Origin: Chromatiaceae bacterium
GTDB taxonomy: Bacteria; Pseudomonadota; Gammaproteobacteria; Chromatiales; Chromatiaceae
Direction of reading: 5' to 3'
DNA: 64,000 nt
Assembly: GCA_027078745.1 (NCBI GenBank)
Contig: JALWWO010000006.1
Span: 62,001-126,000 of the forward strand
Shown: one piece after another, positions 1 to 64,000 of the stretch
Position numbering within the stretch: the first letter of the stretch is position 1
Layout of the letters: every line of letters begins with the position of its first letter
Notes under the pieces: generated by a model
The model's database searches: none
Told to the model about the DNA's origin: nothing
The model's input: only the letters and a program-made list of their open reading frames with translations
Made by a program: the position numbers and the translations under genes

Positions 1-2011
1 CATGGTCGGAAGCGTGGATCAAGCCCATGGAACCCGCTAGCACCATCATGCCCCGGCTCGTGGTGGCGAGCTGGTGCAGAGCAGCTAGATCCTGTTCCAA
101 CTGATGTTCATCCGGCAGAAATTCATGGATGGGGGGATCCAGCAAGCGGATGGTCACGGGACGGGGCGACATGACTTCGAAGAGTTCCCGGAAATCCTTC
201 CGCTGCAGAGGCAAGAGTTGATCCAGGGCGGCTTGTCGCTGTTCTGGTGTGTCTGCCACGATCATCTCGATGACGATGGGCAACCGGTCCACCTCGTTGA
301 ACATGCGCTCCGTGCGGGCCAGACCGATGCCGACCGCGCCATATTTCAGGGCTCTGCGGGCGTCTGTGGGGGTGTCCGCATTGGCCAAAACCTTGAGTTT
401 AGCGAAGCGATCCGCCCAACTCAGCAGGATATTCAGTTCATTGGTGAAATCCGGCTCCACCTGGGGAATCTCTCCGAGATAGACTTTACCGGTGGTGCCG
501 TCGATGGTGATCACATCTCCTTCCCGGAAGCTGGTCTCCCCCACATAGGCTTCCCGCCGGCTCACATCCACGCTGATGCCTTCCGCACCCGCCACGCAGG
601 GCTTGCCCATGCCTCGGGCTACCACCGCAGCATGGGAGGTCTTGCCCCCCCGAGAGGTGAGGATGCCTTGGGAGGCGAAGAAGCCGTGAATGTCTTCGGG
701 CTTGGTTTCCTCCCGCACCAGGATCACCTTGCGCCCCAGATCCCGACCCAGCTGCTCCGCCCGATCTGCGTCGAAGACGGCGATGCCTGAGGCTGCCCCG
801 GGGGAAGCGGGTAGCCCCTGGGCCACGGGTTCTGCCCGATGGCTGGGATCCAGACGGGGAAAGAGCATCTGTTCCAAAAGCTCCGGCTGGATGCGCAGCA
901 AGGCCCGCTCCTTGGTGATCAGACCTTCCCCCACCATCTCCACGGAGGTGCGCACCATGGCTTGGGCGTTCATCTTGGCGTTCCGGGTCTGGAGGCAATA
1001 CAGGGTGCCCCGCTCGATGGTGAATTCGAAATCCTGCACTTCCTTGTAATGGGCTTCCAGCTTGTTGCGCAGCACCTCCAATTCTTCCGCAATCTTGGGC
1101 ATCTCATTCTTGAGATGGTCGATGGGCTTCGGGGTGCGGATGCCCGCCACCACATCTTCCCCCTGGGCGTTGACCAGGTATTCCCCGAATAACTTGTTCT
1201 CTCCGGTGGCGGGGTTGCGGGTGAAGGCCACGCCGGTAGCGGAATCCTCGCCCCGATTGCCGAAGACCATGGTGACCACATTGACCGCCGTGCCATTGGC
1301 CATGTCCGGCGTGATGTGGAACTGTTTCCGATAATCCACCGCCCGCTTGCCCATCCAGGAGTTGAACACTGCCTTCACAGCGATTTCCAACTGTTCGTAG
1401 GGATCTTCTGGAAAGGGCTTGCCTGTGTATTCTTCCACCACCTGCAGAAAGCGCTCGCTGATCTCCTGCAGATCCTTAGCCGAAAGCCCCACGTCTTCCT
1501 TCACATGGGCCTTTTCCTTCACCGCTTCGAACTGGGCATCGAATCGTTCATCGGGAACGCCCAGGGCCACTTTGCCGAAGAGCTGGATGAACCGGCGGTA
1601 GGCATCATAGCCAAAGCGGGCGTCGCCGGTCTGCTGGATCTCCCCCCGCAGGGTTTCTCTGTTGAGCCCCAGGTTCAAAATGGTATCCATCATGCCTGGC
1701 ATGGATAGGGCGGAACCGGAGCGCACGGAGACCAACAGGGGATTATCCGGATCCCCGAACCCCTTGCCGGTCTTTTCTTCCAGCGCGCGCATCTGGGCGC
1801 GGACCTCTTCCATCAATCCTTCGGGCAGCTGGCGTTCTGGGGAATTCAGATATTCCAAACAAGCTTCTGTGGAGATCACAAAGCCCGGTGGGACGTTCAG
1901 ACCGATCTGGGTCATCTCGCACAGATTCGCCCCTTTTCCACCGAGCAATTTCTTGTTCTTGCCATCCCCTTCTTCAAAGGAAAAGACGTATTGCTTTTTC
2001 TGGTCTGTCAT
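1..2011 (-). CDS. ppdK: Pyruvate phosphate dikinase, partial (C-terminus beyond window start)
   Basis: Interconverts pyruvate, ATP and phosphate with PEP, AMP and pyrophosphate in the cytoplasm. The reading frame is open from the ATG at 2011 to the window edge, giving about 670 of the usual 880-900 residues. The N-terminal ATP-grasp part carries GGKGANL near residue 23 and a VSVRSGS motif. The phospho-histidine domain has GGKTSHAAVVARGMG with the catalytic His at residue 460, close to the known His455 of the family. The start of the PEP/pyruvate barrel follows and is cut. The start is preceded by a GAGGAA-like ribosome site about 10 bases upstream. It is divergent from valS. PPDK in gammaproteobacteria often goes with pyrophosphate-based glycolysis or gluconeogenesis; that role is inferred. 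Family assignment is very secure. Confidence 0.96.
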   Translation of the reverse strand, partial: MTDQKKQYVFSFEEGDGKNKKLLGGKGANLCEMTQIGLNVPPGFVISTEACLEYLNSPERQLPEGLMEEVRAQMRALEEKTGKGFGDPDNPLLVSVRSGSALSMPGMMDTILNLGLNRETLRGEIQQTGDARFGYDAYRRFIQLFGKVALGVPDERFDAQFEAVKEKAHVKEDVGLSAKDLQEISERFLQVVEEYTGKPFPEDPYEQLEIAVKAVFNSWMGKRAVDYRKQFHITPDMANGTAVNVVTMVFGNRGEDSATGVAFTRNPATGENKLFGEYLVNAQGEDVVAGIRTPKPIDHLKNEMPKIAEELEVLRNKLEAHYKEVQDFEFTIERGTLYCLQTRNAKMNAQAMVRTSVEMVGEGLITKERALLRIQPELLEQMLFPRLDPSHRAEPVAQGLPASPGAASGIAVFDADRAEQLGRDLGRKVILVREETKPEDIHGFFASQGILTSRGGKTSHAAVVARGMGKPCVAGAEGISVDVSRREAYVGETSFREGDVITIDGTTGKVYLGEIPQVEPDFTNELNILLSWADRFAKLKVLANADTPTDARRALKYGAVGIGLARTERMFNEVDRLPIVIEMIVADTPEQRQAALDQLLPLQRKDFRELFEVMSPRPVTIRLLDPPIHEFLPDEHQLEQDLAALHQLATTSRGMMVLAGSMGLIHASDH

Positions 2012-2185
2012 CGCGCGAGGTTCCTCGTCTCGGATCAACAAAAAAATAGCTGCTCCTTCTCAAGGGGAGAGGACCAGCGGGTCAAAAGTTAGGACAACAA
2101 CTGATTTCGCCCTTCGGCAGGCGGCTAGTCAGCTTCGCATAGGAAGATGACAAAAGAATGAAACGCAGGCGCCGCAACTTTGGGA

Positions 2186-2216
2186 TTGCCGGCGCAGGGA
2201 GGCACTCGGGTATACT
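2186..2216 (+). promoter_or_regulatory. Possible promoter of valS
   Basis: TTGCCG (2186-2191) and TATACT (2211-2216) resemble -35 and -10 boxes 30 bases before the valS start. The 19-base spacer is longer than ideal, so this is tentative. The rest of the ppdK-valS gap (2012-2246) shows no gene. Confidence 0.3.
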
Positions 2217-2246
2217 TTTTTGTTTAGGGCTACGAGCAACAGGAAA

Positions 2247-5069
2247 ATGTTAGCAAAGCAATACGATCCCCAGGCGATCGAACAGCGCTGGTATGCGCAT
2301 TGGGAACAACAGGGTTATTTCGCACCAGCCGCGGAAGGGAAAAATATTTATTGTATCATGATCCCTCCGCCGAATGTGACCGGCTCCCTGCACATGGGAC
2401 ACGCCTTTCAGGACACCATCATGGATGCCCTGATCCGCTATCACCGCATGGAGGGAGATCGCACCCTTTGGCAGGCGGGCACGGACCATGCGGGCATCGC
2501 CACCCAAATGGTGGTGGAGCGGCTCATCGAACAGGAAGGCAAGACCCGCCACGACTATGGCCGAGAAGCCTTTATCCAACGGGTTTGGGCCTGGAAAGCC
2601 CAGTCCGGCGGCACCATCACCCAACAGCTCCGGCGCATGGGCGCTTCCCTAGATTGGGCTAACGAGCGGTTCACCCTGGATGAGGGGCTTTCCGAAGCGG
2701 TGCGGGAAGTGTTCGTGCGCTTGTTTGAAGAAGGGCTGATCTATCGGGGCAAGCGGCTGGTGAACTGGGACCCGGTGTTGCACACGGCGGTTTCCGATCT
2801 GGAAGTGCTCTCGGAGGAGGAAGCCGGGCACCTGTGGGACATCCGCTATCCCCTCACCAACGGCCAGGGGGCTTTGGTGGTCTCTACCACCCGACCGGAA
2901 ACCCTGCTGGGGGATTGTGCGGTGGCGGTGAACCCAGAAGACACCCGCTATCAACACCTCATCGGCGAATGGGTGGAACTGCCCCTCACCGGCCGGCGCA
3001 TTCCCATCATCGCGGATGCGCACGCCGATCCCGCTTTCGGCACGGGCTGCGTCAAGATTACCCCTGCCCATGATTTCAACGATTATGAAGTCTGGCTGCG
3101 CCATCGGGATGAAAAGCCCATCGCCGAACAGCCTCATGGCGGCCTGATCAATATTTTTACGCCGGACGCAGCCATTCGTGCCAATCAGCCGGAGGAAGGG
3201 GAACTGATTCCTCCGGCCTACATCGGCTTGGATCGCTACGACGCCCGCCGGCGCATCCTGGACGATCTGCAAGCCCAAGGCTTGCTCGCCGGGGTGAAGG
3301 AGCACCGGTTGCAACAGCCCCGAGGGGATCGCTCCGGCGCGGTCATCGAACCCTATCTGACCGATCAATGGTATGTGCGCATCCAGCCCTTGGCGAAACC
3401 CGCCATTCAGGCGGTGGAGGCAGGGCGCATTCGGTTCGTGCCGGACAACTGGAAGAACACTTACTTCGAATGGATGCGCAACATTCAGGACTGGTGCATC
3501 AGCCGCCAGATCTGGTGGGGACATCGCATTCCCGCCTGGTACGACGAACAGGGCAATGTCTATGTGGGACGCTCCGAAGCCGAGGTGCGCGCCCGTCACC
3601 AACTTCCCGAAGATTTCCCTCTACAGCAGGACCCCGACGTGCTGGACACCTGGTTCAGCTCCGCCCTCTGGCCCTTCTCCACCCTGGGTTGGCCCCAGGA
3701 GACCGAGCGCCTGAAAACCTTTTACCCCACTTCCGTGTTGGTAACCGGCTTCGACATCATCTTCTTCTGGGTGGCCCGGATGATCATGATGGGCTTGAAG
3801 TTCATGGGGGATGTCCCCTTCCGAGAGGTTTACATCCACGGGCTGGTGCGAGATGCCCACGGGAACAAGATGTCCAAATCCAAGGGCAATGTGCTGGATC
3901 CCATCGATCTCATCGACGGCATCGACCTGGAATCCCTGATCCGGAAGCGCACCCAGGGACTCATGCAACCCCAGCTCGCGGAAAAGATCGCCCAGCTCAC
4001 CCGCCAGGATTATCCTCGGGGCATTCCCGGGTTCGGCACCGACGCCCTGCGCTTCACCTTCGCCGCCCTGGCCAGCACGGGACGGGATATCAAGTTCGAT
4101 TTGGGCCGCATCGAGGGCTATCGCAACTTCTGCAACAAGCTCTGGAATGCCGCCCGCTATGTGCTGATGAACACAGAGGGCCAGGACTGCGGCCAAGACG
4201 GAGGGGAACTGCAATTATCCACCGCCGACCGCTGGATTCGGGCCCAGCTCCAGCGGACCATCCGCCGGGTGCGGGAATCCCTGGAAGCCTATCGCTTCGA
4301 TCAAGCGGCCAACGCCCTCCACGCCTTCACCTGGGATCAGTTCTGCGATTGGTATCTGGAATTCTCCAAACCCGTGCTCAACGGGGCTGACTCGGCGGCA
4401 GCTGCGCTGCGGGGCACCCGCCATACCTTGGTGCACACTTTGGAAACCCTGTTGCGTCTGCTCCATCCCATCATGCCCTTCATCACGGAAGAGATCTGGC
4501 AGAAGCTGAAGCCTCTGGCAGGCATCTCGGGGGAAACTATCTTGCTCGCCCCCTACCCGAAACCAGAAAGTGCCCTGCTGGATCCCGAGGCGGAAGCGGA
4601 AATGCACTGGGTACAGCAGTTCATTCTGGGGGTGCGGCGCATCAAGGGGGAGATGAACATTCCCCCAAGCCGCAAGCTACCGGTGCTCTTAGAGAACGCC
4701 AGTCCCGAGGATCGGGAACGGGTGATCCGCCATCGCCCCTATCTGGACTTCCTAGCGAAGACGGCCTCTATTCGGGTGCTCACCCCCGAGGAGCAGGCAC
4801 CGGAAGCCGCTGTCGCTTTAGTGGGTCAGATGAAACTGCTCATTCCCCTTGCCGGACTCATCGATCGAGCGGCGGAGCGCAAGCGCTTGCAAAAGCAGAT
4901 CGACCGCTTGCAAGCGGATCTAAAGCGCATCGAAAGCAAGCTGGCTAACCCGAATTTCCTGAACAAGGCCCCTGCCGATGTAGTGCAGAAGGAACGGGAT
5001 CGTTTGGCAGAACAGCAGGCTGCTTTGAAGAAACTAGAAGAACAGCGAAAGCGCATCCAATCGCTTTAG
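2247..5069 (+). CDS. valS: Valyl-tRNA synthetase
   Basis: Class I aminoacyl-tRNA synthetase that charges tRNA-Val and edits mischarged threonine. The 940-residue length is normal. The HIGH-type motif is HMGH at residues 49-52, after [14 protein letters not shown] is at residues 541-545. Between them lies the CP1 editing domain with [10 protein letters not shown]. The C-terminus after the anticodon-binding domain is the charged coiled coil typical of ValS (about residues 865-940). The ATG at 2247 gives [13 protein letters not shown], matching the family N-terminus; an upstream in-frame TTG at 2220 would add nine unrelated residues. It stands alone, 44 bases before the next gene's likely start. 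Confidence 0.98.
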
Positions 5070-5113
5070 CGCATCCTATAATGCAAGAAACTTCAGCATC
5101 GGGAGGGGGTGCC

Positions 5114-6211
5114 GTGGATTTCCAAGAAGCAATCATGACGTTGGTAACGCGGGCGAAGAAACAGGCATCGCGGATCCAGACGGAAGAAGCGACCAAACAA
5201 GCTTTTGTGCTTCCCTTTATCCAGGCGTTGGGCTATGACATCTATGACCCCGAGGAAGTGATTCCAGAATTCACTGCAGATGTGGGGGTGAAAAAGGGGG
5301 AAAAGATCGATTACGCCATCCTGCAAGGGGGCAAGCCCATCCTGCTCATCGAATGCAAATGGAATGGCAAGGCGTTGGATGAGCAGCACCGATCCCAACT
5401 CTACCGCTATTTCTCTGTCACAGAAGCCCGCATCGCCATCCTGACCAACGGACTAGTCTATCAGTTCTATGCGGATCTGGAGAAGCCCAACACTCTGGAC
5501 GAAAAGCCCTTCTTGGAATTCGATCTCTTGGATCCAGAAGAAGAGTTGATTCCGGAGCTGAAGAAGCTGAGCAAGCCCAACTTCGATCTGGGTCAGATCA
5601 TCTCCACTGCGTCGGAACTCAAGTACACCAAGGCGATCCGAGAGATCCTTTCTCAGGAACTCCATGCACCCTCCGATGAACTCACCCGCTTCTTCGCTGC
5701 CAAGATCTACTCAGGACGCATCACCCACAATGTGTTGGAGCGCTTTCGGGAGATCACAAAGCGTTCCCTCAACGATTTCATCAACGGGGAGATCAACGCG
5801 CGGCTGAAATCCATCATGTCCCAGACTCAGGAGACAAAAGCTGCGCCAGAGAGCCCGGGGGCATTGGATATTTCTGCACATTGTTCTAAAAAGCAGCGCC
5901 AGAGTGAACAGATCAACACCACACAAGAGGAAAAGGAGGGTTTTCTGTTCGTCCTGAACCTCCTGCGGGAACGGGTGGATCCCCAGCGAATTTTCTGGCG
6001 CGATGTGGAAAGCTATTTCAATATCCTGTTGGATGACAATATCCGGAAACCCCTCTGTCGGCTCTATTTCAACAGCGCCCAGAAATACATCGGGCTGTTC
6101 GATCCTGCGGAAAAGCGATGGGAAAAACAGCCCATCCAATCGATTCCAGATATTCAGGGCTTTGCGGACCGGCTCTATGCCACCTTGGCAAGCTATGAGC
6201 GCCCCGCTTGA
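5114..6211 (+). CDS. Solitary type I restriction R-subunit N-terminal (HSDR_N) domain protein
   Basis: A 365-residue protein whose first 140 residues match the N-terminal nuclease domain of HsdR-type subunits. The PD-(D/E)xK signature is visible as D66, then E80-C-K82 (LLIECKW). The helicase motor is absent, and no hsdM or hsdS is nearby, so this is not a working type I system. The C-terminal half, about residues 120-365, is a helical region of unknown role. I chose the GTG at 5114, not the ATG at 5081, because GGGAGG lies 7 bases before it and MDFQEAI matches how such orphan proteins start. Orphans of this family are widespread and poorly understood. Nuclease activity is inferred from the motif only. 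Confidence 0.85.
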   Translation: MDFQEAIMTLVTRAKKQASRIQTEEATKQAFVLPFIQALGYDIYDPEEVIPEFTADVGVKKGEKIDYAILQGGKPILLIECKWNGKALDEQHRSQLYRYFSVTEARIAILTNGLVYQFYADLEKPNTLDEKPFLEFDLLDPEEELIPELKKLSKPNFDLGQIISTASELKYTKAIREILSQELHAPSDELTRFFAAKIYSGRITHNVLERFREITKRSLNDFINGEINARLKSIMSQTQETKAAPESPGALDISAHCSKKQRQSEQINTTQEEKEGFLFVLNLLRERVDPQRIFWRDVESYFNILLDDNIRKPLCRLYFNSAQKYIGLFDPAEKRWEKQPIQSIPDIQGFADRLYATLASYERPA

Positions 6212-6236
6212 ACGGGCCGGCCTCACCGCTTTCGCC

Positions 6237-6596
6237 ATGTCAGGACTTAGCTATCAGTTCACCACTCTGTTCTTGGGGCTCTTCCTGGGCACAGCGATTC
6301 TGTGGTTGGTGCGGCGGGATCATCTCCACGGGCCCTATGCCTTCTGGTGGGTGGGCGTTGCCCTGACCGTGATTTTGCTCGGCAGCTGGCCCCAGGGCTT
6401 CGACCGAGTGGCCACTTGGCTCGGGGTCAGCTATCCGCCCATTCTCGCCGTGGTGCTGGGCTTCGGGTTTCTGCTGGTGAAGATGCTGACCCTGGATCTA
6501 GAGCGTTCCCGTCAGGAGCGCAAGATCCGCCGCCTGGCCCAGCGCATCGCCCTGCTAGAAGGCAAGTGTTGCGACGAGCTGCCAAAAGAGGATTGA
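6237..6596 (+). CDS. DUF2304 family membrane protein
   Basis: A 119-residue protein with three hydrophobic segments (about residues 5-22, 35-52 and 63-83) followed by a charged coiled-coil-like tail (ERSRQERKIRRLAQRIALLE). This is the layout of DUF2304 proteins, small membrane proteins usually encoded beside glycosyltransferases in polysaccharide loci. The glycosyltransferase gene begins four bases after its stop, so they are surely co-transcribed. An in-frame ATG at 6195 would overlap the upstream gene. The ATG at 6237 gives the family-like start MSGLSYQFTT, though no clear ribosome site is visible. Exact function unknown. Confidence 0.85.
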   Translation: MSGLSYQFTTLFLGLFLGTAILWLVRRDHLHGPYAFWWVGVALTVILLGSWPQGFDRVATWLGVSYPPILAVVLGFGFLLVKMLTLDLERSRQERKIRRLAQRIALLEGKCCDELPKED

Positions 6597-6600
6597 AGCC

Positions 6601-7749
6601 GTGCGGGTGCTGCACCTGGGCAAATATTACCCACCGGTGCCCGGCGGTATGGAATATTTCCTGCGGGATCTGCTCCACGCCCTAACAGCCCGGGGAATCG
6701 AAGTAGCCGCCCTCGTTCACAGCTCGCACCGGGCGACGGCACCGCACAATCCGATTCCCCTCTATCAAGCCCCCGTGCTGGGAAAACTGCTCTACACCCC
6801 CTTGAGTCCCAGCTTCCCCCGCTGGTTGCACCGGGCTATCCGCAACTTTCGGCCCCAACTCCTGCACCTGCATCTTCCGAACCCTTCTGCCTTCGCCGCC
6901 CTATTCTCTCCTCTCGCGCGGGCATTGCCCTGGGTGGTGCATTGGCATTCGGATGTGGTGCCCTCTGGGATCGATCGTCGCCTTGCCCTCGCCTATCGGT
7001 TCTACAAACCTTTGGAAGAACGGGTGCTGGCGCGCAGTCGGCGGATCATCGCCAGCTCGCCGGATTATCTCGATGCCAGCGCCCCCCTGCAGCCCTGGCG
7101 CAATCGGTGCCGAATGATTCCCCTGGGCCTGGATCCCCAACGATTACCCGAGCCCAGCTCAGCGGATCGAAACTGGGCGGAAGGGCTTTGGGGGAGAGGG
7201 CATCTGCGGGTGTTGAGCATCGGCCGGCTCACCTATTACAAGGGGCATGCTGTGCTGCTGGAAGCGGCAGCCCAGCTGGCGGGGGTACGGGTGGTTCTTG
7301 CTGGTGGGGGAGAACAGCGGCGGAAGCTCGCTCGGCAAGTGCAACGGCTGGGACTCGGTCGGCGGGTACAACTCTGCGGCACAGTTTCCGAATCCCAACG
7401 ATCCGCCTTGCTCTCCAGCTGCCAAGTGCTCTGCTTGCCCTCGCTGGAACGCACAGAGGCCTTCGGATTGGTGCTCTTGGAAGCCATGGCCTTCGGTAAA
7501 CCCGTGGTCGCCAGCCAGATTTCTGGTTCCGGGGTCGGCTGGGTTGTGCGTCAGGGGGGACACGGGCTTTTGGTGCCCCCGAATCAACCAAACGACCTTG
7601 CCCAAGCCATCGCTATGCTGCGGGATCAACCAGCGCTGCGCCAAAAGCTAGGCGCGCAGGGGGCCCGCGCTTTGCAGCAGGTGTTTCAGATCAGATCCAC
7701 AGCCAAACAGGTGAAGACCCTCTACCAGGAGATCCTGCATGGGGCGTAG
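6601..7749 (+). CDS. GT4 family glycosyltransferase
   Basis: A 382-residue GT-B fold glycosyltransferase, probably adding a sugar to a lipid-linked polysaccharide precursor at the inner membrane. The N-terminus has the KYYPPVPGGMEYFLRDL pattern of the GT4 acceptor domain. The C-terminal donor domain has IGRLTYYKGHAVLLEA, and the E-x7-E motif with Glu286 and Glu294 in ERTEAFGLVLLEAMAFGKPVV. The start codon is GTG at 6601, four bases after the DUF2304 gene. The 3' end overlaps the next gene by 11 bases. Sugar specificity cannot be read from sequence. Confidence 0.93.
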   Translation: MRVLHLGKYYPPVPGGMEYFLRDLLHALTARGIEVAALVHSSHRATAPHNPIPLYQAPVLGKLLYTPLSPSFPRWLHRAIRNFRPQLLHLHLPNPSAFAALFSPLARALPWVVHWHSDVVPSGIDRRLALAYRFYKPLEERVLARSRRIIASSPDYLDASAPLQPWRNRCRMIPLGLDPQRLPEPSSADRNWAEGLWGRGHLRVLSIGRLTYYKGHAVLLEAAAQLAGVRVVLAGGGEQRRKLARQVQRLGLGRRVQLCGTVSESQRSALLSSCQVLCLPSLERTEAFGLVLLEAMAFGKPVVASQISGSGVGWVVRQGGHGLLVPPNQPNDLAQAIAMLRDQPALRQKLGAQGARALQQVFQIRSTAKQVKTLYQEILHGA

Positions 7750-8884
7750 CGGGCGGTCCCTGATGCTAGCCGCTTGTCTCGGGCTGCTGAGCTTCTTGGG
7801 CTTGCTCGGCGGGGTTAGCTATCGGGCGGTGCCCCAGCCTCTCCTGCTGGACAAGGATCAGTTCCAGCTCTTTCAAGGGCTAGGCAGGAAGGTAGCGGAA
7901 GGCTGGTACATCAGCCAGCCTGGACAAAGCGGTTTTGCGGCTATGCTCTCCCAACCGCTGGGATTTCCGGCGGAAAATTATGGGGAAATCCGCTGGCAAC
8001 TTCAGGGTGTTTCACCGGAACAGCCCTTGCGTCTGATCTGGCTCTCTACCCAAGACCGCGATCATCTTCAATTTCTCTCCCCGACGCGCGCGCAAAGACA
8101 ACAGGCTCGGGTAACGATGGATCACGCTCATTGGCAGGGACAGGTCCTGTGGATCGGTCTAGAAATCCCAGGTCCCTTGCAGGCACCGGTTCTGTTTCAG
8201 GGCATGCAGATCTTCCCTCGGGAAACTACCGCCTTCGAACGTTGGCAACAGTTCTTCCAGGCTTGGCAAGAACGAACGCCTTGGAGCACTAGTTCCATCA
8301 ATTTCTACCGAAAAAGCTATGCGCAACCGCTCCGAGCGCCTTTGGTGCAAATCGCCCTCTGGTGTGGCTTGAGCTTGGTTTGGTTTGCGATCCTCACTCG
8401 ACCCTACGACTTCAAAAGGCTGGGCACGGCACTGGGCATCTTCACCTTGATCGGTTGGTTTGCCCTAGATCTTCGCTGGCAATATCAGCTCGGAACGCGC
8501 TTATTGACTGCCTATAAGAATTTTGGCCCGCTGCCGGTTTCCGAACGATGGCGCGCTTTGCCGGAAGCGGATCTGGTCCCCTTCTGGAATCGGATCCGCG
8601 CTGCATTGCCAGCAGCACCGGTGCGCCTGCTCATTCTCAGCGATCATCCCCAAAGCTATCTCGCCCAACGCCTTCGCTATCATCTACTACCTCATAACGC
8701 CTATGTCATGGCGCAACCGCCGGAATCCAGCAGACCGGGGGACTATCTCTTGATCCTAGACGCGGAAAAGATTCGCTACGATCCCAGGCATCGCCGGCTT
8801 CGAACGGGGCGACGGCAGATCCCTGTAAAGCGTCTCTTGGAGATTCCAGGCGTCGCCCGCCTTTACCAGGTGCGGAAAGCATGA
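7739..8884 (+). CDS. Conserved membrane protein of the polysaccharide cluster, function unknown
   Basis: A 381-residue protein I do not recognise. It begins with a membrane anchor (about residues 8-28), followed by an extracytoplasmic-looking, aromatic-rich region of about 170 residues. Two further hydrophobic segments sit near residues 200-240. The C-terminal domain contains LLILSDHPQSYLAQRLRYHLLPHN and could be a small alpha/beta fold. The start overlaps the upstream glycosyltransferase by 11 bases and the stop overlaps the next start as ATGA, so its product is probably translated in step with both. A role in glycan assembly is inferred only from position. Confidence 0.8.
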   Translation: MGRSGRSLMLAACLGLLSFLGLLGGVSYRAVPQPLLLDKDQFQLFQGLGRKVAEGWYISQPGQSGFAAMLSQPLGFPAENYGEIRWQLQGVSPEQPLRLIWLSTQDRDHLQFLSPTRAQRQQARVTMDHAHWQGQVLWIGLEIPGPLQAPVLFQGMQIFPRETTAFERWQQFFQAWQERTPWSTSSINFYRKSYAQPLRAPLVQIALWCGLSLVWFAILTRPYDFKRLGTALGIFTLIGWFALDLRWQYQLGTRLLTAYKNFGPLPVSERWRALPEADLVPFWNRIRAALPAAPVRLLILSDHPQSYLAQRLRYHLLPHNAYVMAQPPESSRPGDYLLILDAEKIRYDPRHRRLRTGRRQIPVKRLLEIPGVARLYQVRKA

Positions 8885-10236
8885 TCCTGCTGGCCCTGAG
8901 TTTGCCCCTGCTCAGCGGCGTGCTGTGGATGCGCCTGCTCTATCCGGAGCCCCTACCAGGGCGTTGGCCCCTGATCCTGGGCTTTGGCTATGTGCTGGGT
9001 ATGTTGGCGGTGCCCTGGCTGTTGCGCCTGCAATCCCTGCTGGGATTCGGGTTGTCCCCTGAGCCGAGCTTGTTTCTGCTCGCCCTGTCCCTCTTGCCCC
9101 CAATCTGGATCAAGCGCCGTCGCGCGCCAGGGCCACCCGTGGTTCCATCCGCCCCCAAACTTGCCTGGCAACGCTGGCTTTATTTCTTGCTAGGAGCTTG
9201 GTTGGTGGTTCGCTTTGCGAATCTGGCCCTGGAGGTCTGGTGGCGGCCCCTGTTCCCCTGGGATGCTTGGACGACCTGGGGAGTGCGGGCCAAGGTCTGG
9301 ACCCAATTGGAAACCCTGGTGCCCTTTGTGGACCCGCAGTCTTGGCTGCGGGATGCGCCGGAAGGTGCCTATGCTTTGGCAGCTTGGCAATATCCGCTAG
9401 CTCCTTCCCTGATCGCCGCCTGGCTGCCCCTAGCGGCTGGTGCTTGGAACGAAACCTGGGCCAATCTGCCTTGGTTGGGCTGCGGTCTTGCCCTGGCGTT
9501 GGGCTATTATGGTCAGGCGCGTCTGTGGGGGATCGATGCTTGGATTGCTCTCATTTTCACGGGATTGCTCCTTTCCTTGCCCATGCTGGATACCCATATC
9601 GCCCTGGCGGGCTATGCGGATCTCTGGATGGCGACTGCTCTGGGCTTAGGCTTCAGTGCCTTTCTACATTGGATTCGAGATCGGGAAATCCGCCAAGGTG
9701 TGCTTGCGCTCCTGCTGATCCTCGGCTGTCTGAGCCTCAAACGGGAAGGATTACTCTGGGCCTTGCTCTTTCTGCCCGCCTATTGGGCAACCCGTCCGCG
9801 AGGTTATCCCCTGGTACTCGGCCTGATGATACTGGGCTTGTTGAGCTGGATCGGCCTCTATTTCTTCGGGGAAATCCGGGTGCAACTCCCCTATCTGGGT
9901 TCATTTTCCTTTGGTTTGCAGGGGGAATGGGCGGCGGTGCTGCAAGCCTTTTTCGTCGTGGATCACTGGCATCTCCTGGCCTATGGTATTCCTGTGCTGG
10001 TCTTGCTCGGCCTGCGCCCCGAAAACCCAGTGCAGCGGGCAACTTGGGTCTGGGGCATCAGCGCCCTGTTTGTGCTCTATGTGCTCTTCTTTTGGACCCA
10101 GGCGAGCCAATGGGCCGCACATCCCACGAGCCTGAACCGGTTGTTCCTGCAGCTCGCACCTACCCTATTGTTTTGGGGGATGATCGTTTTGTCGGGGATG
10201 TTGCGTTGGGATCAAGGAAGAGCCAAGGGGGTATAG
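8881..10236 (+). CDS. Polytopic membrane protein, possible GT-C type glycosyltransferase
   Basis: A 451-residue protein with about 11-12 predicted membrane segments spread over its whole length. After the third segment a loop carries WWRPLFPWDAWTTWGVRAKVW, whose acidic/aromatic character resembles the first periplasmic loop of GT-C enzymes that use polyprenyl-phosphate sugars. No database-level match is claimed. An O-antigen flippase or polymerase is a weaker alternative. It is coupled to the preceding gene by an ATGA overlap and is followed two bases later by the damaged GT2 gene. It therefore sits in the middle of a polysaccharide operon. Confidence 0.8.
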   Translation: MILLALSLPLLSGVLWMRLLYPEPLPGRWPLILGFGYVLGMLAVPWLLRLQSLLGFGLSPEPSLFLLALSLLPPIWIKRRRAPGPPVVPSAPKLAWQRWLYFLLGAWLVVRFANLALEVWWRPLFPWDAWTTWGVRAKVWTQLETLVPFVDPQSWLRDAPEGAYALAAWQYPLAPSLIAAWLPLAAGAWNETWANLPWLGCGLALALGYYGQARLWGIDAWIALIFTGLLLSLPMLDTHIALAGYADLWMATALGLGFSAFLHWIRDREIRQGVLALLLILGCLSLKREGLLWALLFLPAYWATRPRGYPLVLGLMILGLLSWIGLYFFGEIRVQLPYLGSFSFGLQGEWAAVLQAFFVVDHWHLLAYGIPVLVLLGLRPENPVQRATWVWGISALFVLYVLFFWTQASQWAAHPTSLNRLFLQLAPTLLFWGMIVLSGMLRWDQGRAKGV

Positions 10237-10238
10237 AA

Positions 10239-11227
10239 ATGAAGCAAACTAAGACGAAAGTATCTATCATTATACCAACCTTTAATAGGGAAGGAATGAT
10301 CTGCCGAGCAATAGACAGCTGCTTCCGGCAAAAAGTAGATATTGAAGTGATTTTAGTTGACGATGGTTCTTCTGATGGAACTTACTCGCATGTAGTAAAT
10401 ACTTATGCTTCCCTCGTTGAACAGGGTCAGTTGATCTATGCTAAGATTGAACATCTCGGTCAATCTGCGGCAAGAAATAAAGGATTATCGATTGCCGGGG
10501 GAAAATATATCAAATTTTTAGATTCCGATGATTTCCTCATCGATGAAGCTTTACCGAAGGAAGTAGCCTATGCGGAGCGCATCAATGCAGATGTTATCGT
10601 AACAGGTTATATGACAAATTACTACGCAGATCCTGATAGGATGACGCTAATTAAATCTGATTTCATAGATGCCCCAAAACTGGATAATGGGATAGATGAT
10701 ATGCTGCTTGGTAATGCCCCATTGACAACGAATGCTCTCTACAAAAGAGAAAAAAATAGTTCCTTTAAGATGGAATGAGGAATTGGAAAAAGCAGAAGAA
10801 TGGTTATGGGCATGGATAGTTCTATTATCAGGTTGTTATTTTGACCGCCTAAATATTGCAAGCTTTGCGTGGAATCACTATCCTTCAAATGCTAGAGTAA
10901 CTTCTATCGGGGAGCTTTATGATAGATCAATGCAAGCAAAATATACGATGCTAAAAATTGTGCAATCAGAATTGATGAATAGAAGCTTAGCTGATAAAAG
11001 GAAAAAAGCTATTGTGCAATTATTTTAATCGAAATACGATTTGGGCTGATAAGAAAAACATCGCAGCATGGGATGAACTTTATGAAAGGATTCTTCGTAT
11101 TGATCCTAACTATAATCCTAATTTTAAGGGCACGATCAATCTATTCGTTCAACTATTCGGATATTACTACGGTGTAATTATTTATGCCAATCTAGCTAAT
11201 TTATATGGCAGATTAAAGAACCGCTGA
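10239..11227 (+). pseudogene. GT2 family glycosyltransferase, interrupted by two A-tract frameshifts
   Basis: The first frame (10239-10778) encodes a typical GT2 N-terminus: SIIIPTFNREGMICRAI, ILVDDGSSDGT and the DXD-like LDSDDF. It stops after about 179 residues. The sequence continues in the next frame from about 10750 to 11028 (VPLRWNEELEKAEEWLWAW), then in the third frame from about 10991 to 11227 (LLCNYFNRNTIWADKKN). Each shift lies at an A-run: A7 near 10750-10756 and A6 near 11002-11007. Removing one A from each restores a single protein of about 328 residues, a normal GT2 size. The stretch is markedly AT-richer than its neighbours, suggesting acquisition. It could be a true pseudogene, a phase-variable gene, a slippage-rescued gene or an assembly error. 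The 3' end overlaps convergent waaA by 15 bases. Confidence 0.85.
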
Positions 11228-12484
11228 ATGAAGAATTTCATTCGTCCGTTCAATCAATCGTAGGAGGGCACCGCGGTTTTGCTCCACCACCTGTTTTCCC
11301 CGCTCTCCCATCCGTGCGCGCAGGTTCGCATCGGAGAGCCAGCGGCACAGGGTTTGCGCAAGCGCTTTTCCGTCGGGAATCTGCTGCGCGCCGCCTGCGC
11401 GTACTAAAAGGGCGGCGATCTCAGCGAAGTTGTGCACATGGGGGCCGATGAGCACGGGGATGCTCAAAGCGGCGGCTTCCAACAGGTTATGCCCTCCGAT
11501 AGGCACCAGACTGCCCCCGAAGAAGGCCACATCCGAAGCGCCTAGCAGAAGGGGCAGTTCGCCCAGGGTATCCCCCAGAAAAACCCCATCTGTCAAGCTC
11601 GGCGATTCCCCCCGAGAACGGCGGGCGGGGGGAAAGCCCCAGCGTTCTGCCAAATCGGCTACCGCATCGAAGCGTTCGGGATGGCGGGGCACCAGTACTA
11701 ACAGAGCGTTTGGCAAGCATTGGCGAACTTGTCGATGGCTTTCCAGCACGATTTCTTCTTCCCCTGCATGGGTGCTGGCCGCAATCCATACGGGGCGATC
11801 CCCCCAAATGCGGCGGAGCGCTTGGGCCCGTTTTCGCAGATCTGCGGGTAGGGATAGATCGAACTTGAGGTTTCCCATGATCTGAATGCGTTGGGCCGGT
11901 GCGCCCAGCACTCGAAAGCGCCTGGCATCCGCTTTGGTCTGAGCGGCAATGAGGGTGAATCTCTGCAACGTCTCTCGGGTGAACGAACCGAGCCAACCAT
12001 AGCGCCGCGCGGATTTTTTGGAAAGGCGTGCATTGGCCAAGACCACGGGCAGGGTACGGCGGTGACAAGCTGCTAACAGATTGGGCCAGATTTCCGTTTC
12101 CAGGAGAATGACCAGTCGGGGTTGTACCCGGTGCAGGAACCGTTCCAAGATCCAAGGTAGATCCAAAGGCGTATAGAGATGGCGAACCCGTGGTCCAAAG
12201 TGCTTGCGCAGATGCGCCGCCCCCGTGGGCGTGGTGGTGGTCGCCAGCACGCCTGGTTCGGGAAAGCGCTGTAGGCAATGTTCGATGAGTGGGACGGCGG
12301 CTTGTACCTCGCCCAGGGAAACCGCATGAATCCAGACGGCCGCTTTCAGCGGTTTTGATCCGTAGAAACCCAATCGCTCCCTCATCCGCTCCCGATAGGC
12401 GGGCTGCTTGCGACTCCGCCACAGCAGACGCAAGAGGATTAGGGGGAGTAGGAGGGCAAACAGCAGACTATAGAGCGGGCGCAA
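11213..12484 (-). CDS. waaA: 3-deoxy-D-manno-octulosonic acid (Kdo) transferase
   Basis: Transfers Kdo from CMP-Kdo to lipid A precursor at the inner-membrane face, an essential step in LPS core synthesis. The 423-residue protein has the usual N-terminal membrane anchor (residues 4-22). Next come WIHAVSLGEVQAAVPLI with the catalytic Glu of the GT30 family, LVILLETEIWPNLL, and in the donor domain FFGGSLVPIGGHNLLEAA. The start is TTG at 12484: an in-frame stop lies just upstream, GGGAAG is placed 8 bases before it, and the residues LRPLYSLLFALLLP match the family start. It converges on the damaged GT2 gene. Confidence 0.96.
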   Translation of the reverse strand: MRPLYSLLFALLLPLILLRLLWRSRKQPAYRERMRERLGFYGSKPLKAAVWIHAVSLGEVQAAVPLIEHCLQRFPEPGVLATTTTPTGAAHLRKHFGPRVRHLYTPLDLPWILERFLHRVQPRLVILLETEIWPNLLAACHRRTLPVVLANARLSKKSARRYGWLGSFTRETLQRFTLIAAQTKADARRFRVLGAPAQRIQIMGNLKFDLSLPADLRKRAQALRRIWGDRPVWIAASTHAGEEEIVLESHRQVRQCLPNALLVLVPRHPERFDAVADLAERWGFPPARRSRGESPSLTDGVFLGDTLGELPLLLGASDVAFFGGSLVPIGGHNLLEAAALSIPVLIGPHVHNFAEIAALLVRAGGAQQIPDGKALAQTLCRWLSDANLRARMGERGKQVVEQNRGALLRLIERTNEILHSAVL

Positions 12485-12580
12485 TCGATGGCTTCCCGAT
12501 CATGGGTTGAATCTGATCCTTCGGCGCGTGGATTGGAAGCGCATTTTCTTCAGCACAGCCGATCCAATCCCTTGAGCGGT

Positions 12581-12610
12581 GCAGCGGAATGGTACGCAGC
12601 GGAATGGTAC
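12581..12610. repeat. Two exact tandem copies of a 15-bp unit
   Basis: The unit GCAGCGGAATGGTAC occurs twice head to tail (12581-12595 and 12596-12610) in the 236-base gap between waaA and the SLC13 permease gene. It may be a replication-slippage duplication. No regulatory role can be shown from sequence. Confidence 0.8.
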
Positions 12611-12720
12611 AATGAAAAAGTTCCCTTAAATTCCACTTAATTATAGCGGGATTAGGTGGGATAAATTCTGTAGTATGCGTGAGGATATAGGTTCCTTACA
12701 GGAGAATTTGGAGAAAGCCG

Positions 12721-14703
12721 ATGACAACCCCTGCAGATGAAGACCGCTCACCGACGCCAGCGGGCGGGCTGACCAAAAAGCAAGGGATTGCGGGGGCGAT
12801 CTTCGCCCTGATTGCCATTGCCCTGGCCTTCGTAGTGCCGACTGTTGAAATCGCTTGGGTCAGTGCCATCCTGCTGCTGACCATCTATCTGTTCGCCTTC
12901 GAGATCGTCGGCGTGGATGTGGCAGCTGCCAGCGTCATGGTCCTGTTAGGGCTGACTTCTCTGCTGGCACCTCTCATGGGACTGGAACAAGGGTTGGTGG
13001 ATACCCAGCATCTGTTCGATGGCTTCTCCTCCAATGCGGTTATCTCCATCATCGCCGTGATGATCATCGGGGCGGGACTGGATAAAACCGGCATCATGAG
13101 CAAGGTGGCCAGCCTGATCCTCAAGATCGGCGGTACCACGGAAGCGCGCATCATTCCCATCATCTCCGGCACCGTGGGTATCATTTCCTCTTTCATGCAG
13201 AACGTGGGCGCGGCGGCCCTCTTTCTCCCCGTGGTCAGCCGCATTTCCGCCCGTGCCGGCTTGCCGCTGTCTCGGTTGCTCATGCCCATGGGATTCTGTG
13301 CTATTTTGGGCGGCACAGTGACCATGGTGGGTTCTTCCCCCCTCATCCTGCTCAACGATCTGATCCTCACCTCTAACCAAACCCTGCCTCCCGATCAACA
13401 GATGGAAACCTGGGGGCTGTTCTCGGTGACGCCAGTGGGATTGGCCTTGGTAGCTACGGGCATTCTCTATTTCGTGCTGGCCGGTCGCTTCGTATTGCCC
13501 ACCACCAAGACCGAGGGCACCACGGGCACGGATTCCATGGAATACCTCAAGAAGACCTATGGTGTGCAGTACTGCATGAAGGAGATGTGGATTCCCAAGG
13601 ACAGTCCCCTGGTGGGCAAGATGCTCAACGATGTGGAAACGGAAAGCCGCATCCGGGTGGTGGCTATGGTGCGCGGGCCGAACGATCTGGCCATCGGGCC
13701 GAATGGTGTGGCGCGGGACGTCCGCTTCGAACCTCATAGCGCCATCGGCGTGGTGGCCAAGCCCGAACATTGCAAGGCCTTTGCAGAGCAATACGGCTTG
13801 GAAGTGCGGGAAGAGTTCGATGCCTTCGGCGATGCCCTGTCCCCCACCAAGGCGGGCATCGCTGAGGTGGTGATCCCGCCGGGTTCGTCGCTCATCGGTA
13901 AGAGTGCCCGGGATGTCTGGATGCGCAAGCGCTACGGCCTTTCCATGGTGGGTCTCCATCGGGCGGGGAAAACCTTTCACGAAGGGGAAGGCATTCGAGA
14001 TCTTCCCCTGCAGGCTGGAGATGTCATCGTAGGCCATGTGACCTGGGCAGCCTTGGCGCGGTTGGAAAAAGATCGGGATTTCGTGGTGGTCACCACCGAA
14101 TATCCCCATGAAGAATTGCGTCCCCATAAGCTGGGTGCGGCGGGTTTTTTCTTCGCCGTCGCCCTGGGACTGGTGCTGTTCACGGATCTGCGCCTGTCCG
14201 TGGCCCTGCTCACCGGTGCTATGGGCATGGTGCTCTCGCGAGTCCTCACCATGGAAGAAGCTTATGAAGCGGTGAGTTGGAAGACCGTGTTTCTGCTCGC
14301 CTCCCTGATTCCCTTGGGTCTCGCCGTGGAGACCTCCGGTACCGCCAAATGGATTGCGGAAGTGGTAGTGAGCATGGTGGGCGATGCTTCTCCCTGGATC
14401 ATTCAGGGCGCCATCGCCGCTCTAGCCACCTTTTTCACATTGGTCATGTCCAACGTGGGCGCTACGGTGCTCTTGGTGCCCCTGGCCATCAACATCGCCC
14501 TGCAAGTGGGGGCAGATCCCGCAGTCTACGCCTTGACCGTGGCCATCGCTACTTCCAATTCTTTCCTGATCCCCACCCATCAGGTGAACGCCCTCATCAT
14601 GGGGCCCGGGGGCTATCGGGTGCCGGATTTCATGCGTGCCGGGGGCATCATGACGGTGCTTTTCCTGGTGGTCATGATGCTCATGATGAATCTGGTGTTC
14701 TGA
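12721..14703 (+). CDS. SLC13-family permease with two internal RCK/TrkA-C domains
   Basis: A 660-residue ion-coupled anion permease of the DASS/SLC13 (CitMHS-like) fold. Membrane helices occupy about residues 20-260 and 470-660. The characteristic paired motifs are MQNVGAAALFLPVV in the first half and MSNVGATVLLVPLA in the second. The cytoplasmic middle, residues 275-455, holds two TrkA-C-like modules (WIPKDSPLVGKML and VVIPPGSSLIGKSARDVWMRKRYGLSMVGLHR). This is the usual layout of bacterial SLC13 proteins thought to carry sulfate, tungstate or dicarboxylates. Substrate is not determined. GGAG lies before the ATG. It is followed 12 bases later by another transporter, probably one operon. Confidence 0.9.
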   Translation: MTTPADEDRSPTPAGGLTKKQGIAGAIFALIAIALAFVVPTVEIAWVSAILLLTIYLFAFEIVGVDVAAASVMVLLGLTSLLAPLMGLEQGLVDTQHLFDGFSSNAVISIIAVMIIGAGLDKTGIMSKVASLILKIGGTTEARIIPIISGTVGIISSFMQNVGAAALFLPVVSRISARAGLPLSRLLMPMGFCAILGGTVTMVGSSPLILLNDLILTSNQTLPPDQQMETWGLFSVTPVGLALVATGILYFVLAGRFVLPTTKTEGTTGTDSMEYLKKTYGVQYCMKEMWIPKDSPLVGKMLNDVETESRIRVVAMVRGPNDLAIGPNGVARDVRFEPHSAIGVVAKPEHCKAFAEQYGLEVREEFDAFGDALSPTKAGIAEVVIPPGSSLIGKSARDVWMRKRYGLSMVGLHRAGKTFHEGEGIRDLPLQAGDVIVGHVTWAALARLEKDRDFVVVTTEYPHEELRPHKLGAAGFFFAVALGLVLFTDLRLSVALLTGAMGMVLSRVLTMEEAYEAVSWKTVFLLASLIPLGLAVETSGTAKWIAEVVVSMVGDASPWIIQGAIAALATFFTLVMSNVGATVLLVPLAINIALQVGADPAVYALTVAIATSNSFLIPTHQVNALIMGPGGYRVPDFMRAGGIMTVLFLVVMMLMMNLVF

Positions 14704-14715
14704 GGCAGCAAGAAA

Positions 14716-16071
14716 ATGGAATCCCAGGCATTGACGGAAATCCTGACTTGGAACACCCAGATGGCGGTGTCCGGGGCCATTCTGATCATCACCTTTATCG
14801 GGATCTTCACCGAAGGGGTTCACGGCTTCCACCGGACCAAGTTCGCCATGGGTGGCGCTGCTCTGATGGTTCTGTGCGGTCAGTATTTCGGCTTCTATAA
14901 TCCCACCCTGGCGGTGGAAGCCATCGATTGGAATGTGGTCTTTCTCTTGGGCGGCATGATGACCATCGTGGCCATCATGATTCCCACCGGCGGCTTCCAG
15001 CATCTGGCCTACCGCATTGCGGATCTCAGCCGCGGCCGACTGTTTTTACTGTTGGCCCTGTTGGGCACCGCAGTGACAGTGATTTCCTTGCTGCTGGACA
15101 ATGTGACCACCGTGGTGATTTTCGGCCCCTTGATCGTGATGATCTGTCAAGCCCTGGGGGTCAGTCCCGTGCCCTATCTGCTCGCCGCCGCCCTGCTCTC
15201 GGATACGGGCGGGGTGGCCACCCTGGTGGGCGATCCGCCCAATCTCATGATCGGATCCGCCGCGAACATTGATTTCAACACCTTCCTGATCCACATGGGC
15301 GGCATCGTTCTAGTGGCCTGGATCGCCATCCTCATCGCCCAGAAATGGCTGTTCAAAAAAGAATTGTCCGTAACGCCGAAAAAACCGGATTTTTCCGGGA
15401 AAGGGGAGATCCAGGACCCCCAGACCTGGTATGCCGCTCTGGCAGTGCTGGGGGTGATGGTGGTCCTGTTCATCATCCATCACGCCCTGCACTGGGAACC
15501 CTGGTTTGTGGCTGCCGTGGGTCTGACGCTGTTGGTCTTCATCGCCCATAAGACAGAGCTAGACAAGTCCTTTGAAGACGTGGAGATGAGCTTGCTCATG
15601 TTCTTCGTCTCCCTCTTCATTCTGGTAGGCGGTGTGGAACACAGCCACTTTTTAGAATACCTCGGTCAATACATCCGGCCCTTCGTGGAATCCGATCTAC
15701 TCTTGGCCTCCATCCTGCTCATGTGGATGGCAGCGATTCTCTCCGCCATGATCGATAACATTCCCTTCACCGCCGCCATGGTGCCCATCCTCTTGGGTAT
15801 GGAACAGCAAGGGATCAATGTCACGCCCCTGTGGTGGTCCCTGGCCATCGGAGTGGGCATGGGTGGGAACGGCACCCATCTGGGTTCTACCGCCAATGTG
15901 TTCATCGTCACCCTGTCCGAGCGCGTCGCCAAGGAAACCGGGGATGACAGCTTGCGCATCACGCCGGGGCTTTGGTTCCGCAAGGGCACGCCCGCCATGA
16001 TCCTGACCCTGATCACCTCCAGCTTCATCCTCTGGCTGTTCTTCGATTTCTTCAGCACGCCTTTCCATTGA
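14716..16071 (+). CDS. ArsB/NhaD-family ion transporter
   Basis: A 451-residue polytopic membrane protein of the ion transporter (IT) superfamily. The motifs are LLDNVTTVVIFGPL, the re-entrant GGVATLVGDPPNLMIG in the first half, and SAMIDNIPFTAAMVPI with GMGGNGTHLGSTANVF in the second half. These match the ArsB/NhaD/P-protein subgroup, which includes Na+/H+ antiporters and arsenite pumps. No arsR or arsC is nearby, so an antiporter-type role is more likely (inference). The first 20 residues form an extracytoplasmic lead. It lies in the same unit as the SLC13 permease gene, and its stop overlaps the start of the next gene (TTGA). Confidence 0.9.
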   Translation: MESQALTEILTWNTQMAVSGAILIITFIGIFTEGVHGFHRTKFAMGGAALMVLCGQYFGFYNPTLAVEAIDWNVVFLLGGMMTIVAIMIPTGGFQHLAYRIADLSRGRLFLLLALLGTAVTVISLLLDNVTTVVIFGPLIVMICQALGVSPVPYLLAAALLSDTGGVATLVGDPPNLMIGSAANIDFNTFLIHMGGIVLVAWIAILIAQKWLFKKELSVTPKKPDFSGKGEIQDPQTWYAALAVLGVMVVLFIIHHALHWEPWFVAAVGLTLLVFIAHKTELDKSFEDVEMSLLMFFVSLFILVGGVEHSHFLEYLGQYIRPFVESDLLLASILLMWMAAILSAMIDNIPFTAAMVPILLGMEQQGINVTPLWWSLAIGVGMGGNGTHLGSTANVFIVTLSERVAKETGDDSLRITPGLWFRKGTPAMILTLITSSFILWLFFDFFSTPFH

Positions 16072-16757
16072 TCCTCATTCCCGCCCACAACGAAGCGGCT
16101 TCCATCGGGACTGTGGTGCGGGAAGTCCGACATCATCAGGGAAATCCTGTGGTGGTCATCGATGATCGAAGCGAGGACGACACCGCAGCCCAGGCCCGGG
16201 CTGCCGGTGCTCGGGTGCTGCCGCTGCCCATCCGATTAGGGGCTTGGGGGGCGATTCAAACCGGCCTGCGCTTGGCACAGCGAGAAGGCTGGCCCCTAGC
16301 GATCACCCTGGATGCGGACGGCCAACATGAAGTTTCCCAGATCGAAACCCTCATGCGACCCATTGAAGCAGGGGTTGCGGATGTGGTCATCGGGTCCTGT
16401 CCCGCCCGAGCCAGCCAGGCCCGCCATCTCGCCTGGCGTTACTTTCGCTGGTTCGGAGGACTCCGTTTAGAAGATATCACCTCTGGCTTTCGGGCCTATA
16501 ACCGCACTGCCATCGATTGCTTAGCGCAGCCGGAAGCAACCCTGCTGGATTATCAGGATGTAGGCGTCTTGCTCATCCTGCAGCGGCAAGGATTGCGCAT
16601 TCGGGAAGTACCTGTTTCCATGAAACCACGGCTGCACGGTCATTCCCGCGTCTTCAACACTTGGTGGACTGTGGGCCGCTACATGCTTCAAACCAGTCTG
16701 CTCTGCCTCGCGCAGGTGGGAGGAGCGAGGAAAATCAGTAGGCGTTCTTGTCGGTGA
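16068..16757 (+). CDS. GT2 family glycosyltransferase (dolichol-phosphate mannosyltransferase-like)
   Basis: A 229-residue GT-A enzyme lacking membrane helices. LILIPAHNEAASIGTVV begins the nucleotide-binding fold, VVVIDDRSEDDT and ITLDADGQHEVSQI are the acidic metal/nucleotide motifs, and ITSGFRAYNRTAI is the acceptor-side signature of the DPM1/GtrB/UndP-glycosyltransferase subgroup. It likely charges a polyprenyl phosphate with a sugar. The only start that keeps the first beta strand is TTG at 16068, overlapping the upstream stop by four bases. The 3' end overlaps the convergent sugar-phosphate transferase gene by 23 bases. Confidence 0.9.
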   Translation: MILIPAHNEAASIGTVVREVRHHQGNPVVVIDDRSEDDTAAQARAAGARVLPLPIRLGAWGAIQTGLRLAQREGWPLAITLDADGQHEVSQIETLMRPIEAGVADVVIGSCPARASQARHLAWRYFRWFGGLRLEDITSGFRAYNRTAIDCLAQPEATLLDYQDVGVLLILQRQGLRIREVPVSMKPRLHGHSRVFNTWWTVGRYMLQTSLLCLAQVGGARKISRRSCR

Positions 16758-18153
16758 ACCCCCGAATCAGCGTGAGAAAGATGATCTTGAAGTCGAACCA
16801 GAGAGACCAGTTCTCAATGTAATAGAGATCGTATTCCACCCGCTTCTTCATCTTTTCCAGCGTGTCGGTTTCTCCCCGCCAACCGTTGACTTGGGCCCAT
16901 CCCGTGATGCCAGGTTTTACCCGGTGTCGCTGCATGTAGGATTCGATCTGTTCTTTGTAAAATTCATTGTGTTCAACCGCATGGGGACGGGGACCTACGA
17001 TAGACATGCGTCCTTGGAGCACGTTGAAGAACTGCGGTAGTTCATCCAAGCTGGTACGTCGGAGGAAAGCGCCAAAAGGCGTGACCCGAGGGTCGGAGCG
17101 CGTAGCCTGGGTCAGCTGTCCTTCCGGTTCTTTATGCACCCACATAGTGCGGAACTTGTAAATCTCGATCGGTTTCCCATCCCAACCATGGCGTTTCTGC
17201 CTGAAAAGGATGGGTCCTGGAGAGCTGAGTTTCACGCCGAGGGCGATCAGCAGGAGCAAAGGGCTGACCGTTAGGAGAATCAGACTGGCTAACACTCGAT
17301 CTTCAACTGCCTTCCAAAAGCGGTTCATACCTTCCATCGGTGAACCGCGCAGGTTGAGCACAGGGATACCAGCGACTTCTGTCATGGAATGGTTGAGCAG
17401 GTGAAAGCTGAAGATATCCGGCACCAAACGAACCTGCACGGTGCTGTGGCGCAGTTGATGCAGTATTTCCCGCATCCTCTTTTCCGCGCGCAATGGCAGC
17501 GCAAACCAGACTTCATCAACCGCTTCTTGATCCTTAAACAAGCGCTCGCGTCCTGCTTCGATCGAGTACACGGGCAGACCCTCGACCTGCGTTTTCTGAA
17601 GATCGGGATCATCGTCCCAGAACCCCAGCAGATCATAGCCAACCCATTCCGTCTCTCGAAGCTGCCGAGCGACTTGGCGCCCTAACTCCCCTGCGCCGAC
17701 CAAATAGAGAGAACGTCGGTTCCAGCCTTTTCTGCGGAGAATATTGAAGAATAACCGCAAAAAGATGCGGAGGAGCAACAAACTTGCCCAAGCAAGCCCG
17801 GCCCAGATCAAGGCCCAGAGTCTGGAGAATTCCGCACCGGTCTTTGTGCTAAAGGCGAGCAACATGAGGATCCCCATGACGAACCCCCAAGCGAGAGAAA
17901 TCCGCCCGAATTGTTCCAGCAATCCGCGTCCACGCCAGGATTCATAGAGCTTGAAGAGCGGAAAGAGGATGCCGGCGATCAGGGTGCCTATCAGGATCAC
18001 CAGCTCATAGCGGTCGGGAATGTTCAGGTGTCCAAAGCGCAGTTGGAAGGCTAAGAAACCGCTGCCAAAGATCAAGAGCAGATCTAAGATGCGGGTGATC
18101 GCAGAGAACAGGGGCGCATATTTTCTCAGGAGTCCGCGCTTGAATTTGGGCAT
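16735..18153 (-). CDS. Undecaprenyl-phosphate glucose/sugar phosphotransferase (WcaJ/WbaP type)
   Basis: Starts polysaccharide synthesis by moving a sugar-1-phosphate to undecaprenyl phosphate at the inner membrane. The 472-residue protein has about four N-terminal helices. A Rossmann-like CoA_binding_3 domain follows (LYLVGAGELGRQVARQL, about residues 149-255), then a fifth helix near residue 290. The C-terminal bacterial sugar transferase domain has YKFRTMW, LDELPQFFNVLQGRMSIVGPRP and KPGITGWAQVNGWRGET. This three-part layout is that of undecaprenyl-phosphate glucose phosphotransferases, though galactose cannot be excluded. It is divergent from iscR. It is probably the priming enzyme for the polysaccharide made by the neighbouring glycosyltransferases. 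Confidence 0.94.
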   Translation of the reverse strand: MPKFKRGLLRKYAPLFSAITRILDLLLIFGSGFLAFQLRFGHLNIPDRYELVILIGTLIAGILFPLFKLYESWRGRGLLEQFGRISLAWGFVMGILMLLAFSTKTGAEFSRLWALIWAGLAWASLLLLRIFLRLFFNILRRKGWNRRSLYLVGAGELGRQVARQLRETEWVGYDLLGFWDDDPDLQKTQVEGLPVYSIEAGRERLFKDQEAVDEVWFALPLRAEKRMREILHQLRHSTVQVRLVPDIFSFHLLNHSMTEVAGIPVLNLRGSPMEGMNRFWKAVEDRVLASLILLTVSPLLLLIALGVKLSSPGPILFRQKRHGWDGKPIEIYKFRTMWVHKEPEGQLTQATRSDPRVTPFGAFLRRTSLDELPQFFNVLQGRMSIVGPRPHAVEHNEFYKEQIESYMQRHRVKPGITGWAQVNGWRGETDTLEKMKKRVEYDLYYIENWSLWFDFKIIFLTLIRGFTDKNAY

Positions 18154-18170
18154 AAACTTTCTATGCGTAG

Positions 18171-18195
18171 ATACTTGACTGAATTAGTCGGATAT
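18171..18195 (+). promoter_or_regulatory. IscR type 1 operator overlapping the isc promoter
   Basis: The 25-base site is built of ATACTTGACT and AGTCGGATAT around GAATT. It fits the known type 1 IscR consensus (ATASYYGACT / AGTCRRSTAT) at all but one position. It covers the -35 box, so [2Fe-2S]-IscR should repress the operon, as in E. coli. Confidence 0.85.
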
Positions 18196-18203
18196 TGTAT
18201 GGT
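18175..18203 (+). promoter_or_regulatory. Sigma70 promoter of the isc operon
   Basis: TTGACT (18175-18180) and TATGGT (18198-18203) are separated by exactly 17 bases, 34 bases before the iscR start codon. The position inside the IscR operator supports autoregulation. Confidence 0.8.
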
Positions 18204-18236
18204 GCCCCTCTAGTCAAACACTGAGGGACATCGATC

Positions 18237-18695
18237 GTGCGATTGACAACCAAAGGACGCTACGCAGTGACGGCCATGCTGGATCTCACCCTGCACCAGC
18301 AAGAACGGGCTATCACCTTGGCCGACGTGGCCGAGCGACAGGGTATTTCCCTCTCTTATTTGGAACAGCTGTTTTCTCGGCTGCGCCGGCGAAATCTGGT
18401 CTCCAGTGTTCGCGGCCCTGGAGGCGGCTATCGCCTCGCCCGAGGGGCTTCGGATATTTCGGTGGCTGAAGTCATCGCCGCAGTGGATGAGAATGTGGAC
18501 ACCACGAGGTGCGGGGGAGCACATAACTGCCACGATAATGGACCCTGTCTGACCCATAACCTTTGGCAAGATCTCAGCGATCGGATCTATCGCTATCTCG
18601 ATGGCATCAGTCTACAAGATCTCGCTGATCAACGGGACGCGGTCAGATGCCACCCTCTGGACAAGCGCGCTCTGCAAAACAACGCTGCGCCCTGA
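18237..18695 (+). CDS. iscR: Fe-S cluster regulator IscR
   Basis: Rrf2-family repressor that senses [2Fe-2S] supply and controls the isc operon. It has 152 residues with an N-terminal winged helix ([45 protein letters not shown]). The cluster ligands Cys92, Cys98, Cys104 and His107 have exactly the E. coli spacing and numbering. The start is GTG at 18237; the reading MRLTTKGRY is invariant in the family. It is the first gene of iscRSUA-hscBA-fdx-iscX. A matching operator lies just upstream. Confidence 0.97.
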
Positions 18696-18720
18696 TCATG
18701 CCGGGAACATGAGGAATACA

Positions 18721-19935
18721 ATGAAACGCCCCATTTACATGGACTATGCCGCAACCACGCCAGTGGATCCCCGCGTTGCGGAAAAAATGTGCGCATACCT
18801 GACGCCCCAAGGGATCTTCGGGAATCCCGCCTCTCGCTCCCATCGCTTCGGCTGGGATGCAGAAAAGGCGGTGGAATCAGCGCGCCAAGAAGTTGCTGCG
18901 CTGATCAATGCGAATCCCAAGGAAATCATCTGGACTTCCGGCGCTACGGAATCCGACAACCTGGCCATCAAAGGGGTTGCCCATTTCTATCGCAAGAAGG
19001 GCCGGCATATCGTCACCGCAAGCACCGAACACAAAGCAGTGCTGGACACCTGCCGCCATCTGGAGCGGGAAGGCTTCGAGGTCACTTATCTGGATCCCGA
19101 ACCCAACGGGCTCATCGATCTGACCAAGTTAGAGCACAGCTTGCGGGACGACACCATCTTGGTGTCCATCATGCATGTGAACAACGAGATCGGCGTGATC
19201 CAAGACATCGCTGCCATCGGTGAACTGACCCGAGACCGCAAGATTTTCTTTCATGTGGACGCAGCCCAGAGCGCGGGCAAGGTGCCCATCGATCTGGAAA
19301 CCATGAAAGTGGATCTGCTCTCCCTCTCCGCCCACAAGATCTATGGGCCCAAGGGTATCGGTGCCCTCTATGTGCGCCGCAAACCTCGGGTGCGCTTGGA
19401 AGCCCAGATGCACGGGGGCGGGCACGAGCGGGGGATGCGTTCCGGCACCCTAGCCACCCATCAGATCGTGGGCATGGGAGAAGCCTTCCGGATCGCGCGG
19501 GAAGAGATGGCCCAGGAAAATGAACGCATTCTCCAACTGCGCCGCCGGCTCTGGGATGGGTTGCGGGATCTGGAAGCGGTCTATCTCAACGGGGATGAGG
19601 AACAACGGGTTGCGGGCAATCTCAACCTGAGCTTCGCCTTTGTGGAAGGGGAATCCCTCATCATGGGGCTGAAAGATCTGGCGGTTTCCTCCGGTTCCGC
19701 CTGCACCTCCGCGAGCTTGGAACCCAGCTATGTGCTGCGGGTCTTGGGACGGGAAGATGAACTGGCTCATAGCTCCATCCGCTTTACCTTGGGCCGGTTC
19801 ACCACCCAAGAGGAAGTAGACTATGCCATTGAAAAGGTGCGCGCCCAAGTCAATCGGCTGCGGGAACTCTCTCCCCTCTGGGATATGTACAAAGAGGGCA
19901 TCGATTTGAAGACCGTGCAATGGTCTGCCCATTGA
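18721..19935 (+). CDS. iscS: Cysteine desulfurase IscS
   Basis: PLP enzyme that removes sulfur from cysteine and hands it to IscU for Fe-S assembly. It has the usual 404 residues. The PLP lysine is Lys206 in SAHKIYGP and the mobile-loop persulfide cysteine is Cys328 in SSGSACTS, both numbered as in E. coli. [10 protein letters not shown]-like and SGATESDN motifs complete the fold. The ATG at 18721 is chosen because [17 protein letters not shown] is the standard N-terminus. It lies 25 bases after iscR and 41 bases before iscU. Confidence 0.98.
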
Positions 19936-19976
19936 TACCTGTGTAAAACGCTGATGCCGAATGCTGAGGAGGTAAA

Positions 19977-20360
19977 ATGGCTTACAGTGAGAAAGTCCTG
20001 GATCATTACGAAAATCCGCGCAACGTGGGAAAGTTCGACACCCAGGATCCCAATGTGGGCACCGGCATGGTGGGGGCACCCGCCTGCGGTGATGTGATGC
20101 GCTTGCAGATCAAAGTTAACGATCAGGGGGTGATCGAGGATGCCCGCTTCAAAACCTATGGCTGCGGCTCTGCCATCGCTGCCAGCAGTCTGCTTACGGA
20201 ATGGGTGAAGGGAAAGACCTTGGAAGAAGCGCAGCAGATCAGGAACCAAGATATCGCGGAGGAACTCGCCCTGCCGCCGGTGAAGGTGCACTGCTCCGTG
20301 CTGGCGGAAGATGCTATCAAGGCGGCGATTCAGGACTATGAGAAAAAGCGGAGCGCATGA
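19977..20360 (+). CDS. iscU: Fe-S cluster scaffold IscU
   Basis: Scaffold on which IscS sulfur and iron are built into clusters before HscA/HscB-driven transfer. It has 127 residues with all ligands present: Cys37 and Asp39 (APACGD), Cys63 (YGCGS), His105 and Cys106. The HscA recognition motif LPPVK is at residues 99-103. A GAGGT ribosome site precedes the ATG. The stop overlaps the iscA start in an ATGA. Confidence 0.98.
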
Positions 20361-20683
20361 TGGGCATTTCCATGACACCAGCGGCGGCGAAGCACGTGCG
20401 CGCCTATCTGAAGAATCGGGGCAAGGGCATCGGGATTCGGTTAGGGGTGCGCACTTCCGGTTGTTCCGGCATGGCCTATGTGTTGGAGTTCGCTGACAGG
20501 ATAGAACCGGAAGATCAGGTCTTCGAATCGGAAGGGATCAAAGTGATCGTCGATCCGAAAAGCCTGCTCTATCTGGATGGCACTGAGCTGGACTATGCCA
20601 AAGAGGGGCTGAACGAAGGATTCAAATTCAATAATCCCAATGTAAAGCATTCTTGCGGCTGCGGAGAAAGCTTCAGCGTCTAG
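20357..20683 (+). CDS. iscA: A-type Fe-S carrier IscA
   Basis: Carrier that accepts iron or clusters and delivers them to apoproteins. The 108-residue protein has the three conserved cysteines: Cys36 in TSGCSGMAY, and Cys100 and Cys102 in the C-terminal SCGCGESF. A second Met at position 2 leaves the exact start open by one codon. It overlaps iscU by four bases, so translation is probably coupled. Confidence 0.97.
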
Positions 20684-20690
20684 GTGCTTC

Positions 20691-21236
20691 GTGTTAGACC
20701 TTTCCCAGAATTATTTCGCCCTCTTCGGCCTGCCCGTAGCTTATGAACTGGATGAAGAACAGCTGGGCGAACGCTATCGGGCTTTGCAACAACAATTGCA
20801 TCCCGACCGCTTCTCGGATGCCAGCGATCAGGAGAAACGCCTGTCCTTGCAGGCATCCATGCGGGTGAACGAGGCCTATCAGGTGTTGCGGGATCCCCTC
20901 ACCAGAGCCCGCTATCTGCTGGACCTTCAGACCGGAGAGCCCATGCCGGAGAACGAAAACACCCAGGACAGCGCTTTCCTGCTGGAACAGATGGCTCTGC
21001 GGGAAGCGTTGGCGGAAGCCAAGGATCAGCCCGATCCTTACAGCGTCGTCGAGAATGTATTGCAACAGCTCGATCACCAAGAACAGGACCTGCTCACCCA
21101 GCTCCCCAGCCGGTTAGAGAGTTCGGATCCCCGGCACCAAGAAGAAGCGCGGGAGCTGATCCGCAAGTTACAGTTCGTGCGGCGATGCCGGACAGAAGCG
21201 GAACAGCTGGAAGCCGAGCTGGATGCCTTCGGATAG
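20691..21236 (+). CDS. hscB: Co-chaperone HscB
   Basis: J-domain co-chaperone that brings IscU to HscA and stimulates its ATPase. It has 181 residues. The J domain fills residues 1-75 with the HPD signature at residues 37-39, and the C-terminal three-helix IscU-binding domain follows. The start is GTG at 20691, seven bases after the iscA stop. Length and position in the operon are normal. Confidence 0.97.
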   Translation: MLDLSQNYFALFGLPVAYELDEEQLGERYRALQQQLHPDRFSDASDQEKRLSLQASMRVNEAYQVLRDPLTRARYLLDLQTGEPMPENENTQDSAFLLEQMALREALAEAKDQPDPYSVVENVLQQLDHQEQDLLTQLPSRLESSDPRHQEEARELIRKLQFVRRCRTEAEQLEAELDAFG

Positions 21237-21251
21237 CCTTTAGGAAAATTC

Positions 21252-23135
21252 ATGGCCTTATTGCAGATTTCGGAGCCTGGACGCGCGCCGGCTCCCCATC
21301 AGCATCGGTTGGCGGCGGGCATTGACCTGGGCACTACCAATTCCCTGGTCGCTACCGTGCGCAGCGGTCAAGCGAAAGTCTTGCCAGACGCTGAGGGCAA
21401 TTATCTATTACCCTCGGTGGTTCGCTATGCCCCCGAAGGCATCATCGTAGGGCAAGCGGCCCGAGAAGCGGCGGTGGAAGACCCGCTGAATACCATCGCT
21501 TCCGTGAAGCGCCTCATGGGGCGCGGGGTGGAAGACCTCAAGCATCTGGGTTCCCAACTGCCCTATGCGTTCGTGGATGCGGATACTCCGGTGCCCCGCA
21601 TTCGCACGCGGTTGGGGGCGGTCAGCGCGGTAGAAGTTTCCGCCGAGATCCTTCGGGTGCTCGCCCGACGGGCGAAAGAGGCGCTGGGCGGTGCCTTAGA
21701 CGGAGTGGTCATCACTGTGCCCGCCTATTTCGATGAAGCCCAGCGCCAGGCCACCAAGGACGCGGCCAGGCTGGCGGGACTGCGGGTGCTTCGGCTCATC
21801 AACGAGCCCACCGCTGCTGCCGTGGCCTATGGATTGGATCGAGCGGCGGAAGGTGTCCATGCCATCTATGATCTGGGCGGCGGCACCTTCGATATCTCCA
21901 TCCTGCGCCTGCGCCGCGGGGTGTTCGAAGTAATGGCCACCGGCGGGGATTCCTCTTTGGGCGGGGATGATCTGGATCGGGCGATCGCCGCCTGGATGCT
22001 GAAGCAAGCGGGTTTGGAGCAAGATTTGGATCCCGCCAGCCTGCGCCGATTGCTGCGGGATGCGCGGCGGCTGAAAGAGGGATTGACCGAGGCGGAAGCC
22101 CTGCCCTGGGAGATCAGATTGCCCGATGGTCGCCAGTTCCAGGGCACTCTGGATCGGGAAATGCTACATCAATTAGTGGATCCCTTGATCTCTAAGACCC
22201 TGTCTGCCTGTCGAAGAACGCTGCGGGATGCAGGGGTCTCCCCCGATCAAATTCAAGCAGTGGTGCTGGTGGGTGGTTCCACGCGGATGCCTTGGATTCG
22301 GACTCGCGTGGGGGAATTCTTCGGTAAGGAACCCTTGGTAGACCTCGATCCTGATCAGGTGGTGGCTATCGGCGCCGCGCGGCAAGCGGATGTCCTGGTA
22401 GGCAATCGGTCTGAAGAAGATCTGCTGCTCTTGGATGTGATCCCCCTTTCCTTGGGACTGGAAACCATGGGGGGCTTGGTGGAGCGGATCATTCCCCGCA
22501 ACACCACGATTCCCGTGGCCCGTGCTCAGGAGTTCACTACCTTCAAGGACGGCCAGACTGCCATGCGCATCCACGTAGTTCAGGGAGAACGGGATCTGGT
22601 GAAGGACTGCCGTTCCCTCGCTCATTTCACCCTGCGGGGCATTCCGCCCATGGTGGCGGGAGCGGCTCGGATCCTGGTGACGTTTGCAGTGGATGCGGAC
22701 GGGCTACTCCAAGTGACTGCTGTAGAAAAACACAGCGGTGTGAAGGCCCAAGTGGAGGTGAAGCCCTCCTATGGATTGACCGATCGGGAGATCGAATCCA
22801 TGCTGCGGGATTCCCTGGACCATGCCCAGGAAGATTTGCATCTGCGCCGACTGCGGGAACAGCAAGTAGAAGCCCAGCGCACGTTGGAAGCCCTCCGCAG
22901 TGCCCTGGCCAAAGATGGGGATCAGCTGCTCGACGATCAGGAACGGAATCGCATTCGGGCCGCCATGGCACAGTTAGAACAGCAGCTTCAATCGGCCTCG
23001 GATGCTCAGACACTTCAAGCCGCTACGGAAGCCTTGGAGAAAACCTGTGCATTCTATGTGGAGCGACGCATGAATCAGAGTATCCAGCAGGCGATGGCAG
23101 GCCGCAAGCTCGAGGAATTGGGGAGGGACCTATGA
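21252..23135 (+). CDS. hscA: Fe-S assembly chaperone HscA
   Basis: Hsp70-class ATPase that promotes cluster release from IscU. The 627-residue protein has [14 protein letters not shown] at residues 22-36, the phosphate loop motif [11 protein letters not shown], and [11 protein letters not shown] in the nucleotide domain. The substrate domain then includes [11 protein letters not shown]. The helical lid is shorter than in DnaK, as is usual for HscA. The last four bases are shared with the fdx start. Confidence 0.97.
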
Positions 23136-23470
23136 CCAAAATTATTTTTCTGCCCCATGAGGAAATCTGCCCGGAAGGCGCGGTGATCGAGGTAGAACCG
23201 GGTATCACAATCTGCGATGCTGCGCTGCAGAATGGCATTGAGATCGAACACGCTTGTGAAAAATCCTGCGCTTGCACCACCTGTCATGTGATCGTTCGGG
23301 AAGGGTTTGACTCGCTGCCCCCGGCGGATGAAGCGGAAGAAGATTTGCTGGACAAGGCTTGGGGCCTGGAACCCGAATCCCGTTTGAGCTGCCAGGCAGT
23401 GGTGGGGGAAGAAGATCTGATCATCGAGATTCCCAAGTACAGCATCAACATGGTTTCAGAACGGCATTGA
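23132..23470 (+). CDS. fdx: ISC-type [2Fe-2S] ferredoxin
   Basis: Supplies electrons for Fe-S assembly on IscU. It has 112 residues. The cluster cysteines Cys42, Cys48, Cys51 and Cys87 match the adrenodoxin-like E. coli Fdx positions exactly, and a non-ligand Cys46 is also conserved as in that family. Translation is coupled to hscA through an ATGA overlap. Confidence 0.97.
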
Positions 23471-23477
23471 GGGCATC

Positions 23478-23678
23478 ATGGGTTTGCGTTGGACGGACAC
23501 TTTGGAAATCGCGATGGCTTTGGAAGAGAGGCATCCCGAAGTCGATCCCCGCTATCTGAACTTCGTGGATCTGCGAAACTGGGTAATCGATCTGCCGGAA
23601 TTTGAGGATGATCCCCAGCATTCGGGAGAAAAGATCTTAGAAGCCATCCAGATGGCCTGGATTGAGGAACGGGAATAG
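23478..23678 (+). CDS. iscX: IscX, Fe-S assembly modulator
   Basis: Small acidic protein of 66 residues that binds IscS and iron and tunes cluster assembly. The pattern MGLRWTDTLEIAMALEERHP followed by DP-RYLNFVDLRNWV is diagnostic. It is the last gene of the operon, seven bases after fdx, and its stop lies three bases from the end of the convergent rhodanese gene. No terminator hairpin is visible between them. Confidence 0.97.
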   Translation: MGLRWTDTLEIAMALEERHPEVDPRYLNFVDLRNWVIDLPEFEDDPQHSGEKILEAIQMAWIEERE

Positions 23679-23681
23679 GCC

Positions 23682-24107
23682 CTAGCACTGTTCCCAGGGG
23701 AGCCCGTGGAACCGCCAGCCGCCCAAAGTGCTGCGGTGGTGGTGCTCGTCCAAATCCCCCTCAAAGCCTTCATCCACATGAAACACATTGCGCACCCCGG
23801 CCGCGATCAGATGCTTGCCTGCTTCTAGAGAACGCTTGCCGCTGCGGCAGATCAAAATGATGGGGGTGCAGGGATTCTCCGCGGTGCACAGAGCTCCCCC
23901 CAGAAGCAACTTGCGGATCTCTGTGACAAAGTGGGGGTTCACTGTCCAATCTGGCTCATCGATCCAGGGCACGTGGACAGCGCCCACAGGATGTCCCACA
24001 AAGAGATATTCCATCGTGGATCGGATATCGATCAACAGAGCGGTGGGGTCTTCTTGCAAGAGCTGCCAGGCTTGCTTTGGGGTTAGGGCCTTGGGTAAAT
24101 CCTCCAC
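23682..24107 (-). CDS. Rhodanese-like sulfurtransferase domain protein
   Basis: A single rhodanese domain of 141 residues. The catalytic cysteine is Cys87 in the active loop CRSGKRS, with LLIDIRSTMEYLFVGHPVGAVHVPW at the start of the domain. The start is ambiguous: I chose GTG at 24107 because TCGGAGG lies 6 bases before it, while ATG at 24149 would add 14 residues. A role in sulfur trafficking is plausible beside the isc operon, though it is on the opposite strand. The C-terminus HHHRSTLGGWRFHGLPWEQC is typical of a proteobacterial subgroup. Confidence 0.92.
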   Translation of the reverse strand: MEDLPKALTPKQAWQLLQEDPTALLIDIRSTMEYLFVGHPVGAVHVPWIDEPDWTVNPHFVTEIRKLLLGGALCTAENPCTPIILICRSGKRSLEAGKHLIAAGVRNVFHVDEGFEGDLDEHHHRSTLGGWRFHGLPWEQC

Positions 24108-24269
24108 GATTGCCTCCGAACACTTTCGTTGTAAGTAGAACCTGTCCATGCTCCTCGACTGAGGTCGAGAGATTGCCGCAAGCTTTGGGAAATATCCTGC
24201 TACACGGGCGCTTACAGGATAGACGGGAGCGCCACAGGTCTTGGCATTCAGTTTCCGCGATCACCCAGG

Positions 24270-25805
24270 ATGATTCAATCGGATGCTTCTAGCAGAGGGA
24301 GAGAGATCCTTTGCATTTTCCTGCGCCCGCCGGTGCGCAGCATGTTGTTTTTAGGCTTCTCCGCCGGCATTCCCCTGCTCCTCATGTTCTCCTCCCTATC
24401 CCTCTGGCTGCGGGAAGCGGGCGTAGAACGCAGCGCTGTCACCTTCTTCAGCTGGGCAGCCTTGGGCTATTCTTTCAAATTCCTCTGGGCACCCTTGATC
24501 GATCGGCTTCCCCTCCCCTTGCTCACTCAGTATCTAGGCCGCCGACGGGCGTGGCTGCTGGCATCGCAGCTCAGCATTCTGGGGGCCATTCTCTGGATGG
24601 CGAGCATCGATCCCAGCCAAGGAACGCCCGCACTCACGCAGATGGCCTTTGCCGCTATCCTGCTCGGCTTCTCTGCAGCGACCCAAGATATCGTCATCGA
24701 TGCCTATCGCATTGAAGCGGCTCCACCCCGTCTACAAGCCCTGATGTCCGCTACCTATATCGCAGGGTATCGCGTCGGCATGGTGGTTTCCGGTGCCGGT
24801 GCCCTCTTTCTCGCCGCTGCCTTCGGGTCCAGTGCGGAAACCTACACCTATTCTGCTTGGCAGCTCACCTATGCCCTCATGGGAAGCACCATGCTGGTGG
24901 GCTTGAGCACCACGTTGCTCATTTCGGAGCCGCAAGCCTATCGTCAGGAAAACCACCCTTACAGCGCCTGGGATTACAGCCGATTGCTGCTGGTCTTTAT
25001 TCTGGCAGCGGGCGTGTTCGGCAGCACCTTTTTCTTCAGCAGCCCCCAGTTCGAAGTTTGGAAAAGGGGCCTAGGGGCACTCAGCCGCTTTCTGTTGGAA
25101 AGCGCCCATTTTTTTCTCGCATTGCTCTGCGCTGCTCTGGCCGGTTGGCTGCTGGTGCGGCTGCACTGGGTGAAGCCCCAGATGGCTCGAGAAACTTGGA
25201 TTGCTCCCATCGTGGATTTCTTCCGCCGCTATGGGCTGGGCACCGCCCTGCTCCTGCTGGCCCTCATCGGTTTGTATCGGATTTCGGACATCGTGCTCGG
25301 CGTGATCTCCAATGTCTTCTACCAGGATCTTGGCTTCAGCAAACCCCAGATCGCGGCGGCGGTGAAGACCTTTGGGGTTTTCGTCAGCATTGCAGGGGGA
25401 ATGCTCGGGGGGTTGCTGGCAAACCGTTTCGGGGTGCTGCCCATCCTGATGTTGGGGGGCTTGCTGTCCGCAGCCACAAATCTGCTCTTCGTGCTTCTGG
25501 CTTCTCTGGGGGATGTGCTGCCCATGCTCTATCTGACGGTTGCTGCAGACAACCTCGCCGCCGGTCTGGCCAGCGCCGCTTTCGTAGCTTTTCTCTCTAG
25601 CCTCACCAATGTTGCCTTCACCGCCGTGCAATACGCGATCTTCAGTTCCCTCATGACCCTGCTGCCCAAGGTCCTCGGGGGCTATTCCGGAACCCTCGTC
25701 AGCGCCATCGGTTACCCGAATTTCTTTATTTTCACCACCCTCCTCGGCATTCCTGTTTTAGCCCTGATCTGGTTAGCAGATCGAAGGCTGGAGATTCGGG
25801 CATGA
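24270..25805 (+). CDS. ampG: AmpG-family muropeptide permease
   Basis: Major facilitator protein that imports GlcNAc-anhydroMurNAc peptides for cell-wall recycling. The 511-residue protein has about 14 membrane segments. It carries the AmpG signatures MLFLGFSAGIPLLLMFSSLSLWLREAGV, FKFLWAPLIDR and ATQDIVIDAYRIE. It converges on mfd, and the 50-base gap between them shows no clear terminator. It is the recycling partner of the peptidoglycan enzymes encoded between 31 and 39 kb. Confidence 0.95.
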   Translation: MIQSDASSRGREILCIFLRPPVRSMLFLGFSAGIPLLLMFSSLSLWLREAGVERSAVTFFSWAALGYSFKFLWAPLIDRLPLPLLTQYLGRRRAWLLASQLSILGAILWMASIDPSQGTPALTQMAFAAILLGFSAATQDIVIDAYRIEAAPPRLQALMSATYIAGYRVGMVVSGAGALFLAAAFGSSAETYTYSAWQLTYALMGSTMLVGLSTTLLISEPQAYRQENHPYSAWDYSRLLLVFILAAGVFGSTFFFSSPQFEVWKRGLGALSRFLLESAHFFLALLCAALAGWLLVRLHWVKPQMARETWIAPIVDFFRRYGLGTALLLLALIGLYRISDIVLGVISNVFYQDLGFSKPQIAAAVKTFGVFVSIAGGMLGGLLANRFGVLPILMLGGLLSAATNLLFVLLASLGDVLPMLYLTVAADNLAAGLASAAFVAFLSSLTNVAFTAVQYAIFSSLMTLLPKVLGGYSGTLVSAIGYPNFFIFTTLLGIPVLALIWLADRRLEIRA

Positions 25806-25855
25806 TGAAGAAGCTGTCGTCTCGGCCACAGCGGAGGGCAGAAATCTAGCCCAAC

Positions 25856-28800
25856 CTATTCCCCGAGCAGTCGTTTCAAAAGTTCCCGAACGCGGGGGAT
25901 TCGGGTGCTGGGTTCTGCCAGGTCGGCGAAGAACCGGAGCTTGGTTTCTCCAGCGAACTGGAAAGTCTTCGGTTCCCGCTGCATGAGGAGGACAAGGCGC
26001 TGGGGATCGATCTTGGGGTTTTCTCCGAAATGGATGCGGCCGCCGGTGGGGCCCGCCTCGATCTTTTCCAGGCCGTAGGGCTGCGCGAACAGCTTGAGTT
26101 CCGTGAGGGCGAACAGGGTTTTCGCGGGTTCCGGCAGCGGCCCGAACCGGTCGATCATCTCCACCCGAAGGGCTTGTAGGGCCTGGACATCGGCAACGCT
26201 GGCGATGCGCTTGTAGAATACCAGCCGTTGATGCACATCCGACAGATAGGTTGCCGGAATCAGGGCGGGAATGCCCAGGTCGATTTCCGTGCTGCGCGGC
26301 GGGTTCTGGGGCATCTGACCGGTTTTGAGCGCTTGCACCGCTCGTTCCAGCAGTTCCCGATAGAGGTGGAACCCGATCTCCTGCATCTGTCCGCTCTGTT
26401 CCTCTCCCAGCAGTTCCCCCGCCCCGCGGATTTCCAAATCATGGGTGGCGAGGGCAAATCCAGCGCCCAGCTCTTCCAGAGACGCGATGGCCTCCAGTCG
26501 CTTCTTAGCATCGGCGGTCATGGCCTTGGGGGACGGCACGATGAGATAAGCATAGGCGCGATGATGGGAACGACCCACCCGCCCCCGGAGCTGATGGAGC
26601 TGGGCCATCCCAAAGCGGTCAGCTCTGTGGATGAGGATGGTGTTGGCGCTAGGCACATCGATGCCGCTCTCGATGATGGTAGTGCAGACCAGCAGGTTGA
26701 ACCGCTGATGGTAGAAATCCCGCATGATCAGCTCCAATTCCCGCTCCCGCATCTGTCCATGGGCGATCCCGATGCGCGCCTCCGGCACCAAGGTGTTCAA
26801 CTCCTGGGCTTGCTTCTCGATGGTCTCCACTTCGTTGTGGAGAAAATAGATCTGCCCCCCTCGGCGCAGCTCCCGCTGGATGGCTTCCCGAATCAATCCC
26901 TCATCCCATTGGGTTACAAAGGTCTTGATGGGATGGCGGGCTACCGGCGGGGTGGCGATGATGGAGAGATCCCGCAGGCCAGACAGGGCCGCGTTCAGGG
27001 TGCGGGGAATGGGGGTAGCGGTGAGGGTGAGCAGGTCCACTTCCGCCCGCAGGGCTTTGAGGGCTTCCTTGTGGCGCACCCCAAAGCGCTGTTCTTCGTC
27101 GATGATGATCAGCCCCAGGCGCTGGAACCGCACGGACTTTTGCAGCAGCTTGTGGGTGCCGATGAGAAGATCGACTTGACCCGCTGCCAGATCTCGCAGC
27201 ACGGATTTTTGCTCCCGCGCGGTGCGGAAGCGGGAGAGCAGTTCTACCCGCACCGGCCAATCCGCGAACCGGTCGGAAAAGTTCTGGAAGTGCTGCTGGG
27301 CTAAGAGAGTCGTAGGGGCGAGCACCGCCACCTGATAGCCGCCGGAGATGGCGAGAAAGGCGGCCCGCATGGCAACCTCAGTTTTGCCGAACCCCACATC
27401 CCCGCAGATCAAGCGATCCATGGGTTGGGGGGCCATCATGTCTCGGATCACCGCCTGAATGGCCTGTTCCTGATCCGGCGTCTCCTCGAAGGGGAAGGCA
27501 GCGGCAAATGCGGCATAATCTGCGTTGGGCGGGGGAAAGGCGATGCCCTGCTTGGCGGCGCGGCGGGCGTGGATTTCCAGGAGTTCAGCCGCCACATCCC
27601 GCACCCGCTGGGCGGCTTTTTCCTTGATCCGGGCCCATTGCTCCCCCCCGAGCTGGTGGAGGGGGGCGTTTTCTGGAGAAGCCCCCGTATAGCGAGAGAT
27701 CAGATGGAGGGAAGAAACCGGTACATAGAGCCGATCCCCCCGCGCATATTCCAAGGTGAGGAACTCCTGCTCCTGGCCGTCCACCCGCAGGGTTTGCAGG
27801 CCGAGATAGCGGCCGATGCCGTGCTCTTCGTGCACCACCGGCGCCCCCTGACGCAGTTCCGTCAGGTCACGGATCAGGGATTCCCCATCCCAAGCCCCCT
27901 TTCGACGGCGCGCCTGGCGCACCCGCTCCCCGTAGAGCTGGGTTTCCGTGAGCAGGACGAGCTTTTCCTTCGTGAGGAAGAGGGATTGATCCAAAGGGGC
28001 GGTGGTCAGGCCCAGGGGTATCTTGGACTGAAGGAAGGCTTGCCAGCCTGCCACGGGCTTAGGACGGATGCCGAATTGGGCTAGGTGTTCGGCGAGCATC
28101 TCCCGCCGTCCCGGGCTTTCCGCCAGAAAGAGAACGCGCCGCACCGGCGTTTCTGCGAGAAAGTTCTTTAAGGCTTGGGCGGGCTCCGCCGCTCGGGCCT
28201 GAATGCGGAGATCAGGCAAGGGGGCGGTGGCGAAGTTCAACGATCGGGAAAAGCCTTTCTTCCGTTGCCTGACCTCTGCTTCTCCATAGTGCACTTCGGC
28301 AAAGCGGCGGAGATAAGGGGGTAGGGCATCTGCCCGCAGATAGAGCTGTTCTGGCGGCAGGGGTGGGCGCTCTCGATCCTTTCGGCGCTGTTCGTAGCGG
28401 GCCTTTACCGTGCCCCAAAAATCCGCCGCGATCTCCCGAAATCCTTCCGGCAGGAAGATTTGGGTGCTCGGAGGCAGATAATCGAACAGGCTGGCGGTTT
28501 CCTCGAAGAACAGGGGAAGATAGGCTTCGATCCCGCCGGGCACTTTGCCTTGGGAGATCTCCCGATAGATCAGGCTCTGCTTGGGATCGCCCTCGAACTG
28601 ATCCCGATAGCGCTGCCGGAAGCCGGCGATCGCCGCCGGATTTAGGGGGAATTCCCGCGCGGGCAGGAGCAGGCAGGCATCCCGCGTTTCCGGTTGGGAA
28701 CGCTGGGTTTCGGGATCAAAAGGTTGGATCTGCTCGATCTTCCCCTGGGACACGCGCAAACGGTAGGGCAGCGGGCTGCCCATGGGAAAGAGATCAATCC

Positions 28801-29302
28801 GGCTTCCATGTACGGCATATTCTCCAGGGGCCAGCACCTGGGAAACCGGTTGATAACCTGCCTCTTCCCATCGGTCTGAACAGACCTCGGCCCCAAGGTG
28901 GAGCCTATGAGCGTGGGCAGCCAGGTAATCCAAAGGTGGCAGGCGCTGCAACAGGGTGGGCAGAGAGAGGAGCAAGATACCCCGCCCTAGTTCGGGCAAT
29001 CGGTGCAAACACCGCAGGCGTTGAGAAACCAGTTCCGGCAGGGGGGAAAATAGATCGTAGGGCAGGATCTCCCAGTCGGGAAATACCTGCACCGGCAAGC
29101 TTTCCTCACCGAGAAAAAAGCGCACGTTTTCCGCCAGCTGTTGCACAGACTGCACATCCGGCGTGAGCACGAGAAGGAGCCGATCCGACTGCCGGGCTGC
29201 ACTGGCGAGCGCTAAGGCAAACCCTGCGCCCGAGAGCTGCCCCCACCGATCGCGCTTCCCCGGCGCATCGGGCAAGGGTGGAGCTAGAGGACTGGATAAC
29301 AT
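25856..29302 (-). CDS. mfd: Transcription-repair coupling factor Mfd
   Basis: DNA translocase that removes stalled RNA polymerase and recruits UvrAB. It is full length at 1148 residues. The N-terminal UvrB-like region comes first, then the RNA polymerase interacting domain (HEEHGIGRYLGLQTL). The RecG-like motor follows with GDVGFGKTEVAMRAAF, the Walker B box IIIDEEQRFGVRHKE, TATPIPRTL and QLRGRVGRS. The C-terminal regulatory domain closes the protein. ATG start at 29302. The next gene on the same strand begins 18 bases upstream. Confidence 0.97.
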   Translation of the reverse strand: MLSSPLAPPLPDAPGKRDRWGQLSGAGFALALASAARQSDRLLLVLTPDVQSVQQLAENVRFFLGEESLPVQVFPDWEILPYDLFSPLPELVSQRLRCLHRLPELGRGILLLSLPTLLQRLPPLDYLAAHAHRLHLGAEVCSDRWEEAGYQPVSQVLAPGEYAVHGSRIDLFPMGSPLPYRLRVSQGKIEQIQPFDPETQRSQPETRDACLLLPAREFPLNPAAIAGFRQRYRDQFEGDPKQSLIYREISQGKVPGGIEAYLPLFFEETASLFDYLPPSTQIFLPEGFREIAADFWGTVKARYEQRRKDRERPPLPPEQLYLRADALPPYLRRFAEVHYGEAEVRQRKKGFSRSLNFATAPLPDLRIQARAAEPAQALKNFLAETPVRRVLFLAESPGRREMLAEHLAQFGIRPKPVAGWQAFLQSKIPLGLTTAPLDQSLFLTKEKLVLLTETQLYGERVRQARRRKGAWDGESLIRDLTELRQGAPVVHEEHGIGRYLGLQTLRVDGQEQEFLTLEYARGDRLYVPVSSLHLISRYTGASPENAPLHQLGGEQWARIKEKAAQRVRDVAAELLEIHARRAAKQGIAFPPPNADYAAFAAAFPFEETPDQEQAIQAVIRDMMAPQPMDRLICGDVGFGKTEVAMRAAFLAISGGYQVAVLAPTTLLAQQHFQNFSDRFADWPVRVELLSRFRTAREQKSVLRDLAAGQVDLLIGTHKLLQKSVRFQRLGLIIIDEEQRFGVRHKEALKALRAEVDLLTLTATPIPRTLNAALSGLRDLSIIATPPVARHPIKTFVTQWDEGLIREAIQRELRRGGQIYFLHNEVETIEKQAQELNTLVPEARIGIAHGQMRERELELIMRDFYHQRFNLLVCTTIIESGIDVPSANTILIHRADRFGMAQLHQLRGRVGRSHHRAYAYLIVPSPKAMTADAKKRLEAIASLEELGAGFALATHDLEIRGAGELLGEEQSGQMQEIGFHLYRELLERAVQALKTGQMPQNPPRSTEIDLGIPALIPATYLSDVHQRLVFYKRIASVADVQALQALRVEMIDRFGPLPEPAKTLFALTELKLFAQPYGLEKIEAGPTGGRIHFGENPKIDPQRLVLLMQREPKTFQFAGETKLRFFADLAEPSTRIPRVRELLKRLLGE

Positions 29303-29320
29303 GGGGTGCGGGATCAGAAC

Positions 29321-30667
29321 TTACTGCGGATTCATGCCCAGCTCGTATTTTTCCAACAGGCGATAGAGAGTGATGCGGGAGATGCCCAGTTCCTCTGCTG
29401 CGCGGCTCAGGTTCAGCCGGTTGCGCTTCACCGCTGCTTCCACCGCTTGGCGCTCCGCCTCTTCTCGCACCGCTTGCAGATTCATCCGAGGCTGCCGATG
29501 CTGTCGCCGTTCCAGATCCAGATGGACGGGTGCGATGTATTCCTCCTCGCAGGTCTGCACTGCCCGTTGGATGCGATTGCGCAGTTCCCGCACATTCCCC
29601 GGCCAATCGTGGAGGGAAAGCACCGCCAGGGCGTCCTTATTGAACCCGGCGATCCGGGGCTGCCGTCCCCTTTGGAAGCGGTCGAGAAAGTGCCGAGCTA
29701 ACATATGGATGTCTCCCACTCGCTCCCGAAGGCTCGGCACCCGAATGCTGAGCACCTGCAACCGGTAGAAGAGATCGCACCGGAACAAACCGTCCTGTAC
29801 GCACAGGCTCAGATCCACATCCGTAGAACACAGAATGCGCAGACGGCTGCCCTTCCAGGGCTCTTCCTCCCGCTCGGTTCGGTGCCAGCATTCCCGATCC
29901 AAGAGATGGAGCAGCCGCGCTTGGGCACCTGGCGCTAACTCAGCGACGTTGTCTAAAAAAAGGGTGCCCCCTTCGTTTTCTTCTGAAAAAGCCTGATCTA
30001 AGCGAAAGTCAAAGGGCACCGGATGGGCTTGCAGATCCGGGGGCAGGTTGCCGGGGGTGATTCGGCCGCATTGCAGGGGAATGAAGGGCCGATTTGCTCG
30101 GGGGGAAGCCGCGTGGATCGCGCGAGCTACGCGCTCCTTGCCGGTGCCTGTTTCTCCTGTGATGAGCACGGGTGCATCGCTCTGTCCCGCCTGGCGAATG
30201 CTAGTGAAAAGTTCCTGCATGGGGTGGCTGTTGCCGATCAGATCGAATTCCCCCATGCTGGGCACCGACTGTCGAGCGCGATAGACCTGTTTTAGCTCTG
30301 CCATGCCGTAGGCATGACCGGCGATCACTGCCAATCGATCAGCGTCCAAGGGGAGGGTGACGAAATCGTGCAGATGCTCCGCGATCAGGACGAGATGGGC
30401 TTCATTGGTGATCTCCCGATAGTCCAACCCTCCGATCCATCGGATGTCATCCGTGCTGCGCACCAACTCCAAGATCGCCGTGCGGTGTCGCTCGTCATCT
30501 TCCGGCCAGAGGATGAACAGGGCCACCAGGAGCTTTTCTGTGTCCAACACCTTTCTGGCAGCTTGGGCGGTCTGTACGAGCTGGGGCTCCCAATGGCTCT
30601 CCCGCAGCGTGTGGATCAGGGCATCTTCCAGGGCTTTGGAACTGATGATCAGGATTTTTCTGGTCAT
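29321..30667 (-). CDS. VpsR-like NtrC-family regulator without the GAFTGA loop
   Basis: A 448-residue transcription factor in three parts. The receiver-like N-terminus (about residues 1-130) lacks the usual phospho-acceptor pocket. The AAA+ domain (about 145-370) has Walker A GETGTGKE, and the C-terminal Fis-type helix-turn-helix reads LNLSRAAEELGISRITLYRLL. In the AAA+ domain the segment that normally holds GAFTGA is replaced by QAHPVPFDFRLDQAF, and the Walker B Glu is Asn (FLDNV). Such loss is known in regulators like VpsR and TyrR that act with sigma70. A link to polysaccharide control is inferred. I prefer ATG 30667 to the in-frame TTG at 30679. Confidence 0.88.
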   Translation of the reverse strand: MTRKILIISSKALEDALIHTLRESHWEPQLVQTAQAARKVLDTEKLLVALFILWPEDDERHRTAILELVRSTDDIRWIGGLDYREITNEAHLVLIAEHLHDFVTLPLDADRLAVIAGHAYGMAELKQVYRARQSVPSMGEFDLIGNSHPMQELFTSIRQAGQSDAPVLITGETGTGKERVARAIHAASPRANRPFIPLQCGRITPGNLPPDLQAHPVPFDFRLDQAFSEENEGGTLFLDNVAELAPGAQARLLHLLDRECWHRTEREEEPWKGSRLRILCSTDVDLSLCVQDGLFRCDLFYRLQVLSIRVPSLRERVGDIHMLARHFLDRFQRGRQPRIAGFNKDALAVLSLHDWPGNVRELRNRIQRAVQTCEEEYIAPVHLDLERRQHRQPRMNLQAVREEAERQAVEAAVKRNRLNLSRAAEELGISRITLYRLLEKYELGMNPQ

Positions 30668-30683
30668 GAGGTTTGCCAATGGG

Positions 30684-31394
30684 TTAAGGCACTAATTCCA
30701 GGGGAAGTGGGGGGCCCATTTCCATGCCCTGCGCGCTGTGCTGAATGCGCACGGCCAAGACTTCCACGCCCTGTTCCACCGCTCGCAACAGGGCTTGGCT
30801 ATAGTCGGGATCGATTGCCCAAGCAGGGGAAAACCGCTGGCCCTCCGGTCGGTTGACCGCGAACAAAACGATCGCCCGAACGCCCGCTTTCCGCGCTGCG
30901 CAGAGCAGAGCGAGCTGTTTCCGTCCCCGCTGAGTGAGGGCATCGGGAAAGCGAATGCGTTCCCCGTCGAACAGAGTAGCATTCTTGATCTCCACCAGGG
31001 CATCGGGCCGGCTCCCCTGTGCCAAGGCGAGATCGAAGCGCCCCCGCAGCCCGCCGGATGCATAGGGCACTTCTCGCCGCAACTGCTGATAACCGGCCAA
31101 TTCCGGCAGCCGACCGGCCGAGATACCTTCTGCGATCACCGCATTGGGTCGTCCAGTGTGCACGCCTACCCAGCCTGCACCCATGTGGACCCGCTCCAAG
31201 GTCCAAGCCAGTTTGCGGCGGGGGTTGGTGGCGCGGCTCAGCTGCACCCGCGCACCGGGTGCCCAGCAGCTGGACATGCGCCCAGTGTTGGGTACATGGG
31301 CAACCACGCACGTGCCATCCGCCAGCACCACATCCGCCAAGAATCGCTTGTAGCGGCGGAGGATCCGCCCTTCCGTCAGCGGAGGGAGCTGCAT
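30684..31394 (-). CDS. sfsA: SfsA family protein
   Basis: A 236-residue SfsA-type protein with an OB-like N-terminal domain and a PD-(D/E)xK-like C-terminal domain. Signature segments are VAHVPNTGRM, GRFDLAL, ALVEIKNATL and RFPDALTQRGRKQL. The name comes from altered maltose metabolism in E. coli. Its true activity is uncertain, and nucleic-acid binding is the usual suggestion. It sits in a minus-strand series upstream of the VpsR-like regulator and downstream of acyP, three bases away. Confidence 0.95.
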   Translation of the reverse strand: MQLPPLTEGRILRRYKRFLADVVLADGTCVVAHVPNTGRMSSCWAPGARVQLSRATNPRRKLAWTLERVHMGAGWVGVHTGRPNAVIAEGISAGRLPELAGYQQLRREVPYASGGLRGRFDLALAQGSRPDALVEIKNATLFDGERIRFPDALTQRGRKQLALLCAARKAGVRAIVLFAVNRPEGQRFSPAWAIDPDYSQALLRAVEQGVEVLAVRIQHSAQGMEMGPPLPLELVP

Positions 31395-31397
31395 CCC

Positions 31398-31691
31398 CTA
31401 TTCGACGCTGAAGCCGACAAGAGTTCGGTATTCCTGGGGTTCACAGGCGATGCCCGTAACCCGAGCCCTGGGCGGACCGCTCCGCAGCCAGTCCCGGAAC
31501 TGGGCTACTGCAGAGGTGGAACCGCAGGCGAGGATCTCCACTCGTCCATCCGAAAGATTGCGGGCATAGCCGGTGATGCCGAGTTGCAGGGCTTGTTCCC
31601 GCGCCGAGGCGCGGAAAAAGACACCTTGCACCCGTCCGGCGACCAGACAGCGAAAGCATACGGACTTTTCTGAAGCGTTGGATTCTTTCAT
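31398..31691 (-). CDS. acyP: Acylphosphatase
   Basis: Small hydrolase (97 residues) of acyl phosphates such as carbamoyl or 1,3-bisphosphoglycerate. The catalytic Arg27 is in GRVQGVFFR and the water-positioning Asn45 is in YARNLSDGRVE. Its ATG overlaps the rlpA stop by four bases, so it is translated from the same message. The C-terminus EYRTLVGFSVE is a normal acylphosphatase ending. Confidence 0.95.
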   Translation of the reverse strand: MKESNASEKSVCFRCLVAGRVQGVFFRASAREQALQLGITGYARNLSDGRVEILACGSTSAVAQFRDWLRSGPPRARVTGIACEPQEYRTLVGFSVE

Positions 31692-32605
31692 CGATCTTCT
31701 ATGAGCAAGGGATGAGACACGCCCAAGGCGGCGAGGCGTTGGGAGACTTCGCCTGCCTGATCTCGAGAATGCAGGGGACCCACATGCACCCGATAGAGAT
31801 CTTTTTCATCCTTTACCACCACTGCTTCCGGTAATTGCGCCTGGAGTTCTTCCCGAAGGCGCTCGGCATTCTCCCGCTTGCCGAAGGCACCCGCCTGTAC
31901 ATACAGGGCAGGGGAAGCAGGGGTGGGTTTCTGGGTGGTTCGTGCAGGGGTAATAGGCACCTTCTTCTGAGCGGTTGTCTTCTTCGGAGCGGAGGCAGCG
32001 GGCTGAGGCGGTTTCTTCTCCGGCTTCTGGGTGCGGGCGATCTGGGTTTCCGCCGCGCGCTTCGACGCCTCTATAGCGCGAATCTGCACCAGGGCAATCC
32101 CCTGCTTCACCATGCCGAGCTCACGGGCTGCCGCATAGGAAAGATCGATGATGCGGTTGCCGTGGAAGGGGCCTCGGTCGTTAACCCGCACGATGACCTT
32201 TCGCCCGTTTTGCAAATTGGTCACTTCCACATAGCAGGGCAAGGGCAGGGTTTTATGGGCAGCGGTCAGCGCATACATGTTGAAGCGTTCGCCGGTGCTG
32301 GTCTTACGTCCGTGAAATTCCTTGCCGTACCAAGAGGCCATCCCCTTTTCTACATGGCCCTTGGCGCTCGCCTTTACATAGTAGCGCTTGCCGAAGACCA
32401 CATAGGAGCGAGAGCGGCGAGCGCTGTGTCGGCCTTTCCGCTTCCGCTGCACGACCTTGGCAGGCTGCTTCGCCGGCTGAGCAGCACTTGTTGGGCTGAG
32501 CTGGGCTTGGGGTTCAGGGGTGCTCGGGTTGGTCGCACAACCGGATAACAGTCCTAGCAGAATACCGCAAGAAAAGAGCGCATTCCCCCCGTTGCGCAAT
32601 CTCAT
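31688..32605 (-). CDS. rlpA: Septal ring lytic transglycosylase RlpA (lipoprotein)
   Basis: Cleaves peptidoglycan strands without stem peptides during cell separation. The 305-residue lipoprotein has a lipobox LLSGC with Cys23. A Lys/Arg-rich linker follows, then the double-psi beta-barrel at about residues 85-175 (ASWYGKEFHGRKTSTGE, TAAHKTLPL, VRVNDRGPF). An Ala/Pro/Lys-rich stretch leads to the C-terminal SPOR domain (LYVQAGAFGKRENAERL), which binds denuded septal glycans. It overlaps acyP by four bases. Confidence 0.96.
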   Translation of the reverse strand: MRLRNGGNALFSCGILLGLLSGCATNPSTPEPQAQLSPTSAAQPAKQPAKVVQRKRKGRHSARRSRSYVVFGKRYYVKASAKGHVEKGMASWYGKEFHGRKTSTGERFNMYALTAAHKTLPLPCYVEVTNLQNGRKVIVRVNDRGPFHGNRIIDLSYAAARELGMVKQGIALVQIRAIEASKRAAETQIARTQKPEKKPPQPAASAPKKTTAQKKVPITPARTTQKPTPASPALYVQAGAFGKRENAERLREELQAQLPEAVVVKDEKDLYRVHVGPLHSRDQAGEVSQRLAALGVSHPLLIEDR

Positions 32606-32617
32606 CTCGTTTCCTCC

Positions 32618-33850
32618 TCAGTTCAATGGAATGCGAGCGCCCCAGGGGACTTCTGCCCGACCTTTGACCAGCCAGACCACCGGATAATCGGGTTCTCGGT
32701 CGGGAAAATCCCCCTGCGCGTCCGTGAAGTAGAGCAGCAGATCAGGTTGCATGCCTTGGGCTTCCACCCAGTCGAAGACCGGCCGGAAGCTGGTGCCCCC
32801 GCCTCCCTGGAGGCTGCGGGGACGCTGGAAATGTTCCCAGGGCTCGAAGATCCAGGGCGCACCCGGGCACAGGGCCGCATCACAGGGCAGCAGAATCAGA
32901 CGCGCCCGCACCTGACCCTTGAGGGCATCGATTTCTTGAATAAAAGCGTCCATCTCTCCATCCGTGATGGAACCGGAGGTATCCAGGGCCACCACTACCT
33001 CCAGTTGATGGCTGCGGAGGCTGGGTAAGATGAAATCTCCCGTTCGCCTCGAAGGTCGGCCATAGCTGTAATCATCTCGGGCGGCGGCGATCAGATAGCG
33101 AGCGAGCAAGCTGCGCCAGGGGAGCTGGGGTTGCAGCCAGTGTTCCAGCCGGCGCGCCCAAGTGCCGCTGAGCTTCCCATGCTGTAGAGCTTGCTGGGCC
33201 GCACCGGCGAGGCGCTGCCGCCATTGCACGCTGAGTTGCTCCCGCTCCTCGGGGCTGAGGGGCGGCGGTTTTTGGGCGCCGGTCTGTTCCGAGGGCGATT
33301 CCGCTGTGCCCTGGCCTTGCTGTTGCCCGGCTTCCGTGTCCTGCGACTCGGGCAGCTGCCTTTGTGCTGCGTCCGCAGTGCTGTGGGTGCCCTGCTGGGG
33401 CTCCGGATCGTAGACATGGCTATCCAGGGTTTCTTGTTCCTCGTGCTCGTCGAGCAGGGGATAGATTTCCTCGGCGGTCATGCCCTGATACAAGGGCATG
33501 TGCAGAGCATTGGGGGGCGGCTGTAAGCCGTCTTCGATCAGCAGGAGATTGATGGCGTAGTCGCAGGCGAGATCCCAACGATGGCGCGCCCGATGTTGGC
33601 GGCGGGCGAAGTGGGAGAGGGCGCAGTGCAAGGCTTCATGGGCGAGGACGAATTGGGTTTCCGCCAGGCTCAGGCTCTCGATATAGGCCGGGTTGTAATA
33701 GATCGCGCGGGCATCAGTGCCCGTGGTGGGGCACCAATCCGGCGCAGCGGGGCGCAGGGGCAGGCGCAGGACCAGGGCTCCCAGAAAGGGCTTTTCCAAG
33801 ATCAAGCGGGTGCGCGCCGCTGCCAGCTTGGTTTGCGGGTCCTGCTTCAT
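32618..33850 (-). CDS. VWA-like metallopeptidase (DUF2201 family)
   Basis: A 410-residue cytoplasmic protein. The N-terminal domain has the zinc-protease-like HEALH motif at residues 71-75. A low-complexity Gln/Glu/Pro-rich linker runs from about residue 140 to 205. The C-terminal VWA-like domain starts VVALDTSGSI, a metal-ion-dependent adhesion motif. DUF2201 proteins are regularly encoded with a MoxR ATPase, as here: the ATPase gene's stop overlaps this start by four bases. The pair probably acts on assembly or maturation of a partner protein; the target is unknown. Confidence 0.9.
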   Translation of the reverse strand: MKQDPQTKLAAARTRLILEKPFLGALVLRLPLRPAAPDWCPTTGTDARAIYYNPAYIESLSLAETQFVLAHEALHCALSHFARRQHRARHRWDLACDYAINLLLIEDGLQPPPNALHMPLYQGMTAEEIYPLLDEHEEQETLDSHVYDPEPQQGTHSTADAAQRQLPESQDTEAGQQQGQGTAESPSEQTGAQKPPPLSPEEREQLSVQWRQRLAGAAQQALQHGKLSGTWARRLEHWLQPQLPWRSLLARYLIAAARDDYSYGRPSRRTGDFILPSLRSHQLEVVVALDTSGSITDGEMDAFIQEIDALKGQVRARLILLPCDAALCPGAPWIFEPWEHFQRPRSLQGGGGTSFRPVFDWVEAQGMQPDLLLYFTDAQGDFPDREPDYPVVWLVKGRAEVPWGARIPLN

Positions 33851-34896
33851 GCGCCGTCGAACAGCATGATTTCAGCAACCGATTGGGCCCAACGGGTGAA
33901 AGCGGGAACCTCGAAGAGCACTTCCCCCAAGGCGCGATGGAGATCGGAAACCAGCATCACCCCCATTTCCCGCTGGGGAAAGCGCTCCGCATACTGCAGG
34001 ATCGCCCCCAGGATTTCCATCCGATTTTCCGAGGACTGGGCGCGGATCGCCCGACCCACCAGGGCGCTGGCCACCGCATATTGCAAGTCGATTTCCTGGG
34101 GAACGGGCACGGCCTCCCCCCGCAGGATGGCATCCAAGTCCGGCATCTGGTGGAGGCTTTGAATGAAGGCATGCAGCTCGATGCCCGCCGCCGGTCCCAC
34201 GCAGGCTTGCAGGGTGCCTTGGAGCAGATCTTCCTGGGCCTCGAACTTGCGCAATCCCCGATGGGCGAATTCCCAAGAGCGGGGAGAGGGAAAGGCGATG
34301 GGATCTTGGGCGGGATCGAAGTCAAACAGCAGCTCCGGCCGGAATCGGAGAAAGGCGATGATGCGCTCGTCGATGCCCTGAGCATAGGCCCAGGCGACCC
34401 AATCATCCAGATGGGTCTCCACCTCGAAATGGGAAAATCGATTGGCGAGGGGGGCGGGCATCCGGTAGGTAACCCCCCGATCTCCCTGGCGATTGCCCGC
34501 CGCGAAGATCGCCCAGCCCGTCGGCACCTGGTATTCCCCCAACCGGCGATCCAAGATCAACTGATAGGCGGCGGCGGAGACGGCAGGGGGCGCGGAGGTG
34601 ATCTCATCCAGGAAAAGAATGCCCGCCGCTCCCTGTCGTGCTGCGTCTGGCAGCAGGGCGGGCACTGCCCATTCCACCCGATCCCCCACCCGGAAGGGAA
34701 TGCCCCGCAGATCGCTGGGTTCCAGTTGGGAAAGGCGGATATCGATGACGGGCACCCCGTGGCGCTGGGCGACCTGGGCCACCATCTGGGACTTTCCCAC
34801 CCCAGGCGGCCCCCAGAGCATGACGGGCGTATGTTGACCTTCCTCAGCGCTGAGGAATTCTCGGTCGAGTACACGAAGCAATTGGGCGGGGCGCAT
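33847..34896 (-). CDS. MoxR-type AAA+ ATPase
   Basis: A 349-residue AAA+ protein with Walker A GPPGVGKS at residues 29-36, Walker B ILFLDEIT and the sensor-1 stretch FAAGNRQGDRG. It belongs to the MoxR/YehL-type chaperones that work with a VWA protein, supplied by the coupled downstream gene. The ATG at 34896 is preferred to the in-frame GTG at 34914, because MRPAQLLRVLDREF reads as a normal start. The gap to the divergent small gene is 133 bases. Confidence 0.92.
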   Translation of the reverse strand: MRPAQLLRVLDREFLSAEEGQHTPVMLWGPPGVGKSQMVAQVAQRHGVPVIDIRLSQLEPSDLRGIPFRVGDRVEWAVPALLPDAARQGAAGILFLDEITSAPPAVSAAAYQLILDRRLGEYQVPTGWAIFAAGNRQGDRGVTYRMPAPLANRFSHFEVETHLDDWVAWAYAQGIDERIIAFLRFRPELLFDFDPAQDPIAFPSPRSWEFAHRGLRKFEAQEDLLQGTLQACVGPAAGIELHAFIQSLHQMPDLDAILRGEAVPVPQEIDLQYAVASALVGRAIRAQSSENRMEILGAILQYAERFPQREMGVMLVSDLHRALGEVLFEVPAFTRWAQSVAEIMLFDGA

Positions 34897-35029
34897 GAAT
34901 CCAAAGCGGAACACAGGAAAAACAACGTCCTAGTGTACCGCACCGCAGCCTCGAAATCTCCCAGTGGAAAGGAGTCTTTAGATCGTCGATACTGGGCAAC
35001 ACTAAATCATGCAATTCTTGGAGGAATGG

Positions 35030-35230
35030 ATGAGTTGGATAGAAATTGCCCGAGATCCCCACAGGCCCCCGGAAGTCTTACAAGAATTAGCAGAGGATGA
35101 AGATAAATGGGTTCGGCAAGCCGTAGCCAAGCATTCCAACACGCCGTTAGAACTGCTGCAACAGCTGGCAAGGGATAAAAATGAGGATGCTCAGCAAGCA
35201 GCCCGTAGGAATCCCGATTATCGGGACTGA
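35030..35230 (+). CDS. Small leucine-rich-repeat-variant (LRV) protein
   Basis: A 66-residue protein composed of two to three LRV-type helical repeats: ARDPHRPPEVLQELAED, VRQAVAKHSNTPLELLQQLARD and the following DAQQAARRNP. GGAGG lies five bases before the ATG at 35030, which supports this start. LRV repeats usually bind proteins; a partner is not evident. The 3' end overlaps the convergent plsC gene by 13 bases. It is divergent from the MoxR ATPase gene. Confidence 0.75.
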   Translation: MSWIEIARDPHRPPEVLQELAEDEDKWVRQAVAKHSNTPLELLQQLARDKNEDAQQAARRNPDYRD

Positions 35231-35937
35231 GGCAGTTGGGCGACGGTGGATTCGATCCAAGCTTCCACCAAGCGATTGATCTCCAGGGCGGAGCGACCTT
35301 GGACCGGCAGCAGCTCACCGATCACCAGATCGATGGTGCCCGGGTATTTCTTGAATCCTCTCCGCCGCCAGAAGACCCCGGCATTGTGGGCGATGGGGAG
35401 CACCGGATAGCCGGTCTTCTCCGCCAACAGGGCGCCCCCGATGCCGTATTTCTTCCGCTGCCCCGGGGCAACTCGGGTACCCTCCGGAAAGACCACCACC
35501 CAGCGGCCCGCGTCAAGCCATTTTTTCCCTTCCCGCACCAACTGTTTCATGGCTTTCCTGCCCGCCCGCCGGTCGATGGCGATGGGTCGATAGGCAGCGA
35601 TGCCCCAGCCGAAGAAGGGCAGCCAGAGCAATTCCCGCTTGAGCACCCAGGTATGATTCGGCGGCAACAGGGCGCGGAGGGCGATGGTTTCCCAAGCGGA
35701 CTGATGCTTGCAGAGCACGATGCAGGGGTGATCGGGAAGATTTTCCGCGCCGGAGACCCGATAGCGGAGGTTGCAGATTCTTTCCAATCCCCAGAGGATG
35801 AGTTGCCCCCAGCGGCGGCCGATCCTGCCCAACCAGGCATAGGGCAGGAACCAACCGAAGAGGGCGAGGGGCAGCCCGAAGAGGATGACGAAAAAGGCGA
35901 GGTAGAGTTGAAAAATCAGAGAGCGAAGGAGCACCAT
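35218..35937 (-). CDS. plsC: 1-acyl-sn-glycerol-3-phosphate acyltransferase
   Basis: Acylates lysophosphatidic acid to phosphatidic acid at the inner membrane. The 239-residue protein has an N-terminal membrane hairpin (about residues 5-40), the catalytic motif HQSAWE (H-x4-E in place of the commoner H-x4-D) and FPEGTR. The Glu variant occurs in a proteobacterial PlsC subgroup. The start at 35937 shares one base with the gmhB stop, so translation is coupled. The frame stays open upstream, but those residues are the antisense of gmhB in character and unrelated to PlsC. Confidence 0.93.
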   Translation of the reverse strand: MVLLRSLIFQLYLAFFVILFGLPLALFGWFLPYAWLGRIGRRWGQLILWGLERICNLRYRVSGAENLPDHPCIVLCKHQSAWETIALRALLPPNHTWVLKRELLWLPFFGWGIAAYRPIAIDRRAGRKAMKQLVREGKKWLDAGRWVVVFPEGTRVAPGQRKKYGIGGALLAEKTGYPVLPIAHNAGVFWRRRGFKKYPGTIDLVIGELLPVQGRSALEINRLVEAWIESTVAQLPQSR

Positions 35938-36488
35938 CAGCTTTGTTCCAAAGCGGCGAGCAGAGCGGCAGCCACGGCGGCGAGATCTGCATAGACGGGG
36001 ATCGGAGCTAGGGCCTCTCCGTGCTTTTCCAAGGTCTCCCGGCCCTTTCCGGTGCGCACCAGGATGGGTTGAGCACCCACCGCTTGCGCGGCGACCAGAT
36101 CCCGATAGGAATCCCCCACCACCGGTACCCCCCGCAGATCCGCCTGCAAGCGGATGCCGATTTCTTCCAACAGTCCGGGACGGGGCTTGCGGCAATCGCA
36201 TTTCGCTTCTGGCGTGTGTGGACAGAAAAAAACCGCCTCCACCTGGGCGCCCAGAGCAGCCAACTCCCGATAGAGCTTGCGATGGATGGCATTGAGATCA
36301 TCGATAGAGAATAGCCCCCGCCCCAGCCCGGATTGATTGGTGGCGATGGCGAGGCGGAAGCCGCCGTGATAGAGCTTGGCCATGGCTTCCAAGCTGCCCG
36401 GGATGGGAATCCATTCCCCCACCGATTTAATGAAGGACGGGGAATCTCGGTTGATGACCCCGTCCCGATCCAAGATGATGAGCTTCAT
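35937..36488 (-). CDS. gmhB: D-glycero-beta-D-manno-heptose-1,7-bisphosphate 7-phosphatase
   Basis: HAD-family phosphatase of the ADP-heptose pathway for LPS inner core. It has 183 residues: LDRDGVIN holds the nucleophile Asp7 and Asp9, TNQSG is motif II, and the zinc-binding loop is CPHTPEAKCDC, which distinguishes GmhB from histidinol phosphatase. VVGDSYRDL is motif IV. It overlaps the L,D-transpeptidase gene by four bases upstream and plsC downstream. Confidence 0.96.
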   Translation of the reverse strand: MKLIILDRDGVINRDSPSFIKSVGEWIPIPGSLEAMAKLYHGGFRLAIATNQSGLGRGLFSIDDLNAIHRKLYRELAALGAQVEAVFFCPHTPEAKCDCRKPRPGLLEEIGIRLQADLRGVPVVGDSYRDLVAAQAVGAQPILVRTGKGRETLEKHGEALAPIPVYADLAAVAAALLAALEQS

Positions 36489-37651
36489 TCCAAGCGGGAA
36501 ACGGGAATGGAAACGGTGCCTCGTTCCGGATAGACCGTTTCTTCCACCGGCACGGGCAACGGCTTTTGAACCGGCGGATTCAGGGCTTCCCGCTCGATCG
36601 GACCGGCGGGTACTAGGGGAATGGGCTGTGTCGTCGCAGGTTGTGCGGCGGGGCTCTCACGGTGCTCCGGCAGCGCGGCCGGATAGGTGCGGGCTGCTGT
36701 AGATTCCGCAGATTGCATCCCGGTAGCTTGCTGGGCACTGGGCGGGACTTCCCGCACCTCGGGAACTTGCACGAGGCTATCGGCGGTTGGTTTCGTCTGC
36801 ACCTCAGCGGCTTGCGGTGCATTGGGTTGAGATTCCTGCGCCTCGGAGGCGATGGCATTTTCGGAGGGTTGCTGAGCTCGCTGCGCCATCTTTTCCTGGG
36901 TGGCCTGTTTCTTGGCATTTTTGGCTTTCGCGATCCGAGCAGCTCGGGCTTTCTGTCGCTGCCGCTTGGCATATTCCTCATAGCTCGGGCCCGGTCCCAC
37001 AACGGTCACCGGCGTGCCCACGGATACATGACGGTAGAGCACGGGGGCTATGTCCTTGGGCATCCGAATACAGCCGTGGGAGGCGGGAGAACCCGGCCTG
37101 GGAATTCTGCCCGCATGCAGCCCGATGCCGTCGTTGGTCAACCGCAGGAAGAAGGGCATCTTGGCTCCCTCGAATCGGCCCCCCTCGGGAATGGGATCTC
37201 GACCATACTTAGCGTTAGCTTTCACCAAACGCCCCTTGGCATCATAGATCCGGCCGTAGAGGTTCGAGCGTTTCTTCGCCACCTTTTCCATCACCGAAAA
37301 CTTCCCCGTGGGCGTGGGATGGGAGCGCCGCCCGGAAGCTACATAGGTCCAACCGATTTCCTCTTCTCCATCGTAGAAATAGGCTTTCTGGGTTTTGGTA
37401 TTCACCAGGATATGAGTAACCTTGCGCCCATCGCCACGCCAGGTCCAGAGCCCGTTTTTCCCGACCTTAGCGGCCGTTCTCCCCTCTAGCTTAGCCTGAG
37501 CTGCCCCCTCAGGCGGATCTGCCACAGGTCCTTGCCTGGTCAAAGAAACCTGTGTACAGGAAGGTAGGAAGAACAGGGCGATCAGGACGACGAGCCAGCG
37601 GGAAAACCAACCGTACCTCAGAGCACTTCGGGAAAAAACAAGCTGCTTCAT
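36485..37651 (-). CDS. L,D-transpeptidase (YkuD domain) lipoprotein
   Basis: A 388-residue periplasmic enzyme, probably forming 3-3 peptidoglycan crosslinks or anchoring a protein to the wall. The signal peptide ends in a lipobox (FLPSC). The YkuD domain, about residues 60-230, has the catalytic signature SHGCIRM. A long Ala/Gln/Pro-rich tail of about 150 residues follows, likely disordered. ATG 37651 is chosen over an upstream TTG because it starts the signal peptide cleanly. It overlaps gmhB by four bases, giving an envelope operon with gmhB and plsC. Confidence 0.93.
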   Translation of the reverse strand: MKQLVFSRSALRYGWFSRWLVVLIALFFLPSCTQVSLTRQGPVADPPEGAAQAKLEGRTAAKVGKNGLWTWRGDGRKVTHILVNTKTQKAYFYDGEEEIGWTYVASGRRSHPTPTGKFSVMEKVAKKRSNLYGRIYDAKGRLVKANAKYGRDPIPEGGRFEGAKMPFFLRLTNDGIGLHAGRIPRPGSPASHGCIRMPKDIAPVLYRHVSVGTPVTVVGPGPSYEEYAKRQRQKARAARIAKAKNAKKQATQEKMAQRAQQPSENAIASEAQESQPNAPQAAEVQTKPTADSLVQVPEVREVPPSAQQATGMQSAESTAARTYPAALPEHRESPAAQPATTQPIPLVPAGPIEREALNPPVQKPLPVPVEETVYPERGTVSIPVSRLE

Positions 37652-37900
37652 GATGATTTTGGGGAAAAAGTAGGAAATTTGTTGCAATTTAGCAACGGTT
37701 TAGTACAGAAATGATCAGTATAGCAATCTGTGGAAAGATCTGCGAATAGAATGGGATAAACCCATGCAGGGGAATCTTTGCCCGTTTGACTGTGGCGAGA
37801 AGCATACAGTCGCTCTCTTTTTCCAACAGCCAATAACTGAGTTTCTTAGTAAGATTATAGTCATAAAATGGAAAAATTGCTGTCCGATCGGACTTCTATG

Positions 37901-39154
37901 AAAACTCTGTGGAAGACGATTTTTTTCCCGGGCTTCGTCGCCCTGCTCCTCAGCCTCGGATGCAGCGCTGCGGAGACTGCCGCGCAACAAATCGAAAGAT
38001 CCGCTCGGTTCCTGAAGCAAGTGTTAGCACTGCCCAAAGCCAGTCTGTTGATCGAAGAAGATCATCGAACCCTGCTGGCACTTCGTCCAGACCTCGGACG
38101 CATTCCCGCCTCCACCATGAAGATTCTCACCGCCCTGATGGCGCTGCGGCACTGGGGGCCCGAATATCGGTTTTCCACCCGCTTCTATTTGGATGCAAAA
38201 GGCTGGCTCTGGGTGCGGGGGGGCGGCGATCCCTATCTGGTCTCGGAAGAGCTGGCGCGGATCGCTCGGGCCTTAAAGGCGCGGGGCTTGGCAGAGGTTC
38301 GAGGCATCGGCTTGGATGACAGCCTGTTTTCCCCCGAGCTCCGCATGCCTGGGCGGGGTACTTCGAACAACCCCTATGATGCGCCCATCACCGCCCTAGC
38401 GGCGAATTTCAACACGGTTTCCCTTATCAACCGGAACGGGCATGTGCGATCTGCCGAACCTCAAACCCCTCTCACCCCCCTCGCAAGCACGATGGGAAAA
38501 GAACTGGGTCCAGGCAAGCATCGGGTGAATCTCCGAGATCGAACCACCGCCCTCCGGTACTTCGGGGAACTCTTCCTCGCCAAGCTGCGGGAACAGGGAA
38601 TCGCCGCAGAGCAGCATGTTCGCCTGGGTTCCGTGCCCGTCGATGCGAAACCCTTCTATCGCCATGAGAACCATCGGAATCTGCGGGCGGTGGTGCAGGC
38701 TATGTTGGCCTATTCCAACAATTTCATCGCCAACGATCTGTTCCTCCTGCTGTCCGATCCCAGCGGGCAGGCGCGGGGCTTAAACACCAAAACCGCCCAG
38801 CACCGGATGGAAACCTGGTTTGCCGAAGAACTGGGTTGGCGCGGGCATCGCATCGAGGATGGAGCGGGGCTTTCTCGGGGCAACCGCCTCAGCGCCCGCC
38901 AGCTTGTGAGCGCTCTCCGAGCCTTCGCGCCCTATCGGGATCTACTCCCTCGACAAAATGATCAGATCCGCGCCAAGACAGGCACTTTGCGCGGGGTGAG
39001 TTGCTATGCGGGTTTTGTGCGCCGCCAGCACCGTTGGGTGCCCTTCGCCCTGCTCATCAATCAGCCGGTGGCCTATTCCCTGCGCCTGCGGGTGGCGGAA
39101 GCCTTGGCAACCCTTTCCGATCTCTCTGCCTATTGCCCTGCTGATACCTGTTAA
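37901..39154 (+). CDS. dacB: D-alanyl-D-alanine carboxypeptidase/endopeptidase (PBP4, S13 family)
   Basis: Periplasmic serine peptidase that trims or opens peptidoglycan crosslinks. The 417-residue protein has a signal peptide and the three active-site motifs: S-x-x-K as STMK, S-x-N as YSNNF, and K-T-G as AKTGTLRG. The inserted domain between the first two motifs is as expected for S13. An in-frame ATG at 37868 would add 11 residues; MKTLWKTIFF at 37901 gives a conventional signal peptide. It is followed by a protease lipoprotein gene four bases later. Confidence 0.94.
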   Translation, partial: KTLWKTIFFPGFVALLLSLGCSAAETAAQQIERSARFLKQVLALPKASLLIEEDHRTLLALRPDLGRIPASTMKILTALMALRHWGPEYRFSTRFYLDAKGWLWVRGGGDPYLVSEELARIARALKARGLAEVRGIGLDDSLFSPELRMPGRGTSNNPYDAPITALAANFNTVSLINRNGHVRSAEPQTPLTPLASTMGKELGPGKHRVNLRDRTTALRYFGELFLAKLREQGIAAEQHVRLGSVPVDAKPFYRHENHRNLRAVVQAMLAYSNNFIANDLFLLLSDPSGQARGLNTKTAQHRMETWFAEELGWRGHRIEDGAGLSRGNRLSARQLVSALRAFAPYRDLLPRQNDQIRAKTGTLRGVSCYAGFVRRQHRWVPFALLINQPVAYSLRLRVAEALATLSDLSAYCPADTC

Positions 39155-39158
39155 ACGG

Positions 39159-39953
39159 ATGAAAACGATTCCCCTGCTCTGCCTGTTTTCCTGGCTCTTG
39201 GTCGGCTGTGTGAGTACGCCAAGCCCTGTTCCCAACTGGCTATCGGGAAAACCCTATCCCACCTTGGCCCCCCTGCTGCGCCAGGTCACGCCTGCAGTCG
39301 TGAACATTTCCGCCATGACCAAATCGATCTCCACGAACCATCCCTTCCTCAACGATCCCGAGTTCCGCCGGTTCCTCGAACGATTGGATCTGCCCATTCC
39401 CCGCGTGCCTCGGGAATATCAGCAGCGCAGCGTGGGTTCTGGATTCGTCATCGACGCCCAGCAAGGTTATGTGCTCACCAACGCCCATGTGGTGGAGAAC
39501 GCCCATACCATCCTCGTCACCCTCAAGGATCGGCGCAGCTATCGGGCAAGATTGCTGGGCATTGACGAGAACACGGATATCGCTGTGCTCCAGCTGGAGC
39601 CCGTGCCGTCCGGACTCTCCGCTCTGCGATTCGCGGATTCCGATGGGTTGGAAGTAGGGGATTTTGTGCTGGCCATCGGCAATCCCTTCGGCATCGGCCA
39701 GACGGTCACTTCCGGCATTGTCAGCGCCCTGGGTCGGGAAGCCCCCACCGGTCTGGTGGGACTCATCCAGACCGATGCTTCCATCAATCCGGGCAATTCT
39801 GGTGGTCCGCTCATCGATCTCGGCGGGGCAGTGGTGGGGGTCAACACGGCGCTGTTAGGGCCTACGGGCAGCAATGTGGGCATCGGGTTCGCAGTCCCTG
39901 CGAACCAGGCGGAGGCAGCGTTCCGCCGCGTGCTCACAGGGATTCGAGACTAG
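39159..39953 (+). CDS. DegP-like trypsin-family protease lipoprotein without PDZ domain
   Basis: A 264-residue S1C serine protease. The signal peptide ends in the lipobox LLVGC, so it should be membrane-anchored in the periplasm. The triad is clear: His in LTNAHVV, Asp in ENTDIAVLQ, Ser in PGNSGGPL. The protein ends right after the protease domain (VGIGFAVPANQAEAAFRRVL), whereas DegP/DegQ/DegS continue into one or two PDZ domains. No frameshifted PDZ remnant follows. Stop codons of this gene and the convergent His/Pro-rich lipoprotein gene overlap by four bases. Confidence 0.92.
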   Translation: MKTIPLLCLFSWLLVGCVSTPSPVPNWLSGKPYPTLAPLLRQVTPAVVNISAMTKSISTNHPFLNDPEFRRFLERLDLPIPRVPREYQQRSVGSGFVIDAQQGYVLTNAHVVENAHTILVTLKDRRSYRARLLGIDENTDIAVLQLEPVPSGLSALRFADSDGLEVGDFVLAIGNPFGIGQTVTSGIVSALGREAPTGLVGLIQTDASINPGNSGGPLIDLGGAVVGVNTALLGPTGSNVGIGFAVPANQAEAAFRRVLTGIRD

Positions 39954-40405
39954 CGCCGGAACCCGCCGCGCCGACCGCCGCCGCCCCTGGGCATCCCACC
40001 GACCCGAGGCCGGCCCATGCCCCCACGACTTCCCCTGAATCCGGGCGAAGGCCGATGGCCCGCCGGTGGTCGATAGCCAGGTCGATGTCCAGGGGGGCGA
40101 GAACCCCCAGAGGGGGGCCGATGGCTCGGGGGCCTGGGTCCCGCGCCTGGCGGCGGTCGATGACCCGGGGGTCTGGGTCCTGCACCCGGTGGTCGATGAC
40201 CCGGGGGCGGCGGCCGGTGTGCAGGCGGTGGGAGGGGCAGGGGAGGCCGATGGGCATCGACGATAATGGTTCCACCCCAGTAGGGATAGGGATCGTAATA
40301 ATCCCCGTAGACGGGGCTGTACCCATCGTAAGCGGGCGGATGGGCACAACCCCCGATACCGAGAGAAAGGCCCAGTATCCCGATGCCAAAAATCTTGTGA
40401 TTCAT
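39950..40405 (-). CDS. His/Pro/Arg-rich repetitive lipoprotein, function unknown
   Basis: A 151-residue protein with a signal peptide and Cys in LGIGGCAHPP. A Tyr-rich segment (GYSPVYGDYYDPYPYW) comes next, then about 60 residues of imperfect HRPPxG repeats and a Gly/Arg-rich tail. The composition suggests an unfolded surface or metal/polyanion-binding protein, but no family is recognised. The opposite strand is also open over part of it, so caution is due. The signal peptide and the ATGA coupling to the VOC lipoprotein gene favour this strand. Confidence 0.7.
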   Translation of the reverse strand: MNHKIFGIGILGLSLGIGGCAHPPAYDGYSPVYGDYYDPYPYWGGTIIVDAHRPPLPLPPPAHRPPPPGHRPPGAGPRPPGHRPPPGAGPRPPSHRPPSGGSRPPGHRPGYRPPAGHRPSPGFRGSRGGMGRPRVGGMPRGGGGRRGGFRR

Positions 40406-41241
40406 CGGACTTCCTCCACCGGCTGCCAGCGCTGTAGCATGAGGAGGGCGCCGGCGGGATCTGCGATGAGGGCCACCGTCCCATCGCTGGGCGGTTCATC
40501 CGTGCCCACGAGGAGCTTGCCGCCCAATGCTACCGCCCGTTCGCTCATCACCTTTGGGTCCTCGACCCGCACCACCGGCACCCAGCGGCTTTCCAGTTCC
40601 TTGCGTCGCAGTACACGCACGCCGGCGAGCCAGCGATCCCCCTGCAGGAGCACCCAATAGTCCGCTCGGATCTTCTGCACGGCATAGCCCGCGAGTTCTT
40701 CATAAAAAGCGAGGGATTTTTCCGCATCCTGGGTCCAAAGCTCATCCCAGAGCCAACCGTTGATCTGGGGCAGATGATCCGGCGGATCGCCGGTTTTGCT
40801 GTGCAACAGCACCAGTTGCGCCCCCTGGGGATCGGATACCAGGGCAAACCGGCCCCTTCTGGGGAGATCCCGCGGTTTCTCCAAGATTTTCCCACCGCGG
40901 TCGAGGATCGCTTGGGCCGCCCGATCCACATTTCGCACGGAGAAGGAGGGCAGCCAACGACCGAACACCGGCGTTTCCCTAGGATTGGGTACGACTACGA
41001 TGCTGGCAATGGGTCGGGTGCCCAGAAAGAGCTGGGTAAAGCGTCCCTGGGTTTCCGCAGACCAGCCGAAGAGCTGGGTATAGAAGGGAATGACCCGCTC
41101 GGCATCTTCCACCAAAAGATCATGCCAGACCACCTTGCCGGGCAACCAATGGTTTGTGGCCTGCTGGGTGATGGGAGGCGGGCCGCTGGCACAGCCCACC
41201 AGCAACAGGAGGGAGAACAGAGAGAGCAACGGCTTTTTCAT
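40402..41241 (-). CDS. Lipoprotein with two VOC (glyoxalase/bleomycin-resistance) domains
   Basis: A 279-residue protein. MKKPLLSLFSLLLLVGC is a lipoprotein signal peptide. Two VOC modules follow: about residues 30-150 (VVWHDLLVEDAERVIPFYTQLFGW) and about 155-270 (LWDELWTQDAEKSLAFYEELAGY). VOC proteins are normally cytoplasmic metalloenzymes or binding proteins, so export is unusual. The substrate is unknown. ATG 41241 is chosen for the signal peptide; an in-frame upstream start would add 12 polar residues. It overlaps the His/Pro-rich lipoprotein gene by four bases. Confidence 0.88.
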   Translation of the reverse strand: MKKPLLSLFSLLLLVGCASGPPPITQQATNHWLPGKVVWHDLLVEDAERVIPFYTQLFGWSAETQGRFTQLFLGTRPIASIVVVPNPRETPVFGRWLPSFSVRNVDRAAQAILDRGGKILEKPRDLPRRGRFALVSDPQGAQLVLLHSKTGDPPDHLPQINGWLWDELWTQDAEKSLAFYEELAGYAVQKIRADYWVLLQGDRWLAGVRVLRRKELESRWVPVVRVEDPKVMSERAVALGGKLLVGTDEPPSDGTVALIADPAGALLMLQRWQPVEEVR

Positions 41242-41392
41242 ATCTCGGGAAACGGACGATTCGATTTTTGGGCCCAAGATAACAGAAAAAACACCGGATC
41301 ACAGGAGGCAGCCCGCTCTCTGCGCAGAACCGTGCTGCTTCTCCCCAACGGGATTTCGGTACACTAAATGATTTTGGAAAAGGAGGTCTTCG

Positions 41393-42145
41393 ATGCCTCG
41401 CTTGGCGGTGATCGGCGGTTCCGGATTTTCTTCCCTGCCCGGACTGCTGGCCCTGGAAACCATCGTCATTCGTAGCGCCTACGGTTTGCCCTCTGGCCCT
41501 GTCATTCGGGGGCGGTTGGGGGATCGGGAATTGTTCTTCCTGGCAAGACACGGGGAAGATCAACGAATTCCTCCCCACGATGTGAACTATCGCGCCAACA
41601 TCGACGGGCTCCGACAATGTGGGGCGGAATGGGTGGTGGGCTTGGGGGCCGTCGGCGGTATCGGGCCGCAGTACGGCCCCGGCGTCCTGGCAGTTCCCGA
41701 TCAACTCATCGATTACACCTATGGGCGCGCGCATACCTTCTTCACCGCAGGCACTGGCGGGAAGGAGGTCAATCATATCGAGTTCACGGAACCCTATTGC
41801 GAGCAGTTGCGCCAAGCGCTGTTGCGCAGTGGGGCTGCTGCTGAATTGCCCCTGATAGACGGGGGCACCTATGGGGCAACCCAGGGGCCCCGTTTGGAAA
41901 CCGCCGCCGAAGTGCGCCGCCTGGAGCGGGATGGGTGCGATCTGGTGGGCATGACCGGCATGCCGGAAGCTGCCTTAGCCCGAGAAGCAGGACTCTGCTA
42001 TGCCTGCTTGGCGTTCGTGGTCAACTGGGCGGCGGGAAAGGGTTCGGGAACCAGCCTGCTTTCCGAAATGCGCTGCCATCTGGATCGCTGCATCCAGGGC
42101 GTTGTTTCGGTCTTGGAAACGCTGGTGCGGACTCATGGGGATTGA
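41393..42145 (+). CDS. S-methyl-5'-thioinosine phosphorylase
   Basis: MtnP/PNP-family phosphorylase of the methionine salvage route that runs via methylthioinosine in gammaproteobacteria. It has 250 residues. GGSGFSSLPG is the phosphate loop, FLARHG and VNYRANIDGL follow, and YGATQGPRLETAAEVRR and DLVGMTGMPEAALARE form the base and ribose site. The second motif region is the feature that usually separates methylthioinosine from methylthioadenosine enzymes, though exact specificity is inferred. AAAGGAGG precedes the ATG. Confidence 0.9.
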   Translation: MPRLAVIGGSGFSSLPGLLALETIVIRSAYGLPSGPVIRGRLGDRELFFLARHGEDQRIPPHDVNYRANIDGLRQCGAEWVVGLGAVGGIGPQYGPGVLAVPDQLIDYTYGRAHTFFTAGTGGKEVNHIEFTEPYCEQLRQALLRSGAAAELPLIDGGTYGATQGPRLETAAEVRRLERDGCDLVGMTGMPEAALAREAGLCYACLAFVVNWAAGKGSGTSLLSEMRCHLDRCIQGVVSVLETLVRTHGD

Positions 42146-42148
42146 TCC

Positions 42149-43531
42149 CTATTCATAGATCAGATCCGGCAACCAGGTGGCCAGGGCAGGCCAGAGCGCG
42201 AGGGCCAGCATCATCAGGAGCTGAATCAGGATGAAGGGAAACACGCCCCGATAGATCATGGGGGTGGTTACCTGGGGCGGCGCGACGCCCCGCAGATAGA
42301 AGAGGGAAAAGCCGAAGGGCGGGGTGAGAAAGGAGGTCTGTAGATTGATGGCGATCATCACCCCCAGCCAAACAGGGTCCAGCCCCAAGCTCAGCAGCAC
42401 TGGACCCACGATGGGCACCACCACAAAGGTAATCTCGATAAAGTCGAGCATAAAGCCCAACAGGAACATGACCAGCATCACCAGGGCGACCGCGCTCACT
42501 GTGCCCCCGGGCAAGCTGGTCAAGAAATCCGTGACCAATTCATCCCCTTCAAAGCCCCGGAAAGTAAGGGAGAAGAAGGCGGCGCCGATGAAGATGAGGA
42601 AGACCATGCTGGTGACCAAGGTGGTCTGCTCCATGACGGTCTTCAGGGATTGGAGGTTGAATTGCCCCCGAAGGGCGGCTAAGCCCATGGCACCCACCGC
42701 CCCCACGGAGGCGGCTTCCGTGGGGGTAGCCAGCCCCCCCAGGATAGAGCCCAGCACCGCGACGATGAGCACTAGGGGGGGCATCAGCACCAGCAGCACT
42801 TGGCGCAACAGGGCTTTTCCAGAAAGGTTGCGTTCCGATTTGGGAATGGCGGGCACGGCCTGAGGCCGGAAGAAGGCGATGCCCACCAGATAGAGGATGT
42901 AGCAGAGCACCAGGAGCAAGCCCGGGATCATGGCGCCCACGAACAGATCTCCCACAGACACTGTGTCCGGCGAGAACATGCCCATGTCCAACTGGGCCTG
43001 CTGATAGGCAGCGGAGAGCACATCGCCCAGCAAAACCAACACGATGGAGGGCGGGATGATCTGACCCAGGGTGCCGGAAGCGCAGATGGTGCCCGCCGCA
43101 ATGCTCGGATCATAGTTGCGCTTCAACATGGTGGGCAGGGAAAGCAATCCCATGGTGACCACGGTCGCGCCCACGATGCCCGTGCTCGCTGCCAACAGCA
43201 TCCCCACGATCATCACCGAGATGCCCAAACCGCCCCGCAGGGGACCGAAGAGCAGCGCCATGGTCTCCAACAGACTTTCCGCGATCCGCGACCGCTCCAG
43301 CATGACCCCCATGAACACGAACAGGGGCACGGCGATGAGGGTTTCATTGGTCATGATGCCGTAGATGCGGTTGGGCAGGGCTTCGAGGAAGGCGGGGTCG
43401 AAGAGATCGAACCATTCCCCGATGAAGGCGAAGACCAGGGCAGTACCCCCCAGAGACAGGGCCACCGGATAGCCCAGGAGCAACACTGCGCCCACGCTGA
43501 GAAAGAGCAATAGGGGCATGTATTCAAGCAT
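42149..43531 (-). CDS. dctM: TRAP transporter large permease (DctM type)
   Basis: The 460-residue membrane subunit that carries the substrate and Na+ pathway of a tripartite transporter. It has about 12 membrane segments, with the family stretches STGIVGATVVTMGLLSLP and SGTLGQIIPPSIVLVLLGDV in the first half and LDFIEITFVVVPIVGPVL in the second. Its start overlaps the small-subunit gene by eight bases. No periplasmic receptor gene (dctP or TAXI) is found in the adjoining sequence, so the receptor must be encoded elsewhere. Confidence 0.94.
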   Translation of the reverse strand: MLEYMPLLLFLSVGAVLLLGYPVALSLGGTALVFAFIGEWFDLFDPAFLEALPNRIYGIMTNETLIAVPLFVFMGVMLERSRIAESLLETMALLFGPLRGGLGISVMIVGMLLAASTGIVGATVVTMGLLSLPTMLKRNYDPSIAAGTICASGTLGQIIPPSIVLVLLGDVLSAAYQQAQLDMGMFSPDTVSVGDLFVGAMIPGLLLVLCYILYLVGIAFFRPQAVPAIPKSERNLSGKALLRQVLLVLMPPLVLIVAVLGSILGGLATPTEAASVGAVGAMGLAALRGQFNLQSLKTVMEQTTLVTSMVFLIFIGAAFFSLTFRGFEGDELVTDFLTSLPGGTVSAVALVMLVMFLLGFMLDFIEITFVVVPIVGPVLLSLGLDPVWLGVMIAINLQTSFLTPPFGFSLFYLRGVAPPQVTTPMIYRGVFPFILIQLLMMLALALWPALATWLPDLIYE

Positions 43532-44084
43532 TGGGTGCCTCCGGTTTTTGATCCCCTCGGCGCTCGATCTTTCCGCCGAGGAAGAGGAGATTGCGCAGGA
43601 ACAGGGCGAAGCCCTGAAGGAGCAACAGGGCGGGCAAGAGCAGGATCAGTGTTTTGAGGAGATACACCCCGGGCAGCCCGCCCGCTTCTCGGGAAGCTTC
43701 CCGCACATGCCAGGATTCCGCCACGTAGTCCCAGCTCACCCAGAGAATGAAACTGCACACGGGCAACAGGAGAAACAGGGTGCCCAGCAGATCTACCCAG
43801 GCTTTGCCTCGGGGGGAAAGTCGCTGATAGAAGATGTCCACCCGCACATGGGCGTCCTGTTGCAAGGTGTAGGCCGCCCCCAGCATGAAGAGGGTGGCAT
43901 GTAGATAAGTGATGGATTCCTGCATGCTGATCCAGCCCAGATCAAAGGCATAGCGCAGCACTACCACCGCAAAGGTGAGCAAGACCATGACGAGGGAGAG
44001 CCAAGACAGTGCTTTGCCGGTCCACTCGCTGAATCGGTCGAGGCCCTGTACCAAGCGAACCCAGGGGGAGGTTTGGGAAGTCAT
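43524..44084 (-). CDS. dctQ: TRAP transporter small permease (DctQ type)
   Basis: The 186-residue small membrane subunit with four membrane segments (starting near residues 22, 57, 98 and 145). It carries the DctQ-like stretches WISMQESITYLHATLFMLGAAYTLQQDAHVRVDIFYQRLSP, cut here to its key idea: an acidic/aromatic loop followed by HVRVD. The start ATG at 44084 is four bases from the DUF2782 gene's stop. Upstream in-frame starts would lie inside that gene and add unrelated residues. Confidence 0.9.
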   Translation of the reverse strand: MTSQTSPWVRLVQGLDRFSEWTGKALSWLSLVMVLLTFAVVVLRYAFDLGWISMQESITYLHATLFMLGAAYTLQQDAHVRVDIFYQRLSPRGKAWVDLLGTLFLLLPVCSFILWVSWDYVAESWHVREASREAGGLPGVYLLKTLILLLPALLLLQGFALFLRNLLFLGGKIERRGDQKPEAPNA

Positions 44085-44088
44085 CGCA

Positions 44089-44406
44089 CTACCAGCTATA
44101 GAGCAGCCATTGGGGAACCGCAGTATTCCACACGCGATCTTGTCGCACATCGAGTTGGCCATCGCCGTCGATATCCAACAAATAATAGGGCGGACCCACG
44201 GGCGGTTGCACGCGCACCATATAGAGCTGCCCGTTGACCCGGTATTCGTAAATGGTGCCCCGATCCGTTTCCCGAATCGTTACCTCTGGTTCGATAGTTT
44301 CCCCCTGATAGGCAGGTGGGAGCGCAGGGGCTTCTAGTTCAGAAGGCTGCGCGAAGGCGGCGAGGCACAGGGCGATGCTCAGAGCGATGATGGCGTATCG
44401 ATGCAA
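44089..44406 (-). CDS. DUF2782 periplasmic protein
   Basis: A 105-residue protein with a signal peptide (cut near LAAFA-QPSE). A small beta-rich domain follows, containing TIRETDRGTIYEYRVNGQLYMVRV-type features and a calcium-loop-like DIDGDGQLDVRQD, as in DUF2782 proteins of gammaproteobacteria. I prefer TTG 44406 as start because GAGGAA is spaced six bases before it, overlapping the menA stop; another TTG at 44433 would overlap menA. Function is unknown. Confidence 0.85.
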   Translation of the reverse strand: MHRYAIIALSIALCLAAFAQPSELEAPALPPAYQGETIEPEVTIRETDRGTIYEYRVNGQLYMVRVQPPVGPPYYLLDIDGDGQLDVRQDRVWNTAVPQWLLYSW

Positions 44407-44416
44407 CGGAAATTCC

Positions 44417-45295
44417 TCAGAGCGGTGCGGCAAGAAGACCGAAGATCATGAGCAAGCCCAAGCATACCTGATAACGGGCGGTTGCCCCTAGCAGCAAATT
44501 ATGGGCAGGCCCTGGGGAAAGCCGCCAGAATCGCCGGACCAGGATCAGCCCAGGAATCAGGGCCAAGCTTGCCCAATAGGCCCCGGGCGGCGGGCCGGCT
44601 AGGCTCCAGAGCAAGGGTGGAGCGAACAGAAAGCCGGCGTAGAGCCATCGGGTACCCAACGGACCCAGCTGAAGGGCCAGAGTACGCCGCCCCGCCTGAA
44701 GATCTGCTTCCCGATCCCGATCATTGTTGACCAGCAGCACGGCGGCGGCGGGCAGCCCCAGCACCGTGCCGGCGAGCAAAGCTTGTTGGGAAAGCTGCGA
44801 GCTTTGGAGATAATCGCTGCCTCCCACTGCGGCTACGCCGAAAAAGAGCAGTACGAGCCCTTCCCCGAAGGGCGTGTAGGCGAGGGGCTTGGGGCCGCCC
44901 GAGTAGGCATAGCCCAGGCCTAGGGAGAGCAGACCTAAGACCACGATGGGCCAGCCCCCAAGGTATGCCAGCCAGACCCCCAAGCAGAAGGCCCCCAGAA
45001 AGGCCAGCATCGCCCCCCGTCTCACCTGATCGGGATGCAGCCAGCCTTGGGCGCTGGCCCGCGGGGGTCCCAATCGGTCGGGACGGTCCGCACCGCGTTC
45101 GAAATCCCTAGCATCGTTATAGAGATTGGTGCCGATCTGAATCAGCAGGGCCGCGATCAGGGTTGCGAATCCGACGGTCCCGCGAAACTGCCCCGTCTCC
45201 CACCAGGCCAGGGCATTGCCCACCAGTACCGGCACCGCGGCCAAGCTCAGGGTTTTGGGTCGGATGGCAAGCCACCAGGCCGCGGCGGGATGCAT
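44417..45295 (-). CDS. menA: 1,4-dihydroxy-2-naphthoate polyprenyltransferase
   Basis: UbiA-family membrane enzyme that joins dihydroxynaphthoate to a polyprenyl diphosphate in menaquinone synthesis. The 292-residue protein has about eight to nine membrane segments. The first Asp-rich motif is NLYNDARDFERGADRPDR and the second is NNDRDREADLQAGRRTLA. The start WLAIRPKTLSLAAVPVLVG is typical of MenA. ATG 45295 lies seven bases after the menB stop. Longer in-frame readings run into menB and are rejected. Confidence 0.95.
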   Translation of the reverse strand: MHPAAAWWLAIRPKTLSLAAVPVLVGNALAWWETGQFRGTVGFATLIAALLIQIGTNLYNDARDFERGADRPDRLGPPRASAQGWLHPDQVRRGAMLAFLGAFCLGVWLAYLGGWPIVVLGLLSLGLGYAYSGGPKPLAYTPFGEGLVLLFFGVAAVGGSDYLQSSQLSQQALLAGTVLGLPAAAVLLVNNDRDREADLQAGRRTLALQLGPLGTRWLYAGFLFAPPLLWSLAGPPPGAYWASLALIPGLILVRRFWRLSPGPAHNLLLGATARYQVCLGLLMIFGLLAAPL

Positions 45296-45302
45296 GGACA
45301 AC

Positions 45303-46133
45303 TCAGGGACGGCGGGGAAAATGCTTGAAGTTCGGCGATCGCTTCTGGAGAAAGGCATCTCGACCTTCCTGGGCTTCGGCGGTCTGATAGAACAGGGCGG
45401 TAGCATTGCCCGCCAGTTCCTGAATACCTGCCAAGCCATCGGTATCTGCATTGAATCCGGCTTTCATCAGGCGTAGAGCGGTGGGGGAATGGCGCAGGAT
45501 CTCCCGACACCAGCGCAGGGTTTCCGCCTCCAGCTCTGCCAGAGGCACCACCGCGTTGACCAGCCCCATGGCCAAGGCCTGCTGGGCATCGTACTGACGG
45601 CATAGAAACCAGATCTCTTTGGCGCGTTTCAAGCCCACCGTGCGGGCGAGCAGACCCGCCCCCAAGCCCGCATCGAAGCTACCCACCTTCGGCCCCGTCT
45701 GCCCGAACCTGGCATTGTCCGCGGCGATGCTGAGGTCGCACACCAGATGCAGCACATGCCCGCCCCCGATGGCAAAGCCTGCGATCATGGCGATCACCGG
45801 CTTGGGCAACCGGCGGATCTGCAATTGCAGATCCAACACATTGAGGGATTCCATCCCCTGTTCGTCCCGATAGCCCTGTTCCCCGCGGATCTTCTGATCA
45901 CCGCCGGCGCAAAAAGCCTGATCGCCCGCACCGCGCAGGATGATCACGCCGATTTCCGGATCCAGATGGGCCCGTTGAAAGGCTTGCATCAGCTCCCGCA
46001 CGGTCTGGGGCCGGAACGCATTGCGCACCTGGGGGCGGTTGATGCTGATACAGGCGATGCCTTCTTTCTGCTGATAGAGCACATCTTGAAAAGAAATGTC
46101 TTTCGGGGTTTCCCAGGGGATCGATGCCTTCAT
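45303..46133 (-). CDS. menB: 1,4-dihydroxy-2-naphthoyl-CoA synthase
   Basis: Crotonase-fold enzyme that closes the naphthoquinone ring in menaquinone synthesis. The 276-residue protein has the MenB-specific stretches [44 protein letters not shown] and [14 protein letters not shown]. The ATG at 46133 is taken over a TTG two codons earlier. It is the first gene of a minus-strand unit menB-menA-DUF2782-dctQ-dctM. It is divergent from rpiA. Confidence 0.96.
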
Positions 46134-46276
46134 CTTCAACGGTTCTCAGCGGCTGGAAAAAGACATGGTAGTATACGAAATTTGCCGGAAGCGCCCTGCG
46201 TCCTCTTTGATCCAGCAAGGGGCGATTCTCCCGAACCGAGGGCATTCCGCGTGGGAAAATCCAAACGGAGGTTGCG

Positions 46277-46936
46277 ATGAATCAAGATGAGATGAAAAAA
46301 CGAGCGGCGGAAGCTGCCCTGGACTATGTGGAAGGGGGCATCATCGGCGTGGGCACGGGCAGCACGGTCAATCATTTCATCGATGCCCTGGCCAAGGTGC
46401 GCGGCCGCATCGAAGGGGCGGTATCCAGCTCAGAAGCTTCCACCGAACGCCTGAAGCAACGGGGCATTCCCGTGTACGATCTCAACGCCACCGGCGGGTT
46501 GTCCCTTTATGTGGATGGGGCCGATGAGTCCAACCCACAATTACAGCTCATCAAGGGGGGCGGCGGTGCGCTCACCCGGGAAAAGATCGTAGCGGCCGCC
46601 AGTGAAAAATTTGTCTGCATCGCGGATGAAAGCAAGCTGGTGCAGATCCTGGGCAAGTTTCCCCTGCCGGTGGAGGTCATTCCCATGGCCCGCAGCTATG
46701 TGGCTCGGGAACTGGTGAAGCTCGGCGGCACCCCTGTGTGGCGGGAAAATTTCATCACGGACAACGGGAATCTGATTCTCGATGTGGCGCACTTGGAGAT
46801 CCTGGAACCCAGAAAGCTGGAACAGCAGATCAACAATATCGCCGGTGTGGTTACCGTGGGCATCTTCGCCCTGCGACCGGCGGACGTGCTGATTCTGGGC
46901 ACCTCGGCGGGAACCAAAACCCTGCAGCGCCAATAA
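46277..46936 (+). CDS. rpiA: Ribose-5-phosphate isomerase A
   Basis: Interconverts ribose-5-phosphate and ribulose-5-phosphate. It has 219 residues with [55 protein letters not shown]-type catalytic features (Asp in DGADE, Lys in KGGGGAL) and a normal length. A GGAGG ribosome site lies just before the ATG. It is a single gene ending at a bidirectional terminator shared with the porin gene. Confidence 0.97.
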
Positions 46937-46937
46937 A

Positions 46938-46961
46938 AAACGGGGCTGTGCAGCCCCGTTT
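46938..46961. terminator. Bidirectional intrinsic terminator between rpiA and the porin gene
   Basis: An 11-base-pair perfect stem, AAACGGGGCTG and CAGCCCCGTTT, encloses a two-base loop, so the top pairs probably open. It has an A-run on the left (T-run for the minus strand) and TTTCTCGTT on the right. It lies just after the rpiA stop and before the porin stop, serving both. Confidence 0.88.
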
Positions 46962-46986
46962 CTCGTTCCGATCGAGGGTTCGATCG

Positions 46987-48093
46987 TTAGAACTTGTGGA
47001 CCATGCCGAAGGAGAAGCCGCTCCAATCACCCACAGCGACATTCTCCCGATCTGTGGAGGTGTAGAGGATATAGGCCTTGGTGCGCTTGCTGAAGTTGTG
47101 ATCGAAGCCGATAGTCCAGCTGGCGCTGTTGTTGCGCCTGATGAACGGGTCGTCTTCTTTGTTCACCTGCCCATAGCTGCCCTTGATGGTGTTGTTGCCG
47201 AAGGCATAGGCCGCTTGAATCTGCCAGAGATCATCGCTGTAGATGAAGTTCTGGTTCTCATAGATGCCGGTGAGGGTGAAGCCGTTCCAGTTCAGGAGTC
47301 CGAGACCCACGCGCCACTTGTCGAAGCTATCATCGGGAACGACCACAACGCCCGGCGGTGCGATGAGGCTGCTATCCGTGGCCAGCAGATCTTCTTGCAG
47401 GGATTCATAGGCGATTGCCCCGTAGAAAGGGCCGTTCTTGTAGATGGCTGCGATGGAATAGGCCTCGGCTAAGCTATCGGAATCCGGATTGAAGACGCCT
47501 TCCACCGTGGCACCACCCCCGGGAACGATGGCTGCCGCCAACTGGAAGCCGGAGAAGCTGGGGCTGATGTAGGCGATGGCATTGTCGGCCCGGATGTCCT
47601 GGAAGCCGATGGTGCCGTTATAGTCCGCCATGGTGTCAACGAAGAGATCCAGCTTGCCGGTGGAGATTTTCATGGGCGTGTCATGGCGACCCACCAGGAA
47701 GGTGCCCCAGTCACCGGCGAGACCCACAAAGCTGTTCCGCATGCTGACGGAACCCTTGTCGCCGTTGGCGATTCTCAGATCGCTTTCGTTAGCTAGGCTG
47801 ATGCCGAATTCCACCTGATAGATGGCTTTGAGTCCACCACCCAGATCTTCGGAACCCTTGACGCCGATGCGGTTGGCTCGACTGACACCCCGTCCTTCTC
47901 TGCCTCGGTTCAGGGTCCAGAAGCTTTGATCGTGATCCCCGAAGAGGTCGTTCACCAGGCTGCTGCTGTTGATGTCGAAATAATCGATGGATACGTGTAA
48001 CTTGCCATAGAGGACGGCATCGGCCATGGCTGCTGCGGGGGCAGCCAATGTGGTGGCAACCGCTAGGTTGAGGAGTTTCTTTTTCATGTTCAT
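46987..48093 (-). CDS. Gram-negative general porin
   Basis: A 368-residue outer-membrane protein. MKKKLLNLAVATTLAAPAAAMA is a signal peptide and mature DAVLYGKLHVSIDYFD is the first beta strand. Internal strands with GVKGSEDLGGGLKAIYQVEFG, VGLAGDWGTFLVGRHDTP and the C-terminal strand ending in Phe (SGFSFGMVHKF) mark the trimeric porin superfamily (Porin_4 type). ATG 48093 is supported by GGAG six bases before it; a second ATG two codons on is possible. A good promoter lies about 60 bases upstream. Confidence 0.94.
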   Translation of the reverse strand: MNMKKKLLNLAVATTLAAPAAAMADAVLYGKLHVSIDYFDINSSSLVNDLFGDHDQSFWTLNRGREGRGVSRANRIGVKGSEDLGGGLKAIYQVEFGISLANESDLRIANGDKGSVSMRNSFVGLAGDWGTFLVGRHDTPMKISTGKLDLFVDTMADYNGTIGFQDIRADNAIAYISPSFSGFQLAAAIVPGGGATVEGVFNPDSDSLAEAYSIAAIYKNGPFYGAIAYESLQEDLLATDSSLIAPPGVVVVPDDSFDKWRVGLGLLNWNGFTLTGIYENQNFIYSDDLWQIQAAYAFGNNTIKGSYGQVNKEDDPFIRRNNSASWTIGFDHNFSKRTKAYILYTSTDRENVAVGDWSGFSFGMVHKF

Positions 48094-48150
48094 GGGGATC
48101 TCCACTGTTGCTGTTGTGTCAGTAGGACTGTAAAAAATGCTGTGGGCAGA

Positions 48151-48179
48151 ATGATAGCCGACGGGATCCCATTAAGCAA
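48151..48179 (-). promoter_or_regulatory. Sigma70 promoter of the porin gene
   Basis: On the minus strand TTGCTT (48174-48179) and TATCAT (48151-48156) are spaced by 17 bases. This places the transcript start about 50 bases before the porin start codon. Confidence 0.7.
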
Positions 48180-48393
48180 CCATTTTTTCTGAAAAAAGAT
48201 ACACTAACTTGGATTGTCGTTTTTTTACCGCAATACACTCCCCCCATAGCTGTTCAGCGCAAAGGCTCCGTTCCGCTTGTATTGCTAAGGGAAAACCCTG
48301 AAAAAGGCCTAATATTAGAAGAAAAAGACAGCAAAACCCGCGAGCGGGCGGAGGTATCGTTGCGAAAATACGACTAAGAATCAGCAGCACAAA
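48180..48393. other. Gene-free stretch between porin promoter and tRNA terminator
   Basis: Together with the porin promoter this makes a 328-base gap between the porin start and tRNA-Gln. Only a weak 72-codon minus-strand frame with a GTG start is present, and it begins at the tRNA terminator. I see no convincing gene or RNA here. Confidence 0.6.
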
Positions 48394-48418
48394 AAAACCG
48401 GCTTTTCAAGCCGGTTTT
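48394..48418 (-). terminator. Intrinsic terminator of the rplM-rpsI-tRNA-Gln unit
   Basis: Read on the minus strand, AAAACCGGCTT and AAGCCGGTTTT form an 11-pair stem with a three-base loop, running into a T7 tail. It starts four bases after the CCA end of the tRNA gene, so it ends that transcript. Confidence 0.9.
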
Positions 48419-48421
48419 CAT

Positions 48422-48495
48422 TGGCTGGGGGACTAGGATTCGAACCTAGATTGACGGAGTCAGAGTCCGCTGTCCTACCGTTGAACGATCCCCCA
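48422..48495 (-). tRNA. tRNA-Gln (anticodon CTG)
   Basis: The 74-base gene begins TGGGGGA and ends TCCCCCA-G-CCA, with the CCA encoded. The D arm is present, and the anticodon arm is GCGGA-CTCTGAC-TCCGT with CTG in the loop. The T arm is CTAGG-TTCGAAT-CCTAG. The 5' end lies only nine bases after the rpsI stop without a terminator between, so it is probably cut out of the ribosomal-protein message. Confidence 0.96.
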
Positions 48496-48504
48496 ATATT
48501 AACC

Positions 48505-48894
48505 TTAACGCTTCGAGTACTGAGGGCGCTTGCGGGCCTTGTGCAAGCCCACCTTCTTCCGCTCCACCTCTCGGGCATCTCGGGTAAGAAAGCCCGCCTT
48601 GCGCAGGGCCTTCCGCATCCCCTCATCATAGGCAACTAGGGCCCGGGCGATGCCGTGGCGAATGGCCCCCGCCTGGCCGGTGGTGCCCCCACCCTTCACC
48701 TGCACGCGGATGTCCACCCGGTCCAGCATGGAGACAGTTTCCAAAGGTTGGCGCACGACCATGCGTGCCGTCTCCCGTCCGAAGAACTGATCCAGGGGAC
48801 GACCATTGACCGTGATATTGCCCGAACCTGTGGTAAGAAATACCCGCGCAGTAGAACTCTTGCGGCGGCCAGTGGCATACTGAACTTCCGACAT
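48505..48894 (-). CDS. rpsI: 30S ribosomal protein S9
   Basis: It has 129 residues with the S9 signatures [34 protein letters not shown] and the C-terminal tail RKRPQYSKR that reaches the ribosomal P site. It follows rplM by 13 bases, as in most bacteria, and is followed directly by tRNA-Gln. Confidence 0.99.
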
Positions 48895-48907
48895 CTCGAT
48901 AATTTCC

Positions 48908-49336
48908 TCAGAGGGCTAGAGGCTTCGGCTGCTGGGCACTGTGCCGGTGGTGGGGACCCGCATAGACATGCAGCTTCCGCAACATAGCGCGCCCCAAGGG
49001 CCCCCGCGGTAACATCCCCTTGACTGCCTTTCGAATAACCTGTTCGGGATCCCGTTCCAGCAGCTTTCCCAAGCGGATGGATTTAAGGTTGCCCACATAG
49101 CCAGTGTGGCGATAATAGATCTTGTCCTGCAATTTGTTGCCCGTGACCCGGATCTTCTCCGCATTCACGACGATCAGATAATCCCCGGTATCCACGTGGG
49201 GGGTGTACTGGACTTTGTGCTTGCCCCGCAACCGCCGCGCTAACTCGCTCGCCAAGCGCCCGAGGGTTTGGCCCTGGGCATCCACCAGATACCATTCTCG
49301 GCGGACTTCCGCTGGCTTGGTGCTGATCGTTGTCAT
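48908..49336 (-). CDS. rplM: 50S ribosomal protein L13
   Basis: It has 142 residues. [35 protein letters not shown] and the C-terminal [18 protein letters not shown] identify L13. The ATG at 49336 gives the family length; the frame remains open upstream, but those residues are unrelated leader sequence. The leader contains a terminator-like hairpin, described separately, which may control expression of rplM, rpsI and tRNA-Gln. Confidence 0.99.
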
Positions 49337-49406
49337 TTCAGTGTTCCAAGTACCATCCGTTGACTTAAGGTAGGCGAAGATACAAGAAAATGCGTGTCCG
49401 CGCAAC

Positions 49407-49436
49407 AAAAAAAAGCGCAACAAGGAGAGTTGCGCT
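49407..49436 (-). terminator. Terminator-like hairpin inside the rplM leader
   Basis: On the minus strand AGCGCAAC and GTTGCGCT form a perfect 8-pair stem with a 7-base loop, followed by a T-run. It lies downstream of the likely promoter and about 70 bases before the rplM start codon. This suggests attenuation or a separate short RNA of about 90 bases. Confidence 0.7.
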
Positions 49437-49502
49437 CAACAACGTTAACCACCAAAGGAGGATAGAAAGGATGCTGATCGACAGCAGAATCAGCATGTTT
49501 TA

Positions 49503-49531
49503 ATATTCCCATATATCGATTCCCTTGTCAA
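49503..49531 (-). promoter_or_regulatory. Likely sigma70 promoter of rplM-rpsI-tRNA-Gln
   Basis: A consensus TTGACA (49526-49531 on the minus strand) is followed 17 bases later by GAATAT (49503-49508). Transcription would start near 49496, exactly at an 8-pair stem-loop (ATGCTGAT / ATCAGCAT, 49471-49496) that would cap the message. Confidence 0.65.
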
Positions 49532-49626
49532 CCCCCAGAACACCCCAGCCGATGCGAGGAAATCGTTCCGATCCAGCGTGCTCTGCGCTACCCTAAGCGT
49601 TTGAAAAACAAGTGAGTAAGTTACCA

Positions 49627-50499
49627 ATGCATCCGATTTCTAAAATCAGCTTTTTCTTTCTGTGGTGCTGGGCAATCCTCCTCTGGGCAGAAGAAATTCC
49701 CTTTTCACAAGGATTGTTGTTCTCCGTGCAGGATGGGCAGAGAACCCCTTGTTATCTGTTCGGCACCATCCACAGCGAAGACCCTCGGGTGCTGGCGCTA
49801 CCCGCACCAGTGCAATCCGCCTTGGATGCCTCGGATACCTTCATCATGGAGGCGATCCCCGACCCGCAAGCCCTGATGCAGGCGACCCTGACCATGGTGT
49901 ATACGGATGGCCGCCACCTGAAAGGGGTGCTGGGTGCGGATCTCTACGGGCAGACCTTGCGCATCCTCGCCCAGCGGGGGATGCCGGAAGCTGCGGTCCG
50001 AGATTTCAAGCCCTGGGCGGTGCTCCTGCTCCTGAGCGTGCCCCAGTCCAGCACCGGGGCATTTCTCGATATCCGCCTCTACCAGCAGGCGAGCGCTGCC
50101 GGCAAGACTGTCGTAGGGTTGGAGACCATCGGGGAACAGCTTGCTATCTTCGATCGTTTTTCAGAATCGGACCAGGTGGCCCTGCTGCGGGAGACCTTGA
50201 ACCACTATGCGCAATTGCCCGAGTTCTTCGAGCGATTGTTGCAACTTTATGTGGCGGGTGATCTCTCCGGCCTGGTGCGGATCAGCGATGAATACCTGCG
50301 GGGCGGCGATGACCGCTTGGCTGCCCTGTTTCAGGAAGCTGCCCTGACCGTGCGGAATCAGCGCATGGCGGAACGGCTGACGAAATATATTCAGACGGGG
50401 GATTGCTTTATTGCCATCGGCGCCTTACATCTTCCAGGTTCCGAAGGGGTGTTAGCCCGCTTGCAAGATCAGGGCTTTCGGGTGCAACCGGTGTATTAG
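49627..50499 (+). CDS. TraB/GumN family protein
   Basis: A 290-residue protein with a short N-terminal hydrophobic segment (FFFLWCWAILLW) that could be a signal peptide. The TraB/GumN/Tiki metalloprotease-like core follows. The two conserved GxxH elements are visible as FGTIHSEDP near residue 47 and AIGALHLPGSEGV near residue 265. Family members are proposed metalloproteases of unknown target. An in-frame GTG at 49612 is an alternative start. It is divergent from rplM and converges on nrdB. Confidence 0.9.
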   Translation: MHPISKISFFFLWCWAILLWAEEIPFSQGLLFSVQDGQRTPCYLFGTIHSEDPRVLALPAPVQSALDASDTFIMEAIPDPQALMQATLTMVYTDGRHLKGVLGADLYGQTLRILAQRGMPEAAVRDFKPWAVLLLLSVPQSSTGAFLDIRLYQQASAAGKTVVGLETIGEQLAIFDRFSESDQVALLRETLNHYAQLPEFFERLLQLYVAGDLSGLVRISDEYLRGGDDRLAALFQEAALTVRNQRMAERLTKYIQTGDCFIAIGALHLPGSEGVLARLQDQGFRVQPVY

Positions 50500-50553
50500 T
50501 TGGTTTCCTGCGCGGTCAATCGTTCACGGATTGCGAGCGATTCCCTCAGGTGC

Positions 50554-51573
50554 TTACTCCTCCCATCTCAACGCATTGCCAGTCCGGTACTCCGTCGGGC
50601 GGGTCTCGAAGAAGTTCTTTTCCTTCCGTAGGCTGAGCTGCTCGCTCATCCAAGGGAAGCGATGCTCTGCATTAAACAGGGGGGGTAACCCCATCTGCTT
50701 CAGGCGCAAATCCGCGTACCATTTCGCGGTTTCCACATGATCTTCCGCGCTGTAGCCAAGGATGGGATCGGGTAGGCAGTACCGGATGTAGTCGGCTTCC
50801 AGATCGATGACCTTTTGAAACAGCCCCTGCACCCCCCGTAGAAACCCTTCAGTGAAACACTCTGGGTGCTGTTCCCGAAAGGCTTGGATCAAATACTGCC
50901 CAAAGCGGATATGCTGGACTTCATCCCGAAAGATGAATTGAAATTGCTCCGCTGCACCAGTGAATTTCCCTTGCCTCGCAAGGTTTTGAATGGGGCCGGT
51001 CAACCCCATGACGAACCAAATGCCTTCGAAACCAAGGAACCAGAAGATCGCTGCGAAGATCACTTCCTGTTTTTCCCGCAGAGTCAATGGGGCTTCTGGT
51101 TGAAGAATTCGCTTGGCCAACACATGTTGGGCTCGCGTGGAAATCGTCTTGGCTAGGTCTACCCGCGCTCGCATCGAGGGTACTCGTTCGTACCGGCTAT
51201 AGATCTCCTGCTGGTCTAGCTCCATATTTTCGATAATGAATTGGTATGAATAGGTGTGCAAAGCTTCTTCATCTGCTAGGCGCTTCAGGTAGTGCTTGAT
51301 CTCCGGCGGATTCAGCAGCCCTTGCAGGGTCTCTGCGGTCTCGTCCCCCCGCTGCACATCGAAAGTCGTGAGTTGAGCCATGATGGAGAGAAATAAATGC
51401 CGTTCTTCCTCCGTGAGCCGGTCGGACTTCCATAGGGCTACATCCGTCCCCATAGAGATTTCCCGCGGCGACCAATGGTTGTCCATGTTCTCTAGGTACA
51501 TGTCCCACGCCCATGGATAAGCCAGGGGGAAGAGTTGTAGGGAATCTGAGGTGCCAAAGAGGGGTTTATTCAT
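50554..51573 (-). CDS. nrdB: Class I ribonucleotide reductase small subunit
   Basis: Holds the metal-radical cofactor for deoxyribonucleotide synthesis. It has 339 residues. Ligand positions can be followed: Asp in LTTFDVQ, Glu and His in DEEALHTYSY with the Tyr four residues after His as the likely radical site, Glu in FLGFEGIWF, and Glu and His in FRDEVQHIRFG. This supports a tyrosyl type, not the Phe-bearing class Ic. The large subunit gene is not adjacent. The start overlaps the soxB stop in an ATGA, an unusual coupling. Confidence 0.94.
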   Translation of the reverse strand: MNKPLFGTSDSLQLFPLAYPWAWDMYLENMDNHWSPREISMGTDVALWKSDRLTEEERHLFLSIMAQLTTFDVQRGDETAETLQGLLNPPEIKHYLKRLADEEALHTYSYQFIIENMELDQQEIYSRYERVPSMRARVDLAKTISTRAQHVLAKRILQPEAPLTLREKQEVIFAAIFWFLGFEGIWFVMGLTGPIQNLARQGKFTGAAEQFQFIFRDEVQHIRFGQYLIQAFREQHPECFTEGFLRGVQGLFQKVIDLEADYIRYCLPDPILGYSAEDHVETAKWYADLRLKQMGLPPLFNAEHRFPWMSEQLSLRKEKNFFETRPTEYRTGNALRWEE

Positions 51574-53351
51574 GCGAGTCGTTCGTAGTCAGCGATGCCA
51601 GGATTGTTCCGCACGCCCTTGAGCAGGGGCGTGTTGCGCCGTTCGATGCGGATTGTCTTGCGGTCTCGGAGATAGGTGGCCACTGTCTCCCAGATGGGTT
51701 CCCCCGGGGATTGGCTCCCCACAGTGGCCCAGCCCGCCACTGTATAGCTTTTGTTCGCCTCGATGGGGGTGCCATCCTCCAAAGCCATCCCTTGAATGCG
51801 CTTGCCGAACCCCTGGTTGGGATCGCAGACATAATCTAAGCCACCCACGCGCACCATGTCGCCGCCCTGTTGGAAATAGGGGTCTGGGTTGAACAGATTG
51901 TCGCAGACATCTTCCAGAATTGCCTTGAGCTCCGAACCCTTCATCGTGCGGCGGTAGGTTTCGGGATAGGTGATGGCGGTTTGATCCAACACTTGCTCCA
52001 GAGTGATGGGCTGCCCGGGCAACACTGTCGTGCCCCACCGGAAGCCCGGGGACAGGCTGATCTGGGCATCCTTCACGGTCCGCAGGGCATCGCAGATCAG
52101 TTGATCGAAGGTACCGTTGAAGTTGCCCCGCCGATAGAGGGTTTCCTCCGCAACCGCTAACTTCTCTCCCAACCGAGCTTCGTAAGGAGCGCGGATCTTC
52201 TGAATCTGGCGGCGCATCTGGGGATCGGCTTTCAGCAGTTCCGAGAACACGGGTAACAACCGATACCGGAAGTCCCGCACCCGATTGTGCTGGATCTTCA
52301 GATCCAGCACGCCTAAGAACTTGCCGTTGGAACCCGCATTGGTCACCAGGGTCTTGCCGTTTTTGTTCGATACGATGCTGGGCGCGGGCATCCCGTCGTG
52401 GGTGTGTCCCCCTAGGATGGCATCGATGCCGGAAACCCGCGCCGCTAGTTTGAGATCTACATCCATGCCATTGTGAGAGAGGAGAACCAGAGCCGCCGGC
52501 GATTCCTGTTCCCGAATCCGATCCACCAGAGCTTGCAGAGCTGCTTCCTGAATGCCGAAGGTCCAATCCGGAATGAAGCGGGCTGGGTTGGCGATGGGTG
52601 TGTAGGGGAATGCCTGGCCGATGACCGCGATTCGATGGCCGCCTACTTCCTTAATTACATAAGGTTTGAAGGCAAGCCCTGTGTCCTCATCGAAGTCCGG
52701 GAAATCCTCGAAGGGATAGTCGAACAGGGATTCTTCCCGCACCCGGATGTTCTGGGCCACGAAATCCCCCCGAAACGCCTGCACATTTTCGAGCACTTCC
52801 GATTCCCGATAGGTGAATTCCCAATGGCCGGTCATCACCTCCACCCCCAGGAGATTGCAGGCTTCCACCATGTCCCGCCCCCGAGTCCAATAGGCGGTGC
52901 CCGAACCCTGCCAGGTGTCGCCTCCGTCCAGCAGCAAGCAGTTTTGTGCTCCCCGTTCTGCGCGGATGCGATCGATCAGGGTTTTGAGATGGGCGAAGCC
53001 CCCCATCCGGCCATAGCGGACTGCTGCCGCTTCAAAATCCAGATAGGTGAAAGCGTGGGCTTCCCGCCCGCCGGCGGGGATGCCGAAATGCTGGAGCAGC
53101 GCCTTGCCCACCAGATGAGGGGCCCGCCCCCGCGCCGGACCGATGCCCAGATTTACATTGGGTTCCCGGAAATAGATAGGATTGAGCTGGGCATGGGTGT
53201 CGGTAATATGCAACAGTGTTGCATTTCCGAAGGCAGGCAATTCATAAAAATCTTCGGATCGCTGGCGCTGGTGGCTGGCGACAGTGGAAAAAACGCCCAA
53301 ACTGCTGGCGAGACCAAAGAGTTGGAGGAATGCACGGCGAGAAAGAGACAT
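51570..53351 (-). CDS. soxB: Thiosulfohydrolase SoxB
   Basis: Periplasmic dimanganese enzyme that releases sulfate from SoxY-bound thiosulfonate in thiosulfate oxidation. The 593-residue protein has a Tat signal (LSRRAFLQLFG) and the metallophosphoesterase motifs HITDTHAQLNP, LLDGGDTWQGS, TGHWEFTYRE, LLSHNGMD and ILGGHTHD. The 5'-nucleotidase C-terminal domain ends in LKGVRNNPG as in SoxB. REPNVNLGIG is a SoxB-specific signature. No soxXYZA genes are in the window. The downstream gene overlaps it by four bases and is nrdB. Confidence 0.95.
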   Translation of the reverse strand: MSLSRRAFLQLFGLASSLGVFSTVASHQRQRSEDFYELPAFGNATLLHITDTHAQLNPIYFREPNVNLGIGPARGRAPHLVGKALLQHFGIPAGGREAHAFTYLDFEAAAVRYGRMGGFAHLKTLIDRIRAERGAQNCLLLDGGDTWQGSGTAYWTRGRDMVEACNLLGVEVMTGHWEFTYRESEVLENVQAFRGDFVAQNIRVREESLFDYPFEDFPDFDEDTGLAFKPYVIKEVGGHRIAVIGQAFPYTPIANPARFIPDWTFGIQEAALQALVDRIREQESPAALVLLSHNGMDVDLKLAARVSGIDAILGGHTHDGMPAPSIVSNKNGKTLVTNAGSNGKFLGVLDLKIQHNRVRDFRYRLLPVFSELLKADPQMRRQIQKIRAPYEARLGEKLAVAEETLYRRGNFNGTFDQLICDALRTVKDAQISLSPGFRWGTTVLPGQPITLEQVLDQTAITYPETYRRTMKGSELKAILEDVCDNLFNPDPYFQQGGDMVRVGGLDYVCDPNQGFGKRIQGMALEDGTPIEANKSYTVAGWATVGSQSPGEPIWETVATYLRDRKTIRIERRNTPLLKGVRNNPGIADYERLA

Positions 53352-53608
53352 GATTTTCGTTCCGCTGGTAGCATTGTATCCATCATAGCAGGCGGGAGGC
53401 ATGCAAACATGCTTCTCGCATCGTCATCCGGTGTTCTCCAGGTCTTCGAACCCCGGAAAAACGCTTGTTCACCTCCAGAGCAACCCCATATAATTCAACG
53501 CTTATCCAAGAGATAGGGTAGAGATTTGCCGCCTCCGGTCCCCTGGGACCAGCACGCGGAAAATCAATCCCCTTCCCAATCCAGGAAACGAACGGAGGGA
53601 TTATTATC

Positions 53609-53866
53609 ATGCCTACCTATGATTACCGCTGCGAAGCCAACGGCCAGGTGCTAGAAGTCAGTCATTCCATGCGAGAGACCCTCCGCACCTGGGGAGAACT
53701 CTGTGAACGCGCTGGCATCGATCCCGGCGATACACCGTTGGACAGCCCCGTCCAAAGGCTGGCCACCGGTGGCAATCTCATTTCTAGTGAGAACCTGGGC
53801 AGCGGTACCGCGCCTCCCACCTGCGGCGCTGGGGGCTGTGGCACCGGCATGTGTGGCCTGAACTAG
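53609..53866 (+). CDS. FmdB-like zinc ribbon protein
   Basis: An 85-residue protein starting MPTYDYRCEANGQVLEVSHS, the FmdB-type N-terminus, but with only one Cys (Cys8) where a full zinc ribbon has pairs. Three more cysteines lie in the C-terminal TCGAGGCGTGMCGLN, which could complete a metal site. GGAGG precedes the ATG. The role is unknown; FmdB was first named as a putative regulator. It is divergent from soxB and upstream of a membrane protein gene. Confidence 0.85.
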   Translation: MPTYDYRCEANGQVLEVSHSMRETLRTWGELCERAGIDPGDTPLDSPVQRLATGGNLISSENLGSGTAPPTCGAGGCGTGMCGLN

Positions 53867-53896
53867 GCCGCAGGGGCAAATCGGCAGAAGCAGCGG

Positions 53897-54562
53897 ATGA
53901 TCGTTGATAGCGCACTTCTGCCGGCTTTGCTCAAAGAGATCTTCGGCATCCTCTATGCGTTTTTCCTCTGGACCGCGCTGCGACTAGTCCCATGGGGGCG
54001 GATTGGGGCGCCGGAGCGGGTTCATGTGTACTTTGGCACCATCCTCGTCCTCCTCTTTCTCTGGCACCTGCAAGTTGAAATCGAACCCGGGCTTCGCTTT
54101 CATCTCCTTGGGGTAACCGCCTTCACCCTCATGGTGGGCTGGTCGCTAGCGGTCCTCGGCACCAGCCTGGCGCTTCTAGCGGTCACATTCAACACCGGCG
54201 GCGATTGGTATGCGTTCCCTCTGAATGCCCTGCTGAACGGGGTGATCCCCGTCAGTCTCACCCAGATCCTATTGATCCTCATCCGCTGGTATCTGCCCAA
54301 GCATTTCTTCGTCTTCGTGCTGATCAACGGTTTCCTCACCGCAGGATTGGTGGGCATGCTCACCGCCTATCTCACTGCTGGGCTGTTGGTGGCCAGCGGG
54401 GCCTATAGTTTTTCCGGGTTGAGCCAGAATTTCCTACCCCTGTTTCCACTGATGTTCCTGCCGGAAGCGGTCTTCAACGGTTGGGTAGTCGTGGTGCTCG
54501 TGGCCTATCGGCCCCAGTGGATCTATTCCTTCAGCGACGAGCAATATCTCAAGGGCAAATAG
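53897..54562 (+). CDS. CbiM-like membrane protein (energy-coupling factor permease-like)
   Basis: A 221-residue protein with about six to seven membrane helices. The pattern of LNALLNGVIPVSLTQILLILIRWYLP and FFVFVLINGFLTAGLVGML resembles the COG3235/CbiM-like group found in proteobacteria. No partner T or A subunits of a metal transporter are nearby, so transport of cobalt or nickel is not established. It is followed three bases later by djlA. Confidence 0.7.
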   Translation: MIVDSALLPALLKEIFGILYAFFLWTALRLVPWGRIGAPERVHVYFGTILVLLFLWHLQVEIEPGLRFHLLGVTAFTLMVGWSLAVLGTSLALLAVTFNTGGDWYAFPLNALLNGVIPVSLTQILLILIRWYLPKHFFVFVLINGFLTAGLVGMLTAYLTAGLLVASGAYSFSGLSQNFLPLFPLMFLPEAVFNGWVVVVLVAYRPQWIYSFSDEQYLKGK

Positions 54563-54565
54563 AGC

Positions 54566-55354
54566 ATGGCATTCTGGGGAAAACTCCTGGGTGGCAGTCT
54601 GGGATTCATCTTCGGCGGGCCCCTGGGTCTGCTCCTGGGGGGTCTGTTGGGTCATGGGCTAGATCGGGGGCTGGCTCGACTGATCGAGGGTAAAACCCTG
54701 GATCCCAGGGAGCGGGAGCGGGTGCAGCACGCGTTCTTCACCACCACCTTTTCCGTGATGGGCCATCTCGCCAAGGCAGATGGGCGGGTGTCCGAGCGGG
54801 AAATCGCCCTAGCAGAGGCAGTGATCGCCCAGATGCGGCTTTCCCCGGCGCGCCGTTCCGTGGCCATCCGTCTCTTTCAGGAAGGAAAGGCCAAAACCTT
54901 CGATCTCGACGGCACGCTCAAAGAATTCAAACGCCTGTGCTTCCGCCATCCGGCGTTGATCCAAATGTTTCTGGAGATCCAGATCCAAGCGGCCTATGCG
55001 GACGGTCCACCCCATCCCGCAGAGGAAAAGATGCTGCGCCATATCTGCCAGGTGTTGGGCATTCCCGAATGGCTCTATCGACATCTGGAACAGTGGGTGC
55101 GCCAGAGCATGGGCGCCGCGGCGGAGGCAACCCAGAGCGGCCCCAGCTTGGAAGATGCCTATCAGATTCTCGGCATCCAACCCCAGGCTTCGGATGCGGA
55201 GGTGAAGCGGGCCTATCGCCGTCTCTTGAGCCAGCATCACCCAGATAAGCTCGTGTCCAAGGGATTGCCCGAAGAGATGATGCAGCTAGCTGCCCAGAAA
55301 ACCCACGAGATCCGCCAGGCCTATGAACGCATCCTGCAGGCTCGTGGGAAATAG
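54566..55354 (+). CDS. djlA: Co-chaperone DjlA
   Basis: Membrane-anchored J-domain protein that works with DnaK on envelope stress. The 262-residue protein has a Gly-rich N-terminal membrane segment (residues 6-34), the central TerB-like helical domain (about 55-175) with AKADGRVSEREI, and the C-terminal J domain from about residue 195 with HPD in SQHHPDKL. The layout and length match DjlA fully. Confidence 0.96.
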   Translation: MAFWGKLLGGSLGFIFGGPLGLLLGGLLGHGLDRGLARLIEGKTLDPRERERVQHAFFTTTFSVMGHLAKADGRVSEREIALAEAVIAQMRLSPARRSVAIRLFQEGKAKTFDLDGTLKEFKRLCFRHPALIQMFLEIQIQAAYADGPPHPAEEKMLRHICQVLGIPEWLYRHLEQWVRQSMGAAAEATQSGPSLEDAYQILGIQPQASDAEVKRAYRRLLSQHHPDKLVSKGLPEEMMQLAAQKTHEIRQAYERILQARGK

Positions 55355-55425
55355 GATTTGGATGAAAAAAGGCAGCTATTGGGGTACAGTGATTAATTTG
55401 CGCTGAAGCACAGGGGGAATCTTCT

Positions 55426-56115
55426 ATGACTGACTTAATCGCACCCTCCATTCTCTCCGCAGACTTCGCCCGCTTGGGGGAAGAGGTGGACAATGTGTTG
55501 GCATCGGGCGCTGACATCGTTCACTTCGATGTAATGGACAATCATTATGTGCCCAACCTCACCATCGGCCCCTTGGTCTGCGAAGCCCTGCGAAAGCACG
55601 GGGTGACCGCACCCATCGATGTGCATCTCATGGTGAAGCCGGTGGATCGTATCATCCCGGACTTCGCCAAGGCGGGCGCGACCTACATCACTTTCCATCC
55701 GGAGGCCAGCGAGCACATCGACCGGAGCTTGCAGCTCATCCGCAACGAGGGCTGCAAGTCCGGTTTGGTCTTCAATCCGGCCACCCCGCTGAACTATTTG
55801 GATTATGTGATGGATAAAGTGGACATGATCTTGCTCATGTCCGTGAACCCGGGCTTCGGGGGGCAGCAGTTCATTCCCGCTACCCTGGAGAAACTGCGCC
55901 AAGTGCGGCAACGCATCGATGCTTCCGGCCTGGAGATCCGCTTGGAGATCGATGGGGGCGTGAAGGTGGACAACATCGCCGAGATCAAAGCCGCCGGCGC
56001 GGATACCTTTGTGGCGGGTTCCGGGATCTTCGGCAAGGGTTCTGAGGCAGATCCCCATCGCTACGACAGCATCATCCGCCAGATGCGGGAAGCCCTCGCA
56101 AGCGTGTCCAACTGA
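55426..56115 (+). CDS. rpe: Ribulose-phosphate 3-epimerase
   Basis: TIM-barrel enzyme of the pentose phosphate and Calvin cycles, 229 residues. [51 protein letters not shown] and EIDGGVK carry the metal ligands and catalytic Asp pair. Its stop shares one base with the gph start. The order rpe-gph-trpE is common in gammaproteobacteria. Confidence 0.98.
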
Positions 56116-56831
56116 TGGCTGGTCCGCATCCATCGGCAGCTCGGTTTCCCCTGCGCCCGAAGATGATCCTCATCGATGTGGATGGCACCTTGGTGGACAG
56201 TGTGCCGGATCTCGCCTATTGCGTGGATGTCATGATGAAACGCTTGGGCCGCCCGCCCCACGGAGAAGCCAAGGTGCGGGATTGGGTGGGCAATGGAGTG
56301 GAACGGCTGGTGCGCCGGGCGCTCGTCGGCCAGTTAGACGGGGAGCCGGACGAAGCAGAGTTCCAGCAGGCCTATCCCCTGTTCCTGGCCTGCTATCAGG
56401 AAAACACCGCCAAGCGCTCCGTGCTCTACCCAGGCGTTCGGAAAGGGCTGGATTACCTGCGGGAAGCGGGCTATGCCCTGGGCTGTGTTACCAACAAGGC
56501 GGCCCGGTTCACGGAACCCCTCCTGCGGGATTTGGGCATCGCCGATTACTTCGGTCTCATCCTCAGCGGAGACAGCCTACCCCGCAAGAAGCCGGATCCT
56601 CTGCCCCTGCGCCATGCGGCCGCTCACTTCGGGGTGACACCGGAAGCCTCCCTCATGATCGGGGATTCCATCAGCGATGTGAAAGCCGCACGGGCGGCGG
56701 GATTTCACATCTTCTGCATGACCTATGGCTACAATCACGGGCAGGACATCCGCGAAGCCCATCCGGATGCCGTGCTGGATTCCCTCGCAGAGATCCGGAA
56801 CCTATTAGCACCCGCAGCACAAACTCCATGA
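56115..56831 (+). CDS. gph: Phosphoglycolate phosphatase
   Basis: HAD-family enzyme that removes 2-phosphoglycolate produced by DNA repair or by RuBisCO oxygenation. The 238-residue protein has [13 protein letters not shown] (nucleophile Asp), [13 protein letters not shown] (motif II), the Lys of RKKPDPLPL and [16 protein letters not shown] (motif IV). It is coupled at both ends, to rpe (TGATG) and trpE (ATGA). Family members can differ in substrate, but the neighbourhood favours this call. Confidence 0.95.
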
Positions 56832-58321
56832 ACCGCGCTGATTTCGAGGCCCTCGCCGTGCAGGGCTACAATCGCATTCCCCTGGTCTGCGAAGTCCTGG
56901 CAGATCTGGACACGCCCCTGAGCGTCTATCTCAAGCTCGCCAACCGCCCCTATAGCTATCTGTTCGAATCCGTGCAGGGAGGAGAGAAATGGGGGCGCTA
57001 TTCCATCATCGGCCTCCCCTGCCGCCAGTATCTGGAAGTGCGGGGACATCGGGTGCGCCGGTTCCTGGATGGAGACCTGGTTGAGGAAGCGGAGGTTCCG
57101 GATCCCCTCGCTTGGATCACCGCCTTTCAACAGCGTTTTCGGGTGGCGGAACCGCCGAACCTGCCCCGGTTTGCCGGCGGGTTGGTGGGCTATTTCGGCT
57201 ATGACAGCATCCGCTACATCGAACCTCGGCTTGCCCAATGCCCCAATCCGGACAGCTTAGGCACGCCGGATATCCTCCTCATGGTCTCCGATGAAGTGAT
57301 CGTCTTCGATAACCTCCGAGGACGCATCTATATCATCGTGCATTTGGATCCCAGCACCGGAGACACCTTTGCCGAAGGAGAAGCCCGCATTCAAGCGCTC
57401 ATCACGCAGATGCGGCGGGAAATGCCCGCCCAACCCTGTTCTCCAGCGCGGCAGGTGCAAGAATCGGATTTCATCTCCGGCTTCACGGAGACGGGCTTTA
57501 AGGCAGCGGTAAATCGGATCAAGGAATATATCCTGGCGGGGGACTGCATGCAGGTCGTCCTCTCCCAACGCCTTTCCATCCCCTATCAAGCGCCCCCCCT
57601 GGATCTCTACCGCGCCTTGCGGGGCTTGAATCCCTCTCCCTATATGTATTTTCTAGATCTGGACCGCTTTCAGATCGTGGGCTCTTCTCCGGAAATCCTC
57701 ACGCGGTTGGAAGATGGCCTGGTCACGGTACGGCCCATCGCGGGCACCCGTCGCCGAGGCTACACGGAAGCGGAAGATCAGGCCTTGGAACGGGAACTGC
57801 TCGCCGATCCCAAGGAACTGGCGGAGCATTTGATGCTCATCGATCTGGGGCGCAACGATGTGGGGCGGGTGGCCCAGGTGGGCACGGTGCGCTTAACCGA
57901 TCGAATGATCGTGGAACGCTATTCCCATGTGATGCACATCGTTTCCAATGTGGTGGGCACCTTGCGGCCCGGCCTCAGCGCCATGGATGTGCTCCGAGCC
58001 ACCTTTCCGGCGGGCACGGTTTCCGGTGCCCCCAAGATCCGGGCCATGGAGATCATCGATGAGTTGGAGCCGGTGAAGCGAGGCATCTACTCCGGCGCCG
58101 TGGGCTATCTCGCCTGGAACGGCAACATGGACACCGCTATCGCCATCCGCACCGCAGTGATTCAGGATCAGCAGCTGCACATTCAAGCGGGCGCGGGCAT
58201 CGTGGCAGACTCCCAACCGGATCTGGAATGGAAGGAAACCATGAACAAGGGCCGCGCTATCTTTCGGGCGGTAGCGCAAGCGGAGCAGGGCATTGACCGT
58301 CATGAGTGTGCGAGCAACTGA
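56828..58321 (+). CDS. trpE: Anthranilate synthase component I
   Basis: Makes anthranilate from chorismate with the glutaminase TrpG, first step of tryptophan synthesis. It has 497 residues. The N-terminal domain includes [20 protein letters not shown], in which the LLES-like motif binds feedback tryptophan. The catalytic domain has [31 protein letters not shown] and the C-terminal [18 protein letters not shown]. No trpG follows; the downstream gene tilS is on the other strand. It overlaps gph by four bases. Confidence 0.97.
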
Positions 58322-58414
58322 TAGCTAGCAACTAGTCTCCAGAGACTTGTTCTAAACCCGGGAACCGACCCTCGGCGGGGCAGGTCTAGGGAAAAGCGAG
58401 CCGCGCATCTGGAG

Positions 58415-59734
58415 CTATGACCGATTCACTTCTAGAAAATCCCTCCAGGCGCCCTCCCAGCGCACCCGAAAATCTGGTGCGCGCACACAGCGCCAGCGAT
58501 CACCCCGAGCGATGAGCTGATCGCCTGCAAACAGATAGGGCAGATAGGGACGCAGCCAGGGGGGAATGCCCGCCTCTTGGAAAAGCTGCTTAAACCGCCG
58601 ATAGTGCCCCTGACCCGAGGGACGGCAGCCCCGTTCTTCAGCGGAAAACCGCACCTGCAGACCGCCTGGCCAATATTCCGCAGGGTCCACCGGTCGGCCA
58701 GCGGGATCGGTCAAGCGAAGCCGACCCAGGGGTTCGGGCAAGCTGAGTTCCCCCCACATCCAGCGAAGCACTGCTTTGGGTACAGGGGGCAGCGGGGGCA
58801 GGATGAAGAGATCGTCCCGATAGCGGCGGACTTCAGCCCCCGACCAGACCACCAACGGAGAACGATCCGGCGCCGCTCGAAGCACTTCCCGCTGAATGCG
58901 CCGCAGGTGTCGGCTGTCTGGCACCGGTAATGCCCGCCGGGCAATCCAGTGGCGCAGCAGGGCAGATTGTCGGGCGGGAGAAGCCGCCAGCAATTTCCGA
59001 ATGGAAAGGCTGTTCGGGGTTCTGCCCTGGTAGCGGGGCAGTGCTTCCCCGAGCTGTTCTTCCAACAACGCCTGGGCTTCCGCGCAATGGCTTGCAGAAC
59101 GGGCGATGGTCGCAGCGCAGCTGGGCCAGCGGCTTTTCAACCTGGGCAAGACCTGATGGCGGAGATAGCTGCGGTCCAAAGCGAGATCCTGATTCATGGG
59201 ATCCGAGATCCAGGAAAGCCCCTGTTCTCGGGCATAGCGCAGCAGGGTTTCCCGATCTTCGTCCAGCAGGGGTCGCAGGAGTTGGCCCGCCCCCAGGGGG
59301 GCTTGCTTAGGCATGGCGGCCAGCCCTTTGAGTCCGCTGCCCCGCAACAAGGCTAGCAACAGGGTTTCCGCTTGATCATCCCGATGATGGGCGGTGAGCA
59401 GGATTTCTCCGGGAGCGAGCAGCTGCCGAAAGACTCGATAGCGGGCGGAGCGGGCGAGGGCTTCCAGACTTTTTCCCCGCATTGGATGCAAGTTCAATCG
59501 AAATCGCTTCAGGGGAATGCCAAGCCCTGCACAGCGCCTTTGACAGCGGGCTTCCCAAGCATCGGCTTCTGCCTGCAAACCGTGGTGCACATGCACCGCT
59601 GCCAACTCACCGGAAAGGGCTCGGCGGTTTTCTGCCAAAAGGTGGAGCAGCACTTCGGAATCCAAGCCCCCGCTATAAGCGACCCAATAGCGGGGTGCGG
59701 GTGGAAGATGGGGAATGAGCGCCGAGAGGGACAA
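58415..59734 (-). CDS. tilS: tRNA(Ile)-lysidine synthase
   Basis: Modifies C34 of tRNA-Ile2 so that it reads AUA. The 439-residue protein has the PP-loop YSGGLDSEVLLHLL, the HHRDDQAETLLLALLRGSGLKGLAAM motif region (cut here to HHRDDQAET), a central helical domain and the C-terminal TilS domain. The only start that keeps the PP-loop strand is TTG at 59734, without an obvious ribosome site. It is convergent with trpE. The gap holds only a weak 5-6 pair inverted repeat near 58334-58347. Confidence 0.95.
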   Translation of the reverse strand: MSLSALIPHLPPAPRYWVAYSGGLDSEVLLHLLAENRRALSGELAAVHVHHGLQAEADAWEARCQRRCAGLGIPLKRFRLNLHPMRGKSLEALARSARYRVFRQLLAPGEILLTAHHRDDQAETLLLALLRGSGLKGLAAMPKQAPLGAGQLLRPLLDEDRETLLRYAREQGLSWISDPMNQDLALDRSYLRHQVLPRLKSRWPSCAATIARSASHCAEAQALLEEQLGEALPRYQGRTPNSLSIRKLLAASPARQSALLRHWIARRALPVPDSRHLRRIQREVLRAAPDRSPLVVWSGAEVRRYRDDLFILPPLPPVPKAVLRWMWGELSLPEPLGRLRLTDPAGRPVDPAEYWPGGLQVRFSAEERGCRPSGQGHYRRFKQLFQEAGIPPWLRPYLPYLFAGDQLIARGDRWRCVRAPDFRVRWEGAWRDFLEVNRS

Positions 59735-59772
59735 GAGAAAACGGGCTGGCCTTCCCTGGCCAGGTGCAGCGG

Positions 59773-62076
59773 TCAGAATTCCAGACGCAGTCCGCCGCCG
59801 ATGGTATAGGCGTTCAAATCGCTATACCCAAAGAGCTTGCGATAGTAGAGGAACGCGGAACGCCCCTTGGCGAACTGGGCCGACACACCGATCCGCAGGT
59901 TGTAATAATCCTTGTCGTTGCGGTCCGTGGGCAAGGAAAATTGGGTGCGGCTCGTGTCCTGCACGAAATGGCCGACCACATTGTCCCCGCCGTCCTCAAA
60001 CTCGTGCACCCATTCCAGATGGGCGCTGGGCTGGAGCACGCCCCAACTAGTGCTGATGGCATAGGCGACTTCTGCGCCAAGCTGACTGTGGAAGAAGGTT
60101 ACATCCTGATCTTGGATGCGCACTGCCCAGCCCCCCCCGTCTGCCGTGGGATTGCTCATGCGTTCCTGATAGCCGTCTACATCCGTCTGGACATATTCCA
60201 ATCGGGCAGTGGGGCCGAAGGACCAGGGACCGCGGGATAGGCTGTAACCGCCGCCCAGGGAGGCGGACCATTGATGACCCTTGAAATCCGCAAAGGCGGT
60301 TTGATTCACGCGGATGGAATTGATTTCGTAGCGGATGCGGCGGCGCTGGTCGTAATCGTCCCAGCCATAGCTGAAGATGCCGTCCAGATAGAAACCGTTG
60401 TCCTGATAATAGGTGCCGTACAGGCTCAGATGATAGGCATCGATATCTAGGCTGCCGCCGTTGCTGTCCAGATCCGTGTTGTTGCTCGTGTAGCCGAAGG
60501 CGAGGCCGCCGATTAAGTTCTCTTGGAACCGATAGTCCGCACCCAGGGTGATGGAAACAGCATTCGTATCAAAGCCTGCCGCGTTCTGGGTGCGGTCTCG
60601 ATCTCCCGCGCTATAGGAACCGTTGATGAAGATCCCCCAGCGCCCAAAGCTGAGCACCTCATCTCCGGCGGCACCGCCCAGCCCTTCTAAGATCTGGGCG
60701 ATGGGCAGGTTTTCCCCGTCCAGATTGACCGTCAACCCTCGAAGGCTCAGTCCGGTGATACCGCCCCGAAGCGCTGCGATGCGGGTGCTGAGATTGCGGA
60801 ACTGGGCTTGTACACTGGTTTGCGCTGCATCGACTGAAGTGCTCGCCTGATCTGCGGTCACTTGACTCAGGGCGTGGGAAGCTTGGGTTTGGTTATTCTG
60901 CAGAGCGGCGCTCACCACCTGATCGCAATCTCGTTGCAGCCGATCTAGGGCAACTCCCTTGGGACAGATGGTGCTGATCGCAGCGGCAACCGACCGCTGT
61001 GGCGGCGTTCTAGCGATGGATTCCATGGCGTGATCGATTTCTTCTTGGGTCGGTCCTTCGGACTCCTCTTTCTCCACGCGGATGGTGACGGGAACCGTCG
61101 CTTGGGCCCCATCCGCGCCCTTAACGGTGATGAGATCTTGCAAGGACTGGCCCGCCGCCGTGTCAGGGATCCGATAGCGATAGGTGATGGTTTCATTCAA
61201 TCCGGGCGCATCTGTGCTAAAGCCCGCCCGATCTGGGGTAGCAGAGGACAACCGGAAGGGAGGCGTTCCCGATCGGATCTTGAAATTCGCCCAAGGGGTA
61301 TTTCCGGCTTTCCCCTGTAATTGCAGGCTGGCAGGTTCTACTTGAATGTCTTGAACGGGTGGTTGGTTCACCTGAATGGTGACAGGCAATCGGATGGCTG
61401 TTCCCGCAGCGGGCTGAATTTGGATGGAATCGGAGAAGCTCACGCCTGGCGCGGCATCCGATGGAATTGCAAAACGATAGGTGACAGCTTGATTGAGCTC
61501 GACGGAGCTTTGATCCAGTGTACCCTGGTTGGCGCTCAGATAGAAAGGATCAGTGCCCGCGATCACTTGAAAGCTGCCCTGTACGGTTTCCCCGGGGACG
61601 CCCTGAAGATTCAGCTGACTGGGACTGACTTTCACGGGTACTTCCTGCACTTGGAAAGTGGTTTCTGCTTGGGTGCCGATGGGGGCAACGTCGAGATAAG
61701 AATAGTGCGCAGTACCGGAAAGGCTGACTAAGAGCCGGTACTTCCCGGGCAGCCTATAGGCATCTGGAGAGATTTCGAAGCGATCCTCAAAGTAGCCGAC
61801 GTTCGCTACGGATTGCCCATCGAGGTAAGCGGGGTCCTCCTCACGATAGATAGAAACCCCGTTTCGATACAGCGTGATAGTTTTCGCACCGGAAAGCGAA
61901 TACGCCTCCGTTTCCACCCGCATATGGAAAACAACGGTTTCCCCGGGAGATACCACAGTAGGTTGAGCGGTCAAGCTAGTGATCAGCGTAGTTGCCCGGG
62001 CGGTGCTGGCTCCGAACAGAAAGAGAAGTACCCCAAACCATGGGTACAACGACCAAGGTTGCAATCGTATTTGCAT
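59773..62076 (-). CDS. Autotransporter-domain outer-membrane protein with two Ig-like repeats
   Basis: A 767-residue protein with a signal peptide (cut near TARA). An extracellular-type beta domain (about residues 30-140) comes first. Two tandem repeats of about 95 residues follow, beginning VSPSQLNLQG and VEPASLQLQG and ending LPVTIQV and VPVTIRV. A helical linker (CPKGVALDRLQRDCDQVVSAAL) with a Cys pair and Gln/Ala-rich heptads comes next. The last 280 residues form the 12-strand autotransporter barrel, ending in Phe (IGGGLRLEF). The passenger lacks the usual beta-helix repeats. Adhesion or cell-surface display is inferred. Confidence 0.88.
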   Translation of the reverse strand: MQIRLQPWSLYPWFGVLLFLFGASTARATTLITSLTAQPTVVSPGETVVFHMRVETEAYSLSGAKTITLYRNGVSIYREEDPAYLDGQSVANVGYFEDRFEISPDAYRLPGKYRLLVSLSGTAHYSYLDVAPIGTQAETTFQVQEVPVKVSPSQLNLQGVPGETVQGSFQVIAGTDPFYLSANQGTLDQSSVELNQAVTYRFAIPSDAAPGVSFSDSIQIQPAAGTAIRLPVTIQVNQPPVQDIQVEPASLQLQGKAGNTPWANFKIRSGTPPFRLSSATPDRAGFSTDAPGLNETITYRYRIPDTAAGQSLQDLITVKGADGAQATVPVTIRVEKEESEGPTQEEIDHAMESIARTPPQRSVAAAISTICPKGVALDRLQRDCDQVVSAALQNNQTQASHALSQVTADQASTSVDAAQTSVQAQFRNLSTRIAALRGGITGLSLRGLTVNLDGENLPIAQILEGLGGAAGDEVLSFGRWGIFINGSYSAGDRDRTQNAAGFDTNAVSITLGADYRFQENLIGGLAFGYTSNNTDLDSNGGSLDIDAYHLSLYGTYYQDNGFYLDGIFSYGWDDYDQRRRIRYEINSIRVNQTAFADFKGHQWSASLGGGYSLSRGPWSFGPTARLEYVQTDVDGYQERMSNPTADGGGWAVRIQDQDVTFFHSQLGAEVAYAISTSWGVLQPSAHLEWVHEFEDGGDNVVGHFVQDTSRTQFSLPTDRNDKDYYNLRIGVSAQFAKGRSAFLYYRKLFGYSDLNAYTIGGGLRLEF

Positions 62077-62366
62077 GGAAACCCCCGATGAGCAGTGTCA
62101 GCGCTGTCAGTTGTCACAGGAAAACAACTTTCAACTCGGATTCATGGATACCATAGTTATTCTAGGGATGCTTTGTCGATTTTGTCCAACAGAGAAGGAA
62201 AGTCTCGGGGAATCGTAGGGCTCCGCTGCACAGTCCGAGCTAGAACAATCCCCTACTCGCGTCCGGCTAGAATGATCTGGGTCTTCGTGGCTGTGCTATA
62301 GTTAAACTATTCATCCTTTTATTTCTCCTTTCCTTGCAACCCTGTGGAAATAGAAGAGGTCAGAGC

Positions 62367-62660
62367 GTGAAAAGGTTTCGTTTGCCGGTAATCCTTAGTA
62401 TTACACTAGGAATTCTGGGAGCAGTGCAAGGCTGTGCGGGACCCGAGCCAAGACCCCCAGAAGGGCGGCGCGGTCCCCCACCCTTCAGCCTGTTGGATCA
62501 AAATCAAGATGGCTATCTCTACTTGGATGAATTCCGCCAGCATCCCATCCCCCAGGGCACCCATGAACAGATTTTCCGGGAACTGGACGCCAATGGGGAT
62601 GGGGTCGTCACCCGAGAGGAATACGATAGCCACCGTCCACCAGGACCGCCACCCGCTTGA
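62367..62660 (+). CDS. EF-hand lipoprotein
   Basis: A 97-residue protein with a signal peptide ending GAVQGC, a possible lipobox. Two EF-hand loops follow: DQNQDGYLYLDE and DANGDGVVTREE, both with the full set of oxygen ligands. A Pro-rich tail closes it. The start GTG at 62367 is supported by GAGGT seven bases before it. It is probably a calcium-binding periplasmic or outer-membrane protein. It is followed 33 bases later by a radical SAM gene. Confidence 0.85.
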   Translation: MKRFRLPVILSITLGILGAVQGCAGPEPRPPEGRRGPPPFSLLDQNQDGYLYLDEFRQHPIPQGTHEQIFRELDANGDGVVTREEYDSHRPPGPPPA

Positions 62661-62693
62661 CGGGTTGCCGTTCTACCCTAGGAGTATTTCGCC

Positions 62694-64000
62694 ATGAAGA
62701 AGACCATCGCGGAGATCATCGAAAACGCCCGTTCTCGAGTGGATGACTTCCGACGCTTGCAGAAATTGGGGTTGATCTATCGGGGGGATTTCTTCCCCTC
62801 CGTGCACTATCCGCCCATCACCATGTATCAGCCCATCACTGATGACGAGCTGTTCGAAACCTATACCATGCCCGAGGATGGGCGGCTGGATGTATACGCC
62901 CACATTCCTTTCTGCCGGCAAAGGTGTGTCTTCTGCCATTATCCCCTCAAGCTCGGCACCGCTCAGGGCGATGAGAAGGATCGCTATCTGTCTGCCATGG
63001 AACGGGAAATGGATATCTACATGGCCAAGCTCGGCATCGACCGCATCATCGCTCGGTCCATTCTGGTGGGCGGGGGCACGCCCACCTATTTGAGCCTGTC
63101 CCAGCAGCGGCGGTTTTTCGAGATGATGGCCAAGCGCATCGATCTATCCACCTGCCGGCAGTACACTTTCGATGTGGATCCCAACACCATCATCGGCGAG
63201 GAAGGGCGGGCGCGCCTTCAGATGATGCGGGATTATGGGGTGGATCGCCTCACCATCGGTGTCCAATCCCTGGATGATCAGATCCTGCATCTGATGAATC
63301 GCCATCACAGCGCCAAACAAGCCCTTGAATCCATCGAAGAAACGCATCGAGCGGGCATGACGGTGAACATCGAATTCATCTTCGGCTTCCCCGGGCAGAC
63401 GGTGGAAGGCTGGGCGGAGATGATCGAACAGGCCTGTCAGCTCGGTGTGGAGGAAATCCAGCTCTATCGGCTCAAGATCGATGCCTATGGGGATTATCAG
63501 GGACCGGTGAAACGCTTTATCGAAAAGCATCCCGAGCTCGTTCCCACAGTGGAGCAAACCCTCATCATGAAGCAGGTGGCCATCGATATCTTGGCGGAAT
63601 ACGGTTACACCGAGAACTTGCGGCGGGTGTTTTCCAAGGAATACCGGCATCATTCCCGCTACGCCCATAACCAATGCTGCCGGCTCTTGGATCAGATCGG
63701 CTTTGGGCTCACTGCCTTCAGCAGCCTGCGGGATCGGTTCGCCCTCAACACCCAGCACTTCGACGAGTACTACCGGCTCATTGATTCCGGTCATCTCCCC
63801 ATCAATCGGGGACTCGTGCGCAGCCCAGAAGAACAGATCCGTTGGGCGATCATCTTACCCCTCAAAAATCGGTCCGCTCGGCGGAGCGATTTTCTGCGGG
63901 TGACGGGCAAGCCCATGGAACGCTATTTCCGCGCGAAGATCGCTAAGCTAGAAGAAGCTGGGCTAGTGGTTGAGGAAAAGGAGCGATTGGTACTGACCAA
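62694..64000 (+). CDS. HemN-like radical SAM protein, partial (runs off window end)
   Basis: The frame is open for about 435 residues from the ATG at 62694 (AGGAG nine bases before) to the window edge. The radical SAM cluster motif is C-x3-C-x2-C in IPFCRQRCVFCHYP. Coproporphyrinogen-oxidase-like features follow: VGGGTPTYLS, VDPNTI, RLTIGVQSLDDQILHLMNR, FIFGFPGQTVEGW, and a C-terminal winged-helix part (EEQIRWAIILPLKNRSARRSDF). It is of the HemN/HemW superfamily, but the atypical N-terminus argues against canonical HemN or HemW. Substrate unknown. Confidence 0.9.
   Translation, partial: MKKTIAEIIENARSRVDDFRRLQKLGLIYRGDFFPSVHYPPITMYQPITDDELFETYTMPEDGRLDVYAHIPFCRQRCVFCHYPLKLGTAQGDEKDRYLSAMEREMDIYMAKLGIDRIIARSILVGGGTPTYLSLSQQRRFFEMMAKRIDLSTCRQYTFDVDPNTIIGEEGRARLQMMRDYGVDRLTIGVQSLDDQILHLMNRHHSAKQALESIEETHRAGMTVNIEFIFGFPGQTVEGWAEMIEQACQLGVEEIQLYRLKIDAYGDYQGPVKRFIEKHPELVPTVEQTLIMKQVAIDILAEYGYTENLRRVFSKEYRHHSRYAHNQCCRLLDQIGFGLTAFSSLRDRFALNTQHFDEYYRLIDSGHLPINRGLVRSPEEQIRWAIILPLKNRSARRSDFLRVTGKPMERYFRAKIAKLEEAGLVVEEKERLVLT

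What the first reader, a model, noticed from the sequence alone, without database searches (positions are those of the whole stretch)
49337..49531. rplM-rpsI-tRNA-Gln leader with a terminator before the first codon
A consensus promoter would start the RNA at a perfect 5' stem-loop. An intrinsic terminator (8-pair stem plus T-run) follows about 60-90 bases on, still about 70 bases short of the L13 start. This is the structure of an attenuator, possibly an L13-responsive leader, or of an independent short RNA. L13 leaders with such control are known mainly from Firmicutes, so this would be new in this group.
Basis: partly seen in the sequence, partly recalled or inferred. Interest (0 to 1): 0.6.

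Follow-up and report, generated by a model that had tools for sequence, protein, structure and literature searches.

The report
Widespread anti-Shine-Dalgarno sRNA beside rplM
The structure in front of the L13 ribosomal-protein gene is most likely not a switch for that gene but a separate small regulatory RNA of about 90 bases, one member of a family found in many gamma-proteobacteria, that probably lowers translation of other mRNAs by pairing with their ribosome-binding sites.

Summary
The anatomy is real: TTGACA promoter, 5' stem-loop at the predicted start (49496), terminator ending at 49407, 70 nt before rplM. The attenuator reading is not supported. The element is a self-contained sRNA gene with the anti-Shine-Dalgarno core CCTCCTTTGGTGG. 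Its genome has a second copy elsewhere, with its own TTGACA box and terminator. The core (one mismatch allowed) is in 75 of 96 family genomes; reversed control 2 of 96. A covariance model finds 110 of 274 class genomes, at least 23 of them seed genomes. In 71 of 212 copies rplM follows, and there it has its own promoter after the sRNA terminator: 67 of 71 beat the 95th percentile of shuffles. The window is one of the four that do not. The nearest known family is RF02278 (Betaproteobacteria toxic sRNA; Bordetella S17 is related); the window copy scores 19.5 against a gathering score of 50, so it is a probable relative, not a formal member. Most likely function: Hfq-assisted repression at ribosome-binding sites of a limited set of mRNAs. 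Expression and targets are untested.

The parts
49503..49531 (-). sRNA promoter: -35 TTGACA (49531-49526), 17-bp spacer, -10 GAATAT (49508-49503), AT-rich discriminator
   Evidence: exact TTGACA 54-100 nt upstream of the motif in 140 of 210 copies, against a mean of 2.7 and a maximum of 7 in 50 mononucleotide shuffles
49407..49496 (-). sRNA gene, about 90 nt
   Evidence: model R1 62.0 bits, E 3.8e-12 in its own genome (the window copy is one of the model's seeds)
49471..49496 (-). 5' stem-loop
   Evidence: 5' part z -3.65; mean z -3.4 over 177 copies
49449..49465 (-). middle element CTATC-CTCCTTT-GGTGG: weak hairpin presenting the anti-Shine-Dalgarno stretch; CCTCCTTTGGTGG (49461-49449) is invariant in 69 of 69 aligned copies, a set chosen by this motif
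49407..49437 (-). intrinsic terminator, run of 8 T at 49414-49407
   Evidence: changes on both sides in all 8 counted pairs of the family's terminator stem
49377..49405 (-). position of the separate rplM promoter: TTGCGC (49405-49400), 17 bp, TATCTT (49382-49377), GC-rich discriminator; start about 49370
   Evidence: strong in relatives, weak in the window (leave-one-out score -2.2, reached by 22% of its shuffles)
48908..49336 (-). rplM (L13)
48505..48894 (-). rpsI (S9)
48422..48495 (-). tRNA-Gln (anticodon CTG)

Best explanation
The element is a free-standing sRNA gene, one of at least two paralogues in this genome, that sits (as in many related families) between an upstream gene and rplM. 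It is transcribed from its own TTGACA promoter and stopped by its own terminator; rplM is transcribed from a second promoter downstream. The RNA has a 5' stem-loop, a conserved C/U-rich middle (CCUCCUUUGGUGG) that presents an anti-Shine-Dalgarno stretch in or beside a small hairpin, and a GC-rich terminator with 8 U that could bind Hfq. It most likely works by Hfq-assisted pairing of CUCCUUU with GGAG-containing ribosome-binding sites of a limited set of mRNAs, lowering their translation, as shown for the beta-proteobacterial S17. Shown here: sequence conservation, covariation of the terminator, copy number, synteny, the separate rplM promoter in relatives, presence of an Hfq gene. Inferred: expression, Hfq binding, targets, direction of regulation, and use of the downstream rplM promoter in the window.
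For: Second copy at an unrelated locus with own TTGACA box and terminator. Core with at most one mismatch in 75 of 96 family genomes, reversed control 2 of 96. Terminator stem covaries (8 of 8 pairs with both-sided changes; 41 both-sided cells in the whole structure against 9.3 in shuffles); 5' segment folds at mean z -3.4 in 177 copies. Model R1: 110 of 274 class genomes; without the 23 genomes known to have supplied seeds, 87 of 251. A sample of 150 phylum genomes gives 6, only 2 of them outside the class and both borderline (E 6e-5 and 1e-4). rplM downstream on the same strand in 71 of 212 copies (112-926 nt from motif to ATG), with its own promoter in 67 of 71, TTG at exactly 17 bp in 66 of 71. 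In 50 rplM loci taken without regard to the RNA, 13 carry it upstream (2 of the 13 were seeds). Hfq gene present, 103 bits against a cut-off of 27. S17 represses BP2158 translation through its single-stranded C/U site, with compensatory mutations (PMC11722255, passages).
Against: No transcript data. In the window the rplM promoter is weak, so read-through from the sRNA promoter could feed rplM there. The window copy has CCTTTCT in place of the first anti-SD stretch CTCCTCC that most aligned relatives keep. Helix 1 (middle hairpin) shows no both-sided compensatory change. A perfect complement AAAGGAGG 3-10 nt before ATG is not enriched in the genome (9 sites against 7 for the reversed pattern), and 1 of the 9 is the sRNA's own opposite strand. 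37 of 50 rplM loci do not carry the RNA upstream at E 0.1, so rplM does not need it.
Confidence: 0.85

Rival explanations
1. rplM attenuator: the upstream promoter makes the rplM mRNA and the terminator is a regulated switch (L13, or another signal).
For: Same strand, short distance, upstream position kept in 71 of 212 copies; rplM promoter weak in the window.
Against: Conserved separate rplM promoter after the terminator in 67 of 71 linked loci; same RNA at loci without rplM, including antisense between queA and tgt; no Rfam L13 leader. An alternative anti-terminator fold was not searched for.
Confidence: 0.05
2. Both: an independent sRNA whose leaky terminator also lets some transcription run into rplM, so that the sRNA promoter contributes to rplM in this species.
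For: The gap between T-run and rplM is the shortest of 71 (74 nt with the first four coding bases) and the rplM promoter there is weak.
Against: Strong stem with 8 T; most linked relatives have a strong rplM promoter.
Confidence: 0.2
3. The RNA acts on the ribosome or a protein (a titrating anti-Shine-Dalgarno mimic) rather than on particular mRNAs.
For: Invariant CCUCCUUU resembles the 3' end of 16S rRNA (recalled); the RF02278 RNAs were named toxic for inhibiting growth in E. coli (PMC5688073, figure legend).
Against: S17 pairs with defined mRNAs, and its overexpression in E. coli left exponential growth unimpaired and slowed only entry into stationary phase (PMC11722255, passages).
Confidence: 0.06

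Closest known systems
RF02278 Betaproteobacteria toxic sRNA / double-hairpin RNAs (ncS03, ncS05, ncS27, ncS62 of Burkholderia cenocepacia)
   Same: C/U-rich stretches complementary to ribosome-binding sites, a small hairpin followed by a terminator hairpin with U tail, several dispersed copies per genome (PMC5688073, passages and Discussion). The copy of a Gallionellaceae genome (L173), which holds the same 22-base core, passes the gathering score (51.8 against 50).
   Different: Window copy 19.5 bits and second copy 23.9 against 50; in the own genome an unrelated-looking place scores as high (24.6); an additional 5' stem-loop; rplM or queA/tgt loci.
Bordetella pertussis S17
   Same: C/U-rich seed region plus terminator; gene next to coq7 (PMC11722255, passages); 22 of 212 copies here have coq7 upstream.
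   Different: The abundant S17S is cut from a 190-nt precursor by RNase E; here a promoter abuts the 5' stem-loop. The S17 sequence is not in the text held, so identity was not tested.
NmsR sibling sRNAs (Neisseria), ar14, suhB/mmgR, RsaE/RoxS
   Same: NmsR: C/U-rich unpaired stretches complementary to ribosome-binding sites (PMC5688073 Discussion); for these families weak Rfam matches below cut-off to copies of this RNA.
   Different: No match over a gathering score; overall structures differ (recalled).
L13 ribosomal leaders (E. coli, Firmicutes, Bacteroidetes)
   Same: Lie upstream of rplM.
   Different: This element ends in its own terminator before the rplM promoter of relatives and occurs without rplM.

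Membership tests
RF02278 Betaproteobacteria toxic sRNA | covariance-model score at or above the gathering score of 50 bits | tested here: not met
   window 19.5, second copy 23.9; 1 of 20 loci scanned passes (L173); 1 of 143 class genomes over the cut-off; in the own genome the best RF02278 match (24.6 bits) is at another place
RF02278 Betaproteobacteria toxic sRNA | hairpin with C/U-rich anti-SD loop followed by terminator hairpin and U tail | tested here: met
   (the middle hairpin is weak in the window copy)
RF02278 Betaproteobacteria toxic sRNA | growth inhibition on overexpression | not testable with these tools
   needs an experiment
S17 / RF02278 locus | neighbourhood of coq7 | tested here: inconclusive
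   coq7 upstream in 22 of 212 copies; in two genomes with strong RF02278-like copies one copy each lies within 0.8 kb of coq7 with an osmC-like gene between, a further copy does not; orientation relative to coq7 differs from the rplM-linked copies; no coq7 match in the about 1.4-1.5 kb upstream of the window copy that L001 and L259 hold
L13 ribosomal leader | match to a known L13 leader | tested here: not met
   no Rfam match
L13 ribosomal leader | part of the rplM mRNA | tested here: inconclusive
   separate rplM promoter downstream in 67 of 71 linked loci, but weak in the window; no transcript data
Hfq-dependent trans-acting sRNA | own promoter, intrinsic terminator with U tail, C/U-rich seed, Hfq gene in the genome | tested here: met
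Hfq-dependent trans-acting sRNA | Hfq binding and regulation of a target mRNA | not testable with these tools
   needs an experiment

The most novel reading that the evidence does not exclude
sRNA and rplM form an old two-promoter module with opposite growth-state control: rplM promoters carry a GC-rich discriminator (about 95% G+C over five positions, from the matrix), as expected for stringent control (which E. coli rplM-rpsI shows, PMC10931766 passage), while the sRNA promoters carry an AT-rich one (about 35% G+C over six positions, 139 copies). When growth stops, the ribosomal operon would go down and the anti-Shine-Dalgarno RNA up, so that one locus would lower both ribosome production and translation of chosen mRNAs in many gamma-proteobacteria.
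Probability: 0.2. Interest if true: 0.75.

Novelty: new variant of a known kind. Interest (0 to 1): 0.6.

Why it matters
An anti-Shine-Dalgarno sRNA type that Rfam labels betaproteobacterial appears to have a broad branch in the gamma-proteobacteria, with many named carriers among sulfur oxidisers (lifestyle recalled), often at a ribosomal-protein locus. In the rows that the paper searches listed (lists capped, open-licence library only) no description of it in these bacteria was seen; one paper annotates a 'betaproteobacteria toxic small RNA' in the gamma-proteobacterium Aeromonas salmonicida (PMC8780938, one passage). It would give these bacteria a candidate post-transcriptional regulator, and shows how an apparent leader can be a neighbouring gene.

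Tried and rejected
L13-leader and attenuator readings: rejected as main explanation. Global blocking of strong Shine-Dalgarno sequences: not supported by the own-genome pattern count (9 against 7); of the 9 sites two precede an open frame over 100 aa, an MTA/MTI-phosphorylase-like protein (window 41379) and a methyltransferase-like protein (names recalled from the translations). Membership in RF02278 by score: rejected. At E <= 1 the RF02278 model rings in 11 of 14 control genomes and its best match in the own genome is not one of the two copies; at E <= 1e-4 it rings in 0 of 14 controls, so only the strict threshold was used. Search of plasmid records with the L173 copy: one short match in one record. 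A strict 23-base pattern in the phylum, one mismatch allowed: 2 of 398 genomes, the own one included, so the exact sequence is lineage-bound although the structure is wider. In the own genome model R1 also gives a third, weak place (26.2 bits, E 0.006) and a fourth at E 0.66, not followed. Covariation of the 5' stem-loop could not be counted well because loop lengths differ; shuffled folding energies were used instead. Helix 1 is conserved but shows no compensatory change. RNAalifold of the 69-row alignment found the terminator and part of the middle hairpin, not the 5' stem.

Dropped rows and limits: of the 212 motif places, 5 (L068, L135-L138) look like chance matches without a T-run at the set distance and stay in the 212. 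2 were left out of the promoter count (210) because too little upstream DNA is held. 35 were left out of the 177-copy set for want of a T-run or a TTGACA with at least 5 of 6 at the set distance; since 5 of 6 also occurs by chance (mean 48 of 210 in shuffles), some starts in that set may be misplaced. The 69 rows of A1 were picked by eye from a non-redundant list of 106. The structure counted was drawn by me on a MAFFT alignment. In one search sites were first placed on all 71 gaps; only the matrix was left-one-out. Class-wide rplM linkage (23 of 30 loci) rests on the best-scoring hits, many of them seeds.

Full report
What is there. On the - strand the intergenic stretch before rplM holds, in order: TTGACA (49531-49526), a 17-bp spacer, GAATAT (49508-49503), a stem-loop that begins at the predicted start 49496 and ends at 49471, the stretch CTATCCTCCTTTGGTGGT, a terminator stem from 49437 and 8 T to 49407, then 70 nt to the L13 ATG at 49336. 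rplM, rpsI and tRNA-Gln follow. Rfam finds only the tRNA in the window at gathering scores.

Not confined to rplM. A search of the window's own genome with 100 bases of the element found a second copy (80% identity over query positions 34-93) on another contig, again with TTGACA upstream and a terminator, between a tryptophan-synthase-beta-like gene and a gene with many CxxCH motifs (names recalled from the translations). The 16-base core with at most one mismatch is in 75 of 96 genomes of the family and the reversed pattern in 2 of 96. One genome of the window's family has a contig of the same length (5,069,971) as Thiocapsa sp. KS1, which suggests that the window belongs to the Chromatiaceae (family of Thiocapsa, recalled); the organism itself was not named.

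Structure. In 69 aligned copies CCTCCTTTGGTGG is invariant; these were selected by that motif, so the stems are the better evidence. The terminator stem covaries. The 5' segment folds with a mean z of -3.4 over 177 copies although its sequence differs. The middle hairpin CCAUC/GGUGG with loop CUCCUUU is paired in 95% of cells but never changes on both sides, and in the window it is weak. Exact TTGACA lies at the set distance in 140 of 210 copies against a mean of 2.7 in mononucleotide shuffles, followed by a conserved TATATTAGAAAAT-like block.

Neighbours. Of 212 copies, 71 have rplM downstream on the same strand (motif to ATG 112-926 nt). 72 have queA or tgt within 3 kb, 51 of them both, with the sRNA antisense to them. 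57 have none of the seven genes looked for. Among 108 family copies 24 are rplM-linked (under 600 nt) and 45 lie by queA or tgt. In 50 rplM loci taken without regard to the RNA (29 genomes of the family, 21 of 21 other families of the class), 13 carry the RNA upstream, 8 of 29 and 5 of 21; two of the 13 were seeds. In the class-wide model search 23 of the 30 loci returned, the best-scoring ones, have rplM beside the RNA.

The rplM promoter. In the 71 rplM-linked loci the sequence between the sRNA's T-run and the rplM ATG holds a second promoter, cTTG-N17-gTAATATtCGCGCtCTTT. Leave-one-out scores beat the 95th percentile of shuffles in 67 of 71, and TTG is exactly 17 bp upstream in 66 of 71. The window is one of the four that fail (score -2.2, reached by 22% of its shuffles); it has TTGCGC-17-TATCTT followed by a GC-rich stretch at the matching place. 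So in most linked relatives the sRNA is unlikely to be part of the main rplM transcript; for the window this is by analogy.

Family. The best Rfam leads for the window copy are sub-threshold: ncS54 23.5 bits, Hrs13 21.8, RF02278 19.5; the second copy gives ncS54 24.9 and RF02278 23.9 among others. RF02278 passes only in the Gallionellaceae copy among 20 loci and in 1 of 143 class genomes. At E 1e-4 it touches 32 of 143, with 0 of 14 control genomes; at E 1 it rings in 11 of 14 controls, and in the own genome its best match lies at a place that is neither copy. A covariance model from 29 sequences finds 110 of 274 class genomes; at least 23 of these supplied seeds, so 87 of the other 251 are independent. 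In a phylum sample that consists largely of other lineages it finds 6 of 150, 2 of them outside the class with E 6e-5 and 1e-4. E-values of such models are rough. In two genomes with RF02278-like copies (taken as beta-proteobacteria by inference) one copy each lies within 0.8 kb of coq7, with an osmC-like gene between, while a further copy in one of them does not. Bordetella S17 lies next to coq7 (PMC11722255, passages), and 22 of 212 copies here have coq7 upstream. This suggests one old locus; orientations differ and no coq7 was found beside the window copy, so it is suggestive only.

Mechanism. By analogy with S17, which represses BP2158 translation through its C/U-rich single-stranded site as shown by compensatory mutations (PMC11722255, passages), and with the double-hairpin RNAs of Burkholderia (PMC5688073, passages and Discussion), the RNA most likely pairs with ribosome-binding sites with the help of Hfq, whose gene the genome has. 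Perfect AAAGGAGG sites before ATG are not enriched, so a limited target set is more likely than global blocking. Nothing here shows expression.

Verdict. An independent sRNA gene of a broad, apparently undescribed gamma-proteobacterial branch of a known kind of sRNA. The absence from print rests on the rows listed in the searches, in an open-licence library only. Of the papers, PMC5688073 was seen in passages and its Discussion; PMC11722255, PMC7247131, PMC10931766 and PMC8780938 in passages; all others in search listings only.

Noticed in passing
L033, L049, L065, L090, L095, L133, L139 (5' of the motif): A longer subtype: a long hairpin with a conserved inner stretch like GCCAAAGGCAGTATCGTAGTAGTG in place of the short 5' stem-loop, in 4 of the 7 downstream of a dapE-like gene (name recalled); no Rfam match over the gathering score in the 6 of 7 loci scanned.
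   Followed up: partly
L192 5782-6024: Three copies of the 22-base core within 250 bases in a Thiotrichaceae genome.
   Followed up: no
L032 1501-1596 (-): Second copy in the window's own genome, between a tryptophan-synthase-beta-like gene and a multihaem-cytochrome-like gene.
   Followed up: partly
queA-tgt loci of the family, e.g. L106, L074: A second frequent home of the sRNA, antisense to queA and tgt (72 of 212 copies have at least one of the two within 3 kb).
   Followed up: partly
sRNA promoters of the family: A conserved TATATTA-like block just upstream of the -10 in addition to TTGACA, perhaps a regulator site.
   Followed up: no
L316 (G000:C8:43891-43935): A weak third match to the sRNA model in the own genome (26.2 bits, E 0.006).
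   Followed up: no
41379-41395: Perfect AAAGGAGG, complementary to the sRNA, in front of an MTA/MTI-phosphorylase-like gene: a candidate target.
   Followed up: no
51570-53402: SoxB-like protein on the - strand, which fits a sulfur oxidiser (recalled from the translation).
   Followed up: no
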